DNA from: Acidobacteriaceae bacterium
GTDB lineage: Bacteria > Acidobacteriota > Terriglobia > Terriglobales > Acidobacteriaceae
Assembly (NCBI GenBank): GCA_028283655.1
Contig: JAPWKE010000003.1
Span: 2,914,001 to 2,978,000, forward strand
Direction: 5' to 3'
DNA: 64,000 nucleotides
Each line of letters starts with the position of its first letter. Within the stretch, counting starts at the first letter, position 1. This document shows positions 1-64,000 of this stretch, piece after piece. Both the position numbers and the translations under genes were made by a program. The notes below the pieces were generated by a model. It saw nothing but the letters and a program-made list of their open reading frames with translations. It was not told the DNA's origin and searched no databases.

Positions 1-871
1 TCGTCACATCCGGCATTACGCCTTCGAGAATCACCGACTGCTCGCCCATCGTACCGCCGACAAACCCACGCTGCCCAGCGAACGCGGGAGTCGCGCCCTT
101 ACGGCACACCCAGAGTTGCTTGCCATCGTGCTCTTCGAGCCACGCGAAGTTGTGATGGTTGTGTACCTCTTCCACAACCGGAGCGCCAAGCAAACGAGCC
201 ACACGATCGCACACCCAGTCGCGACCGGCATAGGCATACGCTCCTCCAAGCTGCATCGCAGCGATGTACTGCTGCCCGAGGTCGGAATCAACGTCGAGCC
301 ACACAGGATCGACCATCATGCCGTCCTTCGCTCCCGCGGCCTTCAGGAACCATGTCGCAATGCCATGCCCAAGTCCGCGCGAACCGAAGTGCACGCCTAC
401 CCACACGCGATCTTCTTCATCCGTGAAGAGGTCGACATAGTGGTTGCCGCTGCCGATAGTGCCAAGCTGCGCTTCCGCCTTGCGCTTCAGCGGCGAGGCC
501 GCATCTGTCGCCCAGCCAGGGTGGCCGTCACGCTCAAACAACGCATGTTCGACGCGTTCACTGTTCTTACGGCCGACACCGAAGCTGAGCGTGCGCCAGA
601 TCTCGTCCATCAAACGGTGAACGTTCGCCCGCAACTCGCTGCCCGGCATGTCGAGCCGCACAGCCTTGTTACCGCAGGCAATGTCGAAGCCCACGGCAGT
701 CGGGCTGATGCGCGTTTCGCTCGCGATGACGCCGCCAATCGGCACGCCATAACCAAGGTGGCCATCAGCCATCAGGGCGAAGCGATCGGCTGTCTGCGCG
801 CACAAACGCGCCTGCTCCAGGGTGTTTGCTTCGTGTTCTCCGAATACGGGGATGTTGTCCAAAATCTTCAT
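1..871 (-). CDS. rtcB: RtcB family RNA-splicing ligase, C-terminus cut by window edge
   Basis: Translated by hand from the minus strand: 290 residues beginning MKILDNIPVF and running off the left edge. RtcB joins RNA ends with 2',3'-cyclic phosphate or 3'-phosphate to 5'-OH using Mn2+ and GTP. Visible family motifs are GFDIACG (metal ligands Asp63 and Cys66), GTIGSGNHY (His144), HFGSRGLGH (His161), the HNHHNF stretch near 237-242, and GGTMGEQS near 272-279. The histidine that carries GMP lies further on, outside the window. The start codon overlaps the stop of a 4-codon mini-ORF (ATGGATCAATCATGA). The AAGGA-like ribosome site is too close for the first ATG and rather far for the second, so the exact start is slightly uncertain. 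A terminator at 982-1010 separates it from the upstream toxin-antitoxin pair. No rtcA or rtcR partner is visible. Confidence 0.93.
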   Translation of the reverse strand, partial: MKILDNIPVFGEHEANTLEQARLCAQTADRFALMADGHLGYGVPIGGVIASETRISPTAVGFDIACGNKAVRLDMPGSELRANVHRLMDEIWRTLSFGVGRKNSERVEHALFERDGHPGWATDAASPLKRKAEAQLGTIGSGNHYVDLFTDEEDRVWVGVHFGSRGLGHGIATWFLKAAGAKDGMMVDPVWLDVDSDLGQQYIAAMQLGGAYAYAGRDWVCDRVARLLGAPVVEEVHNHHNFAWLEEHDGKQLWVCRKGATPAFAGQRGFVGGTMGEQSVILEGVMPDVT

Positions 872-1191
872 GATTGATCCATGATTCCTTTCTGGCCGCT
901 GGCTGGTTGTAGCCCGCTTGTCTTGTTACAAACACGACCGAGGTTGTGTTGCGCCTTCACTGCTCCTCAGTTCAACGCAAAGAAAAGGCCCAGGCTTGTC
1001 AGCCTGGGCTCGGTGGTTACGCGGTGATCGCTAGACCTTGTCTAAGACCAACCTCGCGTGAAAATCCAAACCGAGCCAGATGCACGATAGCCCGCAAACG
1101 CTTTGCGCGTTTGTGGTGCGAGCGAGATGTGCTGATTCATGGACACGGCTAATTCCTTGGTCGTGTAAGACCTCTGTGATTATGCCACAGG
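872..1191. other. Intergenic region, relE 3' side to rtcB
   Basis: No convincing gene. On the minus strand it contains the 3' end of the toxin transcript, the terminator hairpin at 982-1010, and the rtcB leader. A 33-codon ATG frame (1042-1140, minus) has only a distant purine-rich site and no recognisable product, so it is not called. Confidence 0.5.
982..1010 (-). terminator. Rho-independent terminator after the relE-type pair
   Basis: Perfect 9-bp stem GCCCAGGCT/AGCCTGGGC (988-996, 1001-1009) with a TGTC loop. On the minus strand it is followed by TTTTCTTT. It lies about 180 bp past the toxin stop and before rtcB. Confidence 0.75.
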
Positions 1192-1470
1192 TTATTCGTA
1201 AACTTCGCGACGATGTCGAATGCGGATCACCGTAACGAGGATCTTGCCATCGTCAATCGTGTAGACGACACGATAGTCGCCGATGCGAATCCGATAAGTG
1301 GCCTCATCGCCTTTGAGCTTCTTGCACCCCGCAGGACGTGGATCATCCTGCAGAGCCTCGATCTTTGCGAAGATACGCGCGATCAAGGCATTCGGAAGTC
1401 GCTCAAGTTCTTTGCGAGCACTCTGCTTGATCTCAACGACGTACTGCGACTTAGCCACGCAGCTTTCCAC
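1192..1470 (-). CDS. RelE/ParE-family mRNA-interferase-like toxin
   Basis: 92 residues from the ATG. A GTG at 1458 would give 88 residues starting VAKSQYVVEI, closer to typical RelE starts, and would overlap the antitoxin gene by only 8 nt. The sequence has the RelE pattern: an amphipathic N-terminal strand (YVVEIKQSARKELERLP), two helices, a basic core (GCKKLKGDEATYRIRIGDYRVVYTI) and the C-terminal RIRHRREVY. In this family the toxin cleaves ribosome-bound mRNA and is neutralised by the protein of the preceding gene. It overlaps the antitoxin by 20 nt if the ATG is used, the usual antitoxin-first arrangement. The family call is strong; the target is inferred. Confidence 0.88.
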   Translation of the reverse strand: MESCVAKSQYVVEIKQSARKELERLPNALIARIFAKIEALQDDPRPAGCKKLKGDEATYRIRIGDYRVVYTIDDGKILVTVIRIRHRREVYE

Positions 1471-1642
1471 TCGCTACGAGCGATGCTTTCACCTTCGCCA
1501 GCGATGTGCTCTTCTCAGTGCGACGCGCACGCGAGACGAGAACATCCTGAATGTCTTCCCACAGAGCCTTATGCACCTTGAGGTCGATCACCGCAGCGGT
1601 CTTATTGCCCTTCTCGTCGGTAAGAAACTGAACACCAGTCAT
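1451..1642 (-). CDS. Antitoxin of the RelE-type pair (Phd/RelB-like)
   Basis: 63 residues: an N-terminal strand region (VQFLTDEKGNKTAAVIDLKVHKALWEDI, residues 4-31) of the kind found in Phd/YefM/RelB-like antitoxins, followed by a basic C-terminal helix rich in Lys and Arg that could wrap the toxin. It precedes and overlaps the RelE-type toxin. The ribosome site GGAG lies 5 nt before the ATG. A TTGACA promoter sits directly upstream (1660-1688). As in other type II modules, the antitoxin probably autoregulates the promoter, but no clear operator palindrome was seen. Confidence 0.8.
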   Translation of the reverse strand: MTGVQFLTDEKGNKTAAVIDLKVHKALWEDIQDVLVSRARRTEKSTSLAKVKASLVASGKLRG

Positions 1643-1659
1643 GAGAACTCCGTGATTTG

Positions 1660-1688
1660 AACGTATGACCTCTAACAGTGAATGTCAA
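1660..1688 (-). promoter_or_regulatory. Candidate sigma-70 promoter of the toxin-antitoxin pair
   Basis: On the minus strand: a perfect -35 box TTGACA (1683-1688), a 17-bp spacer, and a weak -10 TACGTT (1660-1665). Transcription would start about 10 nt before the antitoxin ATG. Confidence 0.5.
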
Positions 1689-1713
1689 ACAGAACAATGC
1701 CTACGTAAAGGTG

Positions 1714-2010
1714 CTAGCCTATCCGCGGACTCATGCAAGATCCGCAAAGCTTCGCCCTTGGCGTCCGCAGCGGCTTGCCACACTGATGACACGGAGGCCC
1801 ATAGAGCGAAAGCCGATGATGCATGATTGCATTATGATGGCAGTCTTTCATCCCTGTGAGTTCTTCATAACGCGCACGAACCGACCGAAACCGATCATCG
1901 ATAGAGTCGAGCGGTAGTCCGAGCGCCGCACGGACAGCCTTCGTGCTACGAATGCAAACGCTGTAAAGCTCCGCAACGGTCGCAAACTCCTCTTCATCTA
2001 GCATCGGCAT
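1714..2010 (-). CDS. Small zinc-ribbon protein of unknown function
   Basis: 98 residues. The N-terminal half is predicted helical and acidic ([15 protein letters not shown]...). The C-terminus holds two CxxC knuckles, Cys74/Cys77 (CHQCGKP) and Cys89/Cys92 (CGSC), typical of a small treble-clef or zinc-ribbon fold. A His cluster (CHHNAIMHH, near 57-65) may also bind metal. I do not recognise the family. It could be a nucleic-acid-binding protein or a partner subunit. It lies alone between the toxin-antitoxin promoter and the tsf terminator. The start may be the first ATG or the one two codons later; neither has a strong ribosome site. Confidence 0.6.
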
Positions 2011-2084
2011 ATCCGAAGCGCATCGCCAACACTACATCATCTTCATTGACACACCCTTCCCGAGAGACTAGACGCTATCAAACA

Positions 2085-2113
2085 AAAACGCCCGAGCTTT
2101 CGCTCGGGCGTTT
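2085..2113 (-). terminator. Terminator of the rplM-rpsI-rpsB-tsf operon
   Basis: 9-bp perfect stem CGCCCGAGC/GCTCGGGCG (2089-2097, 2102-2110). On the minus strand it is followed by TTTTTGTTT. It lies about 20 bp past the tsf stop. Confidence 0.9.
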
Positions 2114-2131
2114 CATCTTGCAGCAAGCAGC

Positions 2132-2800
2132 TTACGAAGCAGCTTCTTCCGTTGCCGGAGCGATCTTCGCCGAAGCCACGGTCGCGGTTGCTTCGCCGAT
2201 CTTGAAGCGTGCAAAGCGGCGCACCGAGATGTTCTCGCCGAGCTTCGCAACCTTCTGCGCAATGATCTGCGCGATCGTCATCGAAGCTTCCTTGATGAAC
2301 GGCTGCTCGAGCAGGCAAACCTCTTCGTAGTACTTCGACATCTTGCCTTCGAGCATCTTCTCTACGATGTTCGCGGGCTTGCCGGAAGCAGCCGCCTGAG
2401 CGCGGTACACTTCCTTTTCCTTCTCGATGTCTTCTTCCGTCACTTCGTCCTTGCCGACATACTTCGGGTCGACAGCGGCGATGTGCATCGCAATATCCTT
2501 TAGCAGGTTCTGGAAGTCATCCGTGCGGGCCACGAAGTCCGACTCGCAGTTCAGCTCGAGCAGAACACCGATCTTGCCGCCAGCGTGGATGTACGTTCCC
2601 ACAGCGCCTTCGTTGGTCGAGCGCGAAGCCTTCTTCGCAGCCGACGCTACACCGCGCTTACGCAGTACAACGAATGCATCTTCCATGTCGCCCTTGGCTT
2701 CCTGCAGGGCCTTCAGGCAATCGCCCATCGGCGCGCCCGACTTCTCGCGCAGTTCCTTCACAAGCTTGGCATCAATCTTCACAGCTTCGGTCGTCGACAT
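2132..2800 (-). CDS. tsf: Translation elongation factor Ts
   Basis: 222 residues, shorter than the E. coli protein and like the compact EF-Ts of many other phyla. EF-Ts is the guanine-nucleotide exchange factor that recycles EF-Tu-GDP. Visible landmarks are the N-terminal UBA-like domain (LVKELREKSGAPMGDCLKAL, about 13-32), the Tu-contacting segment ELNCESDFVARTDDF (about 83-97), and a coiled segment followed by the C-terminal repeat (LLEQPFIKEASMTI..., about 163 onward). It is the last gene of a four-gene ribosomal operon, about 110 bp after rpsB, with a hairpin between them and a strong terminator after it. Confidence 0.97.
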   Translation of the reverse strand: MSTTEAVKIDAKLVKELREKSGAPMGDCLKALQEAKGDMEDAFVVLRKRGVASAAKKASRSTNEGAVGTYIHAGGKIGVLLELNCESDFVARTDDFQNLLKDIAMHIAAVDPKYVGKDEVTEEDIEKEKEVYRAQAAASGKPANIVEKMLEGKMSKYYEEVCLLEQPFIKEASMTIAQIIAQKVAKLGENISVRRFARFKIGEATATVASAKIAPATEEAAS

Positions 2801-2864
2801 TTTTCTTGTCCCTTCAAAAATCGTTGGTGCGAGTCTGTCACACCGGGGTTACATCCTGAAGAAA

Positions 2865-2886
2865 GGCGCAGGCCGAAGCCCGCGCC
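2865..2886 (-). terminator. Hairpin between rpsB and tsf, possible partial terminator
   Basis: On the minus strand GGCGCGGGC, TTCG loop, GCCTGCGCC, then TTTCTT. The stem is imperfect but GC-rich with a stable tetraloop. It could attenuate transcription into tsf or mark an mRNA processing point. Confidence 0.5.
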
Positions 2887-2914
2887 TCCTTCGCAAATCA
2901 GCGCGATCAGCGGA

Positions 2915-3832
2915 CTAAGCAGTCGCTTCTGCGGTCTCGGGCTCGGTCTCCGCAGCGGCCGGAGCCTTGCGGATGCCGCCGCCGAGAGCTGCGTTGAGGT
3001 CGATGACCTCTTCTTCAGCTTCAGGAGCAGCCACCGGTGCAGCAACAGCCTCTGCTTCCGCAGCGCCGTCCTCTTCCTCCGTGAGGAAGTGTGCTTCGAG
3101 ACCCATCGGGCGGACTTCGTCGAACTCGTTCGAGAACGCCTTCTCCGAGATCATCTGCGTACCTTCGTAAGCAGCATCAGCAATCTTCGTCGTGAACAGG
3201 CGGATGGCGCGCAGAGCGTCATCGTTGCCCGGGATCACGTAGTCGACTACGGTCGGATCGCAGTTGGTATCAACCACAGCCACAACCGGGATGCCGAGCT
3301 TGCGCGCTTCTGCAACTGCGATCGATTCGTTGTTCGAGTCGATCACGAAGATTGCGTCCGGCAGGCGGCGCATGTTCTTGATACCCGACAGCGAGGTCGA
3401 GAGAGCCTTGCGCTCGCGCTCCAGCTTGATGACTTCCTTCTTCGTCAGCAGCTCGTAGCGACCGTCAGCCGACATATCGTCGAGCTCCTGCAGGCGCTTC
3501 ACCGACTTCTGCACCGTTACCCAGTTGGTCAGAAGACCACCGAGCCAGCGCGAGTTGATGTAGGGCATGCCTGCACGCGTTGCTTCTTCAGCAACCGCGT
3601 CCTGAGCCTGGCGCTTGGTGCCGACGAACAGGATCAGCTTGCCGCTCGCCGTCATGTCGCTGACGAACTTCGAAGCTTCCTTGAACATCTTCAGCGTCTT
3701 CTGCAGATCGATGATGTAGATGCCGTTGCGCTCGCCGAAGATATATTCCTTCATCTTCGGGTTCCAGCGCTTGGTCTGGTGACCAAAGTGAACGCCCGCT
3801 TCGAGCAGTTCCTTCATTGTGATAGAAGCCAT
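2915..3832 (-). CDS. rpsB: 30S ribosomal protein S2
   Basis: 305 residues from the ATG at 3830-3832 ([19 protein letters not shown]), which has AAGGA at proper spacing. An ATG 12 codons upstream is less likely. S2 bridges the head and body of the small subunit. Family landmarks: [45 protein letters not shown] and [21 protein letters not shown]. It is longer than the usual S2 (about 240 residues) because of an Ala/Glu-rich acidic tail (roughly the last 60 residues). This tail is seen directly; its role is unknown. It sits between rpsI and tsf, as in many bacteria that keep rpsB-tsf together. Confidence 0.98.
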
Positions 3833-3970
3833 GACAAAAATCCTTTTCTGGGCATCGCCTCGGTACATCCGAGAGCGAGTCTCTCTTGTTTGAGGCGATT
3901 AAGTCCCGTGGGTTGAGGGGAGATTAAATTCCGGGCCAACAGCGGGCGTGCTGCTGGGTCAAGCGAATAT

Positions 3971-4041
3971 TCTCAGTTGCCAGTTCTCCGTTGTCAGAAG
4001 TTCCCAGAAAAACTGAGAACAGAACACTGACAACGGAGAAC
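3971..4041. repeat. Interleaved inverted repeat between rpsI and rpsB
   Basis: A perfect 15-bp inverted repeat GTTCTCCGTTGTCAG (3983-3997) / CTGACAACGGAGAAC (4027-4041), interleaved with a second pair TCTCAGTT (3971-3978) / AACTGAGA (4011-4018). It lies immediately downstream of the rpsI stop and could fold in mRNA or be a small palindromic repeat element. Confidence 0.75.
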
Positions 4042-4049
4042 CGAAGCGA

Positions 4050-4445
4050 CTAGCGCTTGCTGAACTGGAAGCGAGCGCGAGCGCCCTTCTGGCCGTACTT
4101 CTTACGTTCCTTGCCACGCGAATCGCGGGTAACGAAACCGGCAAGCTTGAGAGCCTTGCGCAGTTCGCCGTTGAACTCCATCAGAGCGCGGGCGATGCCG
4201 AGCTTGACGGCATCAGCCTGGCCGTTGACGCCGCCGCCGCGAACGGTGGTCAGAACGTCAAAGGTCTCGTTGATCTCAGGCGTTGCCAGAGGAGCCTTCG
4301 CCGCAGCGCGCTGCGCCGGGGTAACAAAGTACTCTTCGAACTTCTTGCCATTGACGGTGAACTCGCCCGAACCGGGGCGGAGGAACACGCGGGCGATCGC
4401 GCTCTTGCGACGACCGGTGCCGTAGTACTGAATCAGGTTTGCCAT
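4050..4445 (-). CDS. rpsI: 30S ribosomal protein S9
   Basis: 131 residues, normal length. S9 sits in the small-subunit head; its basic C-terminal tail reaches the P-site tRNA. Landmarks: [16 protein letters not shown] at the N-terminus, [19 protein letters not shown] in the middle, and the invariant end [17 protein letters not shown]. It follows rplM in the same operon, the widely conserved L13-S9 pair, with a 105-bp junction that carries inverted repeats. Confidence 0.98.
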
Positions 4446-4462
4446 TTCAATCCTCTTGGGGG

Positions 4463-4551
4463 ACAGGGCCGAGGGCCCAGGGTCCAGAAAGCTTTATGTA
4501 CGCCGAAGTCTTAGTTTCACTGGGCCCAGTACGCTGGGCCCGGAACCCTGT
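4463..4551. repeat. Inverted-repeat element in the rplM-rpsI junction
   Basis: The ends form an imperfect 18-bp inverted repeat (ACAGGGCCGAGGGCCCAG at 4463-4480 against CTGGGCCCGGAACCCTGT at 4534-4551; 14 of 18 pair). The interior contains the perfect palindrome CTGGGCCCAG (4520-4529). The motif GGGCCC thus occurs three times in 90 bp. The outer end touches the rplM stop codon. Confidence 0.65.
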
Positions 4552-4979
4552 TATGCGCCGTAAACAACAGGCTGCTGAGCCTTGTGCGGATGCTCGGAGC
4601 CCTTGTAAACCTTCAGCTTCGTCGCCATCTGGCGGCCGAGCTTGGACTTGGGCAGCATACCCTTGATCGCTTCTTCAGCAATCTTTTCGGGACGGCGTGC
4701 AAGCAGCTTGGTGAAGCCTTCTTCGCGAAGACCACCCGGGAAACCGGTGTAGCGGCGGTACAGCTTCTGCTGTGCCTTCTGGCCCGTGACGTGGATCTTT
4801 TCTGCGTTGATCACGATCACGTGGTCGCCCATATCGATGTAGGGCGTGTAGAGCGGGTTCAACTTACCCGCGAGAATGCTGGCGGCCTTCGAGGCGAGGC
4901 GGCCGAGAGTCTGGCCTTCAGCGTCCAGAACATACCACTTACGCTCGATGTTCTTGCCGCTGGGAATTGTCGTCGACAT
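4551..4979 (-). CDS. rplM: 50S ribosomal protein L13
   Basis: 142 residues from the ATG at 4977-4979 ([20 protein letters not shown]), preceded by AAGGAGC. A longer frame exists upstream but lacks family similarity. L13 is an early-assembly large-subunit protein. Landmarks: [38 protein letters not shown], the KIHVTGQK segment, [12 protein letters not shown] and [11 protein letters not shown]. It is the first gene of the operon and is preceded by a long gene-free leader (4980-5360). Confidence 0.97.
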
Positions 4980-5418
4980 CTTTCCGTGCTCCTTGGTTCT
5001 GCCGTCTTCGGTACTGCGTGCCCGGCTTGGTCCGCGAAGAATGACTGGCTGCATGGTTTACCCCGCACAGGGCTCGTAACGGGAACAATTTCCCGCACAA
5101 ACAGGGGCAAAACGTTTCTGTTGAAGGCGCACAAAGCCATACTTCCGTTGGCTGGGGAGCGTGATTCCAGGGGAGGTAGTCGGCGTGTCGCGGCCGCAAC
5201 CTGAAGGAACCAAAGTTCAGTAGCGATACCGAACCTGTCGCCTCGATGCTCGGTTCTGTCTGCCCGCGTGCCGGTCTCGAACAGTCGAGACGCACCTCGG
5301 GCGCAGACGCAGAGCTGCGCGAGTCTCTAGGTTATCCACAGGCTGGTCAGAAGTCAATCAATCTCTCGCTAAAAACGCTGATTGCACCACATACAGGGCA
5401 GCCCATCAGCCCTCCTGC
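4980..5418 (-). promoter_or_regulatory. Long structured leader and promoter region of the rplM operon
   Basis: About 440 bp with no credible gene. A candidate promoter on the minus strand has TTGACT (5352-5357), a 17-bp spacer and TAACCT (5329-5334), which would give a leader of roughly 340 nt. Within it are inverted repeats such as GTCTCGA/TCGAGAC near 5272-5290. The stretch next to 5418 also holds the 3' end of the receptor gene that reads toward it. A long leader ahead of L13 suggests RNA-level control, but no known motif was matched. Confidence 0.45.
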
Positions 5419-8148
5419 CTAAAAGCGGAGAGTCATATCCAGCGTGATCGTCCGGTTCGCCGACGAGGTCGTCAAAAAGCTGTTGGACGAGCCGATCGAC
5501 TTTCCAAAGTTCGGCGAAGACAGCACCCCGACCGGAGCGTTCGCGTTCACGGTATTCGTCACGTTCTGCGCCTCCACACCCAGCCGAAGCTCGTAACGCC
5601 CGGGAGTCTTGGCCGCAGGCTTTGCTCCCGCCGCCGCAGTCGCCGCAGGCCCAAAGCGCCAGCCGCGGGACATCTGCACCTGCAGCGAAACGTTCGCAGG
5701 GGTCTTCGCATAGTTCATGGGGATGATCGTCTCGCCGGCCACAGGGACAGTATTGAAATTCCCATACGCGGTATGCACGACATTCGCCTGGTCAGACGCC
5801 GCTGTCGCAAACGTCGGGCGGTCGTTGTACTGGGTGTCGCCGTTGTTATCCAGCCCGGTCGTGATGTTGAAGTGACCATGCGAACGGGCGAAGAGGAACA
5901 TGCTGTACTCAATCTTGCCCGGCAACTTGCCGTTCCCGCCAAGAAAGAGCATCGTGCGGCTCCAGCCCGTCAGGCTGGCATCCTGCCCAATGTTGTAGCT
6001 GTTGGAAACGAACGTCGTCGAACCACTTGAGTCACTGTGATAGATGACCTTGTTCACCCCGCCAAACACGCTGAAGTACTTATTCACATCCAGATTGCCG
6101 CCGACCCACAGGAAGCCGCCGTGCGCATCGCCCAGCGAGGCGAACTCGTATCGCTCACCAGCCGCATCGCCAAAAGGCCGCGTGTTATCTGCGCGGAGAG
6201 CGTTCGCGTTCCTCGAAAGGAACTGGTGGACGCCACGTTGATACGTGTAGTTCACCGAGATCTGCCCCTTCTTCCCCAGGGGGGCTTCAATCCCGATGCC
6301 GGGATCGATGAAGTACTGCGAGCGCAGGTTCGAAGCCACACGGTACGTCGTAGGCGAAGCGTCCGCGCTTAGTGTCCCGAGGCTCGGCTTCTGCGTCGGA
6401 TCCAGCACACCCGGGTTCTGCTCGGTGTAACTCTGCTGCGCCGTCTGCGACCCGCGCTGCACCGCAGTCAGCAGGTCTGCCGGTGCAAACCGGTCGAAGT
6501 AAATCTCTGCACCAGCACGAACCACCACAAGCGCCGGATGCTTGTCCGTCGCCCACAATCCCCACGCCACGCCGAAGTGCGGCGACGGGTCCCAGTGGTC
6601 AGGGATCGCGGTCTGCGACTCCGCACGGAAGCCGAAGTCGAGCGTCAGGTTCTTCCTCGCCCTCCACTCCTCTTCCACAAACTCTTCAAAGTCAGAGGTC
6701 GACACATTGAATCTCGACTGCCCGGTCGTCAACTGCACCTGCGACGGCGTCTTCGCTCTATAGCTATCGAGATCTGGAAAGTAGTAAGTCCCATTGAAGC
6801 CAGCCGTCGAAAGACTCGTCAGCCGGTTGGTGCGCGAGCGGAAGCCGAAACGAATCAGATGCGCCTTGTGCGACCACGTTCCCTTGAAGTCAAACATCAA
6901 CTGGTTCGTGCTGTTCTGGTTTATCCCCAGCGAGTTACCGCCGCCCGTAAACGTGCCGGAGACGAAGATCGTTGGTGCAGTCGATATAGCATTCTGCGCG
7001 ACGCTCGTTCGCTGCCACTGGAAACGCCCTTCCAGATCAGTGTGGGCGCCAAGTGTATGCGTATCGCCTATCTGCAGCGTATGCACGTCCGTGCCGCTGT
7101 CGTACGCGTTCGTCGGCAGCACAAACTGCGAAAGCCCTGCGTTGGTCTGCGCCACGCGATTGAACTCATAGCGAGACGTAAAGCTATCGTTCGCGCTCAA
7201 CTCGCGGTCGTAGCGAGCCGTGTAATCCTGCGTGAGTTGCGGCGCGGGGATCGCCGCCGAGTACGGCCCCGCATCCGTCGTCGCGTTGATGATCGAGTTG
7301 TTCTGCTGGTTGTAGTACTCGCCGTTCAGAAACAGCGACGACTTCTTATCCAGCGGCCCGCTGATCCCGCCCCGCAGATGCAACCGGTAGTATCCCGGCT
7401 GGTCATCCGCGTGCAGAAATGGGTTGCGCGAGTTGAACGGTGAGTCATACCCCTGCGCCGCCAGGTTGCCGTGCCACTTGCCCGTACCGGCCTTGGTCGT
7501 AATTTCAATGCGTCCCATGCCGAGTTGGTCATACTCCGCCGAATACGGATTCTCGTTAACGCGAACCTCGCGAATCGACTCCTTCGGAGGCATCTGCCCA
7601 CCGGCAAAGCCGTCCACATACACCTGGGGCGCACGCCCACCGTTGGCTCCTGCGATCGCCAGCAACTGCTGCTGAAACGTTGCATCGTCATCGGAAAGCG
7701 TTGCCAGCTTGTTCTCATCCATGCGCACAGCCGTGGCATTGTCGGTCGCACTCAGCCCGATGGCATGGTCATTGGCGTCGACCTCAACGTTCTCCGACGC
7801 CGCCGCAATTTCCAGCTTTGCATTCACCACCAGCTTGCCCGAAGACGTCACATGAACATGGCGCACAAAGCTGCTGAAGCCCTTCGCCAGAATCACAAGA
7901 TCGTAACTTCCGGGACGTACGCTCAGAACGAACTCGCCGGAGTCGTTCGTCGCGGCCGAAACCGCCACATTCGTGCTCGAGGCAAGTTGCACCGTCGCTC
8001 CAGCGACGCGCGCACCGCTGGGATCAACCACAAAACCGCTCACCGTAGAGGAATGAGCAGCGTGGGAAGGCAACCGGGTTGAATCCTGACTGAAAGCTCT
8101 TGACGGACACAACAGTCCAACAGACAAAGCAAGCAAGAGAACACGCAT
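5419..8148 (-). CDS. Oar-like TonB-dependent outer-membrane receptor with carboxypeptidase-regulatory domain
   Basis: 909 residues from the ATG at 8146-8148 (MRVLLLALSVGLLCPSRAFSQ); a TTG 6 codons earlier is less likely. Order: signal peptide (1-21), carboxypeptidase regulatory-like beta-sandwich (VSGFVVDPSGARVAGATVQL, about 35-110), plug domain with VYVDGFAGGQMPPKESIREVRVNENPYSAEYD, then a large beta-barrel ending in TLDMTLRF with the C-terminal Phe used for outer-membrane insertion. Such proteins are greatly expanded in Acidobacteria and probably import large ligands or polymers with TonB energy; the ligand cannot be read from sequence. The divergent gene at 8269 encodes a TonB C-terminal domain, which supports a shared role. 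Confidence 0.88.
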   Translation of the reverse strand: MRVLLLALSVGLLCPSRAFSQDSTRLPSHAAHSSTVSGFVVDPSGARVAGATVQLASSTNVAVSAATNDSGEFVLSVRPGSYDLVILAKGFSSFVRHVHVTSSGKLVVNAKLEIAAASENVEVDANDHAIGLSATDNATAVRMDENKLATLSDDDATFQQQLLAIAGANGGRAPQVYVDGFAGGQMPPKESIREVRVNENPYSAEYDQLGMGRIEITTKAGTGKWHGNLAAQGYDSPFNSRNPFLHADDQPGYYRLHLRGGISGPLDKKSSLFLNGEYYNQQNNSIINATTDAGPYSAAIPAPQLTQDYTARYDRELSANDSFTSRYEFNRVAQTNAGLSQFVLPTNAYDSGTDVHTLQIGDTHTLGAHTDLEGRFQWQRTSVAQNAISTAPTIFVSGTFTGGGNSLGINQNSTNQLMFDFKGTWSHKAHLIRFGFRSRTNRLTSLSTAGFNGTYYFPDLDSYRAKTPSQVQLTTGQSRFNVSTSDFEEFVEEEWRARKNLTLDFGFRAESQTAIPDHWDPSPHFGVAWGLWATDKHPALVVVRAGAEIYFDRFAPADLLTAVQRGSQTAQQSYTEQNPGVLDPTQKPSLGTLSADASPTTYRVASNLRSQYFIDPGIGIEAPLGKKGQISVNYTYQRGVHQFLSRNANALRADNTRPFGDAAGERYEFASLGDAHGGFLWVGGNLDVNKYFSVFGGVNKVIYHSDSSGSTTFVSNSYNIGQDASLTGWSRTMLFLGGNGKLPGKIEYSMFLFARSHGHFNITTGLDNNGDTQYNDRPTFATAASDQANVVHTAYGNFNTVPVAGETIIPMNYAKTPANVSLQVQMSRGWRFGPAATAAAGAKPAAKTPGRYELRLGVEAQNVTNTVNANAPVGVLSSPNFGKSIGSSNSFLTTSSANRTITLDMTLRF

Positions 8149-8268
8149 AGATTGGCCACAAAACAACTACACAACAAAATGAAGAACAACAGTAAGCGTA
8201 AGACGGAGTGCGATAGGATTTCGTCACGAAGTTTTCCGTGAGCGTGTGTAAAACCGGGAGGTTGGGTA

Positions 8269-9168
8269 GTGCAGAAGAACAAGAAAAAAGCGCTGCTTCA
8301 ATTGGTGTCTGTAGTGGGTTTTGCAGTGCTCGGAACGGGAGTTCCGGCGGTCAGCATAGCACAGCAAACCCCGAACCCCGAGGCAAAACCATCGGCCGTA
8401 TCCTCGCCAGCAACTTCGCCCGACACCATACTCGACGACGCCGCGCAATGGATCGGCCGAGCACTCTACGCTCGCTGCCTCTGCACCGCCTCCACGCTCT
8501 CCTTCGACGCAACCGGCCAGCTCACCACGAAGGCCCACCCCGTCGACTGGGCACTCGCTGGCGTACAGCTGCAACGCGTTGAACGCAAAGGCGATCAGCT
8601 TGAGTTCACCGGACTGCGTGTCGCCGCGAAGTTTGCCGACGACCGCAGAGAGTTCGACCGTCGCCCGCTGAAACCCGATACCGTGAAGGTCCTCACTCCG
8701 CTTCCCGCGACACCCGCCGCGCTCAACGCCATGCTCTCTGCGGCCTTCTCCAACGGAATCGACCGGGCCCTGCAACAGAGCCTCCCGCCCTTCTGGCAGC
8801 ACTACTTCATCCCGACGCTTCCATGGACAGGCGACGACGCGCTTCTCGGCACAGAACTTGTAGCCGCAGGCTCAAAGGCAGGCGGCGAAGACGTCCCCAT
8901 CCCGAAGGTGACGAAGAAGCCTTCAGTCAGCTTCACGGACGAAGCGGCCCGCGACCACATCCGCGGCGAAGTCACCCTGCTGCTCACCACCGACACCCAG
9001 GGCAAGCCGCATCGCATCCGCATCGTCACACCAATCGGCTACGGCCTGGATGCAGTCGCCGTCGACGCCGCAGCCCACACCACCTTCGCCCCAACCGTCA
9101 TCGCAGGCAAACACGTCGCCGTACAGTTCTTCCTCAAAGAAGGATTTACGATCGATAGGCCTTTCTAG
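8269..9168 (+). CDS. Exported protein with TonB C-terminal domain
   Basis: 299 residues from GTG with GGGAGG 7 nt upstream. It starts with a basic N-terminus and a hydrophobic segment (KALLQLVSVVGFAVLGTGV, about 7-25) that is either a signal peptide or an anchor. The middle has no recognised domain. The last 80 residues follow the TonB/TolA C-terminal fold (FTDEAARDHIRGEVTLLLTTDTQGKPHRIRIVTPIGYGLDAVAVDAA...VAVQFFLKEGF). In Acidobacteria many such proteins are called energy transducer TonB, but this one lacks the usual Pro-rich spacer, so it may not span the periplasm. It is transcribed divergently from the Oar-like receptor, suggesting functional pairing. Confidence 0.7.
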   Translation: MQKNKKKALLQLVSVVGFAVLGTGVPAVSIAQQTPNPEAKPSAVSSPATSPDTILDDAAQWIGRALYARCLCTASTLSFDATGQLTTKAHPVDWALAGVQLQRVERKGDQLEFTGLRVAAKFADDRREFDRRPLKPDTVKVLTPLPATPAALNAMLSAAFSNGIDRALQQSLPPFWQHYFIPTLPWTGDDALLGTELVAAGSKAGGEDVPIPKVTKKPSVSFTDEAARDHIRGEVTLLLTTDTQGKPHRIRIVTPIGYGLDAVAVDAAAHTTFAPTVIAGKHVAVQFFLKEGFTIDRPF

Positions 9169-9193
9169 CTAGCGGCTTCAGCCATCACCCAAC

Positions 9194-10846
9194 CTAATGC
9201 ACCAACTGCGTCGTCGTGGGCTGCTGCCCAACCTTTGTCTGCAGCGGCTTCGGCGTCGCGCGGCGCGGAGCATGCTTTGGCTTGACCGTCGCCGGATTCG
9301 CCTCCGAAACCGCATCCAGCCGATACACGATCAGCAGATTGCGGTCCGCATCATCCAGCGCCGGAATCGCCGCCACGCGTACCGGGTGATACAGCGGCGT
9401 CAGCGCATCCATCTTGTCATCGTCCAGCTCGTTCCACGCGATATACCAGCCGGGACGATACTGCCGCACCCGTTCGCCCAGGTCGAGCGTGCCGAAGTCA
9501 TCGTCAATCGACGGCAACCCCGTCATCAGCGTGATGTCCGACCCCGAGATCGAAAGAATCAACTGCGAGTGGTTCTTCTCCGCACGAACAATGCGCGCCA
9601 CCACCTGCGCCGCGTTGCGAAACTGATACGTCGGATGCGTCGCCATCTGCAGCAGGTACATCATCCCCGGCGCAGCCATCGCTACAGCAACCACCGTCGT
9701 CAGCAGCGACGACGCAAGCTCGTGCCGCGCTGAAAACTCCTGCCGGATAGCATCCATCCCCAGCGCCACAAACGCCACCAGCGGAGCCGCCACCACGAGG
9801 TAGTACCGCGGCTGCAGGTTGTTGTGGTAACCGAGAAACAGAATGTAGCCACCCGCCCAAAGCAGCAACGCCGGAACCAGCGGGTTCCGAAACAAACGCG
9901 GCCGCAGAAAGATGATGAACGCCAGCACCGCATAGAACGCCAAGTAAAGCACACGGCCCATCCACATGCCGTCCGCAAACGTATTCAGCACAACCTTGTC
10001 GAACGGCTCCAGCAGAATGCCCGTGTACGCGTTCGCCGAGAACAGATAGCGGTAATCCTCAAGGTAATGCGGACGCACAAAGCCTACGAAGAACGCGAGC
10101 CACAACGCCAAACCCAGCACCGCAGGCGGCACCGCCATCTCAAGCGCATGGCGCCAGCGATACCCCGCGCGCGCCCACACCATGTACCCCAAAGCCGGGA
10201 CCAGAAACAGCCCCGTCGTCTTCGTCAGCACCATCGCGGGCAGCAGAACGCCCAGAGCCACCACCGGCCACAACCTCGCCACCAGCGAAACGCCCGGAGC
10301 GCGCCACCGATGCAACGAGTTCGCCACCAGCATCCCCACTACGGTGAGCATGATCAGCAGCGGTTCAAGAATCGCCATCCGCTCAAAGACAAAAAAGAAC
10401 GGGCTCGCCGCGAGAAAGAACACGCACAGCGCCGGAGCCAGCGACGGCCCGGCATCGCGCCGATGCACTCGCGCAAACCGACGCAACAAAAAGTAAAACG
10501 CAACCAGCGTCAGCCCGAAGACGCAAAGCGTAGTGCTTCTCGCCACCACGGCCGAAACACCCAAAAGCTTGAACGGCACAAACAGCACAGCAGGCCACAC
10601 CGGCAACGCCACCGCCGGGTTGAAATCACCCTTCCAATACCAGTGACCGCTTAAAAAGTGACGAATCGCCGCGTCGCCATACCAACCCTCATCGGTGTAC
10701 TTCGACCAGTCCACCCACGGCGAGTTGTTCGGAAAGTCCGCGTTCAGGTGCAGAAAATGCACCAGAAACAGCACCGCCGACACGAGCAAAAGGCCCGTGC
10801 TTAGCCAGCGCGTGACGTTTCCTGAGCGATCAGTTGTGGCGTCCAA
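9194..10846 (-). CDS. Multi-pass membrane glycosyltransferase (GT39/ArnT-like)
   Basis: 550 residues with about ten hydrophobic segments. The first periplasmic loop contains the acidic pair typical of polyprenyl-phosphate-dependent GT-C enzymes (SKYTDEGWYGDAAIRHF, about 48-64). These enzymes transfer a sugar from a lipid-phosphate donor to lipid A, protein or a polysaccharide on the outer side of the inner membrane. The C-terminal 120 residues are soluble and end in a Lys/Arg/Pro/Thr-rich tail. The called start is TTG; no better ATG or GTG is nearby. The candidate small ORF at 10851-10985 ends 4 nt before this start, so translation may be coupled. Donor and acceptor are unknown. Confidence 0.75.
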   Translation of the reverse strand: MDATTDRSGNVTRWLSTGLLLVSAVLFLVHFLHLNADFPNNSPWVDWSKYTDEGWYGDAAIRHFLSGHWYWKGDFNPAVALPVWPAVLFVPFKLLGVSAVVARSTTLCVFGLTLVAFYFLLRRFARVHRRDAGPSLAPALCVFFLAASPFFFVFERMAILEPLLIMLTVVGMLVANSLHRWRAPGVSLVARLWPVVALGVLLPAMVLTKTTGLFLVPALGYMVWARAGYRWRHALEMAVPPAVLGLALWLAFFVGFVRPHYLEDYRYLFSANAYTGILLEPFDKVVLNTFADGMWMGRVLYLAFYAVLAFIIFLRPRLFRNPLVPALLLWAGGYILFLGYHNNLQPRYYLVVAAPLVAFVALGMDAIRQEFSARHELASSLLTTVVAVAMAAPGMMYLLQMATHPTYQFRNAAQVVARIVRAEKNHSQLILSISGSDITLMTGLPSIDDDFGTLDLGERVRQYRPGWYIAWNELDDDKMDALTPLYHPVRVAAIPALDDADRNLLIVYRLDAVSEANPATVKPKHAPRRATPKPLQTKVGQQPTTTQLVH

Positions 10847-10850
10847 GCCC

Positions 10851-10985
10851 TCAGGCTACCACGCGGCACAAACGCTCCGCAGCCCCTGGTTCCAAGAGGA
10901 ACAACAGCCAGAAGCGACCCATCAAGCATGGTGGCCAGTCCGGGCCAATGGCCAGCCCAAACAGCCCAATGACCGCCTCGCCCAT
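10851..10985 (-). CDS. Candidate 44-residue hydrophobic mini-protein
   Basis: Translated by hand: MGEAVIGLFGLAIGPDWP followed by a second hydrophobic run (GRFWLLFLLEPG, about 29-40). It has a strong ribosome site, GGAGG 6 nt before ATG, and stops 4 nt before the TTG of the glycosyltransferase. Two short hydrophobic stretches suggest a small membrane protein, or a translational leader that controls the downstream gene. No family is recognised. The good ribosome site and spacing support it; the lack of known homologues keeps confidence moderate. Confidence 0.45.
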   Translation of the reverse strand: MGEAVIGLFGLAIGPDWPPCLMGRFWLLFLLEPGAAERLCRVVA

Positions 10986-11180
10986 TCTTGCCCTCCCGAA
11001 CCCAAAGAAGAACCTGCTTGTCCTTCGTACAGCTACCCCTAGCGCACCATCTTCTCTTCGCGTTCTCCGCGCCCTCTGCGTTCCTGCCTTGCCTTGCCTT
11101 GCCTTTGGAGTAGAGGTGGGCTTCAGCCCACCGTCAAGGCATAGGCAAAGAAAGGGGCTTCAGCCCCGGCCTCACGCCCA
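10986..11180. repeat. Intergenic repeat cluster: CACGGAG-like units, CCTTG tandem and GGGCTTCAGCCC hairpins
   Basis: No gene seen. The stretch 11048-11086 reads, on the minus strand, as degenerate 9-10 bp units (GCAGAGGGC, GCGGAGAAC, GCGAAGAGA) like the CACGGAG repeats elsewhere in the window. A CCTTG tandem (about four copies) follows at 11087-11105. Two hairpins follow, GGTGGGC-TTCA-GCCCACC at 11115-11132 and GGGGC-TTCA-GCCCC at 11154-11167, sharing the same loop with the palindrome at 34930-34947. Confidence 0.65.
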
Positions 11181-11216
11181 AAAATAAAACGGGCACAGCT
11201 CGCGCCATGCCCGTTT
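11181..11216 (-). terminator. Terminator after the dienelactone hydrolase gene
   Basis: Stem AAACGGGCA/TGCCCGTTT (11187-11195, 11208-11216), followed on the minus strand by TTTTATTTTTGGG. It lies about 20 bp past the hydrolase stop. Confidence 0.85.
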
Positions 11217-11238
11217 CAAAACAACAAACAACTACCGC

Positions 11239-12184
11239 CTAATGCATCCCACCCAATAACGTGATCAACCGCCGAAACCCCTGCGCGCGCGCCGCCGAGT
11301 TCGCCGCGTTGGCTTCAGGAGCCTCCCCCGCTCGCATAAACCCATGCCCCGCGCCGTCATAGATCACCGGCTCATAGACCTTGCCTGCGGCCTTCATATC
11401 CACCACCGCCTGCGGCACCGTGGAACTCACGCGCGCATCATTGCCCGCATAAAACCCATACACCGGCGCCGTAATGTTCTTCATCGCCCTCCACCGTCGG
11501 AGGCGGTCCGTAGAACACAAACGACGCTGCAAGATCCTTGCGCCGTGTCGCAAACTCAAACGTCTGCTGCCCGCCCCAGCAGAAGCCCGCGACATACAGC
11601 TTGCCGCTCGCCGCCGAAAGCTTCTTGCCATAGTCCGCTGCAGCGTTCAGATCAGCCATCACCCCTTCGACAGAAAGCGCTGCCACACCACGACGCGCCG
11701 AATCAACATCAGGAAACGCCGCCGAGCCTCCGGGAGTAGCCGGAGCCAAAGCCATCCCCGCAGCCCCATGCATGTGAGCATGATCCTCTGCAGGTGCCGG
11801 AGCACCAGCCGCCGGGACAGGTGCAGCAGCCGGAGCAGCACCCACCACCGCCGCAGGTCCATAGCCCGAAAGCATGTCCGGTTCGACCACGATGTAGCCC
11901 GCACCGGCAACCTCGTCGGCCATCTCGCGAGCCCAATCCGACAGGCCGAAGATTTCGTGAATCATCACGACTACCGGGGCCTTGTCCTTCACCTCGGGAT
12001 ACACCACCCACGCCTGCAGCTTGCGGCCGCTCGGTTCGGTGATGGTGACAAACTCCCCATGCCGCGGGCTCTTATCGAGCGCAGCCTTGGCCCAGTCCTG
12101 TGCATGGGCCGAGGTTCCCAGAGCGGCAAGAACAACAATAGCGGTGCTAAGCAGTCGACGCATGCGCAGAGTGTACATGCGCAA
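11239..12184 (-). pseudogene. Dienelactone hydrolase family protein, split by a frameshift
   Basis: Frame one (11438-12184) starts with a signal peptide (MRRLLSTAIVVLAALGTSAHA from the ATG at 12163) and carries the alpha/beta-hydrolase N-terminal part with VVVMIHEIFGL and the nucleophile motif GFCWGG. Frame two (ending at 11239) supplies the rest, ITAPVYGFYAGNDARV with the catalytic Asp and YDGAGHGF with the catalytic His. Similarity passes from one frame to the other at about 11483-11500, so the Cys-Asp-His triad is split. A one-base indel would restore a protein of about 310 residues. An Ala/Pro/Gly-rich insert with a His pair (EDHAHMHGAA) sits between the strands. Either a recent pseudogene or a sequencing error; the rest of both frames is intact. 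Confidence 0.85.
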
Positions 12185-12210
12185 CCATCATGAAATACAT
12201 CGTCATATTC

Positions 12211-12249
12211 AAAAAGCAAAAGGCCCGGAAGCTTTCGCCACGGGCCCTT
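12211..12249 (-). terminator. Terminator after the second Oar-like receptor
   Basis: GC-rich hairpin GGGCCCG...CGGGCC (about 12222-12247), followed on the minus strand by TTTTGCTTTTTG. It lies about 25 bp past the receptor stop. Confidence 0.8.
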
Positions 12250-12269
12250 CGGTTAAGAGGTCAGAGACC

Positions 12270-15200
12270 TTAGAACATCAAACGTCCACCGAACTGGAAC
12301 TGGCGAACCTGGTAAGCATAGTTGCTGTTTACGCCAGAGGTCGATGCCTGACCAAAGTTCGCGGTTGCAGCTACCGATGTAAGCGTGGTGCCCGATAGCG
12401 TAAAGGCTCCCGTGTTCACACCGGTAATGTTCTGGTGGTTGGCCAGGTTGAAACCCTCAGCCAGCAACTGGAACGTCATGCCGTCACGGACGCGGAAGTC
12501 CTTCTGTAGACGCATATCAACAACGATATTCCGCGGCTGCATCAGCGTATTGCGGCCCAGGAACGGGATGTAAGAGCTCACACCCGTACCTGCGATACCC
12601 GAGCTATACGGGGAAAGGCAGGTAACCGGTGCCACAGTAGAGCATCCCGTCGACTGCGAAGCGGGCGATCCGCTGCTGATCGCGTACGAGTACGGCAAGC
12701 CGCTCTGGATCTGCACTAGCGGCTTGATCGACCAACCGTTCGTAACATAGCTCAGAGCATCATTCCGCTTCATGCCTGGGATGTTGATGATTGCCCAACC
12801 CACAGCACGATGACGGATGTTAATGCTCGAGTTACCGTAGTTGCTACGCGGATTTGCATACGGGTCCAGCCAGTTATTGGTACCAAACGTCGTCACCGAA
12901 GCAACGTTGTAATCCAACGCATGCGCCCATGTGTAGTTCACGTCGTAGCTGATGAACTTCCACTGACGGTTCGTAATGTCAACCGTCACTGCGTTGTAGC
13001 TAGAGTTCGCATTCGACAGAACATCGGTGATTGCGTTGTACGACGTATTTAGAGTGTTGGTTGTGCCATTCGTGTACTTCGACGAATACACACGCTGCGT
13101 AAACGTCTTGCCTGCAACCGACCCGTACGAAACGCCCGAGGTGTTGGCCGCAAACGTATACGTCAGGTTGTACGCCTTGCTTGGATCCAGGTTGAAGTTC
13201 AGGTAGTTCGGCAACTCACGTCCAAGCGCACCCATATAACTGACCGAGAGCACATTGTGCAGACCAAGATCCTGCTGGAACTGCAGAGTAAACTGCTCGG
13301 TATATGGGGTCTGAAGGTGAGAGTCGAGATAGCTGATGCTCGGAGCTGAAGCCGTTGCCGACGGACGCGCTGTCAACACGTTCGGGAACTTCAAGTTCTG
13401 AAGACCCGTCGTTGTTGCATCCAGATCCGTACCGTTGTAGACCGTGTAACCAGACTGAGCATTCGCCGATCCAGTTCCCACATACGCACTGAGAATGGTC
13501 GAGTTAGGAATACGGCCGTAGTACATGCCGAATCCACCACGAAGCACCGTCTTGCCCTGGCCAAAAGGATCATACGCAAAGCCCAGACGCGCAGAAACGT
13601 TGTTCTTATCCGCAGGACGGCTTGCCGTCTGCGAAGCTGTGATCAGGTTCGAGTACGGAGCAGGAAAATCCTGGTAGTCATAACGCACGCCCAAGTTCAG
13701 CGTCAGGCTCGGCATCAGCTTCCAGTCATCCTGCACAAAGTAACCGGAGTCCAACGTCGCCAGGTCAAAGGTGCTCGGCCCGATCGCCTGATTGAAGCTG
13801 TTGTAGCAGTTCGCGGTGCCCGTGGCCGAGAAGGCCGCATTGCCCGAAACCGCACTCGCAGCGCAAGCACCACCCGGCTTCAGGATGTCTGCCAGGAAGA
13901 ACGCCGGCGACGTGTAAGCAAACACACCCGTCGGAGGCGAAGAGCTGTTACCAAGCGTGTTCTGCAAATCGTAGTTGTGCACAAAGTCCACACCGAAACG
14001 GATCGTGTGCTTGCCCCAGTTGTAAGCAGCCGTGTCGCCGATCTGCCACTTGCGCTCATCCGGGTAGGCTACGCGGTAGCTGTAGTACGGAGAGCCAAGG
14101 TTGAAACCACCCGCCGAGCTCGTCATTGTGGCATAAGTCACATTGTTGCCAGAGACCAAATGCGATGCGGTATAAGACGTCAGCGGCTGCTGACCTTCGT
14201 CATTTAACTCACGTGCGTACTGATAGCGAAGTTCGTTGCTGAAGTGCGAGCCCAACACCGAGTTCAACGTCGCAACACCATAGTCGAGCTTCACGAAGTC
14301 CGTACCAAACGCATCACGCGAGTACGCCAGCGCAGCCTGCGTCTGCACACCGCCGGGTGAATCCCAGCGTAAACGATGGTAGTACACGTTCAACGTATGC
14401 TTAGGCGAAATCACCCATGTCAACTTCGGGGTGTTGATCAGCTGGTTGCCGAAGCGCGGCACAAGGCCGAGCGTGCCAGCAAGGTCCGCAAACGCGGCCT
14501 GGCACTGCGCCAGAGTCGCACCAGTGGACGTCAACAGATTCGCCGTTCCGCAGACCGTAGCGGCATTAAAGGCAGCCGGGGCGCCCGAAACCGCGATACC
14601 TGGGAAATTACGACGATACGCGTCAAACGCATAGAACCAGAACAGCTTGTCCTTGATCAGATAGCCGCCTGCGCCGAAACCATACTGGTTACGCTTGTCC
14701 TTCGGACGAATCACCGTCGTAGCGCCAGTCGAACTCGTCAGCTTCGTGTTTGGGTTCTTCGAGCTCGTATCGTCGCCACGATGGTAGAAGTACACCTCGC
14801 CATGCAACTGGTTCGAACCCGTCTTCGTGACCGAGTTCACCACGCCACCAGCAGCGCGTCCGAGTTCCGCCGAGTAAACACCCGTATTCACCTGGAACTC
14901 TCGAACCGCAACCTGCGAGGTCGAATAGCCAGCGCGCGTACGGCCACGCTCTTCCGAGTAAAACGCCTGATTGTCATCCACACCGTCGATTTGAACGTTG
15001 TTCAGCACAGAAGGCAGTGCGCGGAAGCTGAGCAGGCCAAATCCCGAAGCATCATTCGTAACGCCCGGAGTCGTCAAAGCCAGCGACGACCAGCGGCGGT
15101 TGTTGATCGGGATGTTTTCAATTTCGCGCGTCTCAAGGTGACCGCCAAAGACCGCAGAATCAAGATTGATCGTCGGAATCTCTCCCGAAACTTCAACCGT

Positions 15201-15566
15201 TTCCGTGCTCGATCCATTCGTAAGGTGCGGTACGACTTCCGTGGTCTGGTTCACCAGAACCACCACGCCGATTTTGCGCTGCGACGTAAAGCCAGGCGCA
15301 GAAATTGTCACCGTGTAGCTGCCCGGAGGGAGCTGCGGAGCGCGGTATTCACCAGCGCCGCCGGTCTTCAACGTCAGGTCTGTACCAGTGCCATCGTTAT
15401 GAATCGCGACAATCGCGCCAGGGATAGCCGCGTCGGTTGCGTCAAAAACGGTTCCCGAAATTGCGCCCTGCGTCATCGTCTGAGCGTGCACCGTTAGTGT
15501 CGGCGCAGTAGCCAGAAGCATACAGGCGGCAAACCACGGAATGCGGTTGCGGAAAGATAGGTTCAT
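12270..15566 (-). CDS. Oar-like TonB-dependent receptor with carboxypeptidase-regulatory domain
   Basis: 1098 residues. Signal peptide MNLSFRNRIPWFAACMLLATAPTLTVHA, then the carboxypeptidase regulatory-like domain (QGAISGTVFDATDAAIPGAIVAIHNDG, about 33-120), a plug region (IDGVDDNQAFYSEERGRTRAGYSTSQVAVREFQVNTGVYSAELGRAAGGVVNSVTKTG, about 193-250), and a very large beta-barrel ending in QFQFGGRLMF with a terminal Phe. The motif AELGRAAGGVVNSVTKTG is highly typical of the acidobacterial Oar family. Function is outer-membrane transport or adhesion; the ligand is unknown. It is a single-gene unit with a long upstream region and its own terminator. It is related to, but clearly diverged from, the receptor at 5419. 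Confidence 0.9.
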   Translation of the reverse strand: MNLSFRNRIPWFAACMLLATAPTLTVHAQTMTQGAISGTVFDATDAAIPGAIVAIHNDGTGTDLTLKTGGAGEYRAPQLPPGSYTVTISAPGFTSQRKIGVVVLVNQTTEVVPHLTNGSSTETVEVSGEIPTINLDSAVFGGHLETREIENIPINNRRWSSLALTTPGVTNDASGFGLLSFRALPSVLNNVQIDGVDDNQAFYSEERGRTRAGYSTSQVAVREFQVNTGVYSAELGRAAGGVVNSVTKTGSNQLHGEVYFYHRGDDTSSKNPNTKLTSSTGATTVIRPKDKRNQYGFGAGGYLIKDKLFWFYAFDAYRRNFPGIAVSGAPAAFNAATVCGTANLLTSTGATLAQCQAAFADLAGTLGLVPRFGNQLINTPKLTWVISPKHTLNVYYHRLRWDSPGGVQTQAALAYSRDAFGTDFVKLDYGVATLNSVLGSHFSNELRYQYARELNDEGQQPLTSYTASHLVSGNNVTYATMTSSAGGFNLGSPYYSYRVAYPDERKWQIGDTAAYNWGKHTIRFGVDFVHNYDLQNTLGNSSSPPTGVFAYTSPAFFLADILKPGGACAASAVSGNAAFSATGTANCYNSFNQAIGPSTFDLATLDSGYFVQDDWKLMPSLTLNLGVRYDYQDFPAPYSNLITASQTASRPADKNNVSARLGFAYDPFGQGKTVLRGGFGMYYGRIPNSTILSAYVGTGSANAQSGYTVYNGTDLDATTTGLQNLKFPNVLTARPSATASAPSISYLDSHLQTPYTEQFTLQFQQDLGLHNVLSVSYMGALGRELPNYLNFNLDPSKAYNLTYTFAANTSGVSYGSVAGKTFTQRVYSSKYTNGTTNTLNTSYNAITDVLSNANSSYNAVTVDITNRQWKFISYDVNYTWAHALDYNVASVTTFGTNNWLDPYANPRSNYGNSSINIRHRAVGWAIINIPGMKRNDALSYVTNGWSIKPLVQIQSGLPYSYAISSGSPASQSTGCSTVAPVTCLSPYSSGIAGTGVSSYIPFLGRNTLMQPRNIVVDMRLQKDFRVRDGMTFQLLAEGFNLANHQNITGVNTGAFTLSGTTLTSVAATANFGQASTSGVNSNYAYQVRQFQFGGRLMF

Positions 15567-15804
15567 ACGTCTTGGTCTCCAAAAAGCGGTACAGGTTCAA
15601 TTAGCCTACATACTCTTCATTACAAAAGAGTTACGGCCACTAGAAAGCACCTGGAATTGCCAGGGCTTTTCGTCTCTTTAGTTATTTCAAACTGGTTCAG
15701 GGCAACAGCTTACCAGCATTCCTGGAAATAGGAAGCTATCTTTCGGGTCAATATTTCATGTGCCCAAAACGAATAAATATCGCCAGGCGAAGGACTTGAG
15801 TTAC

Positions 15805-16215
15805 TTAGTGAAGTGTGTCGGGAATAACTGCATGCGCCAGTAGGATTTCAAAAGGAACAATCTCCAGCGTGGCTTCATGTGTCGCTTCCAGAACAATCGG
15901 GCAGCCTGCACCTGCGCGCTGCACCTGCAGCCAACGCGCAGCACACACGCACCACCGATCGCCCGCCTTCAACCCCGGAAAGCCATACTGCGGCATCGGA
16001 GTGGAAAGATCATTGCCCAGCCGTGCAGAAGCTTCCAGAAACGCCTCCGTCACGATGGCACACACCGTATGAACGCCCAGATCCTGCGGTCCCGTGTTGC
16101 AGCAGCCATCGCGAAAAAAGCCCGTCACCGGATCGAGTCCGCAGGGTTCCAGCGGCTGGCCAAGTACATTCTTCGCGGTTGTTTGCTGCGATGAGGCAAA
16201 TGAGGACATAAGCAA
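15805..16215 (-). CDS. DUF2237 family protein
   Basis: 136 residues (134 from the second ATG). Conserved features of DUF2237: NVLGQPLEPCGLDPVTGFFRDGCC near the N-terminus, DLGVHTVCAIVTEAFLE, LGNDLSTPMPQYGFPGLKAGDRWCVCAARW, and ATHEATLEIVPFEILLAHAV at the end. Several Cys residues (GCC, VCA, WCVCA) are conserved in the family, which has no established biochemical function that I know. It lies 55 bp after the hybrid kinase and may be in the same transcript. Confidence 0.88.
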   Translation of the reverse strand: MLMSSFASSQQTTAKNVLGQPLEPCGLDPVTGFFRDGCCNTGPQDLGVHTVCAIVTEAFLEASARLGNDLSTPMPQYGFPGLKAGDRWCVCAARWLQVQRAGAGCPIVLEATHEATLEIVPFEILLAHAVIPDTLH

Positions 16216-16270
16216 TTTTAGCTGGTCAAGTCCAGAACGGACATCAAACTTCCCATACGAACTCTTCTCG

Positions 16271-17827
16271 CTACGCGCGAGCGACGATCGGCAGCTTGAT
16301 ACGGATCGTCGTTCCGTGGCGATCAGAATCAGTACGCGAGCGCAGTTGCAACTGCCCGCCCTGCTCTTCCACGATTCCCCGAGTCACCCACAGCCCAAGC
16401 CCGGTTCCCTTCTCGCCCTTGGTCGTAAAAAACGGCTCGAAGATCGCCTTCAGATTCTCGCGTTCGATCCCATGTCCATTATCGGCAACCGTAACGATAG
16501 CGTGCTCGCCCGAAAGCCGTGCGCGCACAAAGATCGCCCCTCCGGTCTGTTCCATCGCTTCCAGCGCATTGCCTACGACGTTGGCAAACACCTGCCGCAG
16601 CGCCGGGTCATACCGAACCGCCCGGATCGAGTCATCGTAGCGAGACTCCAGCAGAACGTTGTGCTGCTTCGCCCGCGAGGCAAAGAGTTGCGAAACCTCT
16701 CCGAGAATCGCGTAGAGATCCAACGTACGGCCAGGCACCTTGCGATAGAAGCTCAGCGTCGAACGCGTAATGTGCCCCACGCGTTCCAGCTCGCGAGCAG
16801 CAACTTCCAGCAATTCTGCGGCTTGCGAAGACAGCTCATACGTCTGCAGCAGGTAAACAATATTCGTCAAAGCTTCCAGCGGATTGTTGATCTCATGCGC
16901 CAGCGTATTCGCCATGCGTCCGGCGGCAGCAAGACGCTCGGAGTTAATCAGCCGCGTCATCAGGTCTGCCGTCTCACGCTCCGCAGCCTTGCGCGCCGAG
17001 ATGTCTTCGATCACCCAAAGCAGGGCCGCCGCGCTGCTATCGTCATGGCGCAGCAACGAGGTCGTGAGCTGAGCCGGAAACGTCTCTCCGTTCGTGCGAA
17101 GCATCGTAACTTCCACACGAAAGCCGGTACGCTTTCCATCAAGCAGCTCAGTCAATAACTGGCGCTTCTGAAGGCGATCGCTGGGCAGAATAAAGTCGCC
17201 AAGGATAAGTCCGCGGAAGTGCCCCGGCTCCACCCCAAGCAGCTCTGCCAGACGCTGATTCGCCAACTCAAAGTGCCCATCAGGGGTCGTGTGCGCCATG
17301 CCAACCGCGGCCTGGTTAAACGTAGCCGAGAAGCTGCGCTGCACAAGCTTCAACTCTGCTTCCGTCTGCAGGCGCTCCTGCCGCCGAATCGCATCGGCCA
17401 GTTCGCGCTCGATCGCCGGCAGCAAGCGCTCCAGATGACCCTTGAGAACGTAATCGTGCGCACCCGCTCGCATAGCGTTTACGGCCGAAACTTCGTCAAT
17501 CGTTCCCGACACAATGATGAACGGAATATCGCGACCGGAGTGCTGCAACATAGCCAGCGCATCGCGTGCGCCGAAGCTTGGCAGCGTGTAGTCCGCAATG
17601 ATGAGGTCCCAGGGAGCAGGATCGCTCAACGCCTCTTCAAACTGCGCGGCCGTTTCCACCCGCCGCGTGTCCAGCTTGTAGCCCGCGCGCGCCAGATGCC
17701 GCGCCAGAAGCAACGCGTCCTCTTCGTAATCCTCAATGATCACGACGCGCAAAGGACGAGGCGACGCAGCCTCCTTCGAGGCTGCGCCCTTCATCTCGGC
17801 AATCGGATCTACAGAGTCGGTGGGCAT
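16271..17827 (-). CDS. Hybrid receiver-PAS histidine kinase
   Basis: 518 residues with the receiver at the N-terminus (about 25-145; IEDYEED acidic pocket, phospho-acceptor Asp79 in IIADYTLP, Lys129 in DYVLKG), then a PAS domain (about 160-280) and a kinase core. The H-box is NTLAHEINNPLEAL with His311; the N-box is VFANVVGNALEAM; ATP-lid motifs are VADNGHGI and GEKGTGLGLWV. It is soluble, with no membrane segment. The receiver-first order suggests it is driven by phosphotransfer from another kinase, and the gene lies next to a kinase and a stand-alone receiver. It overlaps the upstream receiver gene by 19 nt, implying translational coupling. Input signal and output are unknown. Confidence 0.9.
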   Translation of the reverse strand: MPTDSVDPIAEMKGAASKEAASPRPLRVVIIEDYEEDALLLARHLARAGYKLDTRRVETAAQFEEALSDPAPWDLIIADYTLPSFGARDALAMLQHSGRDIPFIIVSGTIDEVSAVNAMRAGAHDYVLKGHLERLLPAIERELADAIRRQERLQTEAELKLVQRSFSATFNQAAVGMAHTTPDGHFELANQRLAELLGVEPGHFRGLILGDFILPSDRLQKRQLLTELLDGKRTGFRVEVTMLRTNGETFPAQLTTSLLRHDDSSAAALLWVIEDISARKAAERETADLMTRLINSERLAAAGRMANTLAHEINNPLEALTNIVYLLQTYELSSQAAELLEVAARELERVGHITRSTLSFYRKVPGRTLDLYAILGEVSQLFASRAKQHNVLLESRYDDSIRAVRYDPALRQVFANVVGNALEAMEQTGGAIFVRARLSGEHAIVTVADNGHGIERENLKAIFEPFFTTKGEKGTGLGLWVTRGIVEEQGGQLQLRSRTDSDRHGTTIRIKLPIVARA

Positions 17828-18243
17828 TGGTTCAGCAACAGCCAGTACATACCAAGCTGTCGGGTAGCCTCGGCAAAATCTGTAAAGTTGACCGGCTTGC
17901 GAATGTAGCTGTTCACTCCGAGCCGATAGCTGGCAACAATGTCGCGCTCTTCGTCAGACGACGTCAGCACAACGACAGGAAGCAGCGCCGTCTTGTCGGC
18001 CACACGAATGGCACGCAGCACATCCAGACCTTCCACCTTCGGCAGCTTCAGGTCGAGCAGAACAAGTTGCGGCATCGGGTTCACTCCCGAAACGATGCCG
18101 TTCATGTACTCGATAGCTTCCGCACCATCGCGAGCTACGCGAATCTCGTTCGCTACATTGGCCTTTCGCAGAGCGCGGATGGCAAGCGCTTCGTGGTCCG
18201 GGTCGTCCTCGACCAGAAGAATAAGGTTCTCAGTAGAAGCCAT
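17809..18243 (-). CDS. Single-domain response regulator (Rcp1/CheY-like)
   Basis: 144 residues consisting of a receiver only: acidic pocket VEDDPDHEAL, phospho-acceptor Asp64 in QLVLLDLKLPKVEGLDVLRAIR, Thr in VVLTSS, Lys115 in YIRKPVNF. The YIRKP and extended loop are typical of the Rcp1 subgroup that pairs with phytochrome-like or CHASE3 kinases. No output domain, so it acts by protein contact or as a phosphate shuttle. It lies 37 bp after the CHASE3 kinase and overlaps the hybrid kinase start. Confidence 0.92.
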   Translation of the reverse strand: MASTENLILLVEDDPDHEALAIRALRKANVANEIRVARDGAEAIEYMNGIVSGVNPMPQLVLLDLKLPKVEGLDVLRAIRVADKTALLPVVVLTSSDEERDIVASYRLGVNSYIRKPVNFTDFAEATRQLGMYWLLLNQCPPTL

Positions 18244-18280
18244 AATCCGTTAAATATCCCGTCTGTAAATTGGCGCCAAA

Positions 18281-19711
18281 CTATGCGCCCAGCGTGAAAA
18301 AGAACGTTGCACCGTGGCCCGCTTCACCTTCAGCGCCGATCGTTCCAAGATGTCGGCGGATGATGCGTGAAACAGTGGCCAGGCCGATGCCTGATCCCTT
18401 GAAGTCACGATCACCATGCAGACGCTGAAACGCTGTGAACAAACGATCGACGTACTGCATGTCGAATCCAGCACCATTGTCCTTGATGAAGTATACGGTT
18501 TGGCCGTCTCGCAGACCACTGCCAAACTCGATACGCGCACCCTCTGTTTTGGACGTGAACTTCCACGAATTGCCAATCAGATTTTCCAAAGCAACCCGCA
18601 TCAATCGCGGATCAGCCATCACCAAAATACCCGGCTGCCCTACCCACTCCACCGTGCGTGAAGGATCGCCAGCCGCCAACTCGTTGAAAACATTCGTGGC
18701 CAGTTGCGAAAGGTCAAACCGTTCTCGTTGAACATCCGACCGCGTCACTCGCGAGAGCTGCAACAACGCATCGATCAGAGTTCCCATCCGCTGCACGCCA
18801 CCGCGTACGCGATTGATGTAATCCAATCCCTCGTCATTCAACTTGTCGGAAAAATCTTCCTTTAACGCCAGTGAAAAGCCGTCGATCGTTCTCAGAGGTG
18901 CGCGCAGATCATGCGACACAGAGTAGGAGAACGCCTCAAGCTCCTGGTTGGAAACCTGAAGCTCGTGAGTACGCTCGGCCACACGCTCTTCCAGAGAAGC
19001 ATTGGAAACTCGTAACTCGCGATTCAACGAAGCAATCTCATCTGCTCGCTCGCCAAGCTCCAGCCTGGAACGCTCTGCGCGAACCAGCAACTCGAACGCG
19101 AGAATCAGCAGAATGATATCCAGCACCGTCGCACCGGTAATGGAAATCACCATATTCCTTCGCGAACTAGCCGCTACCGTATAGCGCTGGTTGAGCAACC
19201 GCCGCTCTTCCTGCTCGATCTGGTCCAGCACATACCGCACCGTCACCCCGCCATCGGGGCTCTCCAGCAGCGCTGGGCCAACCAGCGACTCATCTGCTTC
19301 GCTTCCGCTCATTTTGCGGTGCAGGTTCAGCGCCGTCTGCATCAGCGTCATCCGCAACGAGAGCCGCAAACGCAGAAGCCTAATCCGCTCCTGCTGGGAG
19401 TGGTTATCGATGGTGTCCTGCTGCAGCTTGTCGACCGCCTGCTCAAGCCGCATCTCGCTGGTAGTAAAGCGGTTCATGTAATCCGTGGAACCGGTCAGCA
19501 TGTAGGCGCGCGCAGCGTTGTTCGCAGAAGAAAACTCAAACAGAGTTGACTGCGTCTGACTCACAACTTCAAGCGTATGCGCGAGCCAATGTTCGGCATC
19601 GAACAGCACCGCGACGGAGCGCCCGGCGATCCAGGTGTTTATCAGGACTACCACAAGGCAGGCCGCGGCGAGCCAGCGGTAAGTTGCAATACGACGTTGC
19701 GATCTTTGCAT
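18281..19711 (-). CDS. Membrane sensor histidine kinase with CHASE3 domain
   Basis: 476 residues. Two membrane segments (about 12-33 and 186-210) flank a helical extracytoplasmic domain of CHASE3 type (FEFSSANNAARAYMLTGSTDYMNRF, about 58-82). A coiled coil (about 215-260) leads to the HisKA H-box EAFSYSVSHDLRAPLRTIDGF with His267. The ATPase domain has RVALENLIGNSWKFT, FIKDNGAGFDMQYVDRLF and GSGIGLATVSRII. The YSVSHDLRAPLR signature is the subgroup that commonly works with Rcp1-like regulators, which fits the next gene. The extracellular signal is unknown. It is the first gene of the three-gene signalling operon. Confidence 0.92.
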   Translation of the reverse strand: MQRSQRRIATYRWLAAACLVVVLINTWIAGRSVAVLFDAEHWLAHTLEVVSQTQSTLFEFSSANNAARAYMLTGSTDYMNRFTTSEMRLEQAVDKLQQDTIDNHSQQERIRLLRLRLSLRMTLMQTALNLHRKMSGSEADESLVGPALLESPDGGVTVRYVLDQIEQEERRLLNQRYTVAASSRRNMVISITGATVLDIILLILAFELLVRAERSRLELGERADEIASLNRELRVSNASLEERVAERTHELQVSNQELEAFSYSVSHDLRAPLRTIDGFSLALKEDFSDKLNDEGLDYINRVRGGVQRMGTLIDALLQLSRVTRSDVQRERFDLSQLATNVFNELAAGDPSRTVEWVGQPGILVMADPRLMRVALENLIGNSWKFTSKTEGARIEFGSGLRDGQTVYFIKDNGAGFDMQYVDRLFTAFQRLHGDRDFKGSGIGLATVSRIIRRHLGTIGAEGEAGHGATFFFTLGA

Positions 19712-19895
19712 ACAGGGTCAACTGTACTGGATGCAACCCTATCCACCTGTGGTTGCCTGCTCTCAATTCACATCGCAACCGCTGTAAGTACTAAGGTTTT
19801 CGTTTACGCCTCTCCAGACCGTCCATATACTGGCGTCAACATTCAGACCCTCACCATCGATCCCTGAACACCTCCCACAGGAAACAGGACCTTTT

Positions 19896-21698
19896 ATGCG
19901 CGCTCTTCCTTTGCTGCTTCTCTCTCTGAGTTCTGCTGCACTCTGCGGTTGTGGTGCGGGCTCCTCCATTACGACCACAACCACTCCCGCCCTCAGCGGC
20001 CACGCCCTGGGCGGCAACCAACTACTGGGAAACTCCACCATCCAGCTCTGGGAAGCCGGAACGACCTACTCCGGCGCCGCCACCGCGCTCATCTCAGGCG
20101 GCGTCACCGCCGACAGCAGCGGAGCCTTCTCCATCACCGGCGGCTATACCTGCCCGACCCCTCAGACGCAGGTCTACCTCAGCGCCACCGGCGGCAATCC
20201 CGGCCTGGGCGGCACGCTCACACCGTCACCGAACCCAAATATCGCCCTGCTCGCCGCTCTCGGCTCCTGCGGCAACCTCTCCTCCAGCACGCACATCGTC
20301 ATCAACGAAGTCACCACCGTTGCGGCGGCGTACGCGCTCGCGGGTTTCAGCAGTGACTACAGCCACATCGGCGCACCTGCCAGCAACGCCACCGGTCTCG
20401 ACAACGCCTTCCTCGTCTCGGGCGTTCTGGCCAGCAGCGACACAGGGCAAAGCGTCGGCACCGGCCCCACCGGCTCGGTTGTGCCCACGGCGGCTATCTA
20501 CACTCTCGCCAACGCTCTCGCCAGTTGCGTGAACTCCACCGGAGGCTCCGCAGGCGACAGCACACCGTGCGGCGCCCTCTTCACCGCAGCTACGCCCACC
20601 GCAGGCTCCGCCCCCACCAACACCGCAGACGCGGCTATTAACATCGCACACCATCCGGCAACCAACGCTGCTGCGATCTACAGTCTCGTCACCTCCAGCG
20701 GTCCCTTCCAGCCCACGCTCACCGCCACGCCCAACGACTGGACGCTCTCCGTTAGCTACCCTCTTCCAGCCGTGGCGACAGATCTCGCCACCGACTCCGC
20801 CGGAAACACCTGGCTGGTGAACGCCACCGCGCTCTACGAGATGTCGCCCACCGGCAGCATTACGAGCACGAACACTGCGATGTCCGGCTCCAAAATCGCC
20901 CTCGGCCCGGATGGGGCCATCTGGAGTGGTGCCACCACGCTCAAGCAGCTTCCCGCTGGAGCAGGTGCTCCCACCGTTTACGCCGGAGCTGGCTTCACCG
21001 GGACCGCTGGGCTCGCCGTCGATGACGCAGGCAACGCTTGGTACGCCGTCGGCTCCTCCACCTCGCTCTACGAGACGAGCGTCACTGGCGCCACCTTCGG
21101 GCCCTACACCACCGTCGACAGCCATCAAAGCAGCGTTGCCATCGACCCCAGCGACAACATCTGGGTTGGCAACGTCGGCGGTTCAGGCAAGGTAAGCGAA
21201 CTCCTCAGCCTTGGCATCCCCACATCCGGCGCGCCCTGGACCCTGGAAACAGGCGCCAGCTCCAACGCACTCGCGATTGACGGCGCTGGCAACACATGGA
21301 TCGCAGGCGGAAGCGCCGCTTACCGCGTCACCAGCTTCGGATCGGTCACGAATTTCCCGGCTTACATCTCGGGTGGTTCGTACGGTCTCTCCGCCGCGCA
21401 GGGCGTCACCATCGACGGCGCTGGCAGCGCATGGTTCGTCAATAATCTTGCGATCTCCAACGCGACCGCTGGCAGTGTGGCCGGCTTCTCCAACTCCGGC
21501 ACCGGCATCACACCTTACCTCGGATACGTAAGCTCCACCCTGGCTGCGCCCTACGGCATCGATGCGGACATCTCCGGCAACCTCTGGCTGCGCAACACCT
21601 CCGCAGCCACGGTCACGCTGATGGTCGGCGCGGCAACACCGGTAGTTCGACCACTTGCCCTTGGTCTCAGAAACGGCACCCTCGGCACACGTCCCTGA
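19896..21698 (+). CDS. Secreted lipoprotein with NHL/beta-propeller repeats
   Basis: 600 residues. Lipoprotein signal MRALPLLLLSLSSAALCGCG with the probable lipidated Cys19. Residues about 30-260 form an Ala/Thr/Ser-rich domain with conserved Cys (GSCGNLSSSTHIVINEVTTVAAAYAL). The C-terminal half has NHL-like repeats with recurring VDDAGNAWYAV, IDPSDNIWVGN and IDGAGNTWIAG motifs, each a propeller blade. It ends VGAATPVVRPLALGLRNG. Its layout matches the lipoprotein at 60029-62398, so the two are paralogues. AGGA precedes the ATG. Likely surface-exposed or periplasmic; the binding partner is unknown. Confidence 0.8.
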   Translation: MRALPLLLLSLSSAALCGCGAGSSITTTTTPALSGHALGGNQLLGNSTIQLWEAGTTYSGAATALISGGVTADSSGAFSITGGYTCPTPQTQVYLSATGGNPGLGGTLTPSPNPNIALLAALGSCGNLSSSTHIVINEVTTVAAAYALAGFSSDYSHIGAPASNATGLDNAFLVSGVLASSDTGQSVGTGPTGSVVPTAAIYTLANALASCVNSTGGSAGDSTPCGALFTAATPTAGSAPTNTADAAINIAHHPATNAAAIYSLVTSSGPFQPTLTATPNDWTLSVSYPLPAVATDLATDSAGNTWLVNATALYEMSPTGSITSTNTAMSGSKIALGPDGAIWSGATTLKQLPAGAGAPTVYAGAGFTGTAGLAVDDAGNAWYAVGSSTSLYETSVTGATFGPYTTVDSHQSSVAIDPSDNIWVGNVGGSGKVSELLSLGIPTSGAPWTLETGASSNALAIDGAGNTWIAGGSAAYRVTSFGSVTNFPAYISGGSYGLSAAQGVTIDGAGSAWFVNNLAISNATAGSVAGFSNSGTGITPYLGYVSSTLAAPYGIDADISGNLWLRNTSAATVTLMVGAATPVVRPLALGLRNGTLGTRP

Positions 21699-21711
21699 TC
21701 CGACAAAAAGC

Positions 21712-21743
21712 AAAAGGCCCACGCAATCGCGTGGGCCTTTTTA
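21712..21743 (+). terminator. Terminator between converging lipoprotein and ABC-F genes
   Basis: Perfect 12-bp stem AAAGGCCCACGC/GCGTGGGCCTTT with an AATC loop. TTTT follows on the plus strand and the A-rich left side gives TTTTGC on the minus strand, so it may serve both converging genes. Confidence 0.92.
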
Positions 21744-21759
21744 CGCTCTACACTCTACT
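21742..21759 (+). repeat. Copy of the TACGCTCTACACTCT intergenic 15-mer
   Basis: TACGCTCTACACTCT at 21742-21756, identical to 49110-49124 and the reverse complement of 54830-54844. It lies at the foot of the terminator before the ABC-F stop. Confidence 0.75.
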
Positions 21760-21775
21760 TCTTTACATCCTGTCA

Positions 21776-23425
21776 CTACGCTTTCGCGTCAGCCTTGGCC
21801 TTCTGCTGATACTCCTCATACGGCCCGTTGTGGTCCGTAATGTGGAAGTCATCCGGGCCACCTTCAAAGTGCCAGATGCGCGTTCCAACCTCTTCGAGCA
21901 GGTCCTGATCGTGCGTCACGAGGAAGACAGTACCTTCGTACTTCTGCAGCGCCTGGTTCAGCGCATTAATGCTCTCGATATCAAGGTGGTTCGTCGGCTC
22001 GTCAAGAATCAGCACATTCGGCTTCTGCAGCATCAGCTTGCAGAACAGCAGACGGGCCGCCTCGCCGCCCGAAAGCGCCTCGGTCTTCTTGTTGCCTTCT
22101 TCGCCGCGGAACAACATCTGTCCCAGCAGGCCGCGGATATCTTCCTTCGCAACCTTCGGGTCAAAGCTGTGCAGCCACTCCGCCGCCGTTGTCCCCTTCG
22201 GGATCGACGCCGTATGGTCCTGCGCAAAGTAGCCGATATTGGCCTCGTGGCCCCACTTCACAGCACCGTCATCGGCGAAGTTTGCCTCTCGCTCATGCGC
22301 GTCCACGCCCGGGGCGTTCTCCACGATCGACTTGATCAGCGTCGTCTTGCCCTGACCGTTACGGCCAACCAGCACCACCTTGTCGCCGCGCATCACGGCT
22401 GAAGAGAACTTGCGAATCACGTTCTCCACCTTGCCGTCCGGCTGCGTATAGCTCTTCGACAGGTCTTCAATCTCCAGAATGTGCTTACCGCTCGGGCGCT
22501 CCATCTTGAAGCTGATGAACGGGCGCTGAATGTTCGAACGCGCCAGCTCCGTTGTCTGCAAGCGCTCGACTTCCTTCTTACGCGAGTTCACCTGCGACGA
22601 ACGCGTACCGGCCGAGAAGCGCGCGATGAACTCGTTCAACTGGGCGATCTTCTTCTCGCGCTGTTCGTTCTGGCCCTCAATGCGAGCACGCACCTGCGTC
22701 TTCTGCAGCACCATGTCGTCATAGCCACCGGTGTACGTGATGATCGTCTCGTAATCGATGTCCGCAATATGCGTGCACACCGAGTTCAGAAAGTGACGAT
22801 CATGCGAGATCGTGATCACCGATCCGCTGTAGCGGTTCAGAAACGTCTCGAGCCAGTGAATCGAGTCCATATCGAGATGGTTCGTCGGTTCGTCCAGGAA
22901 CAGCGCATCCGGGTTGCCGAAGAGCGCCTGCGCCAGCAGCACACGAACCTTCTGGCCGCCCTGCAACTCGCTCATCTTGCGCTCATGCAGCTCATCAGGG
23001 ATATCAAGCCCCTGCAGCAGGATCGCAGCGTTGGAGTCGGCCTCATAGCCATCTTCCTCGCCCACAATGCCTTCGAGCTCACCGAGGCGGATGCCGTCAT
23101 CATCGGTCATCTCAGCCTTGTTGTAGATCACTTCGCGCTCTTCCAGCGCAGCCCACAACGGCTTGTTGCCCATAATGACCGTATCGAGCACGCGATACGC
23201 GTCAAACTCGTACTGGTTCTGTTTGAGCACGCCAAACTTCTTCGGCCGCACGACATTGCCCTTCTGGGCGTCGAGCTCGCCGGTCAGCACCTTCATAAAG
23301 GTGGATTTACCGGCACCATTCGGGCCGGTCAGGCCATAGCGGCGACCATCGGTAAAGGTAACGGAGACGTCCTCGAAGAGTAGCTTCGAGCCGTAGCGCA
23401 TGGTGACATTCGAGACAGAAATCAT
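21776..23425 (-). CDS. ybiT: ABC-F family ATPase (YbiT-like ribosome-associated)
   Basis: 549 residues with two ABC domains in tandem and no membrane segments. First domain: Walker A GPNGAGKST, signature LQGGQKVR, Walker B LFLDEPTNHLD. Second domain: Walker A GRNGQGKTT, signature LSGGEAARL, Walker B LILDEPTNHLD. The linker (about 245-325) contains the charged helical region that reaches the ribosomal P-site in this family. The N-terminus ISVSNVTMRYGSKLLFEDVSV, the VLDTVIMGNKPLW segment and the ISHDRHFLNSVCTHIADIDY motif match the YbiT subgroup. ABC-F proteins act on translating ribosomes; the exact role of YbiT is not settled. It converges on the lipoprotein gene, with a terminator between. 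Confidence 0.88.
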   Translation of the reverse strand: MISVSNVTMRYGSKLLFEDVSVTFTDGRRYGLTGPNGAGKSTFMKVLTGELDAQKGNVVRPKKFGVLKQNQYEFDAYRVLDTVIMGNKPLWAALEEREVIYNKAEMTDDDGIRLGELEGIVGEEDGYEADSNAAILLQGLDIPDELHERKMSELQGGQKVRVLLAQALFGNPDALFLDEPTNHLDMDSIHWLETFLNRYSGSVITISHDRHFLNSVCTHIADIDYETIITYTGGYDDMVLQKTQVRARIEGQNEQREKKIAQLNEFIARFSAGTRSSQVNSRKKEVERLQTTELARSNIQRPFISFKMERPSGKHILEIEDLSKSYTQPDGKVENVIRKFSSAVMRGDKVVLVGRNGQGKTTLIKSIVENAPGVDAHEREANFADDGAVKWGHEANIGYFAQDHTASIPKGTTAAEWLHSFDPKVAKEDIRGLLGQMLFRGEEGNKKTEALSGGEAARLLFCKLMLQKPNVLILDEPTNHLDIESINALNQALQKYEGTVFLVTHDQDLLEEVGTRIWHFEGGPDDFHITDHNGPYEEYQQKAKADAKA

Positions 23426-23612
23426 AGTCGCTTCCCATTTTACCTGTCCCCGCCCAACATCCGCTCCCGAGGCTCAACTCAGGCCTCCCGCGCCCCTTTA
23501 TAGAGCATTTGCATCCCAAGCAAAGTGAGGGACCTGCTTGTCGCCGGTCGGCTACCGCTGCGCCACTGAATCCCAGGCGCGCAGCCCACGGGCAACCGAC
23601 AAAAACCGTCGC

Positions 23613-24854
23613 CTAAGCCCGCACCCGCAGCGAAAGCGGCAGCCACAAAGCAAACGTCGACCCTCGACGTTTGCCGCTCATACGGCTACGCGCTTCGATA
23701 GACCCACCATGCTGCGCCGCGATCTGTCGCGAGACCCAGAGCCCCAACCCCGTACCTTGAATATCCTTCGTCGTAAAAAACGCCTCGAACGCGTGCGCCA
23801 GCGTCTCCGCAGACATCCCGCAGCCGCCGTCGGCAACCGTAATCCGCACACCCTCTTCGCCGGTCGACCAGCGCGTGGCCTTCGCTGCCCGCACCGTCAG
23901 CGTCCCACTCGCCCGCATCGCATCCACCGCGTTACCCACCAGGCTGTTCAGCAGCTGTCGAATCTCCCCCTCATAGCAGGTGAGTTGCAGCCCCGCGGAC
24001 AACCGCTGGTCTACGCAAATATCGAAGTTCTTGAAGCGCGCCTCAAATAGAGTCATGGCGTCCTCAACAAGCTTCACCACCGCAATCCTGGTCGGCTTTG
24101 TAGACTGCCGGTGGAAGCGAAGCGTATGCGTCGCCACCGTAGCCACCCGCGACAACTCCGTGTCGGCAGTCTCCAGGTACGCCCGCGTCTCAGGCTTCAG
24201 CGACTCATCCAGTCGCGCGAGGTAAAGCAGGTTCGTCACCGCAGCCAACGGGTTATTGATCTCATGCGAAAGCGACGAGGCCAACCGCCCTACCGCAGCC
24301 AGCTTTTCAGCCGTCTGTACGGCAAGCGCCGCCTTCTCGTTTTCAATCAGCTTCAGCCGCAACTCCATCTGCGACATCACCTGCCGCGCCAGCGCTTCCA
24401 GAGCATGTAACTGCTTCTGCTCCAGCGTCCTGGGCTTCGAATCGAACACACAAACCGTGCCAAGGATATGACCGTTCGGCGCAACCAGCGGCGCTCCGGC
24501 GTAGAACCGGATCTGCGGACCGCCCGTCACAAAAGGATTCGCACAAAACCGTGGATCAAGCAGCGTGTCTTCGATCACCATCGGTGTCGACTGCAACACA
24601 GCACACGCGCAGAACCCATCGTCCCGCCCGGTTTCATTTGTTCCAAAGCCGACTTCCGACTTGAACCACTGCCGGTCGCGATCGACCAGCGTAATCGTGG
24701 AGTAAGGCGCCGCGCAGATATAAGCAGCTATTTCAGTGATATCATCAAACGCCTGTTCCGGCGGAGTGTCGAGGATCGCATACCGATTCAGCGTCGCCAC
24801 TCGCTCAGCATCATGCTGAGGAACTGGAGCTGAAAATCGTGTGTAAGCGTCCAT
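23613..24854 (-). CDS. Cytoplasmic GAF-domain histidine kinase
   Basis: 413 residues. An N-terminal GAF domain (about 20-165; NRYAILDTPPEQAFDDITEIAAYIC, and the motif FCACAVLQSTPMVIEDTLLDPRF common to redox- or ligand-sensing GAFs) is followed by a kinase core: H-box RLASSLSHEINNPLAAVTNL with His197, N-box LLNSLVGNAVDAM, G-boxes VADGGCGM and GTGLGLWVSRQI. No membrane segment. The GAF contains several Cys (FCACAV, FCANPF) that might bind a cofactor, but this is inference. No partner response regulator is adjacent; the cluster at 16271-19711 is the nearest. It ends about 190 bp past the ABC-F start. Confidence 0.9.
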   Translation of the reverse strand: MDAYTRFSAPVPQHDAERVATLNRYAILDTPPEQAFDDITEIAAYICAAPYSTITLVDRDRQWFKSEVGFGTNETGRDDGFCACAVLQSTPMVIEDTLLDPRFCANPFVTGGPQIRFYAGAPLVAPNGHILGTVCVFDSKPRTLEQKQLHALEALARQVMSQMELRLKLIENEKAALAVQTAEKLAAVGRLASSLSHEINNPLAAVTNLLYLARLDESLKPETRAYLETADTELSRVATVATHTLRFHRQSTKPTRIAVVKLVEDAMTLFEARFKNFDICVDQRLSAGLQLTCYEGEIRQLLNSLVGNAVDAMRASGTLTVRAAKATRWSTGEEGVRITVADGGCGMSAETLAHAFEAFFTTKDIQGTGLGLWVSRQIAAQHGGSIEARSRMSGKRRGSTFALWLPLSLRVRA

Positions 24855-24989
24855 AGAGTTCCTTTATTGGAACATGCAAAACATTCCAAAGGGAACCCTC
24901 AATCTTCGTCCCTGCAACCGGTCGGTTGCCAGAGAATTCATCACACTACATCGCGTCGCTTCGCCTTTCAACATGGCGAACGTCGCCCC

Positions 24990-25026
24990 AAGGCCTTTCC
25001 CTCAGCCACAGCAAGGGAAAGGCCTT
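24990..25026. repeat. 13-bp inverted repeat at the mini-protein stop codon
   Basis: Perfect stem AAGGCCTTTCCCT (24990-25002) / AGGGAAAGGCCTT (25014-25026) with an 11-nt loop. The right arm overlaps the TAA of the small ORF at 25025. The T-run on the minus strand is weak, so it may end or stabilise the transcript rather than be a classic terminator. Confidence 0.7.
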
Positions 25027-25123
25027 AGTTCATACAACCATCGACATCGTTATCGGCAGCATCGCCAAGCAGGTACTGACCAACGACAAGGGCCACAGGC
25101 AGAAGGAACATTACGAGATTCAT
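25025..25123 (-). CDS. Candidate 32-residue membrane mini-protein
   Basis: Hand translation: MNLVMFLLPVALVVGQYLLG, then an acidic tail DAADNDVDGCMN. One clear transmembrane helix (about 3-20) and a short acidic end with one Cys. It has an excellent ribosome site (AAGGAG 8 nt before ATG). A hairpin overlaps its stop and another lies upstream (25179-25212). Together these are good signs of a real small gene. It is about 120 bp after the SDR gene on the same strand and could be its last cistron or a separate unit. No homologue is known to me; small single-helix proteins often regulate a membrane partner, which is inference. Confidence 0.62.
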   Translation of the reverse strand: MNLVMFLLPVALVVGQYLLGDAADNDVDGCMN

Positions 25124-25178
25124 GGAGTCGTCTCCTTTTCTTTCAGGTTGAGAGAGCGTGTGCTCTTGTTGATACTGA

Positions 25179-25212
25179 CGCGGCGGATCGAAAAATATTG
25201 CGGTCCGCCGCG
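25179..25212 (-). repeat. Hairpin between SDR gene and mini-protein
   Basis: 9-bp perfect inverted repeat CGCGGCGGA (25179-25187) / TCCGCCGCG (25204-25212) with an AT-rich loop. There is no T-run, so it is more likely an mRNA-stability or attenuation structure than a terminator. Confidence 0.55.
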
Positions 25213-25241
25213 CAAAATATCTGTTGAAACTTCTTAGCGAG

Positions 25242-25991
25242 TTAGCGAGCGCCGCCTGCAGCTTGCAGCAGCGATCCGTTCACCCAGCGCGCATCTTCCG
25301 ACACCACGAACGCCACCGCATCAGCGATATCGTCCGGACGTCCCGCGCGCTTCAGCGGTGTCTGAGAAACAGCCCAATCCTCAAACTGACCGCCAGCGAA
25401 GCCCGCAGCATGAGAACCTTCGGTCACCACAAAGCCCGGATTCACTGCGTTCACGCGAATCTTACGATCGCCCAACTCTTTCGCCAGCACGCGAGTAATA
25501 GCGTCCACAGCACCCTTTGTCGCCGTGTACACCGACGAGCCCGGAGGCGTGATCTCACTCACCAACGAACCGATGTTCACAATGCTGCCACCTTCAGCCG
25601 GGAAGTACTTCAATGCGGCCTTCGTCGTCAGCAACAGGCCCTTCACGTTCGTATCGAAGATCCAGTCAATGTGCTCTTCGGTCACGTCCGTGATCGGCTT
25701 CATCTCGTAGACACCAGCGTTGTTCACCAACACATCTACCTTGCCGAAAGCTTTCGTCGCTGCTGCAAAGATCGCATCAATGTCGGCCTGCTTGGTCACC
25801 GATCCACCAGCGACGACAGCCTTGCCGCCTGCTGCTTCAATCTCTGCAACCACCTTCTCCGCGCCTGCCTTATCCGACGCGTAGTTCACAACGACGCTTG
25901 CGCCTTCCGCGCCCAGCTTCTTCGCAATCGCTGCGCCAATGCCCTTTGACGCGCCCGTAACCACCGCTACCTTACCCGTAAGCTTTGCCAT
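25242..25991 (-). CDS. Short-chain dehydrogenase/reductase
   Basis: 249 residues from the ATG at 25989-25991 (MAKLTGKVAVVTGASKG), preceded by GGAG at good spacing. A longer frame upstream runs through the operator and is rejected. Classical SDR: cofactor motif TGASKGIG (12-19), NNAG (90-93), catalytic Ser142, Tyr155 and Lys159 (SSVYTATKG). The Asn-Tyr-Ala-Ser-Asp after strand 2 (VVVNYASDK) suggests NADP preference, by family rule. The substrate is unknown; the sequence resembles the FabG/glucose-dehydrogenase-like group. Its promoter region carries overlapping palindromes and an ArsR-type gene lies upstream, so it is probably controlled by that regulator. Confidence 0.92.
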   Translation of the reverse strand: MAKLTGKVAVVTGASKGIGAAIAKKLGAEGASVVVNYASDKAGAEKVVAEIEAAGGKAVVAGGSVTKQADIDAIFAAATKAFGKVDVLVNNAGVYEMKPITDVTEEHIDWIFDTNVKGLLLTTKAALKYFPAEGGSIVNIGSLVSEITPPGSSVYTATKGAVDAITRVLAKELGDRKIRVNAVNPGFVVTEGSHAAGFAGGQFEDWAVSQTPLKRAGRPDDIADAVAFVVSEDARWVNGSLLQAAGGAR

Positions 25992-26011
25992 GACTTTCTC
26001 CATTTCACTTT

Positions 26012-26039
26012 CGTCGAATATTTCGACGTACATCGAAAT
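26012..26039 (-). promoter_or_regulatory. Overlapping palindromic operator upstream of the SDR gene
   Basis: Two palindromes share one arm: CGTCGAATATTTCGACG (26012-26028, perfect 7-bp arms) and ATTTCGACGTACATCGAAAT (26020-26039, 9 of 10 pairs). They present three alternating TCGAA/TTCGA half-sites about 20-50 bp before the SDR start. The nearby ArsR-family repressor is the obvious candidate binder. Confidence 0.65.
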
Positions 26040-26070
26040 GGATGGGTCAGCAGACTCTGGGGATTCAGAA

Positions 26071-26100
26071 ATAATTCGACAACCATCAAACAATTGTCAA
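26071..26100 (-). promoter_or_regulatory. Candidate sigma-70 promoter of the SDR gene
   Basis: On the minus strand a perfect -35 TTGACA (26095-26100), an 18-bp spacer, and -10 AATTAT (26071-26076). Transcription would start just upstream of the palindromic operator, which fits repression by road-block or promoter occlusion. Confidence 0.55.
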
Positions 26101-26176
26101 AGGGGATAAAACCTGAGTAGCGGCAGTGTCACGAATGCAAATGAGCCTGCATCACGAATCCCACGCTTCAAAAAGT

Positions 26177-26212
26177 TTGCTTCTCGTTACAGAGTCTTGC
26201 TTCCAGTTACAG
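26177..26212 (-). repeat. Two 16-bp direct repeats with 20-bp period at the arsR stop
   Basis: TTGCTTCTCGTTACAG (26177-26192) and TTGCTTCCAGTTACAG (26197-26212), 14 of 16 identical, spaced two helical turns apart. The second copy overlaps the stop codon of the ArsR gene. Possible protein-binding tandem site in the arsR-SDR spacer. Confidence 0.55.
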
Positions 26213-26509
26213 GCTTGAGAGCTCTGCCAGGTACGCGTCCCACACATCGCGACGCAGTGTGAGCTTCGCCGTGCGGCCTTCGCGGGCCACATCCACCAGC
26301 CCCGACTCCTGCAGCTCTTTCAGGTGGTGCGAAATCGTCGCCGGGGAAAGGCACTCATGCGCCTTCAGCATCGAGCACGGCGTATAACCGCTCTCGCACT
26401 TATTCTTCGCCACCTGCTCCAGAATGCCAAAGCGCTTCGGGTCAGAAAGAACGCGAGCAATCTGCTCGAACTGTTCCTGCGAAAGCCGGGTTTTCTGCGC
26501 CGTAGGCAT
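26207..26509 (-). CDS. ArsR-family winged-helix repressor
   Basis: 100 residues. Winged helix-turn-helix of the ArsR/SmtB type: FEQIARVLSDPKRFGILEQVA (about 14-34), recognition-helix region LSPATISHHLKELQESGLVD (about 54-73), wing REGRTAKLTL (about 76-85). Two Cys in the middle (CESGYTPCSML) and one in HECLSP could form a metal or redox sensor, but the classic metal-site ELCVCDL is absent, so the inducer is not clear. It lies upstream of, and codirectional with, the SDR gene whose promoter holds palindromes, a typical regulator-target layout. Confidence 0.9.
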   Translation of the reverse strand: MPTAQKTRLSQEQFEQIARVLSDPKRFGILEQVAKNKCESGYTPCSMLKAHECLSPATISHHLKELQESGLVDVAREGRTAKLTLRRDVWDAYLAELSSL

Positions 26510-26573
26510 AACGTACCTCTATCCTAGATGACCGCAGCGATTCAAACGATTCATTCGCGCCAGATCGCCCTCT

Positions 26574-27482
26574 TTACGGGCTAACCGTGCCTACCGCAAT
26601 GCCTACCGAAACCGCGCCGGTATAGCCCGCGCTCGTCGACCCCGTCAGAGCTGGAATCAGCGGTGTCGTCTCACTTTTGTAGATAGAATCACCGCTGTCC
26701 TTCGTGTCATAACCCGTGGTCGAGTACGCCGAGTTTGCCGCATAAACCGCCGCGCTCGTCGCGTCAGTAAAGAAGATCTGCGTCGTTGCTTCTGTCGTCG
26801 GCGTCACACTGGCTCCCGCCACAGTCGTCGACGCAATATTCCTCACCTTGATGTGAATATGCGGACAGCGTCCCGAGTACGCACCCGGATACACCGTTGT
26901 AAACGTTACCTGCCCGTTCGAATCCGTGTACTGGTAGCCGCGCAGAAAATTCTGCCCCCGATGGTCAAGCCCGTTATCGTTCGTCGAGTTCAGGATGTCC
27001 GAGTAAGCCCCCGCCCCATTGCAATGCCAAATATCAACGCGATACCCCGAAAGAACGCTGTTGCATGAGACGTTGTTGATCGTGATCGTCAGCGTCAACG
27101 CTACGCCTGACATCGTTCCAGCCGAGCCCTCGGAGTCCGTACGAATGTCCGTACGCAATGGGATCAGTGAGTCCAACCCATAAGCGGCGCCGTCTTTGGC
27201 GTCGAGTGTGTCGTTGACCCCATCGACAAAGTAAGGCCCGCGCGTCACGTTCGTTCCCACCACACACGCACTCGTGCCAGAAGAAGACGTCGACGTACCG
27301 CTTGAATTTACCGTGCCATCCGAACCGCAACCTACCGCAGCCACCGCTCCCAGCGAGGCCAGCGTCCACAAAACATCTCGCCGCGAATAACGAGGAAGGT
27401 CGAACGACTCAGCGAGTTCCGCTTCGGTTTGCGATGGGCGATGTGGACGAAGTATGTACATGGCACACACTCTGACGCACAC
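26574..27482 (-). CDS. Exported intradiol ring-cleavage dioxygenase-like lipoprotein
   Basis: 302 residues from a GTG with a GGGG site; an ATG at 27461 is 7 codons later. A twin-arginine-like motif (RYSRRDVLWTLASLGAVAAVGCG, about 31-53) ends in a lipobox-type GC, so it may be Tat-exported and lipidated. Residues about 75-300 follow the intradiol dioxygenase fold: DIWHCNGAGAYSD (Tyr160), RGYQYTDSNGQVTFTTVYPGAYSGRCPHIHIKV (a Tyr then His208 and His210), the expected non-haem Fe(III) Tyr/Tyr/His/His set. Known enzymes open catechol or protocatechuate rings; an exported form may act on plant or lignin aromatics or have another substrate. It stands alone, with no catabolic genes around. Confidence 0.83.
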   Translation of the reverse strand: MCVRVCAMYILRPHRPSQTEAELAESFDLPRYSRRDVLWTLASLGAVAAVGCGSDGTVNSSGTSTSSSGTSACVVGTNVTRGPYFVDGVNDTLDAKDGAAYGLDSLIPLRTDIRTDSEGSAGTMSGVALTLTITINNVSCNSVLSGYRVDIWHCNGAGAYSDILNSTNDNGLDHRGQNFLRGYQYTDSNGQVTFTTVYPGAYSGRCPHIHIKVRNIASTTVAGASVTPTTEATTQIFFTDATSAAVYAANSAYSTTGYDTKDSGDSIYKSETTPLIPALTGSTSAGYTGAVSVGIAVGTVSP

Positions 27483-27545
27483 GTTTCCCCTAGTGTTTAC
27501 GAGGCTTCGAGAAGAATTACCGTCGGCTCACGAGACACCGCTCGA

Positions 27546-28058
27546 CTAAGAACTACCGATCAGCACGCCTGCGGCGAACACCAACCCGCCGCCCAGCACC
27601 ACCTGCACCAGCGACATCGCGAAGCTCGACTTGAAGAACCGATAGCGCACCCATGCGATCACCAGCAGTTCAATACCCACGACAAAATACGCCAGGATCA
27701 GCGCCCGGTGAACGTTCGGCAGCAGGAACGGCAGCGTGTGCAGAAAGCCACCCACGAACGTCATCGCTCCCGTCACCACGCCGCGAAATACAGGATTGCC
27801 ACGGCCCGTGAGCTGTCCATCATCCGACAGCCCTTCCGAGAACGCCATCGAGATTCCCGCCCCCAGCGCAGACGCCGCGCCGATAAGAAACACCGTGTGC
27901 GAGTTATGCGTGGCAAACGCCGTGGCAAAAATCGGGGCCAGCGTCGACACAGAGCCATCCATCAACCCGGCCAGTCCCGGCTGCACCACACGCAGCACAA
28001 ACTGCTTCTCCGTAGAGATGCCGGTGATGTTCTCTGCAAACGATTCGGAGCTATCCAT
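27546..28058 (-). CDS. VIT-family (CCC1-like) metal transporter domain protein
   Basis: 170 residues with about five hydrophobic segments. The motif VVQPGLAGLMDGSVSTLAPIFATAFAT and the AASALGAGISMAFSEGLSDDGQ stretch match the membrane half of erythrin-VIT proteins such as MbfA, which export iron or manganese. The ferritin-like diiron domain that precedes this part in MbfA-type proteins is absent, so this is a stand-alone membrane domain. It probably moves Fe2+ or Mn2+ across the inner membrane; the metal is inferred. It is followed on the same strand by GH15, with a hairpin between them. Confidence 0.78.
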   Translation of the reverse strand: MDSSESFAENITGISTEKQFVLRVVQPGLAGLMDGSVSTLAPIFATAFATHNSHTVFLIGAASALGAGISMAFSEGLSDDGQLTGRGNPVFRGVVTGAMTFVGGFLHTLPFLLPNVHRALILAYFVVGIELLVIAWVRYRFFKSSFAMSLVQVVLGGGLVFAAGVLIGSS

Positions 28059-28103
28059 CTGCGAATACTATCGCGAGCGCTCACCACAGGATTCCACAAA
28101 CAG

Positions 28104-28140
28104 CAACGGCCGACATCCTCTTCCAGGACATCGGCCGTTG
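28104..28140. terminator. Hairpin between VIT-family and GH15 genes
   Basis: Long inverted repeat CAACGGCCGA...TCGGCCGTTG (28104-28113, 28131-28140) with a second short pair TCCT/AGGA inside. Acts as terminator or processing site; the T-run on the minus strand is short. Confidence 0.65.
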
Positions 28141-28153
28141 CCTTCTGCAAACG

Positions 28154-30622
28154 TCAGCTCTGCGGCTTCATCGCAATCGCCTGCTGCGGCACAGCCTCAC
28201 CATGCACGGTCACCGCACAGTTATGGCCCAACCACTCATCGCGCGTCGGGTAGTAGAGCGTGAACTCGATCTTCCCCGTCTGGTCCCACGACGTTTGGAT
28301 ATCCGCAAACGATCCAGGCTTCCCGATCACTCGCGACTCGGTCGTGTTCTGCGTCTCCCAGTTGTCATCCGTCCAGATCACGCGGAAGCGGCGCTGGTCC
28401 GTGATGCGCAGCGTCCCGCCCTGCACCATCGCAGAAATCGGCCGACCCACCTGGAAGATCTCCATACGCGACTCAAACGTGCGCTTATCCTTCGGCACCG
28501 CGTAGCGCTCTTCCACCACGCTGATGCAATCGAAGACCTTGCCATCCGACACCGAACGCAGCAGCTTCACATACTCTGCATGCGCCCACACCAGGGGCTG
28601 CGCCGAACCGGCCGAGCGGCCGAAGTACATGCCCTCCGAAGGCAGGTCCTTGTAATCCCAGATCTGCTCCGGCAACATACCGCCGAACGACGAGAACCGT
28701 TCAAGCGCCGTGATGTACGGCTTCACATCTCCACCTGCTGCCAGCTCAAAGTGCGCACGCTCGCCCGTCAGAATCGGCCATGCACGTCCCTGTCCGTAGT
28801 GGATGAAAGGCTCACCGTTCTTCCCCTGGCCATAGCCATCATGGTTGTAGCGACGCCAGCAAGGACCATACGGCGTGTCGATCTTCAACACCTTGTCGAT
28901 CACCTTCAGCGTGTTCAAAATCAGCGGATCATCCGGGCGGCGAATGCCATACCGCACCAACTCCAGGAAGCCGCCATCCACTACCTCGCGCGCTTCAAAC
29001 GCATACCGCTCACCCGGCTGCCGGTTCGCGATATTGATCATTCCCGCCGGGATCGTCGGGTTATGGAACGGCTCACCCTCTGCCGGCGGACGAATGCGCA
29101 TGTAGTGATACGTCACCTCGTCGTCGAGCACACCATTCTTCGTCGTCGTCCACTCGTCCAGATGCGCTTCGATCCAGTCGGCGTAATCCTCCAGGAACTT
29201 CGCCAGCTCCGCCGAGCCATACGCACGGACAATGTCCGCTGCGCAGATCAGCGCCGAGATCACCGCTGCCAGCGTCGAGGGCGAGTAGCCCGCATTCTCT
29301 TCCCAACGCTCCTGTTGCGTCACCGGCGCATACCGCGTCAGAAACGCCGCTGCGCTCGTAATGAATGGCAGCACATCGAACTGCCCCAGCCCATCCTGCT
29401 TCCAGATGCGCCACGCCAGGATGATTGGAAACGCAACTTCATCCAACTGGATACCCGACCAGTACGGCGTGCCGTCGATCCAGAAATTCTGCGCAAAGCC
29501 ACCGTCCTCATGCTGCGTACACGCCAGGTAGACCAACGCTCGCCGCGCCGTGTCCACACGGCCACAAGCCAGCAGCGCACCGGCGGAGTGACACATATCG
29601 CGCGTCCACACCAGGTGATATCCGCCCAGATCATCATCCGACTTCGCATTGCCCCACGGGATCGAAGCCGACGCAATGAACGCGCCCGAGTACGTCTTAT
29701 CCTCATGCGCCAGGATCAGGTTGTGCGAGATGCGCATCAGCCTTCCACCATCGGTCGAGGCCTTCGCCAGCTTCTCCGGCGACTCCGCCCGGTGCCACTG
29801 CTCGACAAAGCGCTTGCTGTGCTCCGCAAACGGCGTCGACAACGTCTGCATCAACCCCGCCACCGCCGAGTGATGTCCTTCGCCCAGCGAAATCGCAATG
29901 GTGAATTCACGATTGCGGGCCACATCAATCTCGCCCATGATGGCGATGTTGCCGTCAATCGCCTGCCCAAACTCCCACATCATCTTCATGTGAGTCGTCA
30001 GATCTTGATAGCCGTCGCTCGTACCCACAAAGCCGCACGACGTACGCGAGAAGCCGCAGCTTGCTCCGAAGCACAGGTTCAGATTGTTCTTCCACGCCAG
30101 CACGCAGCGCCGTCCGGAAACATCCACCGCTCGCGCCGAGTTCCCCGCGCCGCCGCCATCCAGATGCGGAGCCAGCAACGCATAGCACTTCAGCCGCGAG
30201 ACAACAGACTCATCGCCCTCGACCTTCACATGCATCAGCACCACCGGATGATGCGGATCGGTGATGAACTCTTTGGTCACGGTATACCGTCCGCCGAGGT
30301 CGTTCGCGACGACGCGTACCGCCAGCGCATCTTCATCGACGTAATGAAAGTCGTACTCGAAGTCGCGCTTCTCTTCGTGGCAGAACGTCTCTCCGTCGGT
30401 AAACAGCAGCTCCATATCGCGAGTCTGCGGACGGTCGATCGTCGGAAAGTAAATCTCGTTCAGAGTGCCGTGCGAAACCGTCGCCCAGATGCGTGAAGAC
30501 GCAGCATAAGCGGTTAAAACAGCGTCTTTTTTGGACGAAGTCCAACGCGGTTCGAGCCCCGGGCCGCCAAAAGCAGCCCCCTGATCATCCAGCCAGCGGT
30601 ATGCGCTATCCAAGACTGCCAT
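28154..30622 (-). CDS. Glycoside hydrolase family 15 (glucoamylase-like)
   Basis: 822 residues from the ATG at 30620-30622 (MAVLDSAYRWLDDQGAAFGGPGL); an upstream ATG at 30673 would overlap the divergent gene. N-terminal beta-sandwich domain (about 1-290), then the (alpha/alpha)6 barrel: WTRDMCHSAGALLACGR, QNFWIDGTPYWSGIQLDE, RWEENAGYSPSTLA (the general-acid Glu of GH15) and GQGRAWPILTGERAHFEL (base region). GH15 enzymes release glucose from the ends of starch, glycogen, trehalose or dextran. No signal peptide, so probably cytoplasmic and acting on glycogen or trehalose-type storage glucan. It lies divergent from the DUF3857 gene. Confidence 0.88.
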   Translation of the reverse strand: MAVLDSAYRWLDDQGAAFGGPGLEPRWTSSKKDAVLTAYAASSRIWATVSHGTLNEIYFPTIDRPQTRDMELLFTDGETFCHEEKRDFEYDFHYVDEDALAVRVVANDLGGRYTVTKEFITDPHHPVVLMHVKVEGDESVVSRLKCYALLAPHLDGGGAGNSARAVDVSGRRCVLAWKNNLNLCFGASCGFSRTSCGFVGTSDGYQDLTTHMKMMWEFGQAIDGNIAIMGEIDVARNREFTIAISLGEGHHSAVAGLMQTLSTPFAEHSKRFVEQWHRAESPEKLAKASTDGGRLMRISHNLILAHEDKTYSGAFIASASIPWGNAKSDDDLGGYHLVWTRDMCHSAGALLACGRVDTARRALVYLACTQHEDGGFAQNFWIDGTPYWSGIQLDEVAFPIILAWRIWKQDGLGQFDVLPFITSAAAFLTRYAPVTQQERWEENAGYSPSTLAAVISALICAADIVRAYGSAELAKFLEDYADWIEAHLDEWTTTKNGVLDDEVTYHYMRIRPPAEGEPFHNPTIPAGMINIANRQPGERYAFEAREVVDGGFLELVRYGIRRPDDPLILNTLKVIDKVLKIDTPYGPCWRRYNHDGYGQGKNGEPFIHYGQGRAWPILTGERAHFELAAGGDVKPYITALERFSSFGGMLPEQIWDYKDLPSEGMYFGRSAGSAQPLVWAHAEYVKLLRSVSDGKVFDCISVVEERYAVPKDKRTFESRMEIFQVGRPISAMVQGGTLRITDQRRFRVIWTDDNWETQNTTESRVIGKPGSFADIQTSWDQTGKIEFTLYYPTRDEWLGHNCAVTVHGEAVPQQAIAMKPQS

Positions 30623-30697
30623 GCGTGTATTCGACCACAAAATCGTTCTTTGCACGGCGAAGCGTGTATCCATCTGCTATACATGCCGTACCTACCC

Positions 30698-33600
30698 ATG
30701 CGTAACCCTTTGAGCACCCTTGGCCCTCGCACCCTCGTCCCTGCACTTCTGTTCGCTGCCGCAGCCACTCCCCTCTGGTCGCAGACTCCGCCCGCGCTGG
30801 ACAAATACGCCGCCGAGCCTCTCGTCGTAGAGAAGGCCGCAGACGTCATCGTCATCAAGGCCGATGGCACCGGCACCCGCCAGCAAACGATCGCCATCAA
30901 GATTCAGACCGACGCTGCTTTGCGCTCGCTCGGCGTACTGAACGTTGGCTTCGCCAGCGCCTCCGAACATGTCACCTTCCAGTACGTCCGCGCGCATCAC
31001 AAGGACGGCACCATCACAGAAACCCCGCCCAGCAGCGTCATCGAACAGCCCACCGCCGTCACCCGTGAGGCGCCCTTCTACAGCGACCAGAAGGAAGCCC
31101 AGCTTCCCATCAAGGACCTCCGCGTCGGGGACACCCTCGAATGGCAGTACACCGTCATCCGTACCCGTGCCGAGGCCCCGAACCAATCCTGGGGCGCCGA
31201 AAACCTTCGCGAAAGCTCTGCCATTACGCTGAACGAGAGCGTCGAACTCCACGCGCCAAAAACTCTGGCTCTCACCGTCTGGACGAACCCGACGCTCAAT
31301 CTCAAGCCCAAAGAAACCACCGTCGGGGACGAAAAAGTCTGGCTCTGGGAAGCCCAGCAGCTCAAGCCCACCGCCGGCCCGGAAGCCGAAGCAGAAGCGA
31401 AAGCCAAGAAGGGCAAGCTCCTCACCGAAGACGAGATCAAGGACAACGAGCAGGGTAAGCTCCCCGGCATCGCCTGGACCACCTTCCATAGCTGGGACGA
31501 GGTCGGCATTTGGTACCGCTCCCTCGCCGCTAAACGTGCCGTGCCCGACGACGAAATCCGCGCCAAGGCTACCGAACTCACCACCGGCCTCAAGACCGAC
31601 GACGAGAAGATCCGCGCCATTTATGGCTACGTCTCCACGCAGATCCGATACATCGGCGTAGCCTTCGGCGTCGGCCGCTTCCAGCCGCACGAAGCCGCCG
31701 ACGTGCTCCACAACCAGTACGGTGATTGCAAAGACAAACAGACGCTGCTCTCCGCCCTGCTCAGCGCTGTTGGCATCCAGTCCGACGCCGCGCTCATCGG
31801 CGCGGGCATTCGCTTCAACGACCCCGTTCCCTCCCCCGCGTCCTTCAACCACCTCATCGGCCGCGTCATGCTCAACGGCAAGCCCCTCTGGCTCGACCCT
31901 ACCGAAGAGGTCGCGCCCCCGGGCATGATGTACTCCGCCCTCCGCGACAAGGAAGCGCTCGTCATCCCGCCCAGCGGCCCAGCGAAGATCGTAAAGACCG
32001 TCGCCGACATGCCCTTCACCGGGGAAGACACCTGGACCGCGGTGGGCAAGCTCAACGCAAACGGCATCTCCGAGTCACACATCGTCACGACCTGGCGCGG
32101 CGATGAAGAGCTGGTTTTCCGTTCCGCTCTCAAGTCCATTCCGCCCTCGCAGTACAACGAGGTCTCGCAGCGTTTCGCCGGCAGCTTCGGCTACGGCGGC
32201 ACCACCAGCCACGCCGAGTTCAGCCGTCCCGACGACACCAGCAAGCCTCTCTCCATCGCCTTCGACTACCACCGCGAAAAGGGTGGCGACTGGCCCAACC
32301 TCCGCATCATCCCGCAAATGGGACCATCCGGCATCTCCACCGTCAACGAGAAAGAGCCTCCCGTCGCTCCCATCGACCTTGGCACGACCAAGACGCTCCA
32401 TAGCCACTCCGAAATGACGCTCCCCGAAGGCTGGACCGCCACCCTTCCCGAAGCCATCCACGAGCGCAGCCGCTGGGCCACCTACGACCTGACCTACAGC
32501 ATGGACAAGGGCACGCTCATCACCGACCGTAAGGTCGTCATCCTTGAGCGCAAAGTCCCCGCCAGCGAATGGCAGACCTACAACAAATTCGCCAACGCCG
32601 TCAGCGAAAACTACGTCCTTCTGCATCGCAAAGGCATGGAGTCCACCCGCAAGACGCCCATCGACCCGCAAAAAGAACAGCGCCTGCAGGAGCTACGTAC
32701 CGAAGCCGACGCCGCGTGGAAAGCAAAAGACCGCGACCTTCTCGAACGTATCGTGAAGAAGATGAAAGCCATCGACCCCGACGGCGACCGCGTCCACGCC
32801 TGGCAAGCTTCCGTCTACGAAGGGAAAGGAAAGTACAAAGACGCCTTCGACGAAGACCAGAAGGAGCTTGATCTCTACCCCGACGAAACCGACCGCTATA
32901 AATCCCTCGTCTGGATCGCCGAGCGCATGAGAGACAAAGCCCTGACGCTGGACACACTGAAAAAATGGAATCAGGCCGATCCTTCCAGCACAGAAGCAGC
33001 CATGGGCCTCTCCTCCGCCCTACTCAGCAATGACGAGCCAACCGCAGCCATCACCGTTCTGGAAGCCGCAGTGAAGAACACCACCGACGGCTCCGACGAA
33101 AACGAACAACTGCGCACACAACTCGGCAGCGCACAGCTCAAAGCGGGCCAGAAGAAAGTCGGTGAAACAACACTCGCCGCCATCATCAATACGACCCAGG
33201 ACGCAGGCCTGCTCAACAACGCAGCCTACGCGCTCTCCGAAGCCGACATCGCACTGCCGCTTGCAGAGGACGCGTCCAAACGCTCCGTCAGCAAGCTCTC
33301 TGATGCCAGCGTTGGCTGGACACTGGACGAAGACTTCAGCGCTCTTCGCGGCAAAACCAACCTCGAAATCGCCGCCTGGGACACGCTGGCCTGGATCTAC
33401 TACCGCGAGAAGAAGCTGCCCGAGGCCTACGCCTGGCTTGCCCCTGCCGCGCGTAACCGCTCCGACAAGACCATCACCGACCACTTCGCACAGGTTAAGG
33501 AAGCCATGCTGGCCGCAAAGCTGACCGTACCTGCCGACCCCACCGAAGGAAAAAGCTCGCAGCAAAAGCGTTCCCTCGATCTCGATGGTTTCACAGCCCC

Positions 33601-33808
33601 CAAGGGGGTCTATGAGTACCATCTCCTCGTCGGCAAAGGCCACGTCGAACGGGCCAAAGCCGTCGCCAACGATCCCCCCGGAGCATCCGACGCCATCAAG
33701 CGCCTTGATCTCACCTCCTTCTTCCCGGCACAGAGCGATGCCAAGCTCGCATTCGCTGGCTTCGTAAACTGCGTCAGCAACAAATGCACCGTCGTTCTCG
33801 TTCCGTAA
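30698..33808 (+). CDS. DUF3857 - transglutaminase-like - TPR exported protein
   Basis: 1036 residues from the ATG at 30698 (MRNPLSTLGPRTLVPALLFAAAATPLWSQ), a good signal peptide. Order: DUF3857 domain (about 40-240), transglutaminase-like core with YVSTQIRYIGVAFGVGRFQPHEAADVLHNQYGDCKDKQTLLSALL (catalytic Cys in YGDCKDK) and a His in FNHLIGRVMLNGKPLWLDPTEE; a DUF3858-like beta region, and TPR-like helices from about 670 to the end. This layout is common in Bacteroidetes and Acidobacteria periplasmic proteins of unknown substrate. Alternative starts further upstream lack a signal peptide. Likely periplasmic; might process or cross-link cell-surface peptides. Confidence 0.85.
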   Translation: MRNPLSTLGPRTLVPALLFAAAATPLWSQTPPALDKYAAEPLVVEKAADVIVIKADGTGTRQQTIAIKIQTDAALRSLGVLNVGFASASEHVTFQYVRAHHKDGTITETPPSSVIEQPTAVTREAPFYSDQKEAQLPIKDLRVGDTLEWQYTVIRTRAEAPNQSWGAENLRESSAITLNESVELHAPKTLALTVWTNPTLNLKPKETTVGDEKVWLWEAQQLKPTAGPEAEAEAKAKKGKLLTEDEIKDNEQGKLPGIAWTTFHSWDEVGIWYRSLAAKRAVPDDEIRAKATELTTGLKTDDEKIRAIYGYVSTQIRYIGVAFGVGRFQPHEAADVLHNQYGDCKDKQTLLSALLSAVGIQSDAALIGAGIRFNDPVPSPASFNHLIGRVMLNGKPLWLDPTEEVAPPGMMYSALRDKEALVIPPSGPAKIVKTVADMPFTGEDTWTAVGKLNANGISESHIVTTWRGDEELVFRSALKSIPPSQYNEVSQRFAGSFGYGGTTSHAEFSRPDDTSKPLSIAFDYHREKGGDWPNLRIIPQMGPSGISTVNEKEPPVAPIDLGTTKTLHSHSEMTLPEGWTATLPEAIHERSRWATYDLTYSMDKGTLITDRKVVILERKVPASEWQTYNKFANAVSENYVLLHRKGMESTRKTPIDPQKEQRLQELRTEADAAWKAKDRDLLERIVKKMKAIDPDGDRVHAWQASVYEGKGKYKDAFDEDQKELDLYPDETDRYKSLVWIAERMRDKALTLDTLKKWNQADPSSTEAAMGLSSALLSNDEPTAAITVLEAAVKNTTDGSDENEQLRTQLGSAQLKAGQKKVGETTLAAIINTTQDAGLLNNAAYALSEADIALPLAEDASKRSVSKLSDASVGWTLDEDFSALRGKTNLEIAAWDTLAWIYYREKKLPEAYAWLAPAARNRSDKTITDHFAQVKEAMLAAKLTVPADPTEGKSSQQKRSLDLDGFTAPKGVYEYHLLVGKGHVERAKAVANDPPGASDAIKRLDLTSFFPAQSDAKLAFAGFVNCVSNKCTVVLVP

Positions 33809-33824
33809 CGTCACAACAACAGAA

Positions 33825-33860
33825 CAGAAACGCCCCGCGAACACCGGGGCGTTTCTGTTT
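33825..33860 (+). terminator. Terminator after the DUF3857 gene
   Basis: Perfect stem CAGAAACGCCCC(G)/(C)GGGGCGTTTCTG with a short loop, followed by TTTCC. About 20 bp past the stop. Confidence 0.9.
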
Positions 33861-34033
33861 CCCGGGAAATTCCCCACAAGCCGGATCAACAACATTTGCG
33901 ATACCCTCAACCCTGTAGCGTCGCCTGTGCCCGAAGCTGCATCCAACTGGAGACAAGGGCGCAGACCGCGATGCATCCGGGCCCGCGCTAATCGATTTCC
34001 CCTAAAGCACAACCGAGAAGGAGCCTCCCCATC

Positions 34034-34645
34034 ATGGCGTTTGAATTGCCTGCACTGCCTTACGACTACACCGCTCTCGAGCCGACCATCGACGAAGCAA
34101 CCATGAAGCTTCATCACGACAAGCATCACCAGACCTACGTGACGAACCTGAACGGCGCGGTAGAAAAGCACCCCGACCTCGGCAAGAAGACCCCCGAAGA
34201 GCTCGTCAGCGACCTTGCTGCGATCCCCGAAGACGTCCGCACCGTCGTTCGCAACAACGGCGGCGGCCACGTCAACCACACCATGTTCTGGGAGATCATG
34301 CAGCCGAACGGCGGCGGTGAGCCCACCGGCGCTATCGCCGAACAGATCACGGCTGACTTCGGCACCTTCGAAGACTTCAAGAAGAAGTTCAACGAGACCA
34401 CCGCCAAGCAGTTCGGTGCCGGCTGGGGCTTCCTGGTATTCAAGGGCGGCAAGCTCGAGATCGTGACCAAGCCCAACCAGGACTCACCCCTCTCCGACGG
34501 CCTCTACCCCATCCTCGGCAACGACGTCTGGGAGCACGCCTACTACCTCAAGTACCAGAACAAGCGCCCCGACTACCTCGCCGCATGGTGGAACGTCATC
34601 AACTGGGCAGAAGTGAACAAGCGCTTCGAAAAGGCCAAGAAGTAA
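34034..34645 (+). CDS. Fe/Mn superoxide dismutase
   Basis: 203 residues, normal length. Dismutates superoxide to O2 and H2O2. Metal ligands His27 ([13 protein letters not shown]), His82 ([14 protein letters not shown]), Asp164 and His168 ([21 protein letters not shown]). The segment [16 protein letters not shown] and the Gly/Gln pattern around residue 126-132 are of the Mn or cambialistic type, but metal choice is inferred. No signal peptide, so cytoplasmic. A GGAG-containing ribosome site precedes the ATG; a strong terminator follows, so it is a single-gene unit. Confidence 0.96.
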
Positions 34646-34662
34646 CTCCTCTTCAAGCCAAA

Positions 34663-34699
34663 GAAATCGGCCACCTCGATTGAGGTGGCCGATTTCTTT
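34663..34699 (+). terminator. Terminator of the superoxide dismutase gene
   Basis: Perfect 15-bp stem GAAATCGGCCACCTC/GAGGTGGCCGATTTC with a GATT loop and a trailing T stretch. Confidence 0.94.
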
Positions 34700-35005
34700 G
34701 CGACACGCATGGCTTTACCGTCGCCCATCTGACCTCTTTATGGCTGGGTATTTCTCTTGCTGACAATACAGCTTCGCCGCTTTTCCTGAACCCTCTCGTG
34801 TTGCGGCACAACCTGCACGATCACCAGTTAGGGCGGCGCAGCTTCTGAGTCTTACCGAGGAAGCAAGGGGTAGCCCTTTGTGGCCTTGAGGAAGAAGCAG
34901 GCGTCAAGCCTAATCCTTAGGAAGGGAGCAGTGGGCTTCAGCCCACTGAACTCCTCCCCCGACAGATGGCCCTTTAGCGCCGGGCTCTCTTGAACGAGCC
35001 CCACG
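34700..35005. repeat. Intergenic region with GGGCTTCAGCCC palindrome
   Basis: No gene seen. It holds AGTGGGC-TTCA-GCCCACT at 34930-34947, the same hairpin core found at 11115-11132 and 11154-11167, and a second imperfect hairpin GGGCTC...GAGCCC near 34982-34999 close to the TPR gene stop. Confidence 0.6.
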
Positions 35006-36778
35006 CTACCGGCTCGCCAGCACCGGATGCGCGGCCACATACTCCCGCGCATGCTTCACTTCGGGCAAACCCGCATCCGCGTCCTTCCAGGCATCCAGAA
35101 ACAGCGCATACTCATCCAGCGCGAGCTTGGAGTTACCCACCGCTTCGCTCGCCTGCGCTTCTCCATACAGCTCGAAGCCCGAGTTCGGACGCTCCTTCAG
35201 GGCCTTCGCATAGGCCGCATGAGACGCAGCAACATCTCCAGCGCGAAGCAGCAGCAGGCCTTCCGCTTCCGTCACCGGCTGAATCAGCGAAGGCGGCTCG
35301 TGATAGCCCAGCTTCGTCTCTGCCTCGGCAGCGGCATCAAACAGCTTCTTCGCTCCCGCAACATCCTTCTTCTGCAGCGCGACGCCCGCTTGCAACTCCT
35401 GCGACATAATCTTCAGGCTGCTGACCAGCGAAGGCATCATGGCATCCGGGTCCAAAGGCTCTTGCACAGGACCCTTCGGGTGCTTCTCTCGCTTCACCTT
35501 CGCCGCAGGAGGAGGCGTCTTCGCCACGACGTCTGCCTCCAGCTTCTTCGAAGCCACTTCAGCAGCAGCAACATTCCCGTTCTTCAGCGCCTGCATCCCG
35601 CTGGCAAACACCTTCAGCTCGCCGGCCAGAAAGTTCAGGTTCACTAGCTTGGCATCGGGGCTGGCTTTGTCCAGCATCGTCTGTACCGCCGTCCAATCGC
35701 CCTGCCGCATCGCGACAGGAAGCGTCAGACTCAGCCGCGTCATGGAATCATTCGGAGCCCACACGTACAGCGTCGCCATCGTGCGTCCACGCGCCGCAAC
35801 CAGCCTCTGAGAAACCACTTCCGCCTCTGCGAACTTGCCCTCCTCCATCAGGTTGGCAATCCGATACATCAGGTTGTGGACATAGTTCCAATCGTCGTCG
35901 ACGTCCACGTGCTCCGCCTGCAGATACCCTTCATCCACCGCTGTCGAAGCTGCAAACCACTTCTCTGCGCTCGCATAATCACCGGTGCGATAGAAGATGT
36001 GGCCCGGCATGTGCACCATGTGGCCCGAACTCGGCGCCAGACTGGCAAGCTCCTGCGCACTGCGAATCGCACGCTCCGGGTGATTGGTCGGCTCCATCGC
36101 ATGGATCCAGTAGTGGTTCGCCGCCGAATCGTCTGGCACAGCCTTCAGCGCCTCTTCCAGCACCGTGATCGCCTGCCGCGTGCCTTCCTTCGGCTCGCCG
36201 TCGTCGTAACCGTCATCCAGATATCCGGCGAGGAAGATCTTCGCCTGCAGGTCTGTCGGGTCCATCGCGACCGCCTTCCGCATCAGGCGGATGGCTTTCT
36301 CGTCCTTCTCGTCCTTCGCGCCTTCGCGATTTTCACGGTCGGCAACAGCCGCCTCGATATAAAGCTGCTCTTTCGGCGTCGCCTTCTTCTTCAGTCGCTT
36401 CGCCTGCTCCAGCGCCGCCGCAGAGTACGCGTCCCAGCCACCGCGAAACGTCTGCGCCTCGTAAAGCCCCCAGTAGCACATCGCACAGTTGGGATCGACA
36501 CGGATAGCCTGCTCAAACGACTTCGCCGACTCATAGTCCCAGAAATCATGGAAGAGGTTTAGCCCCTGGGTAAACCAGACCTGCGCTTCGGGCGTCGCCA
36601 TCACCGTTAGGTGAGCATTGCCGACCCCGGTCATCGGTTTTGCCGCTGGAAGGTCCGCAGGCGCAACGACTGCTCGCATCGCCCCCATATCGTGCCCCAT
36701 CGAGTGCTGGGCACTGCAAAAACCCGTTCCAGTAAAGGCTATTACTCCCAGCGCGATGCTTCGTAGCACTCGTGTCAT
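35006..36778 (-). CDS. Exported TPR-repeat protein
   Basis: 590 residues. Signal peptide MTRVLRSIALGVIAFTGTGFCSA, a His/Met-rich start (QHSMGHDMGAM, which could bind metal such as copper; inference), then many tetratricopeptide-like helices: AQVWFTQGLNLFHDFWDYESAKSFEQAIRVDPNCAMCYWGLYEAQTF (about 65-111), AIRLMRKAVAMDPTDLQAKIFLAGYL, and further repeats to the C-terminus. A CAMCYWG motif gives a close Cys pair. The family occurs widely in Acidobacteria and other soil bacteria as hypothetical or TPR proteins; the partner is unknown. Transcribed divergently from the efflux operon. Confidence 0.8.
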   Translation of the reverse strand: MTRVLRSIALGVIAFTGTGFCSAQHSMGHDMGAMRAVVAPADLPAAKPMTGVGNAHLTVMATPEAQVWFTQGLNLFHDFWDYESAKSFEQAIRVDPNCAMCYWGLYEAQTFRGGWDAYSAAALEQAKRLKKKATPKEQLYIEAAVADRENREGAKDEKDEKAIRLMRKAVAMDPTDLQAKIFLAGYLDDGYDDGEPKEGTRQAITVLEEALKAVPDDSAANHYWIHAMEPTNHPERAIRSAQELASLAPSSGHMVHMPGHIFYRTGDYASAEKWFAASTAVDEGYLQAEHVDVDDDWNYVHNLMYRIANLMEEGKFAEAEVVSQRLVAARGRTMATLYVWAPNDSMTRLSLTLPVAMRQGDWTAVQTMLDKASPDAKLVNLNFLAGELKVFASGMQALKNGNVAAAEVASKKLEADVVAKTPPPAAKVKREKHPKGPVQEPLDPDAMMPSLVSSLKIMSQELQAGVALQKKDVAGAKKLFDAAAEAETKLGYHEPPSLIQPVTEAEGLLLLRAGDVAASHAAYAKALKERPNSGFELYGEAQASEAVGNSKLALDEYALFLDAWKDADAGLPEVKHAREYVAAHPVLASR

Positions 36779-36900
36779 TCAGTTTTCCCTTAAAGTATTC
36801 GACGATATTCGAACTTATTTCTGCTCCCCGGGAGCTTCGTGCGCTCTGCTTGCGTCATATATCAGCAGAAAGCTGTAATTTTCCTTACCAGGTATCCCGC

Positions 36901-39900
36901 ATGTGGATTGTACGGCTGGCCCTGCGCCGCCCCTATACCTTTGTTGTCTTGTCGCTGCTCATTGCGCTGCTTGGCATTGGCTCGGCGATTGAAACGCCGA
37001 AGGACATCTTTCCGTACATCAACATCCCCGTCATCACGGTGGTGTGGACGTATAGCGGCCTGACGCCTGCAGAGATGCAAGGGCGCGTCGTTACCGTAGC
37101 GGAACGCGCCCTGACCACCACGGTCAATGACATGGAGCACACCGAGAGCCAGAGCTATCAGGGCGTCTCCGTCATCAAGATCTTCTTCCAGCCCAACGTG
37201 AAGGTTGAGCTGGCATTCTCGCAGGTCACAGCCGTCATGCAGACCATCCTGCGCGTGCTGCCTCCGGGAGCATTCCCACCCTTCGTCATCAAGTACGATG
37301 CATCGTCGGTTCCGATCCTTCAACTTGCCCTCAGCGGCAAGGGCCTCACCGAGGCCGATCTCTACGACGACGGCCTGCAGTTCGTTCGCCCGCGCCTCGC
37401 GAACGTCAAGGGTGCCAGCGTTCCGCTGCCCTTCGGTGGCAAGGTCAAGCAGGTGATGGTCGATACCGACCCAAATCTGCTCTTTGCCCATCATCTTTCG
37501 GCCACCGATGTTTCTACCGCCATCTCGCAGCAAAACCTGATTCTGCCCGCCGGTACGGCCCGACTCGGCAACCGCGAGTACATCGTCAAGACCAACTCCA
37601 GCCCCGACGAGCTCTCTGCGCTGAACGATCTACCGATTCGCGCCTCAAACGGGGCGATGGTCTACGTGAAGGACGTTGCCCAGGTTCACATGGGATATGC
37701 CGAGCAGACCAATATCGTGCGGCAGGATGGCAAGCGGAGCGCTCTTTTGACCGTGCTCAAGAACGGTCAGACGTCCACCCTTGATATCGTTTCAAACACG
37801 CGAAAAATGATCCCGCAGCTCACTGCCGGGCTCGGCAACCTGAAGATCACTCCGCTCTTCGATCAGTCGGTTTTTGTGCGGACTTCGATTGACGAAGTTG
37901 TGCGCGAAGGCTGTATTGCCGCGGCTTTGACGGGTTTGATGATCCTGCTCTTCCTCGGTTCATGGCGCTCGACGGTCATCGTTTGCGTCTCGATCCCCCT
38001 GTCGATTGCAGTGTCCTTAATCGTACTTTCTGCGCTCGGTGAAACGATTAACGTGATGACGCTCGGAGGCATGGCGCTGGCCGTCGGCATCCTTGTGGAC
38101 GACGCGACCGTCGAAATCGAGAACACGCACCGCAACATGCAGGAGAAGAAACCGCTCACCCGGGCCATCCTCGACTCCGCCCAGCAGGTTGCCGCGCCAG
38201 CGTTCGTTTCGACGCTCTCTATCTGCATCGTCTTCATCCCGGTCGTGCTGCTGACCGGCGCGGCGAAGTTCCTCTTTACTCCGCTCGCGATGGCCGTGGC
38301 CTTCGCCATGATGGCCAGCTACTTCCTCTCGCGCACGCTCGTGCCGACGATGATGCACTTCCTGCTCGCAAAGGAAATCGACCTCTACCAGAGCGAAGGA
38401 GCAAGCGAGCGCGAAGAGAAGAACAACTTCGTCTGGCGCTGGCACATGAAGTTCGACCGCCAGTTCGAGCGCATGCAGCATAGCTACAAGGGCGCGCTCG
38501 AGTGGTGCCTGGACAATGCCACGCTGACGCTGCTGCTCTTCGCCGGTCTCGTCGTTATTTCACTGCCGATGCTCTTTTTCATCGGTCGCGACTTCTTCCC
38601 GTTCGTTGACTCGGGGCAGATGAGCCTGCATGTAAATCCGCCGCAGGGCCTGCGTATCGAGGACTCCGAGCAGTACTTTGCCAAGGTCGAGAAGGAGATT
38701 CGCCAGGTGGTTCCGGCGGAGCGCATTGAGTTGATCCTCGACAACATCGGCCTGCCGAACTCAGGCATCAACCTGGCGTTCTCGAACTCGTCGACGATTT
38801 CGAATGCGGACGGCGACATCCAGATCTCGTTGAAGCCCGGCAAGAAAGACACGCAGGAGTACATGCGCAAACTGCGCACGGACCTGCACCAGAAGTTCCC
38901 GGACGCTGAGTTCTTCTTCACCCCGGCAAACATCACCAACCAGATTCTCGACTTCGGCCTGCCTGCTCCGATCGACGTGCAAGTGGTCGGCCATGGCAAG
39001 AACAACTACCAGCTTGCGCTGGAGCTGAAGAATAAGATCGCCGCCATCCCGGGTGCGGTGGATGTGCACATCCACCAGCGCGTGGAGTATCCGACGATGC
39101 ACATCGACGTCGACCGCTCGCGCGCCCGACAGCTTGGGTTGACGCAGCAGGACGTCGCGCAGTCAACGCTGATTTCGCTGACCGGCACGGGACAGACCGC
39201 GCCGAACGAGTGGCTGAACCCGGCCAACGAGGTGAACTACCAGATCGTGACGCAGACGCCGATCTATCGCATCAACTCACTCGATGCGCTGGCGCGGACC
39301 CCGGTAACGACAGCCTCCGGCGTCTCCACACAGATGCTCGGCAACATTGCGAGCTTCCGTCGCGATGAGTCGCCGATCGTGGAGAACCACTACAACATTC
39401 AGCCTGTCTTCGATGTGTATGCTGACGTCGACAAGCGTGACCTTGGCGGTGTCTCGGACGAGATCAACAAGATCGTCGCGCAGATGTCGAAGACGTTGCC
39501 GAAGACGACGACGATCGTTGTTCGCGGCGAAGTGCAGACGATGAACGAATCGTTTGTTCGCCTTGGCATTGGCATCATCTTCGCTATCGGACTGGTGTAC
39601 ATGCTGATGGCGGTGAACTTCCAGTCATGGCTCGATCCGGTCATCATCCTGATGGCGATTCCATGCGCGTTCTGCGGCATTCTGTGGATGCTCTTCATCA
39701 CGCAGACAACGTTCAGCGTGCCGAGCCTGATGGGCTCGATTATGACGATCGGTGTGGCGACGGCGAACTCCATCCTGATGGTGGTGTTTGCCAACGATGA
39801 ACGCCTCGCAGGCAAGGACCAGCGCGAAGCGGCACTGAACGCCGGGCATACGCGTCTGCGTCCGGTGCTGATGACTGCGCTGGCGATGATCATCGGCATG

Positions 39901-40185
39901 TTGCCGATGGCGCTGGCGTTTGGCGAAGGCGGCGAGCAGAACGCTCCGCTGGGCCGAGCGGTGATCGGCGGCCTCCTCTTCGCGACACTGGGCACACTCT
40001 TCCTTGTACCGACGATCTACTCGCTGCTGAAGAAGAACCCTCCGAAGGACTTCAGCTATGTGGTGGAGGAGGAGTATCACCAGGGCGATGCAGAGCACAT
40101 GCCACCGAAGCGCAGGATCGACCCTTCCACAGGTTTGCCAGAAGAGAACGGTAACAACAACGGACCACAGGAGCAGCCCGCCTGA
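36901..40185 (+). CDS. RND-family efflux pump (AcrB-like inner-membrane transporter)
   Basis: 1094 residues from the ATG at 36901 (MWIVRLALRRPYTFVVLSLLIALLGIGSAIETP); a longer frame upstream overlaps the divergent gene. Twelve-helix RND layout with large periplasmic loops after TM1 and TM7. TM4 has the proton-relay pair MALAVGILVDDATVEIENTHRNMQ. Other landmarks: FIPVVLLTGAAKFLFTPLAMAVAFAM and GIATANSILMV-type region (GVATANSILMVVFANDERLAGKDQREA). It exports drugs, dyes or lipids with the adaptor and outer-membrane factor encoded next. Substrate is not predictable. The stop TGA overlaps the next start ATG by one base. Confidence 0.94.
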   Translation: MWIVRLALRRPYTFVVLSLLIALLGIGSAIETPKDIFPYINIPVITVVWTYSGLTPAEMQGRVVTVAERALTTTVNDMEHTESQSYQGVSVIKIFFQPNVKVELAFSQVTAVMQTILRVLPPGAFPPFVIKYDASSVPILQLALSGKGLTEADLYDDGLQFVRPRLANVKGASVPLPFGGKVKQVMVDTDPNLLFAHHLSATDVSTAISQQNLILPAGTARLGNREYIVKTNSSPDELSALNDLPIRASNGAMVYVKDVAQVHMGYAEQTNIVRQDGKRSALLTVLKNGQTSTLDIVSNTRKMIPQLTAGLGNLKITPLFDQSVFVRTSIDEVVREGCIAAALTGLMILLFLGSWRSTVIVCVSIPLSIAVSLIVLSALGETINVMTLGGMALAVGILVDDATVEIENTHRNMQEKKPLTRAILDSAQQVAAPAFVSTLSICIVFIPVVLLTGAAKFLFTPLAMAVAFAMMASYFLSRTLVPTMMHFLLAKEIDLYQSEGASEREEKNNFVWRWHMKFDRQFERMQHSYKGALEWCLDNATLTLLLFAGLVVISLPMLFFIGRDFFPFVDSGQMSLHVNPPQGLRIEDSEQYFAKVEKEIRQVVPAERIELILDNIGLPNSGINLAFSNSSTISNADGDIQISLKPGKKDTQEYMRKLRTDLHQKFPDAEFFFTPANITNQILDFGLPAPIDVQVVGHGKNNYQLALELKNKIAAIPGAVDVHIHQRVEYPTMHIDVDRSRARQLGLTQQDVAQSTLISLTGTGQTAPNEWLNPANEVNYQIVTQTPIYRINSLDALARTPVTTASGVSTQMLGNIASFRRDESPIVENHYNIQPVFDVYADVDKRDLGGVSDEINKIVAQMSKTLPKTTTIVVRGEVQTMNESFVRLGIGIIFAIGLVYMLMAVNFQSWLDPVIILMAIPCAFCGILWMLFITQTTFSVPSLMGSIMTIGVATANSILMVVFANDERLAGKDQREAALNAGHTRLRPVLMTALAMIIGMLPMALAFGEGGEQNAPLGRAVIGGLLFATLGTLFLVPTIYSLLKKNPPKDFSYVVEEEYHQGDAEHMPPKRRIDPSTGLPEENGNNNGPQEQPA

Positions 40186-41918
40186 TGAGCGACGGACACA
40201 ACATGAACGACGATGAAAAGAAGCTTCCCTGGCCTGCGGAGAGTGATCCGCAGAACGTAGGCAATGAGTTTGCCGACCCTTCGATTGCCGACCGCCGCAA
40301 GGTGGGCGAGGCGTACGCTGACCCGAACTCGCTGGATGACCGGCGCGTGGGACACAACTTCGAAGACGCCAACTCGAGCGCGAAGAAGCACCACAAGCCG
40401 TTGAGCGAACGCGTTCCCAAACCCGCCAACCGCAGGCCGCTGTACATCGGCCTGATGGTCTTCGCGGTGATCTTTCTTCTGGTGCTGCTGGTGGGTGGTC
40501 TGCCAAAGCTCTTCGAGCGGCGAGAGATCAACAAGCAGGCAGAGCAGGAGAAGGACGCAAAGCCTACGGTGAACGTTGTGCGCGTGGCGCGCTCAACGGC
40601 GCAGGCGGGGCTGGCGCTGCCGGGCACGAGTATTCCGTTGAACGAAGCGTATGTCTACGCGCGAGCGAGCGGCTACCTGCAGTCGTACAAGGTGGACATC
40701 GGCGACCACGTTCACAAGGGCCAGTTGCTGGCCGTGGTGGACGCGCCCGATCTGGACGCACAGGTCGCACAGGCCCGTGAGCAACTGCGCCAGTCGCAGT
40801 CGCAGGTGATGACGCAGAAGGCCCAACTCGCGCTGGATACGGTGACCGTGCAACGCTATCGCGTGCTGGTGACCAAGGGTGTCTTCTCGCGCCAGCAGGG
40901 CGATCAACAGGAGGCCGCGTACGCACAGTCTGAAGCCAACGTTGCGGCCGCACAGCGCAACGTGGATGCGTTCAAAGCCAACCTCGATCGCGTGCTCTCG
41001 CTGCAGAGCTATGAGTATGTACGTGCGCCGTTCGATGGTGTGGTGACGCAGCGCAACGTGGACGTCGGAGCGTTGATCAGCAGCGGCGGACAGAGCTCTG
41101 GCGGCATTACGCCGGCGCCGATGGGGCAGACCTCCAGCGCAGGTGGAACAGCGCAGGCAGCAAGCTCGAACAGCGGCGGATCTTCCGGAAGCACGAGCAC
41201 GGCGGCAACCTCGGCGCAGTCGCCGGGACAGGGAGGACCGCTCTTTGGCATTGCACAGATGCAGAAGCTGCGCGTGCTGGTAAGTGTGCCGGAAGGCTAT
41301 GCTCCGTTCATCCATGTGGGCGCGAAGGCGCAGTGCCAGTTTCAGGAGTATCCGGGCAGGGTCTTTGAGGGAGATGTGACACGCACCGCGGCATCGGTCG
41401 ACCAGAACACGCGGACGATGCTGACCGAAGTGCAAGTGGACAACAAGGACCGCAAGCTGCTGAGCGGCATGTACGTAGTTACAACGTTCCCGGCAGCGCC
41501 GGATATGAAGCCGCCGATCGTGATTGCCGGCGATGCTATCGCGATCCGCAAGGACCGTTCAACGGTTGCGTTGGTGAAGGACGGCAAGATTCATCTGGTG
41601 CCTGTAACGATTGGCCGCGACCTCGGCAATGTGGTGGAGATTACGAGTGGCCTGCAGGAAGGTGACACGATCGTGACCACGATCGACGACGACGTGACCG
41701 AGGGCCGCGAAGTAAATGTGCAGATGGAGAAGTCTGCGGCGCAGAAGCCGACCGCAGCCCCTTCCCAGAGCGCGCCTCCGGGTGGCAGCACTCGCTACAG
41801 CGATCAGGCGATTACGGACCGCAACGTGATGGGCGAACAGCAGCAACAGAACCAGCAGTCGCAGGGTAAAGGCAAGGGCGAGCCACAGAAGAGCTCGCAG
41901 AGTGCGAGCAAGCCATGA
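40185..41918 (+). CDS. RND efflux periplasmic adaptor (membrane fusion protein)
   Basis: 577 residues. A hydrophilic cytoplasmic N-terminus (1-84), unusual in length for this family, one membrane anchor (LYIGLMVFAVIFLLVLLVGGL, about 85-105), lipoyl half-motifs (YARASGYLQSYKVDIGDHVHKGQLLAVVDAPDLDAQ and YVRAPFDGVVTQRNVDVGALIS), a helical hairpin between them, and beta-barrel/MP domains. Between lipoyl and barrel lies a low-complexity Ser/Gly/Thr/Ala-rich insert (about 305-350) not normal for the family. The C-terminal tail is Gln/Lys/Ser-rich. Links the RND pump to the outer-membrane factor. Start overlaps the pump stop (TGATG); stop overlaps the next start (ATGA). Confidence 0.92.
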   Translation: MSDGHNMNDDEKKLPWPAESDPQNVGNEFADPSIADRRKVGEAYADPNSLDDRRVGHNFEDANSSAKKHHKPLSERVPKPANRRPLYIGLMVFAVIFLLVLLVGGLPKLFERREINKQAEQEKDAKPTVNVVRVARSTAQAGLALPGTSIPLNEAYVYARASGYLQSYKVDIGDHVHKGQLLAVVDAPDLDAQVAQAREQLRQSQSQVMTQKAQLALDTVTVQRYRVLVTKGVFSRQQGDQQEAAYAQSEANVAAAQRNVDAFKANLDRVLSLQSYEYVRAPFDGVVTQRNVDVGALISSGGQSSGGITPAPMGQTSSAGGTAQAASSNSGGSSGSTSTAATSAQSPGQGGPLFGIAQMQKLRVLVSVPEGYAPFIHVGAKAQCQFQEYPGRVFEGDVTRTAASVDQNTRTMLTEVQVDNKDRKLLSGMYVVTTFPAAPDMKPPIVIAGDAIAIRKDRSTVALVKDGKIHLVPVTIGRDLGNVVEITSGLQEGDTIVTTIDDDVTEGREVNVQMEKSAAQKPTAAPSQSAPPGGSTRYSDQAITDRNVMGEQQQQNQQSQGKGKGEPQKSSQSASKP

Positions 41919-44072
41919 AGAGACGCCACTACACACTCGCCGCAGTAGGCCTGGCCGCGTTTGCGGGTGCGGCAGGCCATGCCCAGAACCCTTCACCACC
42001 GCTGCCCCAGCAGTCGATGCCTGCACTGAGCCCTGCGCCTACGGAGCGCAGCGTCCCGCAGGGGCCTGATGCTTCGGCAGCGCCGAATGCGCAGGCGAAG
42101 GAGCCGGATGTAACTCCGCTGGCAGCACCGGTGAAGACGCCGGATGCGCCTTCGCCACAGGTGACCGCGATCAGCAACAGCACGACGCTGCCCGCGCGCG
42201 ACAACGCGCATGGGCTGGAGCCGAAGTTCCTCGGCTTCCTGGGGCCGTATCGCACGCCGGAGGTTCCAACGCTGTTTGCAGGCGATGGTGGGAGACTGCA
42301 GTCGCTGATTCGCAACGGCAAGCTCTACCTGACACTCGACGATGCGATTGACCTTGCGCTGGAGAACAACCTTGACGTGGAGACGGAGCGGTACAACCTG
42401 GTGCTGGGCCGCACGGACGAAGTGCGCGCCAAGGGCGGCGGGTCGCTACGCGGGATTGAGTACACGGTGAACGAAACGCCTGCGGGTGTAGGTGGGCCGG
42501 GCTCTCCGCTGCTGAACGCGCAGACGGCGAATACGAATCCGACGACACCGACGGTGACCGACCTGACGAGTTTGAACTCGCTGACGCAGACATCGAAATC
42601 GCTGGCGCTGACGACGAATGCGTACTCGACAGGAGCGAACGTTCCGCTGTTCGATCCGCAGTTGATCGGCACGGCAGGATGGTTCCGCCGCGACAACACG
42701 GTGACGCTAACGGGTGGAACGACGTCGTCGACGTCCAGTTCCAGCTCGACGACCTCTACCGGGACGTCGTCGACGAGCCCTGGCGCATTGGATTTTACGG
42801 CGCTGAACCTTGCCTACGTCGAAGGCTTTGCGACGGGCGGACAGCTGACCGCGATTGGCAACAACGACGCGCAGGCGATTTATGGTTCGCAGTCACAGGG
42901 CAATCCGTTTTCGCGGCCGAGCACCTCGGTGACGTTTACGCAGCCACTGCTGCGTGGCTTTGGGCCCAAGGTGAGCCTGCGCTATGTAACGCATCGCGCG
43001 GACGAACCGCAGGATCTCACAGCTGGTGTTTGAGCAGCAGGTGCTGGACACGGTGTATGGCGTGTCCAGGCTGTACTACGACCTTGTCTCGCTGGGCGAG
43101 AACGTGCTGGTGAAGCAGGAGTCGCTGCGTGCGGCGACGAAGCTGCGGCAGGACGATGAAGACCAGGAGACGCTGGGGACGCTGGCCCCTATCGAGCTGA
43201 CGCGGGCGCGGGCGTTGGAGAGTTCGAGCCGCTTCGACCTGGTGCAGGCCGAAGGCTTGTACAAGCAGCAGGAGATTATCCTGCGCGACCAGATTCTGCG
43301 GACGGCTTCGCCGGTGTTCCAGCAGCAGTTCGATCGTATTGTGCCGACGGACACGATTCATGTTCCCGAAGCGATGGAGCAGGAGAACGTAGAGCAGCTT
43401 GTGGCGGAGAGTCTGGCTCGGCGGCCTGATCTGGCGCAGGCGCAGTTGCAGGTGGAGACGGGGCGCATCAGCGCAGCGGCGAGCCGCAATGCAGCGCTGC
43501 CGCAGTTGAACCTCTACGGCAACGTGTCGACGCGTGGGTCGGCTGAGCAGGCGTATGACGTGCTGGGTTCTGCGGGGACGGGGCTGGTGACGAATCCGCA
43601 GGGGCTTGCTGTTGGAGGCCTGCGTGTGGCGACGATCTACCAGGCTGGCGTGCAGTTGACGTTGCCTCTGCGCAACCGTGTGGCTGAGTCGGATGCCGCG
43701 CGCGATGTGGTGCAGCTTCGCGAAGTAGAAGCGCATGTGGAGAAGTTGAACGCGCAGGTGCGGGAGCAGGTGGAGACTTCGGTGGTCGCGCTGGATACGG
43801 CGCATGCGGCGTATCGTGCGGCGGCGGAGAGTCGTACGTATCAGCAGCAGCTTCTTGATGCGGTGAAGGACAAGCTGAGCGTGGGGCAGTCGACGGATCT
43901 GGCAGTGCTACAGAACGAGGCTTACCTGGCACAGGCGAAGTCCACCGAAATCGCGGCACGCTCGAACTGGATGAAGGCGCGGATCGAGCTGGATCATGCG
44001 CTGGGCGATCTGCTGGAAAAGCACAATATTCAGCTGGAGGATGCGATTCGCGGGCAGATGCCTGGTCGGTAG
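41915..44072 (+). pseudogene. TolC-like outer-membrane efflux protein, split by a frameshift
   Basis: Frame one (41915-43033) has a signal peptide (MKRRHYTLAAVGLAAFAGAAGHA), a Pro/Ala-rich stretch, and the first half of a TolC-type barrel/coiled-coil repeat (LTLDDAIDLALENNLDVETERYNLVLGRTDEVRAKGG, then VTFTQPLLRGFGPKVSLRYV). Frame two (43026-44072) continues it from VFEQQVLDTVYGVSRLYYDLVSLGENVLVKQE to the end, including the second repeat (ARRPDLAQAQLQVETGRISAAASRNAALPQLNLYG). The shift lies at about 42989-42992, where one extra base would have to be removed to join YV to IARTNRRISQLVFEQQ. Corrected length about 715 residues. Without it the tripartite pump would lack its outer-membrane part. 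Real mutation and sequencing error are both possible. Confidence 0.88.
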
Positions 44073-44108
44073 GCGTCTGCTTTATTAGCTTGATGTTGCT
44101 GGGTTGAG

Positions 44109-44142
44109 AGGGGGATTGCCTGTGTAGGCAGTCTCCCTTTTT
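44109..44142 (+). terminator. Terminator of the efflux operon
   Basis: Stem GGGGGATTGCCT/AGGCAGTCTCCC (wobble pairs included) with a GTGT loop, followed by TTTTTCC. Confidence 0.85.
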
Positions 44143-44533
44143 CCTTGGTGGCCGGGTGGAGGAAAGAAGACGCTACGACGCTAAGGGCGCCAAGTTTCGC
44201 CACGCACCTCAGGGGCTGAAGCCGTCCCCTTCTGTTCGGGGCAGTTGTGGCGCTTGTGATTGGGACATTGTGATTGGAGAACATTCCGCGAAGCCACGAG
44301 GTTGCTGGCTGGAGAAGCGAACACGGAGGGCACGGTGTGGCCACGGAGGTGCACGGAGGTTTGGGTGGCTTGAACGGTGTTGGGGCTCTCGTGGTGCGGT
44401 GTTTCTTGTTTCAAGTGGCTTAGAAAAACTGTGCAACGTGTTTTTGTGAGTTTTGAGTCGTGTTGATGCGGCTTTTGGTGAGTTGAGGGCTTGGCAGGGT
44501 TTTGCGGTGGTCGGGTTGGCTAGAATCCTTTCT
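44143..44533. repeat. Intergenic region with CACGGAG tandem repeats
   Basis: No gene seen. CACGGAG or a one-base variant occurs at 44322, 44331, 44342 and 44352, a 9-11 bp spacing. A degenerate GGGGCTGAAGCC copy of the TTCA-loop palindrome lies near 44212. A TAGAAT box lies at 44520-44525, 8 nt before the GTG of the UvrC-like gene, and may be its -10 element. Confidence 0.6.
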
Positions 44534-46030
44534 GTGGGAGAGACGTTTCAGTTTGAGCATCGCGTGGAGTTCGTGCCGGAGGGCGCGGAGGAGATTCTGC
44601 GCGGCGTTGTGGCCGGGCCGGGAGTGTTTGCGCTACGAGGTGAAGCCGGTGAGCCCTATCTGACGCGTGCGGCGGACCTGCGGCGACGGATGCGGCGGTT
44701 GCTGGCTCCGCCGGAAGCGGTGGATGATCAGGGGCGGCCGGTGTTGTCGAAGCGGCTGAATCTGCGCGAACGCGTGCGGTGGATTGAGTGGACGGCGACG
44801 GGGTCAGAGTTTGAGTCGACCGTGGTGCTTTACTGCGCGACGCGCGAGGTCTTTGGCGAGGAGCAGGCACGGAAGCGGTTGCGGCTGAATGCTCCGGCGT
44901 TTCTGCGGCTGACGATGGAGCATGAGCATCCCCGGGTATATGCGACGAACAAGCTGAGTGCGCGGGCGCTGGCGAATACGTTTGGGCCGTTCCCTTCGCG
45001 GGCGGCGGCGGAGCGCTACTGCGATGCGGTGCTCGATCTGTTCAAGCTGCGGCGCTGCTATGAAGATTTGCAGGTGAGCCCGGAGCATCCGGGCTGCGCG
45101 TATGGCGAGATGAAGAAGTGCATGGAGCCTTGCAAGGCAGCGTGCATGCAGGACGAGTATGCCGCCGAAGCGGCGCGGGTGCAGGCGTTCTTTGCCACGC
45201 GCGGTGAGTCGATGCTGAACGAAGTGGCCGTGGAGCGCGATAAGGCGAGCGAAGAGATGGACTTCGAGCGCGCGGCGGAACTCCATGCGAAGTGGGAGAA
45301 GGTGAAGGCTGCAGCTGCGCTGGCGGATGAGTTGGTGCGCACGGTGCCGGAGTTGCAAGCGCTTGTGGTGCAGGAAAGCTCGAAGAGCCAGGGTTCAGGG
45401 GATGAAGCCGCGGTGTTTCTGCTGGAGCATGGGCAGATTGCCGGGCCGGAAAGGTTATCGACGCTGGGAGTGCGGGCGGTGCGGGAGCAGACGGCGGTGG
45501 GGTCGAGCTTGTTTGCGCAGCCGTTGATGCTGTCGGCCGTGCCTTTGGAGCAGGGTGTAGGAGGGAGCGTGCAGGGGGTAGAAAGCTCCTTGGAAGGGGC
45601 GGCTGCGGCTGATGCGGCACCTGCGATCGCTGCGGTGTCGCTGCCTCCTGAAGAGCGGGTGCGGGTGTTGGTGGAGCGGTTGGAGAGTCGGGCGCAGAAC
45701 GAGGTTTCACTGGCGGTGATGTGCGATTTTCTGGCGCTATTTCGGCGGTGGTACTACCGGCCGGAGAAGCAGAGAGCTGGCGAGGTGTTTCTGCCGAACG
45801 CGGATGGAAGCTGGCCGGTGCGGCGGGTACTGAATGGCGCGGCGAGAGTGGTGCTGGGTCCGCCGAAGGAGGTGGCTCCGGTGGACCGCGAAGCCGCTGC
45901 AGCGATGAAGACGAAGATGCTGCACGAAGGGCGCGAAGGTGTGGAGCGTCTGGTGGCGGTGTTGCCGAAGAGAAAGCGTGGGAAGAAACGCAGCAGTGAT
46001 GACGACAGCCCTGTTTCGAGAGTTTCATGA
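44534..46030 (+). CDS. Truncated UvrC-like protein (GIY-YIG-like and UVR parts only)
   Basis: 498 residues if it starts at the GTG at 44534; a TTG 27 codons upstream is less likely. Residues about 25-55 resemble the GIY-YIG core of UvrC (GPGVFALRGEAGEPYLTRAADLRRRMRRLL), but the second half reads YLT where active enzymes have Y-V/I-G, so nuclease activity is doubtful. Then the UvrC-like Cys region (FGPFPSRAAAERYCDAVLDLFKLRRCYEDLQVSPEHPGCAYGEMKKCMEPCKAAC) and a UVR motif (VERDKASEEMDFERAAELHAKWEKVKAA, about 225-252). The RNase H-like 5' incision domain and HhH of full UvrC are missing. It could modulate or replace UvrC in nucleotide-excision repair. Confidence 0.75.
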   Translation: MGETFQFEHRVEFVPEGAEEILRGVVAGPGVFALRGEAGEPYLTRAADLRRRMRRLLAPPEAVDDQGRPVLSKRLNLRERVRWIEWTATGSEFESTVVLYCATREVFGEEQARKRLRLNAPAFLRLTMEHEHPRVYATNKLSARALANTFGPFPSRAAAERYCDAVLDLFKLRRCYEDLQVSPEHPGCAYGEMKKCMEPCKAACMQDEYAAEAARVQAFFATRGESMLNEVAVERDKASEEMDFERAAELHAKWEKVKAAAALADELVRTVPELQALVVQESSKSQGSGDEAAVFLLEHGQIAGPERLSTLGVRAVREQTAVGSSLFAQPLMLSAVPLEQGVGGSVQGVESSLEGAAAADAAPAIAAVSLPPEERVRVLVERLESRAQNEVSLAVMCDFLALFRRWYYRPEKQRAGEVFLPNADGSWPVRRVLNGAARVVLGPPKEVAPVDREAAAAMKTKMLHEGREGVERLVAVLPKRKRGKKRSSDDDSPVSRVS

Positions 46031-46144
46031 GGCACCAGAGGTCTTTTCGGCGCCATTTCCTGCCGTCTCCTCAGCAACCACAGCAGCAGGGCAAAGCTTG
46101 ACGCGGTAAACTTGAGCCATCCCGAGCGAGTGAGGCATAGAGCA

Positions 46145-46813
46145 TTGGTAGAACTGGCGTTTTCGATTCTTGCAGCGGACTTTGCGCACCTGGCCGATGA
46201 GATCAAGCTGGCTGAAGAGGGTGGCGGGACCATCGTCCATGTGGACGTGATGGATGGGCACTTTGTGCCGAACATTACCTTTGGGCCGCCGGTCGTGAAG
46301 GCCATTCGCCCGGTCACGAAGCTGCCGCTCGATTGCCATCTGATGATCGAGAACCCGGATGCGTACATCCCCGAGTTTGCCAAGGCGGGCGCGGACATGA
46401 TCAGCGTGCAGGTAGAGGCTTGCCCACATCTGAATCGGACGCTGCAGCATATTCTCGACCACGGCTGTAAGGCGGGTGTCGTGCTGAACCCGGCGACGCC
46501 GATCGGGATGCTGTCCGAAGTGCTGCCGATGGTGGACTATGTGCTGGTGATGAGCGTGAACCCAGGGTTTGGCGGGCAGAAGTTTCTGCCGCGCGCGGTC
46601 GACCGCATTCGCCTGCTGGCGCATATTCGCGAAGAGCAGGGGCTGAAGTACCGCATTGAGGTCGATGGCGGGGTTTCGAAGGAGACCGTGGCTTCGGTGG
46701 TGGATGCCGGCGCGGATATGCTCGTGGCCGGATCGGCGATCTTCCAGCCAGGCAAGACCGTGGAGAATGCCAAGGAGTTTCTGACGATTGCCCGGGCTGC
46801 GGCAGGAGAGTAG
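46145..46813 (+). CDS. rpe: Ribulose-phosphate 3-epimerase
   Basis: 222 residues from a TTG start at 46145 (coding M/L-VELAFSILAADFAHLADEI), with GAGG 9 nt upstream; no ATG fits. Interconverts ribulose-5-phosphate and xylulose-5-phosphate. TIM-barrel landmarks: SILAADF, HVDVMDGHFVPNITFGPPVV (metal and catalytic Asp), LDCHLMIENPD (His), VLVMSVNPGFGGQKF (Met-x-Val-x-Pro-Gly loop), EVDGGV (second catalytic Asp) and GADMLVAGSAIF (phosphate site). It follows the UvrC-like gene by about 115 bp. Confidence 0.95.
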   Translation: MVELAFSILAADFAHLADEIKLAEEGGGTIVHVDVMDGHFVPNITFGPPVVKAIRPVTKLPLDCHLMIENPDAYIPEFAKAGADMISVQVEACPHLNRTLQHILDHGCKAGVVLNPATPIGMLSEVLPMVDYVLVMSVNPGFGGQKFLPRAVDRIRLLAHIREEQGLKYRIEVDGGVSKETVASVVDAGADMLVAGSAIFQPGKTVENAKEFLTIARAAAGE

Positions 46814-47162
46814 CTCCAGGCAGGTCTTAGAGGAAGACGGTAGAGCGTGGATTTGCGGCGGGGTGGTCCTATGGGCTGCCCCGTTTGTTTTGTGGCTGGG
46901 AAGCGTCGCCATACGGAGACGGCAGGAATGAACGAAAGCGAACATGGAGAACACGGAGAGGCGCAGAGGAGCATGGAGAAATCCGTGCTCCTTCTTTCTT
47001 TTGTGTGAGTTGACAGGGTGTTTTGTGGGTGAGGGAAGCGATTCGCGAGGGGAGCCGTCTAACGGGTTGAGCACGAATTTGTGTAGGGATTTAGAATGGA
47101 ATGAGTCCCCGCATAGGCGCATTTGGCGCGCTGTCGCGGCGGCGCAATGAGGTTTTCTTTCG
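46814..47162. repeat. Intergenic region with CACGGAG-type repeats
   Basis: No gene called. Degenerate units (ACATGGAGA, ACACGGAGA, GCGCAGAGGA, GCATGGAG) lie at 46941-46979, the same family as at 44322-44358. A possible promoter for the BamD-like gene is TTGAGC, 19 bp, TAGAAT (about 47066-47096). A 26-codon ATG frame (46927-47008) inside the repeats is considered spurious. Confidence 0.55.
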
Positions 47163-48950
47163 ATGATGTTTTCCTCCCCGATTCTCCGTCGCTCGGCGCT
47201 GGTGATGGCGTTGGCCTCCGGCGCAGCGCTGATGCCCTTTTCTCTGCATGCGCAGGTGACCGGATCGACTACGACGACGACCGACAGCCAGGGCAAGCCG
47301 CAGACAAACGTGTCGATGTCGGCACAGTTGCCGGGCAAGAAAAAGAAGAAAGAAAAGGTCAAGAAGGAAGACCGTGTCCAGCAGACGAAGGACACGAAGA
47401 AAGAGATCAGGAAGCAGGACAAGTACAACCCCCTGCTGAAGAAAGACGCAACGCTTCCTGATAAGCAGCTTTATGACAAAGCTCTGCTGATGGAGAAGAA
47501 GGGTCACTTCGACGTGGCCCGTCTGGACCTGCAGACGTTGCTGAATACGTACCCGGATTCGCAGTACCAGATGCGCGCCAAGCTGGCGATTGCCGATAGC
47601 TGGTACCAGGAAGGCGGCTCTGCCGCGCTGGCGCAGGCCGAGCAGGAGTACAAGGATTTCATTACGTTCTTCCCGAACGTACCGGAAGCTGCCGAAGCGC
47701 AGATGCGCGTGGGCGACATCTACTTCAAGCAGATGGACGTGCCGGATCGCGATTACGCGAAGGCGATCTCCGCCGAGACGGAGTACCGGACGATGCTGAA
47801 GCAGTATCCGGATGCCCCGCCCGCGATTTTGAAGCAGGCCCGGCAGAAGCTGCGCGACGTGCAGGAAGTTCTGGCGACACGCGAGGCTGAGATTGCAGCG
47901 TTCTACGCAGGCCATGCGAACTGGGCGGCGTCGATTGCGCGCTACCAGACGGTTGTGGACACGTATCCGCAGTACAGCCACATGGACGATGTGCTGATCG
48001 GCATTGGCGACGCGTATGCGACGCAGGCTGCAGCCGTTCGTGCGCGTCCGGTGTGCGCCCCCGGCGTAAAGGTGGCCTGCCTGACCGAAGCGTCGAAGTC
48101 GAAGCTGGAGCAGACGTTTGATACGAAGGCAACGGCGGCGTACACCCGCGTTGTCGTCGACCACTCGGCGGCTCCGCATGCTGAGGACGCGAAGGAACGC
48201 CTGGCAGCGCTGAATATGCCGATTCCGACGCCGACGCCTGAGCAGGCAGCGGCCAGCGAAGCTCTGGAAGGCAGCCGCGCACAGTACGATCTGCGCAACC
48301 GCCTGGAGTTGCTGATCTTCCGCAAGCCGGATACGGTGACTGCGGCGCAGGTAGGCGATCCACCGCTGGAAGATGCTCCGGCAACGACCGCTCCTACGGT
48401 CGCAGAGGACATTACGCGCGACTACGAAGTAGCGATCAACCCGAATGCCAAGCCTCTGCCTGCAGCGAAGCCTGTTGTAGCGGCGGACGCCCCGGCAGAT
48501 GCGGCTCCCGCAGATGTAGCTCCTCCTGTTTCGGCCGCTCCTCCGACGTTGTCGGATGTACCGGCGGCGGGAAGCGAGAATACTTCGGGCACGTCGACGG
48601 AGATGGCTCCGGCAGCGACGAGCGGTGGAACTGAGACGGGCGTAGGCGCGACGATCGTGTCGACGGGCGGCGGAACTCCGGCAAGCTCGCTTCCGGCAGC
48701 GACGGGCGCAGCCGATGAGAACTATGGCCTGAAGACGGTGAAGCCGAAGACGGATGCGACGCTTGCTCCGGTGGAAGCTCCTGCTGAGGCACCTGATCAG
48801 GTGAACGAAGCGAACGGTAAGAGCCAGCCAGCGGCAGAGCAGAAGGCCGATGGAAAGAAGAAAGATCCGAAGCCCGAATTTGACAAGGGTGACGAAAGCT
48901 CCAGCAAGCATAAGCCGAAGAAGGGCTTGAAGAAGATCAATCCTTTCTAA
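47163..48950 (+). CDS. BamD-like outer-membrane assembly protein
   Basis: 595 residues. Signal peptide MMFSSPILRRSALVMALASGAALMPFSLHA, without a clear lipobox Cys. A Lys-rich stretch (GKKKKKEKVKKED) follows. The TPR-type core (about 95-330: PDKQLYDKALLMEKKGHFDVARLDLQTLLNTYPDSQYQMRAKLAIADSWYQEGG) matches BamD/YfiO, the essential partner of BamA in folding outer-membrane barrels. A long Ala/Pro/Glu-rich C-terminal region (about 390-560) and a basic tail (KHKPKKGLKKINPF) are extensions beyond normal BamD (about 245 residues). Assigning true BamD function is a family inference. A terminator follows. Confidence 0.8.
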   Translation: MMFSSPILRRSALVMALASGAALMPFSLHAQVTGSTTTTTDSQGKPQTNVSMSAQLPGKKKKKEKVKKEDRVQQTKDTKKEIRKQDKYNPLLKKDATLPDKQLYDKALLMEKKGHFDVARLDLQTLLNTYPDSQYQMRAKLAIADSWYQEGGSAALAQAEQEYKDFITFFPNVPEAAEAQMRVGDIYFKQMDVPDRDYAKAISAETEYRTMLKQYPDAPPAILKQARQKLRDVQEVLATREAEIAAFYAGHANWAASIARYQTVVDTYPQYSHMDDVLIGIGDAYATQAAAVRARPVCAPGVKVACLTEASKSKLEQTFDTKATAAYTRVVVDHSAAPHAEDAKERLAALNMPIPTPTPEQAAASEALEGSRAQYDLRNRLELLIFRKPDTVTAAQVGDPPLEDAPATTAPTVAEDITRDYEVAINPNAKPLPAAKPVVAADAPADAAPADVAPPVSAAPPTLSDVPAAGSENTSGTSTEMAPAATSGGTETGVGATIVSTGGGTPASSLPAATGAADENYGLKTVKPKTDATLAPVEAPAEAPDQVNEANGKSQPAAEQKADGKKKDPKPEFDKGDESSSKHKPKKGLKKINPF

Positions 48951-48954
48951 GAGC

Positions 48955-49124
48955 AGAGTGCAGAGCGTAAAAGGGCGGCCAATCGGTCGCCCTTTTACCT
49001 TTTGGCGGATGACCTTAGAATGGCGCTCATTGGGCAGGAACGCAGGGTGGAGATGCCCCTACTCCCTACTCCCTACTCCCTACTCCCTACTCCCTACTCC
49101 CTAAAAATCTACGCTCTACACTCT
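48955..49124. repeat. Intergenic element: inverted 15-mers enclosing a CCCTACT tandem
   Basis: AGAGTGCAGAGCGTA (48955-48969) and TACGCTCTACACTCT (49110-49124) form an inverted pair with one mismatch. Between them lies a tandem of six CCCTACT copies (49057-49098) plus a partial copy (to 49103). The same inverted pair, without the tandem, recurs at 54830-54943. Non-coding; sits between the bamD-like and valS genes. Confidence 0.75.
48967..48998 (+). terminator. Terminator after the BamD-like gene
   Basis: Perfect 11-bp stem GTAAAAGGGCG/CGCCCTTTTAC with a 10-nt loop and flanking T runs. It is nested at the left end of the 48955-49124 repeat element. Confidence 0.85.
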
Positions 49125-49166
49125 TCCCCTCTACACGCTGCCTCCGCTTGTTACCCTAGTAGAGCG

Positions 49167-51926
49167 ATGAATCATGAACTTCCTAAGTCATACGACCCCT
49201 CTGCGATTGAGTCCAAGTGGGCTGAATTCTGGGTTAACGAGAAGCTGTTCGATGTAGCCACCCCGGACGCGGATGCGCCGATGCAGAAGGCGTTTGTCCA
49301 ACTGCTGCCGCCGCCGAACGTCACCGGACGTTTGCACATGGGCCACATGCTCAACCAGACCGAGATGGATATTCTCGCGCGCTGGCACCGCATGAAGGGC
49401 GAGCAGAGCGTGTGGGTTCCGGGAACGGACCATGCAGGTATTGCCACGCAGATGATGGTGGAACGCGCGCTGGCCGCTGAAGGCAAGAAGCGCACGGACT
49501 TTACACGCGAAGCGTTCACCGAGCGCGTGTGGCAGTGGAAGCAGGAGTACGGCGGCTACATCACCAGCCAGATGCGCCGCCTGGGTGCGAGCGTGGACTG
49601 GTCGCGCGAGTACTTCACGATGGACGACAACCTCTCGCACGCCGTTCGCGAAGTGTTCCTGAAGCTGTGGGAGCAGGAGCTCATCTATCGCGGCGCGTAC
49701 ATCGTGAACTGGGACCCTGTCCTCGGTACCGCCGTCTCCGACGTCGAAGTGGAGAACGAAGAGAAGCTTGGCTCCATCTATCACCTGCGCTACGATCTCG
49801 CTGACGGTTCGGGCTCGATCACCATCGCAACCACGCGCCCTGAGACGCTGCTCGGCGACGTGGCTGTGGCCGTGAACGCAGAGGATGAACGCTATAAGGC
49901 GTTCCTCGGCAAAAAGCTTGTACTGCCACTCGTAGGCCGCGAGATCCCCGTCATTGCTGATGATTGGGCGAATCCCGAGTTCGGCACCGGCGCCGTGAAG
50001 GTGACGCCCGCACACGACCCCAACGACTTCGCGATCGGCCAGCGCCATAACCTGCCGCAGCCGTTGATCATGGACACGCAGGCGCGCATTGCGAATACCG
50101 GCACAAAGTATGACGGGCTGGATCGCTTTGAAGCTCGCAAGCAGATTCTGGCTGATCTGGAGGCCCTGGGGCAGCTTGTGGCGATCAAGGATCACACGCT
50201 GACGCTGCCGGTATCGCAGCGCACGGGCGCGGTGATTGAGCCGCGGCTTTCGATGCAGTGGTTCCTGGCGGTGAACAAGAAGCCGAAGAACGGTGGCGAG
50301 TCGATTGCCGAGACCGCGATTGCGGCGGTGCGCGAAGGCCACATCAAGTTCCTGCCGGAGATGAACGCGAAGATCTACTTCGAGTGGATGAATAATCTGC
50401 ACGACTGGTGCATCTCGCGGCAGCTTTGGTGGGGACATCGCATCCCTGCATGGCACTGCGCGAAGTGCGCAGAGATCAGCGTAGGTCGCGAGACGCCGAC
50501 GGCGTGCGCGAAGTGCGGCGCGACGGAGCTGGTGCAGGAGACCGATGTGCTCGACACATGGTTCTCGTCGGGACTGCTTCCCTTCACCGTGCTTGGCTGG
50601 GATGGCTCGGGCAAGCTGACGGAGGACCTGAAGCGGTTTTATCCGACGGACCTGCTGGTGACGGGCTTCGACATCCTGTTCTTCTGGGTGGCGCGCATGA
50701 TTATGCTGGGCTCGCACTTTATGCTCGACGTGCCAATGCCGGACGGCTCCAAGCGTACGCTTGCGGATGCGGTGCCGTTCAAGGATGTGTACATTCATCC
50801 GCTGGTGCGCGATGCGAACCGCGAGAAGATGTCGAAGACGAAGGGCAATGTGATCGACCCGATCTCGATCGTCGAGAAGTACGGTACGGATGCCGTGCGC
50901 TTTACGCTGGCCTCGCAGGCGTCGCCGGGCACAGACATCGCGTTCAATGAGGCCCGTACGGAAGGCTATCGCGCGTTCGCGAACAAGATCTGGAACGCAG
51001 CGCGATTCCTGCAGATGAACATCGTGCGTGGAGCGGAGCTTGGCTACACGATTCAGCTTGGCGTGGATGTCTCGGCGGCTCCGCTGGAGACTCGCTGGAT
51101 GTACTCGCGATTGAACGCGGTGGCGGCTGAAGTGGAGCGCACGCTGACAGCGTACCGTTTCGACGAAGCGGCACAGGCGGTCTATGCGTTCTTCTGGGGT
51201 GAGTTCTGCGACTGGTACCTCGAACTCATCAAGCTGCGACTGGACTTCAACGCACCGAAGAACGCAGGCACAGAGCTTTCGCTGAACGCGCTGGTGTCGG
51301 CGTTTGAAGCGGCGCTGCGGTTGCTGTCGCCGTTCATGCCGTTCCTGACGGAAGAGCTGTTCCATGCGCTGTATGCTTCGATCGGTGCGGAGTTGCCGGC
51401 GAAGTCGGTGGCGCTGACGCGCTATCCGCAGCCTGTAGACTTCCCTGCCGATGCGGTGGCTGATGCCGAGATGACGACGCTGCAGGACCTGATCGTGACA
51501 GTGCGTGGTCTCCGCAAGGAGATGGGCGTACCGGAGAAAGAAGCCGCTCCGATTGCGGTGCATTCGACGGGCGATGCAGCCAAGTTGGCCGTAGAGCACG
51601 CGGAGATCCTGTCGAAGCAGGCCCGAGTGAGCGCAGTGGAAGTTGCGACAGTGCCTCCGCAGGGTGATGGCGTGCGGTCGACGGCGAACTTCGATGTCGC
51701 GGTAATGTATGAGCGGCAGATTGATGTGCCCGCCGAACGCGAACGCCTGACGAAGGAGATTGCAAAGCTGAACAAGGGGCTGGAAGCAGCGTCGAGACAG
51801 CTTGGCAGCGAGAGCTTCCTGGCGAAAGCCCCGGCGCATGTTGTCGACGGGCTGAAGAAGCAGGCCGCGGAGAACGAAGCGCTAAAGGCGAAAGCAGAAG
51901 CTGCGCTGGCGGCTCTGCCAGCGTAA
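49167..51926 (+). CDS. valS: Valyl-tRNA synthetase
   Basis: 919 residues from the ATG at 49167 (MNHELPKSYDPSAIESKWAEFW); a longer frame upstream would run through the repeat element. Charges tRNA-Val. HIGH-type motif PPPNVTGRLHMGHML (about 46-60), CP1 editing domain (GDGSGSITIATTRPETLLGDVAVAVN region, about 205-240), a zinc-like site WHCAKCAEISVGRETPTACAKCGA (about 428-451), KMSKS-type REKMSKTKGNVIDPI, and the anticodon-binding domain followed by a C-terminal coiled coil (PAERERLTKEIAKLNKGLEAASRQL). Full length and uninterrupted. Confidence 0.97.
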   Translation: MNHELPKSYDPSAIESKWAEFWVNEKLFDVATPDADAPMQKAFVQLLPPPNVTGRLHMGHMLNQTEMDILARWHRMKGEQSVWVPGTDHAGIATQMMVERALAAEGKKRTDFTREAFTERVWQWKQEYGGYITSQMRRLGASVDWSREYFTMDDNLSHAVREVFLKLWEQELIYRGAYIVNWDPVLGTAVSDVEVENEEKLGSIYHLRYDLADGSGSITIATTRPETLLGDVAVAVNAEDERYKAFLGKKLVLPLVGREIPVIADDWANPEFGTGAVKVTPAHDPNDFAIGQRHNLPQPLIMDTQARIANTGTKYDGLDRFEARKQILADLEALGQLVAIKDHTLTLPVSQRTGAVIEPRLSMQWFLAVNKKPKNGGESIAETAIAAVREGHIKFLPEMNAKIYFEWMNNLHDWCISRQLWWGHRIPAWHCAKCAEISVGRETPTACAKCGATELVQETDVLDTWFSSGLLPFTVLGWDGSGKLTEDLKRFYPTDLLVTGFDILFFWVARMIMLGSHFMLDVPMPDGSKRTLADAVPFKDVYIHPLVRDANREKMSKTKGNVIDPISIVEKYGTDAVRFTLASQASPGTDIAFNEARTEGYRAFANKIWNAARFLQMNIVRGAELGYTIQLGVDVSAAPLETRWMYSRLNAVAAEVERTLTAYRFDEAAQAVYAFFWGEFCDWYLELIKLRLDFNAPKNAGTELSLNALVSAFEAALRLLSPFMPFLTEELFHALYASIGAELPAKSVALTRYPQPVDFPADAVADAEMTTLQDLIVTVRGLRKEMGVPEKEAAPIAVHSTGDAAKLAVEHAEILSKQARVSAVEVATVPPQGDGVRSTANFDVAVMYERQIDVPAERERLTKEIAKLNKGLEAASRQLGSESFLAKAPAHVVDGLKKQAAENEALKAKAEAALAALPA

Positions 51927-51939
51927 GCACCTTGTAACG

Positions 51940-51970
51940 CAGAAGCGGCCGAGTGATCGGCCGCTTCTGT
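51940..51970 (+). terminator. Terminator of valS
   Basis: Perfect 13-bp stem CAGAAGCGGCCGA/TCGGCCGCTTCTG with a GTGA loop, 14 bp past the stop. Confidence 0.92.
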
Positions 51971-52389
51971 GCGTTGGTGCAGAGAAAAAACGCGGTCCGA
52001 CCGTCCGTTAGCCCGGACCGCGAAAGTGGAGAGGAAACACGCGGGCCTGTGCTGGCTTTGCGTTGCAAGCCGAGCCCCGCTGCGGGCTTTGTTCCTCGTG
52101 AAGCCACGGTAGCAAAGAGCGCAGACGGGAAACACCTCCCAGATAGGGGGTGCGGCAGACAGAAACTGCACGACCGCAAACAACATGACTGCAAACGGCA
52201 TGATTACAAACAGCCAGGCCACAAACAGCGAGGCCGCCAGGGCGTATTCGCCGGGGCGGCCTGCTGTTTCGCGTCATGTCATCGTTGCGGTGGGCTTTTC
52301 AGTCGTGAGGTAAAGGTACGAAACCGATGCAACGATGCGCGAAGAAGTGTTCATGGATGAGGAAACGTGGAGGGCTCGAGGTTGTGATG
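51971..52389. other. Gene-poor region with a 15-bp tandem repeat
   Basis: Nothing convincing is coded here. At 52162-52236 there are five tandem 15-bp units (consensus CAAACrrCATGACTG and variants). On the minus strand they read as pentapeptide repeats (GLAVC, GLAVC, NHAVC, SHVVC) in one frame and as a hydrophobic run in another, but neither frame has a good ribosome site. Confidence 0.55.
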
Positions 52390-52590
52390 CTAGTGGCCTC
52401 GGTTGAAGTCTCCACGATAGGCGTTGTGTGAGTCCGCACGGTCGGCAACTGCGCGAAGATCGCCTTGCGGCCGGGTGTGCTCGTGGCCGCGCAGGGAGGA
52501 GCCTGCACTCTTCCTACTCGCAGCAGGATTGCTGCGCTGGTCGTTCGCGATCATCGCCTGTTTGCCTGCGTTGGACGCTTGCTTGGACAT
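52390..52590 (-). CDS. Small hydrophilic protein of unknown function
   Basis: 66 residues from the ATG at 52588-52590 with a strong AAGGGAG site 6 nt upstream. Sequence starts MSKQASNAGKQAMIANDQRS and is rich in Ser, Asn, Arg, Gly and His, with no hydrophobic segment; probably disordered. The good ribosome site argues for a real gene. It resembles small basic stress-type proteins in composition only; no family is recognised. It is codirectional with, and just after, the membrane-protein gene at 52669. Confidence 0.55.
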   Translation of the reverse strand: MSKQASNAGKQAMIANDQRSNPAASRKSAGSSLRGHEHTRPQGDLRAVADRADSHNAYRGDFNRGH

Positions 52591-52668
52591 GATGCGCTCC
52601 CTTCCGGGGTTGAGGCAGCCGCTGATGGCCGCGCTACACACATAGAGACGCCGCCGGATAGCTTTGCG

Positions 52669-53121
52669 TTATCTGCGGCGAGCAAATTCCTGAGCCGTTT
52701 CCTGTGGGGTGAGGCCAGGTTTTGATGCGATGGATTTCTGCTCCACCTCGATCGAAACGTTCTCATGCTTGATGTCGAGACGGAGCCGGTTGAAGAGGCT
52801 CATGTAGACGTTCGCGATCCAGACGAGGGCGAACCAGGCGAGCAGGTAGCCGCGCCAGCCGGTGAAGAGAAGCTGGAAGTCAAAGAGCAGCAGAGCGAGC
52901 GCCGAGACGTAGTGCGAGAAGCAGTACTCGCAGGTGAAGAGGTAGAAGAACTTACGCTTGGGCAGCGCGGTGGCGGTCTGCGACTGCTGCTTACAGTACT
53001 CGCGCGGCTCGCGGAAGACCTCTTCGTGGGTGACGGTCCAGGCGACGCAGGCGACGGGCACGGCAAGGAGCAGAAGTATCGCAGTCTGGTGCAGCAGAGG
53101 GATGGAGAGTTCCGTCGCCAT
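52669..53121 (-). CDS. Small membrane protein with CxxC motif
   Basis: 150 residues from the ATG at 53119-53121 (MATELSIPLLHQTAILLLLAVPVACVAWTV); longer frames upstream overlap birA and are rejected. Three hydrophobic segments (about 11-31, 68-88, 92-112). The first loop contains EYCKQQ, and the second segment begins with FTCEYCFSHY, a CxxC that could bind a metal or act in redox chemistry. The C-terminal 35 residues are charged. I do not recognise the family. Its start is 35 bp from the divergent birA start, so the two share a promoter region. Confidence 0.65.
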   Translation of the reverse strand: MATELSIPLLHQTAILLLLAVPVACVAWTVTHEEVFREPREYCKQQSQTATALPKRKFFYLFTCEYCFSHYVSALALLLFDFQLLFTGWRGYLLAWFALVWIANVYMSLFNRLRLDIKHENVSIEVEQKSIASKPGLTPQETAQEFARRR

Positions 53122-53156
53122 GCTGAGTTTGGATGCGAGTAGCATCAGGGATGACG

Positions 53157-53978
53157 ATGGTTGCGATAGACAAAATTGACAGGACGAAGCTGGCCGGAGG
53201 GCTGGTAGGAACGCGCTTTGCAGGCAAGGTGCGGCACTTCGAGACGATTGGCTCGACGAATACGGAGCTGCTGGCAGCAGCCGCAGAGGGCGCTGCCGAG
53301 GGCACGGCGTATGTTGCCGACGAGCAGACAGCGGGGCGCGGCCGTGGAGGCCATGCGTGGCACTCGGCTGCGGGGGATGGGCTGTATGTATCGGCGCTGG
53401 TGAAGCCTTCCCTGAAGCTTGCGGATGCGTTGCTGCTCTCCCTGGCGACGGGGCTTGCGGTGCAGCAGGCGGTGCGCGAGGTAACGGCGGTGACGCTGGA
53501 TATTCGCTGGCCGAACGATCTGATGTTCGCGGGCGCGGATGGCGTGACGCGGAAGTGCGGCGGGATCCTGGTGGAGACGGCGGTGGAGCCGGGGCCGGAG
53601 CCTGCGTTGCGCTACGCCGTGGTGGGTGTGGGCCTGAACGTGCACCATGCGGCGTTTCCGCCGGAGCTGGAGAAGCTGGCGACGTCGTTGCGGTTGGCGA
53701 GTAAGCTGTCGGTGTTTCGCACTCCCCTGCTGCTGGCGATGCTGCGGAACCTTGACCTGGAGCTGACGCGGCTGGAGGCAACCACGGACGGCCATGCGCG
53801 GCTGCAGGAGAGGTTCACGGCTGCGTCGACCTGGGTGCGGGGCAAACGTGTGAGTGTGCCGGAGGACGGCGGCTATACTGGGGAAACTTCCGGACTGGAT
53901 GACCGCGGGTATTTGCTCGTCGCAGGTGACGATGGGCGAACACGGACGGTGCGCTCCGGAGGCGTACGCGAGCTGTGA
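53157..53978 (+). CDS. birA: Biotin--[acetyl-CoA-carboxylase] ligase
   Basis: 273 residues from the ATG at 53157, with AGGG 6 nt upstream; an ATG at 53151 is also possible. Attaches biotin to acetyl-CoA carboxylase and related carriers. Landmarks: FETIGSTNTELLA, ADEQTAGRGRGGHAWHSAAGDGLYVS (biotinyl-AMP loop), DIRWPNDLMF, and GVGLNVHHAAFP. No N-terminal winged helix, so it lacks the repressor function of E. coli BirA (group I). It lies 40 bp before coaX and is codirectional, a common cofactor pair in many bacteria. Confidence 0.95.
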   Translation: MVAIDKIDRTKLAGGLVGTRFAGKVRHFETIGSTNTELLAAAAEGAAEGTAYVADEQTAGRGRGGHAWHSAAGDGLYVSALVKPSLKLADALLLSLATGLAVQQAVREVTAVTLDIRWPNDLMFAGADGVTRKCGGILVETAVEPGPEPALRYAVVGVGLNVHHAAFPPELEKLATSLRLASKLSVFRTPLLLAMLRNLDLELTRLEATTDGHARLQERFTAASTWVRGKRVSVPEDGGYTGETSGLDDRGYLLVAGDDGRTRTVRSGGVREL

Positions 53979-54018
53979 CGGGCGGGTGCAATTTCAAGAC
54001 GAGGCGGGCAGGCACAGG

Positions 54019-54816
54019 ATGCTACTGGCACTCGATGTAGGCAATACAAATACGGTGATGGGGTTGTACCGTCCGGCGAGCGCAGAGACGCCCGCGACGA
54101 TGGTGGCGGACTGGCGCATCACGACGCCGACGCGCGAGACCCCTGATGAACTTGGTGTGCTGTTTCAGACGCTGTTTGCGATGCGCGGACTGACGACGGA
54201 CATCGTTACCGGTGTGGCTGTGTCTTCGGTTGTACCGCCGCTTGATCCGACTCTGCGCAAGCTGTGCGAGACGTACTTTAAGGTGCGGCCGCTGTTTATC
54301 GAGCCGGGCGTGAAGACAGGGCTGCCGGTGCTGACCGATAACCCCAGCGATGTGGGTGCGGACCGTGTGGTGAACTGCGTGGCGGCGTACGACCTGGTGG
54401 GCGGCCCGACGATTGTGGTCGACATGGGAACGGCGACGACGTTCGACGTGGTGAGCAAGAAGGGCGAGTTTCTGGGCGGAGCGATTGCTCCGGGGCTGGG
54501 GATTTCCGCCGACGCGTTGTTTGCCCGTGCGGCACGGCTAACGCGCGTGGAGATTAAGAAGCCCGCAAAGATTATTGGCACGTCCACGACGGACAATATT
54601 CAGATTGGGTTGTACTACGGCTACATCGGCTTGATCGACGGCATCCTGGAGCGCATGATTGCGGAGCTTGGGCCGGAGACGAAGGTGATTGCAACGGGAG
54701 GCCTGGCGAAGCTGCTGGCTGCGGACTGCAAGTACCTGAAGCAGGTGGACGATATGCTGACGCTGACCGGGTTGCGACTGATCTGGGAACGCAATGAAGA
54801 GCGACGGAGAAGATAG
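54019..54816 (+). CDS. coaX: Type III pantothenate kinase
   Basis: 265 residues from the ATG at 54019 (MLLALDVGNTNTVMGLYRP); a longer frame overlapping birA is rejected. First step of coenzyme A synthesis. ASKHA-fold motifs: LALDVGNTNT (phosphate 1, catalytic Asp), VSSVVPPLDPT, NPSDVGADRVVNCVAAYD, TIVVDMGTATTFDVV (phosphate 2) and VIATGGLAKLLA. Follows birA by 40 bp. Confidence 0.96.
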   Translation: MLLALDVGNTNTVMGLYRPASAETPATMVADWRITTPTRETPDELGVLFQTLFAMRGLTTDIVTGVAVSSVVPPLDPTLRKLCETYFKVRPLFIEPGVKTGLPVLTDNPSDVGADRVVNCVAAYDLVGGPTIVVDMGTATTFDVVSKKGEFLGGAIAPGLGISADALFARAARLTRVEIKKPAKIIGTSTTDNIQIGLYYGYIGLIDGILERMIAELGPETKVIATGGLAKLLAADCKYLKQVDDMLTLTGLRLIWERNEERRRR

Positions 54817-54829
54817 AGCGTAGAGGACT

Positions 54830-54943
54830 AGAGTGTAGAGCGTAGAGTGCGGCTTGCGGTGGTGAGCGGTGTTTGGCTATGCAGTTTGCTCACGAGTCTC
54901 GTCGTTCTGTCCGCTTGCGCGTCGCTTTTACGCTCTACTTTCT
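54830..54943. repeat. Intergenic element with inverted 15-mers
   Basis: AGAGTGTAGAGCGTA (54830-54844) and TACGCTCTACTTTCT (54929-54943), 13 of 15 paired, enclose about 84 nt. The left copy is the exact reverse complement of 21742-21756 and 49110-49124. Pyrimidine-rich variants continue to 54965, directly before the next start codon. Confidence 0.7.
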
Positions 54944-54965
54944 AACCTCTATTTTCTGACTTCTA

Positions 54966-55688
54966 ATGAATTACTTCGAATACTTTAGTGAAATTGAAGA
55001 ACGGTTCAGCCAGCGGCGTGGATCGATTCTAATGTTGTCGACGCTTGACTGGGCGTTGATTGAGACCTGGCGTGAGGCAGGGATTCCGCTGGAAGCGGTG
55101 TTGCGCGGGATTGATTGCGCGTTCGACAAGTACGACGCCAAGGCTTCGCGTGCGAAGGGTCGGACGCAACGGGTGAACGGGCTGGCGTGGTGTTCGCAGG
55201 CCGTCATGGAAGCTGCCGAAGAAGCAGTGGAAGCGGCAACCGGCGCGTCGTTGAACGTGAAGCGGAGCGATGCGACGGAGAGCGGCTTTGAGCAGGAGCG
55301 CGTTGCGGTGTTTCTGGAACGCAATGCGGACGCGTTGACGAAGAGTGCGGCGATGAAGCTGGCAGGCTCCGCAGAGACGGTTGGAGCCGCAGCGACAAAG
55401 CTGCGTGGGCTGGCGCAGGAGATGCGTGCGGAAGCCGGGTTGGCGTTGGACGAACTGGACCGCACGCTGACCGTAATGGAAGAGCGGCTGGTCGCTGCGG
55501 TACGCGCGGCCGTGAGCGAGGACGAGATGGTGGAGCTTCGCGGACAGGCCGAGGGTGAGCTGGCTCCGTATCGTGCGAAGATGGCACCGGCGCAGTTGAA
55601 GACGATCGTCGCGCAGTTTGAGCAGAAGCGTTTGATGGAACGCTACAAACTGCCGAGATTGAGTTTGTTTTACATGGGGCACGAATGA
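54966..55688 (+). CDS. Conserved protein of unknown function, coupled to rlmD
   Basis: 240 residues, soluble. The N-terminus MNYFEYFSEIEERFSQRRG and the region LSTLDWALIETWREAGIPLEAVLRGIDCAFDKYDAKASRAKGRTQRVNGLAWCSQAV (about 24-80) look like a compact helical domain; the rest is Ala/Glu-rich helix. No catalytic motif seen. I believe similar proteins occur in other Terriglobia next to rlmD, but I do not know a function. Its stop overlaps the rlmD start by 4 nt (ATGA), so the two are probably co-translated. No Shine-Dalgarno is seen before the ATG; instead a pyrimidine-rich repeat tail precedes it. Confidence 0.75.
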   Translation: MNYFEYFSEIEERFSQRRGSILMLSTLDWALIETWREAGIPLEAVLRGIDCAFDKYDAKASRAKGRTQRVNGLAWCSQAVMEAAEEAVEAATGASLNVKRSDATESGFEQERVAVFLERNADALTKSAAMKLAGSAETVGAAATKLRGLAQEMRAEAGLALDELDRTLTVMEERLVAAVRAAVSEDEMVELRGQAEGELAPYRAKMAPAQLKTIVAQFEQKRLMERYKLPRLSLFYMGHE

Positions 55689-56974
55689 GCAAGGCGAAGA
55701 AGCTGCGACTGACACAGGCGCTGTACGGTGGAGAGGTTCTGACCGAGGACGGCACGTGGCGCATTCCCTTCGGGATTCCCGGAGAGTCCGTTGCCATTGC
55801 GGGTGACAACCTGTCGCTTGTGGAGAAGAGCCCGGAGCGTGTGTCGCCAACGTGCGTTCACTTTGGCAGCTGCGGTGGATGCCAATACCAGATGGCGAGC
55901 TACGACGAGCAGTTGCGGATGAAGCACAGCATCCTGCGCGATGAGTTGCGCGAGGCCGGCGTGAAAGAGGTTCCGGAAATTTTCGCGCAGCGCACCGGTG
56001 AGCCCTACGGCTATCGCAATCGCATCCGCCTACGCGTGGAACGCGAGGATGGCAAGCTGCACTTTGGCTACAACAGGCGCGGCACGGCGACGTTTCTGCC
56101 GGTGACGATGTGCCCCATCGCTGCCGATCCGTTGTGGAGTGTCGTAGAGGCGTTGCAGCGCGTGGCTGCTGAGAATGTGGACGCGGCAGCGTGGCTCGAA
56201 GCGGCAAAGGACGTCGAGTTGTTTGCGAACGAGGCGCTCGACAAGGTACAGATGACGCTGCTCTGCCCTCCTCGCACGAAGCAGGCGCAGGGAAGCTTCG
56301 TCCGCATGATGAAGGCGGTGAGTGAAGCTGCGCCGAGCGTTGTAGGTGCGGGTGCAGTCGCGGTCGATGCCAAGGTCGGACTGACGGGCAAGGTCTTTGA
56401 AGAGTGGGGCGCAGCAGGGCTGAGCTATCGCGTGGGCGAGGAGAGCTACTGGGTTTCACGCGGCGGCTTCTTCCAGGTGAACCGGTTTCTGTTGCCGGAG
56501 CTCGTAGAGTTGGTGACCGCAGGGCGAAGCGGCACGCTGGCGTGGGATTTGTTTGCGGGTGTGGGCTTGTTCTCGCGCGTACTGGCGCGGAGCTTTGCGC
56601 AGGTGACGGCGGTGGAGTCGCATCCCGGCGCGGCAAAGGACCTGGCGACGGCGTTGAAGAAGCTGGGCAAGGAGCATCGCGCGGTAGAGTCGACGACGCT
56701 GGCATTTTTGCAACGTGCGGTGATGGAGCGCGAGCTGCCAGAGTTGGTGGTGCTTGATCCTCCACGGGCTGGTGCGGGCGAAGAGGCTTGCGAGCTGCTG
56801 GTGAAGATGCAGCCGAAGACGGTGGTGTACGTCTCGTGCGACCCGACGACGCTGGCACGCGATTGGAGCGTGCTGGAGCAGGGCGGCTATCGTGCGCAGG
56901 GCGTGACGATGGTGGACCTGTTTCCGCAGACGTTTCATATGGAGACGGTGGTGGTCTTCGAACGTCAAGCGTAA
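55685..56974 (+). CDS. rlmD: 23S rRNA (uracil-C5)-methyltransferase
   Basis: 429 residues. Methylates a uridine of 23S rRNA (U1939 in E. coli numbering for RlmD; the related RlmC target is U747) using SAM. Order: TRAM-like N-terminus (about 8-50), Fe-S Cys cluster (CVHFGSCGGCQYQM), central domain, and SAM-dependent catalytic domain with AWDLFAGVGLFSRVLA (about 290-306), VVLDPPRAGAGEEAC and the nucleophile motif VVYVSCDPTTLARDW. Choice between RlmD and RlmC is a family inference; the paralogue cannot be excluded. Overlaps the upstream gene by 4 nt. Confidence 0.85.
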   Translation: MSKAKKLRLTQALYGGEVLTEDGTWRIPFGIPGESVAIAGDNLSLVEKSPERVSPTCVHFGSCGGCQYQMASYDEQLRMKHSILRDELREAGVKEVPEIFAQRTGEPYGYRNRIRLRVEREDGKLHFGYNRRGTATFLPVTMCPIAADPLWSVVEALQRVAAENVDAAAWLEAAKDVELFANEALDKVQMTLLCPPRTKQAQGSFVRMMKAVSEAAPSVVGAGAVAVDAKVGLTGKVFEEWGAAGLSYRVGEESYWVSRGGFFQVNRFLLPELVELVTAGRSGTLAWDLFAGVGLFSRVLARSFAQVTAVESHPGAAKDLATALKKLGKEHRAVESTTLAFLQRAVMERELPELVVLDPPRAGAGEEACELLVKMQPKTVVYVSCDPTTLARDWSVLEQGGYRAQGVTMVDLFPQTFHMETVVVFERQA

Positions 56975-57000
56975 TGCTCTGAGATTCAAGCGCAAAAATA

Positions 57001-57038
57001 ACGAGGAGCACGGAGGTATTCGTGCTCCTCGTTGTTTT
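57001..57038 (+). terminator. Terminator after rlmD built from a CACGGAG unit
   Basis: Perfect stem ACGAGGAGCACG/CGTGCTCCTCGT with loop GAGGTATT, followed by TGTTTTTG. The left arm and loop contain CACGGAGG, the core of the repeat family at 44322 and 46941, so a repeat copy appears to serve as terminator. Confidence 0.85.
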
Positions 57039-57095
57039 TGTGGCCGAGCGGTGAGGGCAGCACTACACTGGGGAGCAAACCATCACGCGTAACGA

Positions 57096-59825
57096 GTGGC
57101 GCTTCCCTTCATGCTGAGTTCAGGTGCCCGAAGATTTTGGATGATGTATCCGCCTGCCGTGGAGCCGCTGCGCTTTCGGCAGATGCCGATGCTGGCCGCT
57201 GCGATGGCGTTTGCCGCAGGCGAGATCGTGGCGCGGCATTGGATCGCAGCGGCTCGCCTGTACGTCGCGCTGGCATTGCTGTTGGTGATTGCAGTGGTGG
57301 CGATGTGGACAGCGCGGCGCGTGATGCTGTGGGCGGTGCTGGCGTTGTGGGTGGCGGTAGGGGCGTTTGCCCTGCAGGTGACTCCGCAGCCGATGCGGCA
57401 GGTCAGTGCGGCACGCTATGCGGATGGGTTGAGCCGCGAGGTTGTGGGCGAAGTAGTGGACGTTCGCCCGATGACACCCCAGAGCGAGAGCGATGCGGAT
57501 GGCGCAGCGTTGCAGCCATGGGAGATCGAGCCGGGTGGATGGGAGCAGGAAGCCGAGCCTGCTCGGACGCTGGTGGATGTGAAGCTGCGTGCAGTGGAGG
57601 AGGTGACTCCTGACGAGGCACACATGCGGCCGATGAACGGCGGCGTTCGCGTGATGTTGCGGGGAGAGGCTCCGGCGCTGCGTTGTGGCGACGTGCTGCG
57701 CCTGCCAATGCGATTGCAGGTGCCGGACGAGTATCGCGACGCGGGCGCGTGGTCACGGCGGGAGTTTCTGCTGCAGCAAGGCATCGGGCTGGAGGCGAAG
57801 GCTGCGGGCGAGAAAGTGATCGTGGCGCAGCATGGGCGGGTCTCAGCCACTTGCCATCTGCGGGAGGCGCAGCGGTGGGCTGTGGCGAGGATGGACCGGT
57901 TCGTGCAATGGCAGCGGACGTTGCGGTGGCCGAAATCGTTGCGGCTGCGAGCCGGCGATGAAGGCACGCTGCAGGCGATGCTCTTCGGCGAACGCAGTGG
58001 ACTGGCGATGAACTGGCGGCAGGAGTTGGAGCGGACAGGGACGTTTCATCTCGTCGTTGTCTCGGGGCTGCATGTGACGCTGCTGGCCGGAGCGTTGCTG
58101 TGGCTGCTGCTGCGGCTGCGTGTGCCGGAGCGAGTGGCGATTCCTGTAACGCTGCTGCTGATGCTAGGATTCGCGCTGCTCACAGGCTTTGGAGTGCCGG
58201 TGCAGCGGGCGCTGTTGATGTGTGCGGTGTACCTGCTGGCGAGGATGCTGCAGCGCGAACGGTCGGCGATGAACGCGCTGGGCATGGCGGCGATGGCGGT
58301 GTTGCTGCTCGATCCTCGGGCGCTGTTTACGGCGAGCTTTCAGATGACGTTCTGCGTGATTGTGGCCGCCGCTGGCGTGGCGGCACCGATCGCCGAGCGA
58401 AGCTATGGGCGCTATCACGTGACGCTGAATACGTTGAAGAAAGTGGAGGCCGATGCATGGCTTGCACCGGATCTGGTGAGCTTTCGCGTTGCCGTACGGT
58501 TGTGGCGAGCGGTGCTGCGCGATGGCGTGTGGAGGCCGCTGGGGGCTTGCGTGGTTCCGGCGCTGCGATTGTTCTTCACGCTGTGCGATGCCCTGCTGTT
58601 TGGAGCAGCGGTAGAGCTGTGCATGGCTCTGCCGGTGGCCGTGCACTTCCACCGCGCGGCGTTGCTGGCGCTGCCGGTAAACGTGGTGGCCGTGCCGCTG
58701 ATGTTTGTGCTGCTGGTACTGACGGTCGTGATGTTTCTGCTGTCGCTGATGAGCGCGTGGCTGGCTGCGCCGGTGGCGGCGATCGTGGCGCTGGGGCTGC
58801 ACTTTTTGCAGGCGATTGTGGGCCATGCGGGTGGGCTCTCGGCGGCGGAGTGGCGTTTGCCGGGGCCGGATGCGGTGCGCGTTGTGGCCGCGTGTGCGGC
58901 GATAGCCGTGGCGTGCTGGGCGCTGCGGGCGAAGGCTCGATGGGCGTGGAGTGGGGCAGCGGTTCTTGCAGCGGCGATGGCGTTTGCAGTGCTGTGGCTG
59001 CCGCGGCCGCAGTTCTCAGCGGGGCTGCTGGAGGTGACGGCGGTGGACGTTGGGCAGGGCGATTCTTTGCTGGTGGTGACGCCGGAGGGCAGGACGCTAC
59101 TGGTGGATGCGGGCGGGCCGGTGGGTGGGGTTCGACCACAGGAACGTTGGGATATAGGCGAGGATGTGGTCTCACCCTATCTGTGGTCGCGCGGAGTGGC
59201 GCGGTTGGATGCGATGGCGTTGACGCACGCGCACAGCGACCACATGGGTGGGATGCTGGCAGTACTGCGGAACTTTCGTCCGCGCGAGCTGTGGCTGAGC
59301 GTGGCGCCGGGCAAGGCAGAAGGGCTGCAGAGGCTGGTCGCCGAAGCGCAGCAGATGGGGGTGCGGGTGCGTTGGCTGCGAGCAGGGGACGCTCCTGCGC
59401 CGGGGGTCGTGGTGCTCGCTCCTGAGGCTGGGTACAGCAACCCGCGCGAGGCGGCGAACAATGATTCGCTGGTGCTGGACGTCCGAGCAGGACACGCTGA
59501 GGCGTTGCTGGAAGGTGATGCGGAGCGGAGCAGCGAAGCGGCGATGGTGGCAAACGGAAAGCTGCATCCGGTAACGCTGCTGAAGGTGGGGCATCATGGC
59601 AGCCGGACGTCTACGACCGAAGCGTTTGCGGCTGCGGTGAGACCAAAGGCGGCGATGGTGAGTGTGGGTAGACGGAATACGTTTGGGCATCCGCGGTGGG
59701 AGGTGTTGGAAACACTGGAGATGGAAGGCACGAGGGTGTTTCGGACGGACCGGCTCGGGGCGGTGACGGTATTGATGGATCCGGCAACGGGTGGCTTTCG
59801 CGAGACCGATGCGATGGGGAGATGA
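57096..59825 (+). CDS. comEC: ComEC/Rec2 DNA-uptake channel protein
   Basis: 909 residues from a GTG; later ATGs (57111, 57141) are possible. Forms the inner-membrane channel for natural transformation in competent bacteria. Order: N-terminal DUF4131-like part with OB-like beta region (about 35-270), the Competence domain with multiple membrane segments (GTFHLVVVSGLHVTLLAGALLWLLL near 313-337, then helices to about 630), and a C-terminal metallo-beta-lactamase-like domain (DVGQGDSLLVV, ALTHAHSDHMGGMLAVLR, LLKVGHHGSRTSTTEAF). All three metal-site motifs are present. Presence suggests natural competence, but other com genes are not in the window. Confidence 0.93.
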   Translation: MALPFMLSSGARRFWMMYPPAVEPLRFRQMPMLAAAMAFAAGEIVARHWIAAARLYVALALLLVIAVVAMWTARRVMLWAVLALWVAVGAFALQVTPQPMRQVSAARYADGLSREVVGEVVDVRPMTPQSESDADGAALQPWEIEPGGWEQEAEPARTLVDVKLRAVEEVTPDEAHMRPMNGGVRVMLRGEAPALRCGDVLRLPMRLQVPDEYRDAGAWSRREFLLQQGIGLEAKAAGEKVIVAQHGRVSATCHLREAQRWAVARMDRFVQWQRTLRWPKSLRLRAGDEGTLQAMLFGERSGLAMNWRQELERTGTFHLVVVSGLHVTLLAGALLWLLLRLRVPERVAIPVTLLLMLGFALLTGFGVPVQRALLMCAVYLLARMLQRERSAMNALGMAAMAVLLLDPRALFTASFQMTFCVIVAAAGVAAPIAERSYGRYHVTLNTLKKVEADAWLAPDLVSFRVAVRLWRAVLRDGVWRPLGACVVPALRLFFTLCDALLFGAAVELCMALPVAVHFHRAALLALPVNVVAVPLMFVLLVLTVVMFLLSLMSAWLAAPVAAIVALGLHFLQAIVGHAGGLSAAEWRLPGPDAVRVVAACAAIAVACWALRAKARWAWSGAAVLAAAMAFAVLWLPRPQFSAGLLEVTAVDVGQGDSLLVVTPEGRTLLVDAGGPVGGVRPQERWDIGEDVVSPYLWSRGVARLDAMALTHAHSDHMGGMLAVLRNFRPRELWLSVAPGKAEGLQRLVAEAQQMGVRVRWLRAGDAPAPGVVVLAPEAGYSNPREAANNDSLVLDVRAGHAEALLEGDAERSSEAAMVANGKLHPVTLLKVGHHGSRTSTTEAFAAAVRPKAAMVSVGRRNTFGHPRWEVLETLEMEGTRVFRTDRLGAVTVLMDPATGGFRETDAMGR

Positions 59826-59976
59826 CGTGGCGAGGAAGGGAGAGTCTTAACGTAACGTTCACGAAGTTTTCCCGCGAAGTACGCGACGGGAGCGGAGGCC
59901 GGGGGCGGGGTTGAAGGCCATCCTAATTCCGAAAAGGCGAACGCACTTGAGCACGCAGACGCGGGGTGCAGAACGC

Positions 59977-60008
59977 CACAAGGGCAGAGCCGAAGCTCTG
60001 CCCTTGTG
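59977..60008. terminator. Convergent terminator hairpin, comEC and lipoprotein genes
   Basis: Perfect 14-bp stem CACAAGGGCAGAGC/GCTCTGCCCTTGTG with a CGAA loop. Weak T-runs both ways. It sits between the converging comEC and lipoprotein stops. Confidence 0.75.
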
Positions 60009-60028
60009 ACATGGAGTTGGTGGTTGGG

Positions 60029-62398
60029 TTACGGGAGGACAACCGGCCCGATGAGCGGGGTTTTGACCGGGACAGCCGGGCCGATGAACTCCGTCAGCGT
60101 GTTACTGCCGAAGCTGGCAACCCAGAGATTGCCCGATTGGTCGATGGCGATGCCAAAGGCTTCGAGCAGGTCGGCGTCCGGCGCAAAGCCGCTTGTGCCG
60201 GAGATCGCCTGGCCGGGCGTGGCAGTGCTTGCGCCAGCCACTGCGGAGATGCCGGGGGCACGGTAGTTCGAGATCCACGGCGTACCGCCACCGTCGATGG
60301 CGATGCCCTGCGGATGCGTGACGCCGGCACCGGCGTAGCCCGTGGAGCCGGAGACGACCGTACCTGCGCTGGAGACAAGGCCGATCGTATCGCCGTAGTA
60401 GTTGGCGGTCCAGACGTTGTCCTTTGCGTCGATAGCGACGGCACTGGGACCGCGGCCGACGGTGTAGCTGACGAAGGAAGAGCCGTCCGCGGCAACGCGG
60501 ACGACCGTGGAGTCGGACTGATTGGTGACCCAGCCGCGACGCTGTGAGTCGACCGCTACAGCGACCGGGAAGATGAACTGCGCGGTGGTGTAGCCTTCGG
60601 TGCCGGAGAGCGGAGTGCCGCTGTTGTCCAGCAGCGTGAGGTGCGAGTTGCCATAGTCAACGACCCAGGCGACGCCCGTGGTGTCATGCGCAACGGAAAT
60701 CGGGAAGTTGAGGCCTCCGGAGGTGTACGGCGACCCCGTGCCGATGGCTCCGGCAGAGGTGAAGACCGAGACGGTACCTATACCGCTGGGACCACCTTCT
60801 TCGTTCGCCACCCAGAGCGAGTCGTTCTTATCGACCGCTGCTCCGTAGGAGTTCTCCAGGCTGTTTCCGGTGAGTCCGGAGGAGAAGACAGCGGAACCGG
60901 TATTGGTGAAGAGACTGGCGACCGCAAAGTAATTCGCAACCCAAACACGGCCGAGGGAGTCGATGGTGACCGTGGTCGGGTTGCTCATGCCGCCGCCGCT
61001 GTAGGTGCACCAGAGCATCCAGTCAGAGGGCTGCGTTGTGGACTGCGGCGCGTAGGTGCTGAGGCCAGAGGCCAACGCGTACATCGCCCCGGTGTCGAGG
61101 CCGGGGTTCTTCGCCAGGTTCAGAATCGCGTCGAGGGTGTTGGTGGGCGCGAGGCCGTTGACCGTCGCCGCAGAGTAAAACGACGAGCAAGCCGTGCCGG
61201 TGGGGCTGGTAGCGGTCAGGCAGGCGTTCATTACGTTCGCCAGCAGGTTCATCTTCTGCGTGGGAGCGACACCGTTGGAGGGGAAGTTCGCACCGGGCAG
61301 CGTGCCGCTGGCAGGGTTTGCCAGGTTCTGGAAGGTATTCGACGCCAGAGTAATGCCGCTGAGGTTCGTCGAAGTCGCACCCATCTTCGCTCCAGCCGTG
61401 AGGAACTGCTGGAAGGCGTAGGCCGAGGCCACGGTCGAAGCTTCGTTTATGACCAGCGACGAGGTCGTCGCGATGTTGGAGCAGGCACCGACCGAGGACA
61501 TCAGCACCGATCCGGTATTGGTGACCGCCGAGGTCGAGCCGACCTTGCCACCCGTGGCAACAAAGTAGGTGATCGCCGTAGGCGAAGGGCAGGTGTAGGA
61601 AGCGGTGCTCAGATCAAAGGCACCGCTGGCGTCCGTCGCAAGCGGGGTGGTGAGCAGCGCGGTGGGTGCCAGACCGTTGCCAGTAGTTCCGGCTGCGTAG
61701 ATCTGCACGCTCGCGCCGATAACAGGCGACGTTCCAGCGATGACGCCGGTGTAGGGGGAGGCGTTGATCGTCAGGCTGACGGTTCCGGTTCCGCTCTCTA
61801 CGGGGTTGGTGGAGTCTGTCACTTTCACGGCAATGCTGTACGTTCCGGCTGCGGTGGGGATTCCCGAAAGCGTGCAGCCGCTGGCGAAGGAGAGGCCACC
61901 GGGGTAAGACCCCGACGCGAGCGAGCAGGTGTAGGGAGAGGTTCCCTGGGTGACCGTGAGCGCAGAGCTGTACTTTGTTCCAACCGCGCCAGCAGGCAAT
62001 GTCGTCGTCGTAATGATGGGCGGAGCCGGGTTGACCAGAATGCTGATCGTCGCGGTGCTGGTGAGCGTCGGCGAGGACGAGTCAGAGACAGAAACCGTAA
62101 AGGAGGAAGAACCCGCAACGAGTGGTGTTCCGCTGATGACGCAGCCGCTGCTCACCACCAGACCGCTGGGGGCTGCTCCCGAAGAAACCGTACAGGTGTA
62201 GGCAGCCTTTCCACCGCTGATCACGATGGCCTGGCTATAGGCCTGGGTCGCGATACCTGTGGCATAGGCTCCGCCGGTAACGGTGAGCGGAGTCGTCGGC
62301 GTGGTGGTGCTCGACGTACTACCGGAGCAACCGGTGAGAAGCACGGCGACAGGAACGAGGGAGGATACGACCCGCAGGAAGGTACGGCAAGAAAGCAT
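60029..62398 (-). CDS. Secreted Ig-like and NHL-repeat lipoprotein
   Basis: 789 residues from the ATG at 62396-62398 (MLSCRTFLRVVSSLVPVAVLLTGC), with a lipobox LLTGC (Cys24); a longer frame upstream is rejected. Two putative Ig-like (BACON or Ig) beta domains (ITGGAYATGIATQAYSQAIVISGG and ITTTTLPAGAVGTKYSSALTVTQG regions, about 35-220), an Ala/Thr/Ser-rich region with SVGACSNIATTSSLVINEASTVASAYAF, and C-terminal NHL-like blades (IDSLGRVWVANY, VDKNDSLWVANEEG, VDSQRRGWVTNQSD, IDAKDNVWTANYYGD). Ends FIGPAVPVKTPLIGPVV. The middle and propeller parts match the lipoprotein at 19896, so they are paralogues. Probably surface-exposed. Confidence 0.82.
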   Translation of the reverse strand: MLSCRTFLRVVSSLVPVAVLLTGCSGSTSSTTTPTTPLTVTGGAYATGIATQAYSQAIVISGGKAAYTCTVSSGAAPSGLVVSSGCVISGTPLVAGSSSFTVSVSDSSSPTLTSTATISILVNPAPPIITTTTLPAGAVGTKYSSALTVTQGTSPYTCSLASGSYPGGLSFASGCTLSGIPTAAGTYSIAVKVTDSTNPVESGTGTVSLTINASPYTGVIAGTSPVIGASVQIYAAGTTGNGLAPTALLTTPLATDASGAFDLSTASYTCPSPTAITYFVATGGKVGSTSAVTNTGSVLMSSVGACSNIATTSSLVINEASTVASAYAFQQFLTAGAKMGATSTNLSGITLASNTFQNLANPASGTLPGANFPSNGVAPTQKMNLLANVMNACLTATSPTGTACSSFYSAATVNGLAPTNTLDAILNLAKNPGLDTGAMYALASGLSTYAPQSTTQPSDWMLWCTYSGGGMSNPTTVTIDSLGRVWVANYFAVASLFTNTGSAVFSSGLTGNSLENSYGAAVDKNDSLWVANEEGGPSGIGTVSVFTSAGAIGTGSPYTSGGLNFPISVAHDTTGVAWVVDYGNSHLTLLDNSGTPLSGTEGYTTAQFIFPVAVAVDSQRRGWVTNQSDSTVVRVAADGSSFVSYTVGRGPSAVAIDAKDNVWTANYYGDTIGLVSSAGTVVSGSTGYAGAGVTHPQGIAIDGGGTPWISNYRAPGISAVAGASTATPGQAISGTSGFAPDADLLEAFGIAIDQSGNLWVASFGSNTLTEFIGPAVPVKTPLIGPVVLP

Positions 62399-62486
62399 GT
62401 GGCACCTGGTGTAAAGCTGAATCAACCGCGACACGCAGCCGCAGAGGTTCTGGAAGTTTGCGATGAGGCTATCACGCCTCGCAAGC

Positions 62487-64000
62487 TCAACGATAGGGTG
62501 CGGTGAAGTCATTCAGCCGTGCGGCGGCAAGAAATTGCCGCAAATTCTGGGTCAATTCTGCCCGGGCCCGGTCGGGGGCCATCGCCGTATCCGTCGTTTC
62601 CGTACGCAGAAGCACCGGCATCACCCGGTTGGGGTCCTGCTCCAGAAGCGCATGGGTATCCGGATGGCTATAGACCAGGCCGAAGTGGCGGGCAGGCGAA
62701 GAGTGCTGGCCACAGCTTCCGTTTTCGCAAAGCGTTGTGGCCTCAAGGTACTGCGTGGCACCGTCGTTGAAGAAAGAGCCGACGAAGGCTGCTTCGCCAG
62801 CGGCTGTGCGCAGCGGAAGGTCCCCATGCCAGAGCCAGTCTTCCCCGCGCGCGGAGTGGCAGATCAGCGTGTCATGCGCTCCGAGAACCGGAGAGATCCC
62901 TACAGAGACCACCGGGCCACCACCGACAGGCGTGTAATCGGCCCAGTAGAAGATCAGTGGCCCGGTCACAAGGTACTCGTTCCACTCCCGGCTTAGCTTC
63001 CAGTCGCCGATCTGCTTCGGGAAGTTGCCGAGAGCTTTGGGGTCATTCACTACATTCTTGTGGCCGCGTTCCGCGATCAGAGCGCGGGCGTAAGAGATAC
63101 TGCCCACCGCGAAGATAAGCAGTAGAGCGGTAAAACGCACCAGGAAAGACGAAGTCGATACGCGCTCGCTGCGCGGCTCGGAGCGAACAGGCAAAGGCGG
63201 AGGACGAAGATCGCCCGTCGCGCTGAAGCGGCGAACAAGCGAGAAAAAGAGCGTCGTCGCAAAGAAGAAGAGGCAGGCCCCGATGATGTAGTCGCCCATC
63301 TCGGCTCGGTTCTGCAGCCAGGTGATGTGCAACGCCACAATGTAATACAGCACCAGAACGCACAGGCGAACGAGGTTGAACACGTAGCCGAGCAGGATGG
63401 CGCAGAGCGTCACCATCACGATGACCCGCGTGCGGAAGCGGTAGACGTATCCCGCGATCAGCGCGATGAAGCCCATCGTGATGGAGCCGCGGATGCCGTT
63501 GCAGCCCGGAGCGATGAACATGCCGAAGTCCGGCGTAAACATCAGGCGGAGTTGATCGGGCGAGAGCTTCTGCCCCAGGGCGTGGGCGAAGCCGCGGGCG
63601 ATTGCCGCAGAGGCATGCTGCAGCGGCAGATCCACCACGAGATTAAACGTGTGCGGAACCGGGTTTACAAACCAGGTGAGCAGGATAGGAAACAGCGCGG
63701 CGCGGTACAGCCGGGTCCCGCCAAAAAGCAGAACGACGCCCGAGGTGTACGCCAGCGCAACCAGCGAGTGTGGCGGCAGAAAGATCGCCCAGGATGGCGA
63801 AAGGATAAGCTCCAGGACCGCGTGGTCACGAACGTGAACCAGCACGATGGTGGCCACAAGAACGACCAGCCCCCACCAGGTGCCACGCATCTCCCAGTCC
63901 AGCGAACGCCAGGCACGCAGGATGAGGATAAGGCTGACCACCGGGATAAAGGCGCCAATGGACTTCAGCGGATCTGTAAGCCAGAGCGCCCACAGATAAC
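62487..64000 (-). CDS. Exosortase fused to EpsI-like domain, N-terminus cut by window edge
   Basis: Open frame runs off the right edge (the in-frame text continues upstream of the apparent GTG at 63941 as ...LWLTDPLKSIGAFIPVV), so the true start is outside. The membrane part is exosortase: about seven helices, the active-site Cys in FIAPGCNGIRGSITMGFI and the conserved Arg in GYVFNLVRLCVLVLYYI. The His that normally follows 20-25 residues later is not seen at the expected place (region NRAEMGDYIIG). The C-terminal 200 residues are an EpsI/DUF3485-like periplasmic domain (NFPKQIGDWKLSREWNEYL; SPVLGAHDTLICHSARGEDW). Exosortases cut PEP-CTERM-like tails and link to exopolysaccharide. This layout resembles the acidobacterial exosortase J type. 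Confidence 0.83.
   Translation of the reverse strand, partial: YLWALWLTDPLKSIGAFIPVVSLILILRAWRSLDWEMRGTWWGLVVLVATIVLVHVRDHAVLELILSPSWAIFLPPHSLVALAYTSGVVLLFGGTRLYRAALFPILLTWFVNPVPHTFNLVVDLPLQHASAAIARGFAHALGQKLSPDQLRLMFTPDFGMFIAPGCNGIRGSITMGFIALIAGYVYRFRTRVIVMVTLCAILLGYVFNLVRLCVLVLYYIVALHITWLQNRAEMGDYIIGACLFFFATTLFFSLVRRFSATGDLRPPPLPVRSEPRSERVSTSSFLVRFTALLLIFAVGSISYARALIAERGHKNVVNDPKALGNFPKQIGDWKLSREWNEYLVTGPLIFYWADYTPVGGGPVVSVGISPVLGAHDTLICHSARGEDWLWHGDLPLRTAAGEAAFVGSFFNDGATQYLEATTLCENGSCGQHSSPARHFGLVYSHPDTHALLEQDPNRVMPVLLRTETTDTAMAPDRARAELTQNLRQFLAAARLNDFTAPYR

Follow-up and report, generated by a model that had tools for sequence, protein, structure and literature searches.

Introduction

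Type I toxins and DinQ are built as a short hydrophobic helix with a charged tail. Regulation of the ABC-F gene msrD is said to act through a leader peptide. DinQ is reported to be a peptide with a single transmembrane segment, toxic and accompanied by antisense RNAs (PMC3567139), regulation of msrD is reported (PMC10314930), and the motif of CydX is given as YxxWxxGx15E/D (PMC4325964). The microgene compared here with these systems lies in a 64,000-nt stretch of contig JAPWKE010000003.1 (positions 2,914,001-2,978,000; assembly GCA_028283655.1, Acidobacteriaceae bacterium), hereafter the window. G000 denotes the window genome, other G-numbers denote the genomes of relatives, and L-numbers the loci compared.

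The open reading frame and its conservation

The frame and its ribosome site are placed as follows.

25025..25123, minus strand: microgene, 32 amino acids from an ATG start, with one hydrophobic helix (residues 2-20, approximately) and a short Cys30-bearing tail
25132..25137, minus strand (read 25137-25132): Shine-Dalgarno sequence AAGGAG, separated from the ATG by 8 nt

The stop codon TAA occupies positions 25027-25025 of the minus strand. A first-pass annotation of the window had proposed both the 32-residue frame with its single hydrophobic helix and the AAGGAG 8 nt ahead of the ATG; the ribosome site was read directly in the sequence, and the frame is present as described, its coding capacity and its helix being supported by the sequence. 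Both strands of the window were scanned for frames of 20-50 amino acids that start with ATG behind a Shine-Dalgarno-like motif and have a 17-residue mean hydropathy above 1.8. The microgene, with a value of 2.31, was the only such frame in the window, and 20 dinucleotide shuffles of the window, taken as a control for chance, yielded one in total. The homologues are likewise preceded by Shine-Dalgarno-like motifs in the relatives' sequences that were read. The overlapping frame on the opposite strand (24874-25227, 117 amino acids) was rejected as a gene, with no match at E ≤ 1e-8 in loci L047-L055, L057 and L058.

A single-sequence search of 101 genomes matched strongly in G024 (81%) and in G008 (72%), weakly in G017 and G018, and a profile of seven rows run on 300 genomes of the family found further homologues. 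With a ten-row profile, 10 of the 28 genomes of the genus matched at E ≤ 2.6e-12, the next match being at 0.0135, and the microgene was not found by this profile in the other 18. Searching the class (399 genomes) added one member, G616 (E 3.5e-6), from another genus of the same family, whose microgene has a start codon, a ribosome site and the same neighbours as the others; the set analysed thus comprises 11 members, ten from the genus plus G616. When the profile including G616 was run on 398 family genomes, 13 had matches at E ≤ 0.01, namely the 11 members, G033 and G036. The match in G033 (E 4.1e-4) was set aside as a frame without a start codon and that in G036 (E 0.0085) as falling within a long membrane-protein reading frame. 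A weak match in G170 (4.7e-4 in the 300-genome profile search) has an in-frame ATG with GGAG ahead of it; lying on a contig without the neighbour genes of the window and absent among the matches of the 398-genome search, it was set aside, though not strictly excluded. Further weak matches at class level in the 399-genome search had E values of 0.007-0.045. Each genome holds one convincing copy, at a single locus, and one carrier among the relatives is a named strain, Bryocella elongata DSM 22489 (contig NZ_FNVA01000007.1). On an ABC-F tree of 29 genomes, whose deep branches are weakly supported, the presence of the microgene requires at least three changes.

Library searches returned little. 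Scanning four of the 11 members against Pfam and NCBIfam gave no family at E ≤ 1, and a profile search of PDB sequences had its best match at E 1.2 and the next at 4.8. A viral origin was considered and discarded: a degenerate DNA pattern, strict enough to miss several known members, had no match in viral_contigs; the same pattern matched two contigs in genome_contigs. Within the portions of the small-protein literature retrieved under Acidobacteria, ArsR/SDR or the genus names, no work on the microgene was found.

The first-pass annotation had named lack of conservation of the frame in relatives, or equal substitution rates at all codon positions, as the observations that would speak against a gene. 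The four close pairs of homologues have instead an excess of third-position differences: 14 of 24 for G000-G024 (P 0.01, pN/pS 0.25), 19 of 28 for G000-G008 (P 0.0002, pN/pS 0.21), 16 of 28 for G024-G008 (P 0.0082, pN/pS 0.44) and 9 of 12 for G006-G014 (P 0.0039, pN/pS 0.14). Values of pN/pS were computed for 45 pairs, G616 being left out, and the case for coding uses these four; the remaining 41 divergent pairs range from 0.49 to 1.09 (highest for G018-G027) with silent sites near saturation, and were not used. Very probably, then, the ORF at 25025-25123 is a genuine microgene that codes for protein. From sequence comparison its frame is seen to be under purifying selection and to have been kept at one locus with an SDR gene and an ABC-F gene. 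Sequence alone can in this way confirm the coding nature of a 32-residue gene that matches nothing in the libraries.

The membrane helix and the tail

That the product is a single-pass membrane microprotein is well supported by sequence. The 11 members are 32-41 residues long. Met1 and Pro9 are invariant, position 17 is aromatic throughout (tyrosine in ten members, phenylalanine in one), and Val13 is conserved in ten. Also in 10 of 11, positions 11 and 15 are both alanine, serine or glycine, position 16 is polar (glutamine, glutamate, asparagine or lysine), and there are one to three cysteines, of which the last is no more than three residues from the C-terminus. Tryptophan occurs in no member. 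Membrane helices pack against each other through arrangements of this sort, small-xxx-small accompanied by a polar residue. AlphaFold2 gave a single helix over residues 3-30 (mean pLDDT 78.5, pTM 0.34).

The positive-inside rule favours a positively charged tail in the cytoplasm with the N-terminus outside. Since the N-terminus is devoid of positive charge and lysine or arginine follows the helix in 10 of the 11 members, the family would be oriented N-terminus out with the cysteine-bearing tail in the cytoplasm. The window protein is the exception among the 11, its tail having four acidic and no basic residues, and its own topology is therefore ambiguous. The acidic tail pointed out in the first-pass annotation is thus present in the window protein but is not a trait of the family, as in six of the 11 tails the count of lysine and arginine equals or exceeds that of aspartate and glutamate.

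The gene neighbourhood

The genes around the microgene in the window are all encoded on its strand.

26207..26509, minus strand: ArsR-family repressor, ahead of the SDR gene (PF01022/PF12840)
25242..25991, minus strand: SDR oxidoreductase of the glucose-1-dehydrogenase-like subfamily (PF13561 and NCBIfam NF005559 above cut-off)
23613..24854, minus strand: GAF histidine kinase, between microgene and ABC-F gene in the window genome only
21776..23425, minus strand: YbiT-like ABC-F ATPase (best NCBIfam model NF011646, 'ABC-F family ATPase', at 607.9 of 762 bits and so below cut-off)

The order shared among the loci, on one strand and with local losses and insertions, is ArsR, SDR, microgene, YbiT-like ABC-F. 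None of the three shared neighbours is a membrane protein by family. The SDR gene lies directly upstream on the same strand at 10 of 11 loci, with 88-201 nt from its end to the microgene ATG. At the locus of G016 the SDR gene is absent and ArsR is kept, the nearest SDR relative being on another contig; the microgene loci of G006 and G014 yielded no ArsR match, theirs lying elsewhere in the genome. The histidine kinase does not belong to this shared context, because it adjoins the ORF in the window genome alone; the kinase matches seen elsewhere among the loci have 35-39% identity and fall on different genes. A link with the kinase was accordingly rejected. The first-pass annotation, which had put the microgene between the SDR and kinase genes and proposed conservation of synteny as a check, described the window correctly; its SDR side extends to the relatives, together with a shared ABC-F gene downstream, and its kinase side does not. 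In G024 the locus looks mosaic, with SDR (92%) and ArsR (83%) near those of the window and an ABC-F that groups with that of G015 (support 96/98).

Proximity to the ABC-F gene raises the question of a leader peptide, that is, of translation of the microgene controlling the ABC-F gene downstream, as for antibiotic-resistance ABC-F genes. The ABC-F gene follows within 32-344 nt at 8 of 11 loci, and from the microgene stop to the ABC-F start there are 32 nt in G017 and 56-72 nt in G016, G616, G006 and G014, which speaks for such control. However, the two genes are separated by 1.6 kb in G000, where the histidine kinase intervenes, by 2.6 kb in G024 and by 4.6 kb in G018, and in 18 of the 28 genus genomes the ABC-F gene is present and the microgene was not found. 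In those 18 no ArsR or SDR match was found in an upstream flank of 475-1500 nt, a flank that misses the SDR in G000, G018 and G024 too. Moreover, when the 40 nt upstream of the ABC-F start were read at loci L059-L086, TG(A/C)GAAAAT stood exactly 7 nt before the ATG in 24 of the 28 genus genomes; a −10-like element so near the start codon suggests a leaderless or near-leaderless ABC-F mRNA with its own transcription start. A leader function of this type is, on balance, very improbable. The four genomes without the element at that spacing, G000, G008, G024 and G011, have TAAAAT- or TAGAAT-like sites farther upstream of the ABC-F gene.

Regarding the upstream side, ArsR matches at E ≤ 1e-12 occur in 128 of 398 family genomes, and among the best 30 ArsR loci eight have the microgene; at the other 22 an SDR matched and the filter applied found no microgene (two of these 22 comparison SDRs being just 40-42% identical). 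The ArsR-SDR pair is, by these matches, widespread in the family and mostly without the microgene. Second SDR copies in G006, G014, G015 and G616 are accompanied by no second microgene. Neither ArsR nor SDR is an obligate partner, because the microgene survives without a neighbouring SDR in G016 and without an ArsR match at the locus in G006 and G014, and because the second SDRs lack it. These counts bear on the idea that the microprotein is an anchor or modulator of the SDR, its tail binding the enzyme and carrying it to the membrane. Such a role would agree with the SDR being the upstream neighbour at 10 of 11 loci, and a partnership is hinted at by G016, the only member without an adjoining SDR, which is also the only one that has lost the cysteine, a small residue in position 11 and a polar one in position 16; that coincidence is a single event, and the 22 microgene-less loci with an SDR match speak against the role, to which we give little credence.

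Of 31 ArsR homologues aligned, 30 retain the cysteine at position 45 (alignment count), G015 being the exception; Cys38 and Cys53 of the window ArsR are kept in 3 and 7 of the 31. The single fixed cysteine, located before the recognition helix, might serve thiol or metal sensing.

Transcription signals around the microgene

Inverted repeats stand on both sides of the ORF.

24990-25002 / 25014-25026, minus strand: perfect 13-bp hairpin with an 11-nt loop, overlapping the TAA by two bases and followed by no long T run
25179..25212, minus strand: second hairpin, in the gap between SDR gene and microgene, with 15-nt arms, 87% complementary, and a T-rich loop
25215-25198, minus strand: terminator-like alternative short stem of 5 pairs, then TATTTTT

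The flanking hairpins announced in the first-pass annotation, and specifically the 13-bp inverted repeat overlapping the stop, with perfect arms within 24990-25026, were thus found. Perfect hairpins of at least 13 bp number seven in the window, versus one in all 20 shuffles together; their arms measure 13-19 bp and they lie at 21712-21741, 24990-25026, 33823-33859, 34659-34700, 51940-51969, 57000-57033 and 59977-60008. Those at 21712, 33823 and 34659 stand just beyond the ends of called ORFs, the other three being outside the stretch in which ORFs were called. Because similar hairpins of the window sit past ORF ends, the one at 24990-25026 is read as probably an ordinary 3' end of the microgene transcript. 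Its sequence was not seen in the relatives' sequences that were read.

Folding of the 110 nt that follow the SDR stop was compared with 200 shuffles: in the window, G024, G008, G018 and G027 no shuffle reached so low an energy; in G006, G616, G017 and G015 between one and six of 200 shuffles fold as well, and in G014, 18 of 200. The best stem after the SDR gene in G015 is weak. The window, G024 and G008 have a similar T-rich loop (GCAAT...), on a stem whose sequence differs in G008. As to structured RNA, the one Rfam match reached 15 of 50 bits, far under the gathering score, and was dismissed. A stem of at least 8 pairs with TTTT on its 3' side follows the SDR gene at none of 10 loci with the microgene versus 9 of 22 without it (Fisher P 0.03), a contrast chosen post hoc among related rows and with a criterion of 8 pairs that leaves out the 5-pair stem at 25215-25198. 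An alternative terminator may make use of the T run within the hairpin loop. Between 24800 and 25300 the minus strand showed no promoter-like site by a consensus that may not suit this phylum. On the 88-201 nt from SDR end to ATG, the empty promoter scan and the TTTT contrast, we lean to transcription reading through from the SDR gene into the microgene; this is a lean rather than a result, because the terminator-like site opposes it and the promoter consensus may be unsuited to the phylum.

The same signals bear on a different arrangement, in which the microprotein would be a CydX-like accessory subunit of a membrane complex encoded elsewhere, for example a respiratory oxidase or a transporter, and the ArsR-SDR locus merely its residence, with transcription from a promoter of its own. 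The terminator-like site after the SDR gene fits a separate transcript, and few fixed helix residues with a variable tail are the pattern reported for CydX (PMC4325964); but no such complex is found among the shared neighbours, unlike the case of CydX, and the empty minus-strand scan of 24800-25300 gives the microgene no evident promoter. We regard the arrangement as unlikely, if worth keeping in view.

A membrane-active stress peptide or toxin, depolarising in the manner of type I toxins or DinQ and repressed by an antisense RNA, would fit the size and the single helix with a charged tail. The simple consensus scan found no promoter-like site on the opposite strand directed across the ORF: the two sites on that strand, at 25148-25196, point away from it. 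No Rfam match near the gathering score accompanies the gene, which is present as a single convincing copy in each carrier, confined to one locus, and its homologues keep specific residues and not just hydrophobicity. An activity of this type seems improbable.

A model for the microprotein

We propose that the product of the microgene is a conserved microprotein that crosses the inner membrane once, is probably made from the last cistron of the ArsR-SDR unit and packs its helix against a partner helix; we would put the probability of this reading, built from sequence, at roughly 0.45. In the model, transcription would read through the hairpin after the SDR gene, so that the level of the microgene follows the ArsR repressor. 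The protein would then be inserted with its N-terminus out and its cysteine-bearing tail in the cytoplasm. Here, the conserved face of the helix, formed by the small residues 11 and 15, polar 16, aromatic 17 and Pro9, would bind either a second copy of the microprotein or some larger membrane protein whose gene lies elsewhere. The candidate partners are, in decreasing order, an unlinked membrane complex, the microprotein itself and the SDR. The product may be, as the first-pass annotation suggested, a regulator or assembly factor of a membrane partner. That the cysteine tail binds the SDR or senses thiols or metals is a guess. A bolder proposal, a thiol- or metal-responsive anchor in which an ArsR-controlled SDR and the Cys-tailed microprotein are made together and stress makes the membrane retain the enzyme or let it go, is in our judgement improbable; if true, it would constitute a family without known relatives.

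Comparison with known systems

Like msrD-type ABC-F leaders, the microgene is a short frame that lies ahead of an ABC-F gene and is read in the same direction. It differs from them in a distance that varies from 32 nt to 4.6 kb and in the 18 of 28 genomes with the ABC-F gene alone; at three of the 11 loci, the window included, it does not lie directly before that gene (1.6-4.6 kb), as a leader would. The microprotein resembles type I toxins and DinQ as a short hydrophobic helix with a charged tail, and differs from them in its single locus and in the residue-specific character of its conservation; neither an antisense promoter nor an Rfam match above gathering was found for it. From CydX and CydZ it is set apart by its location, which is not beside cydAB but among ArsR, SDR and ABC-F genes, and by its residues: the CydX motif is absent, as is the tryptophan of CydZ, none of the 11 members having tryptophan.

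The microgene adds a defined, selected microprotein family to the Acidobacteriota, a phylum for which no microprotein study was found in the portions of the literature retrieved. Its synteny allows the gene to be tracked across species, one carrier being a named strain. CydX and CydZ (PMC4325964) are both short, with one membrane helix, as is the microprotein described here, which also shares with CydX the few fixed residues and the variable tail and with CydZ a ribosome site of its own. In comparison with these systems, the microgene represents a real, apparently new and lineage-restricted family of an ordinary kind, its newness lying in the family and not in the type.
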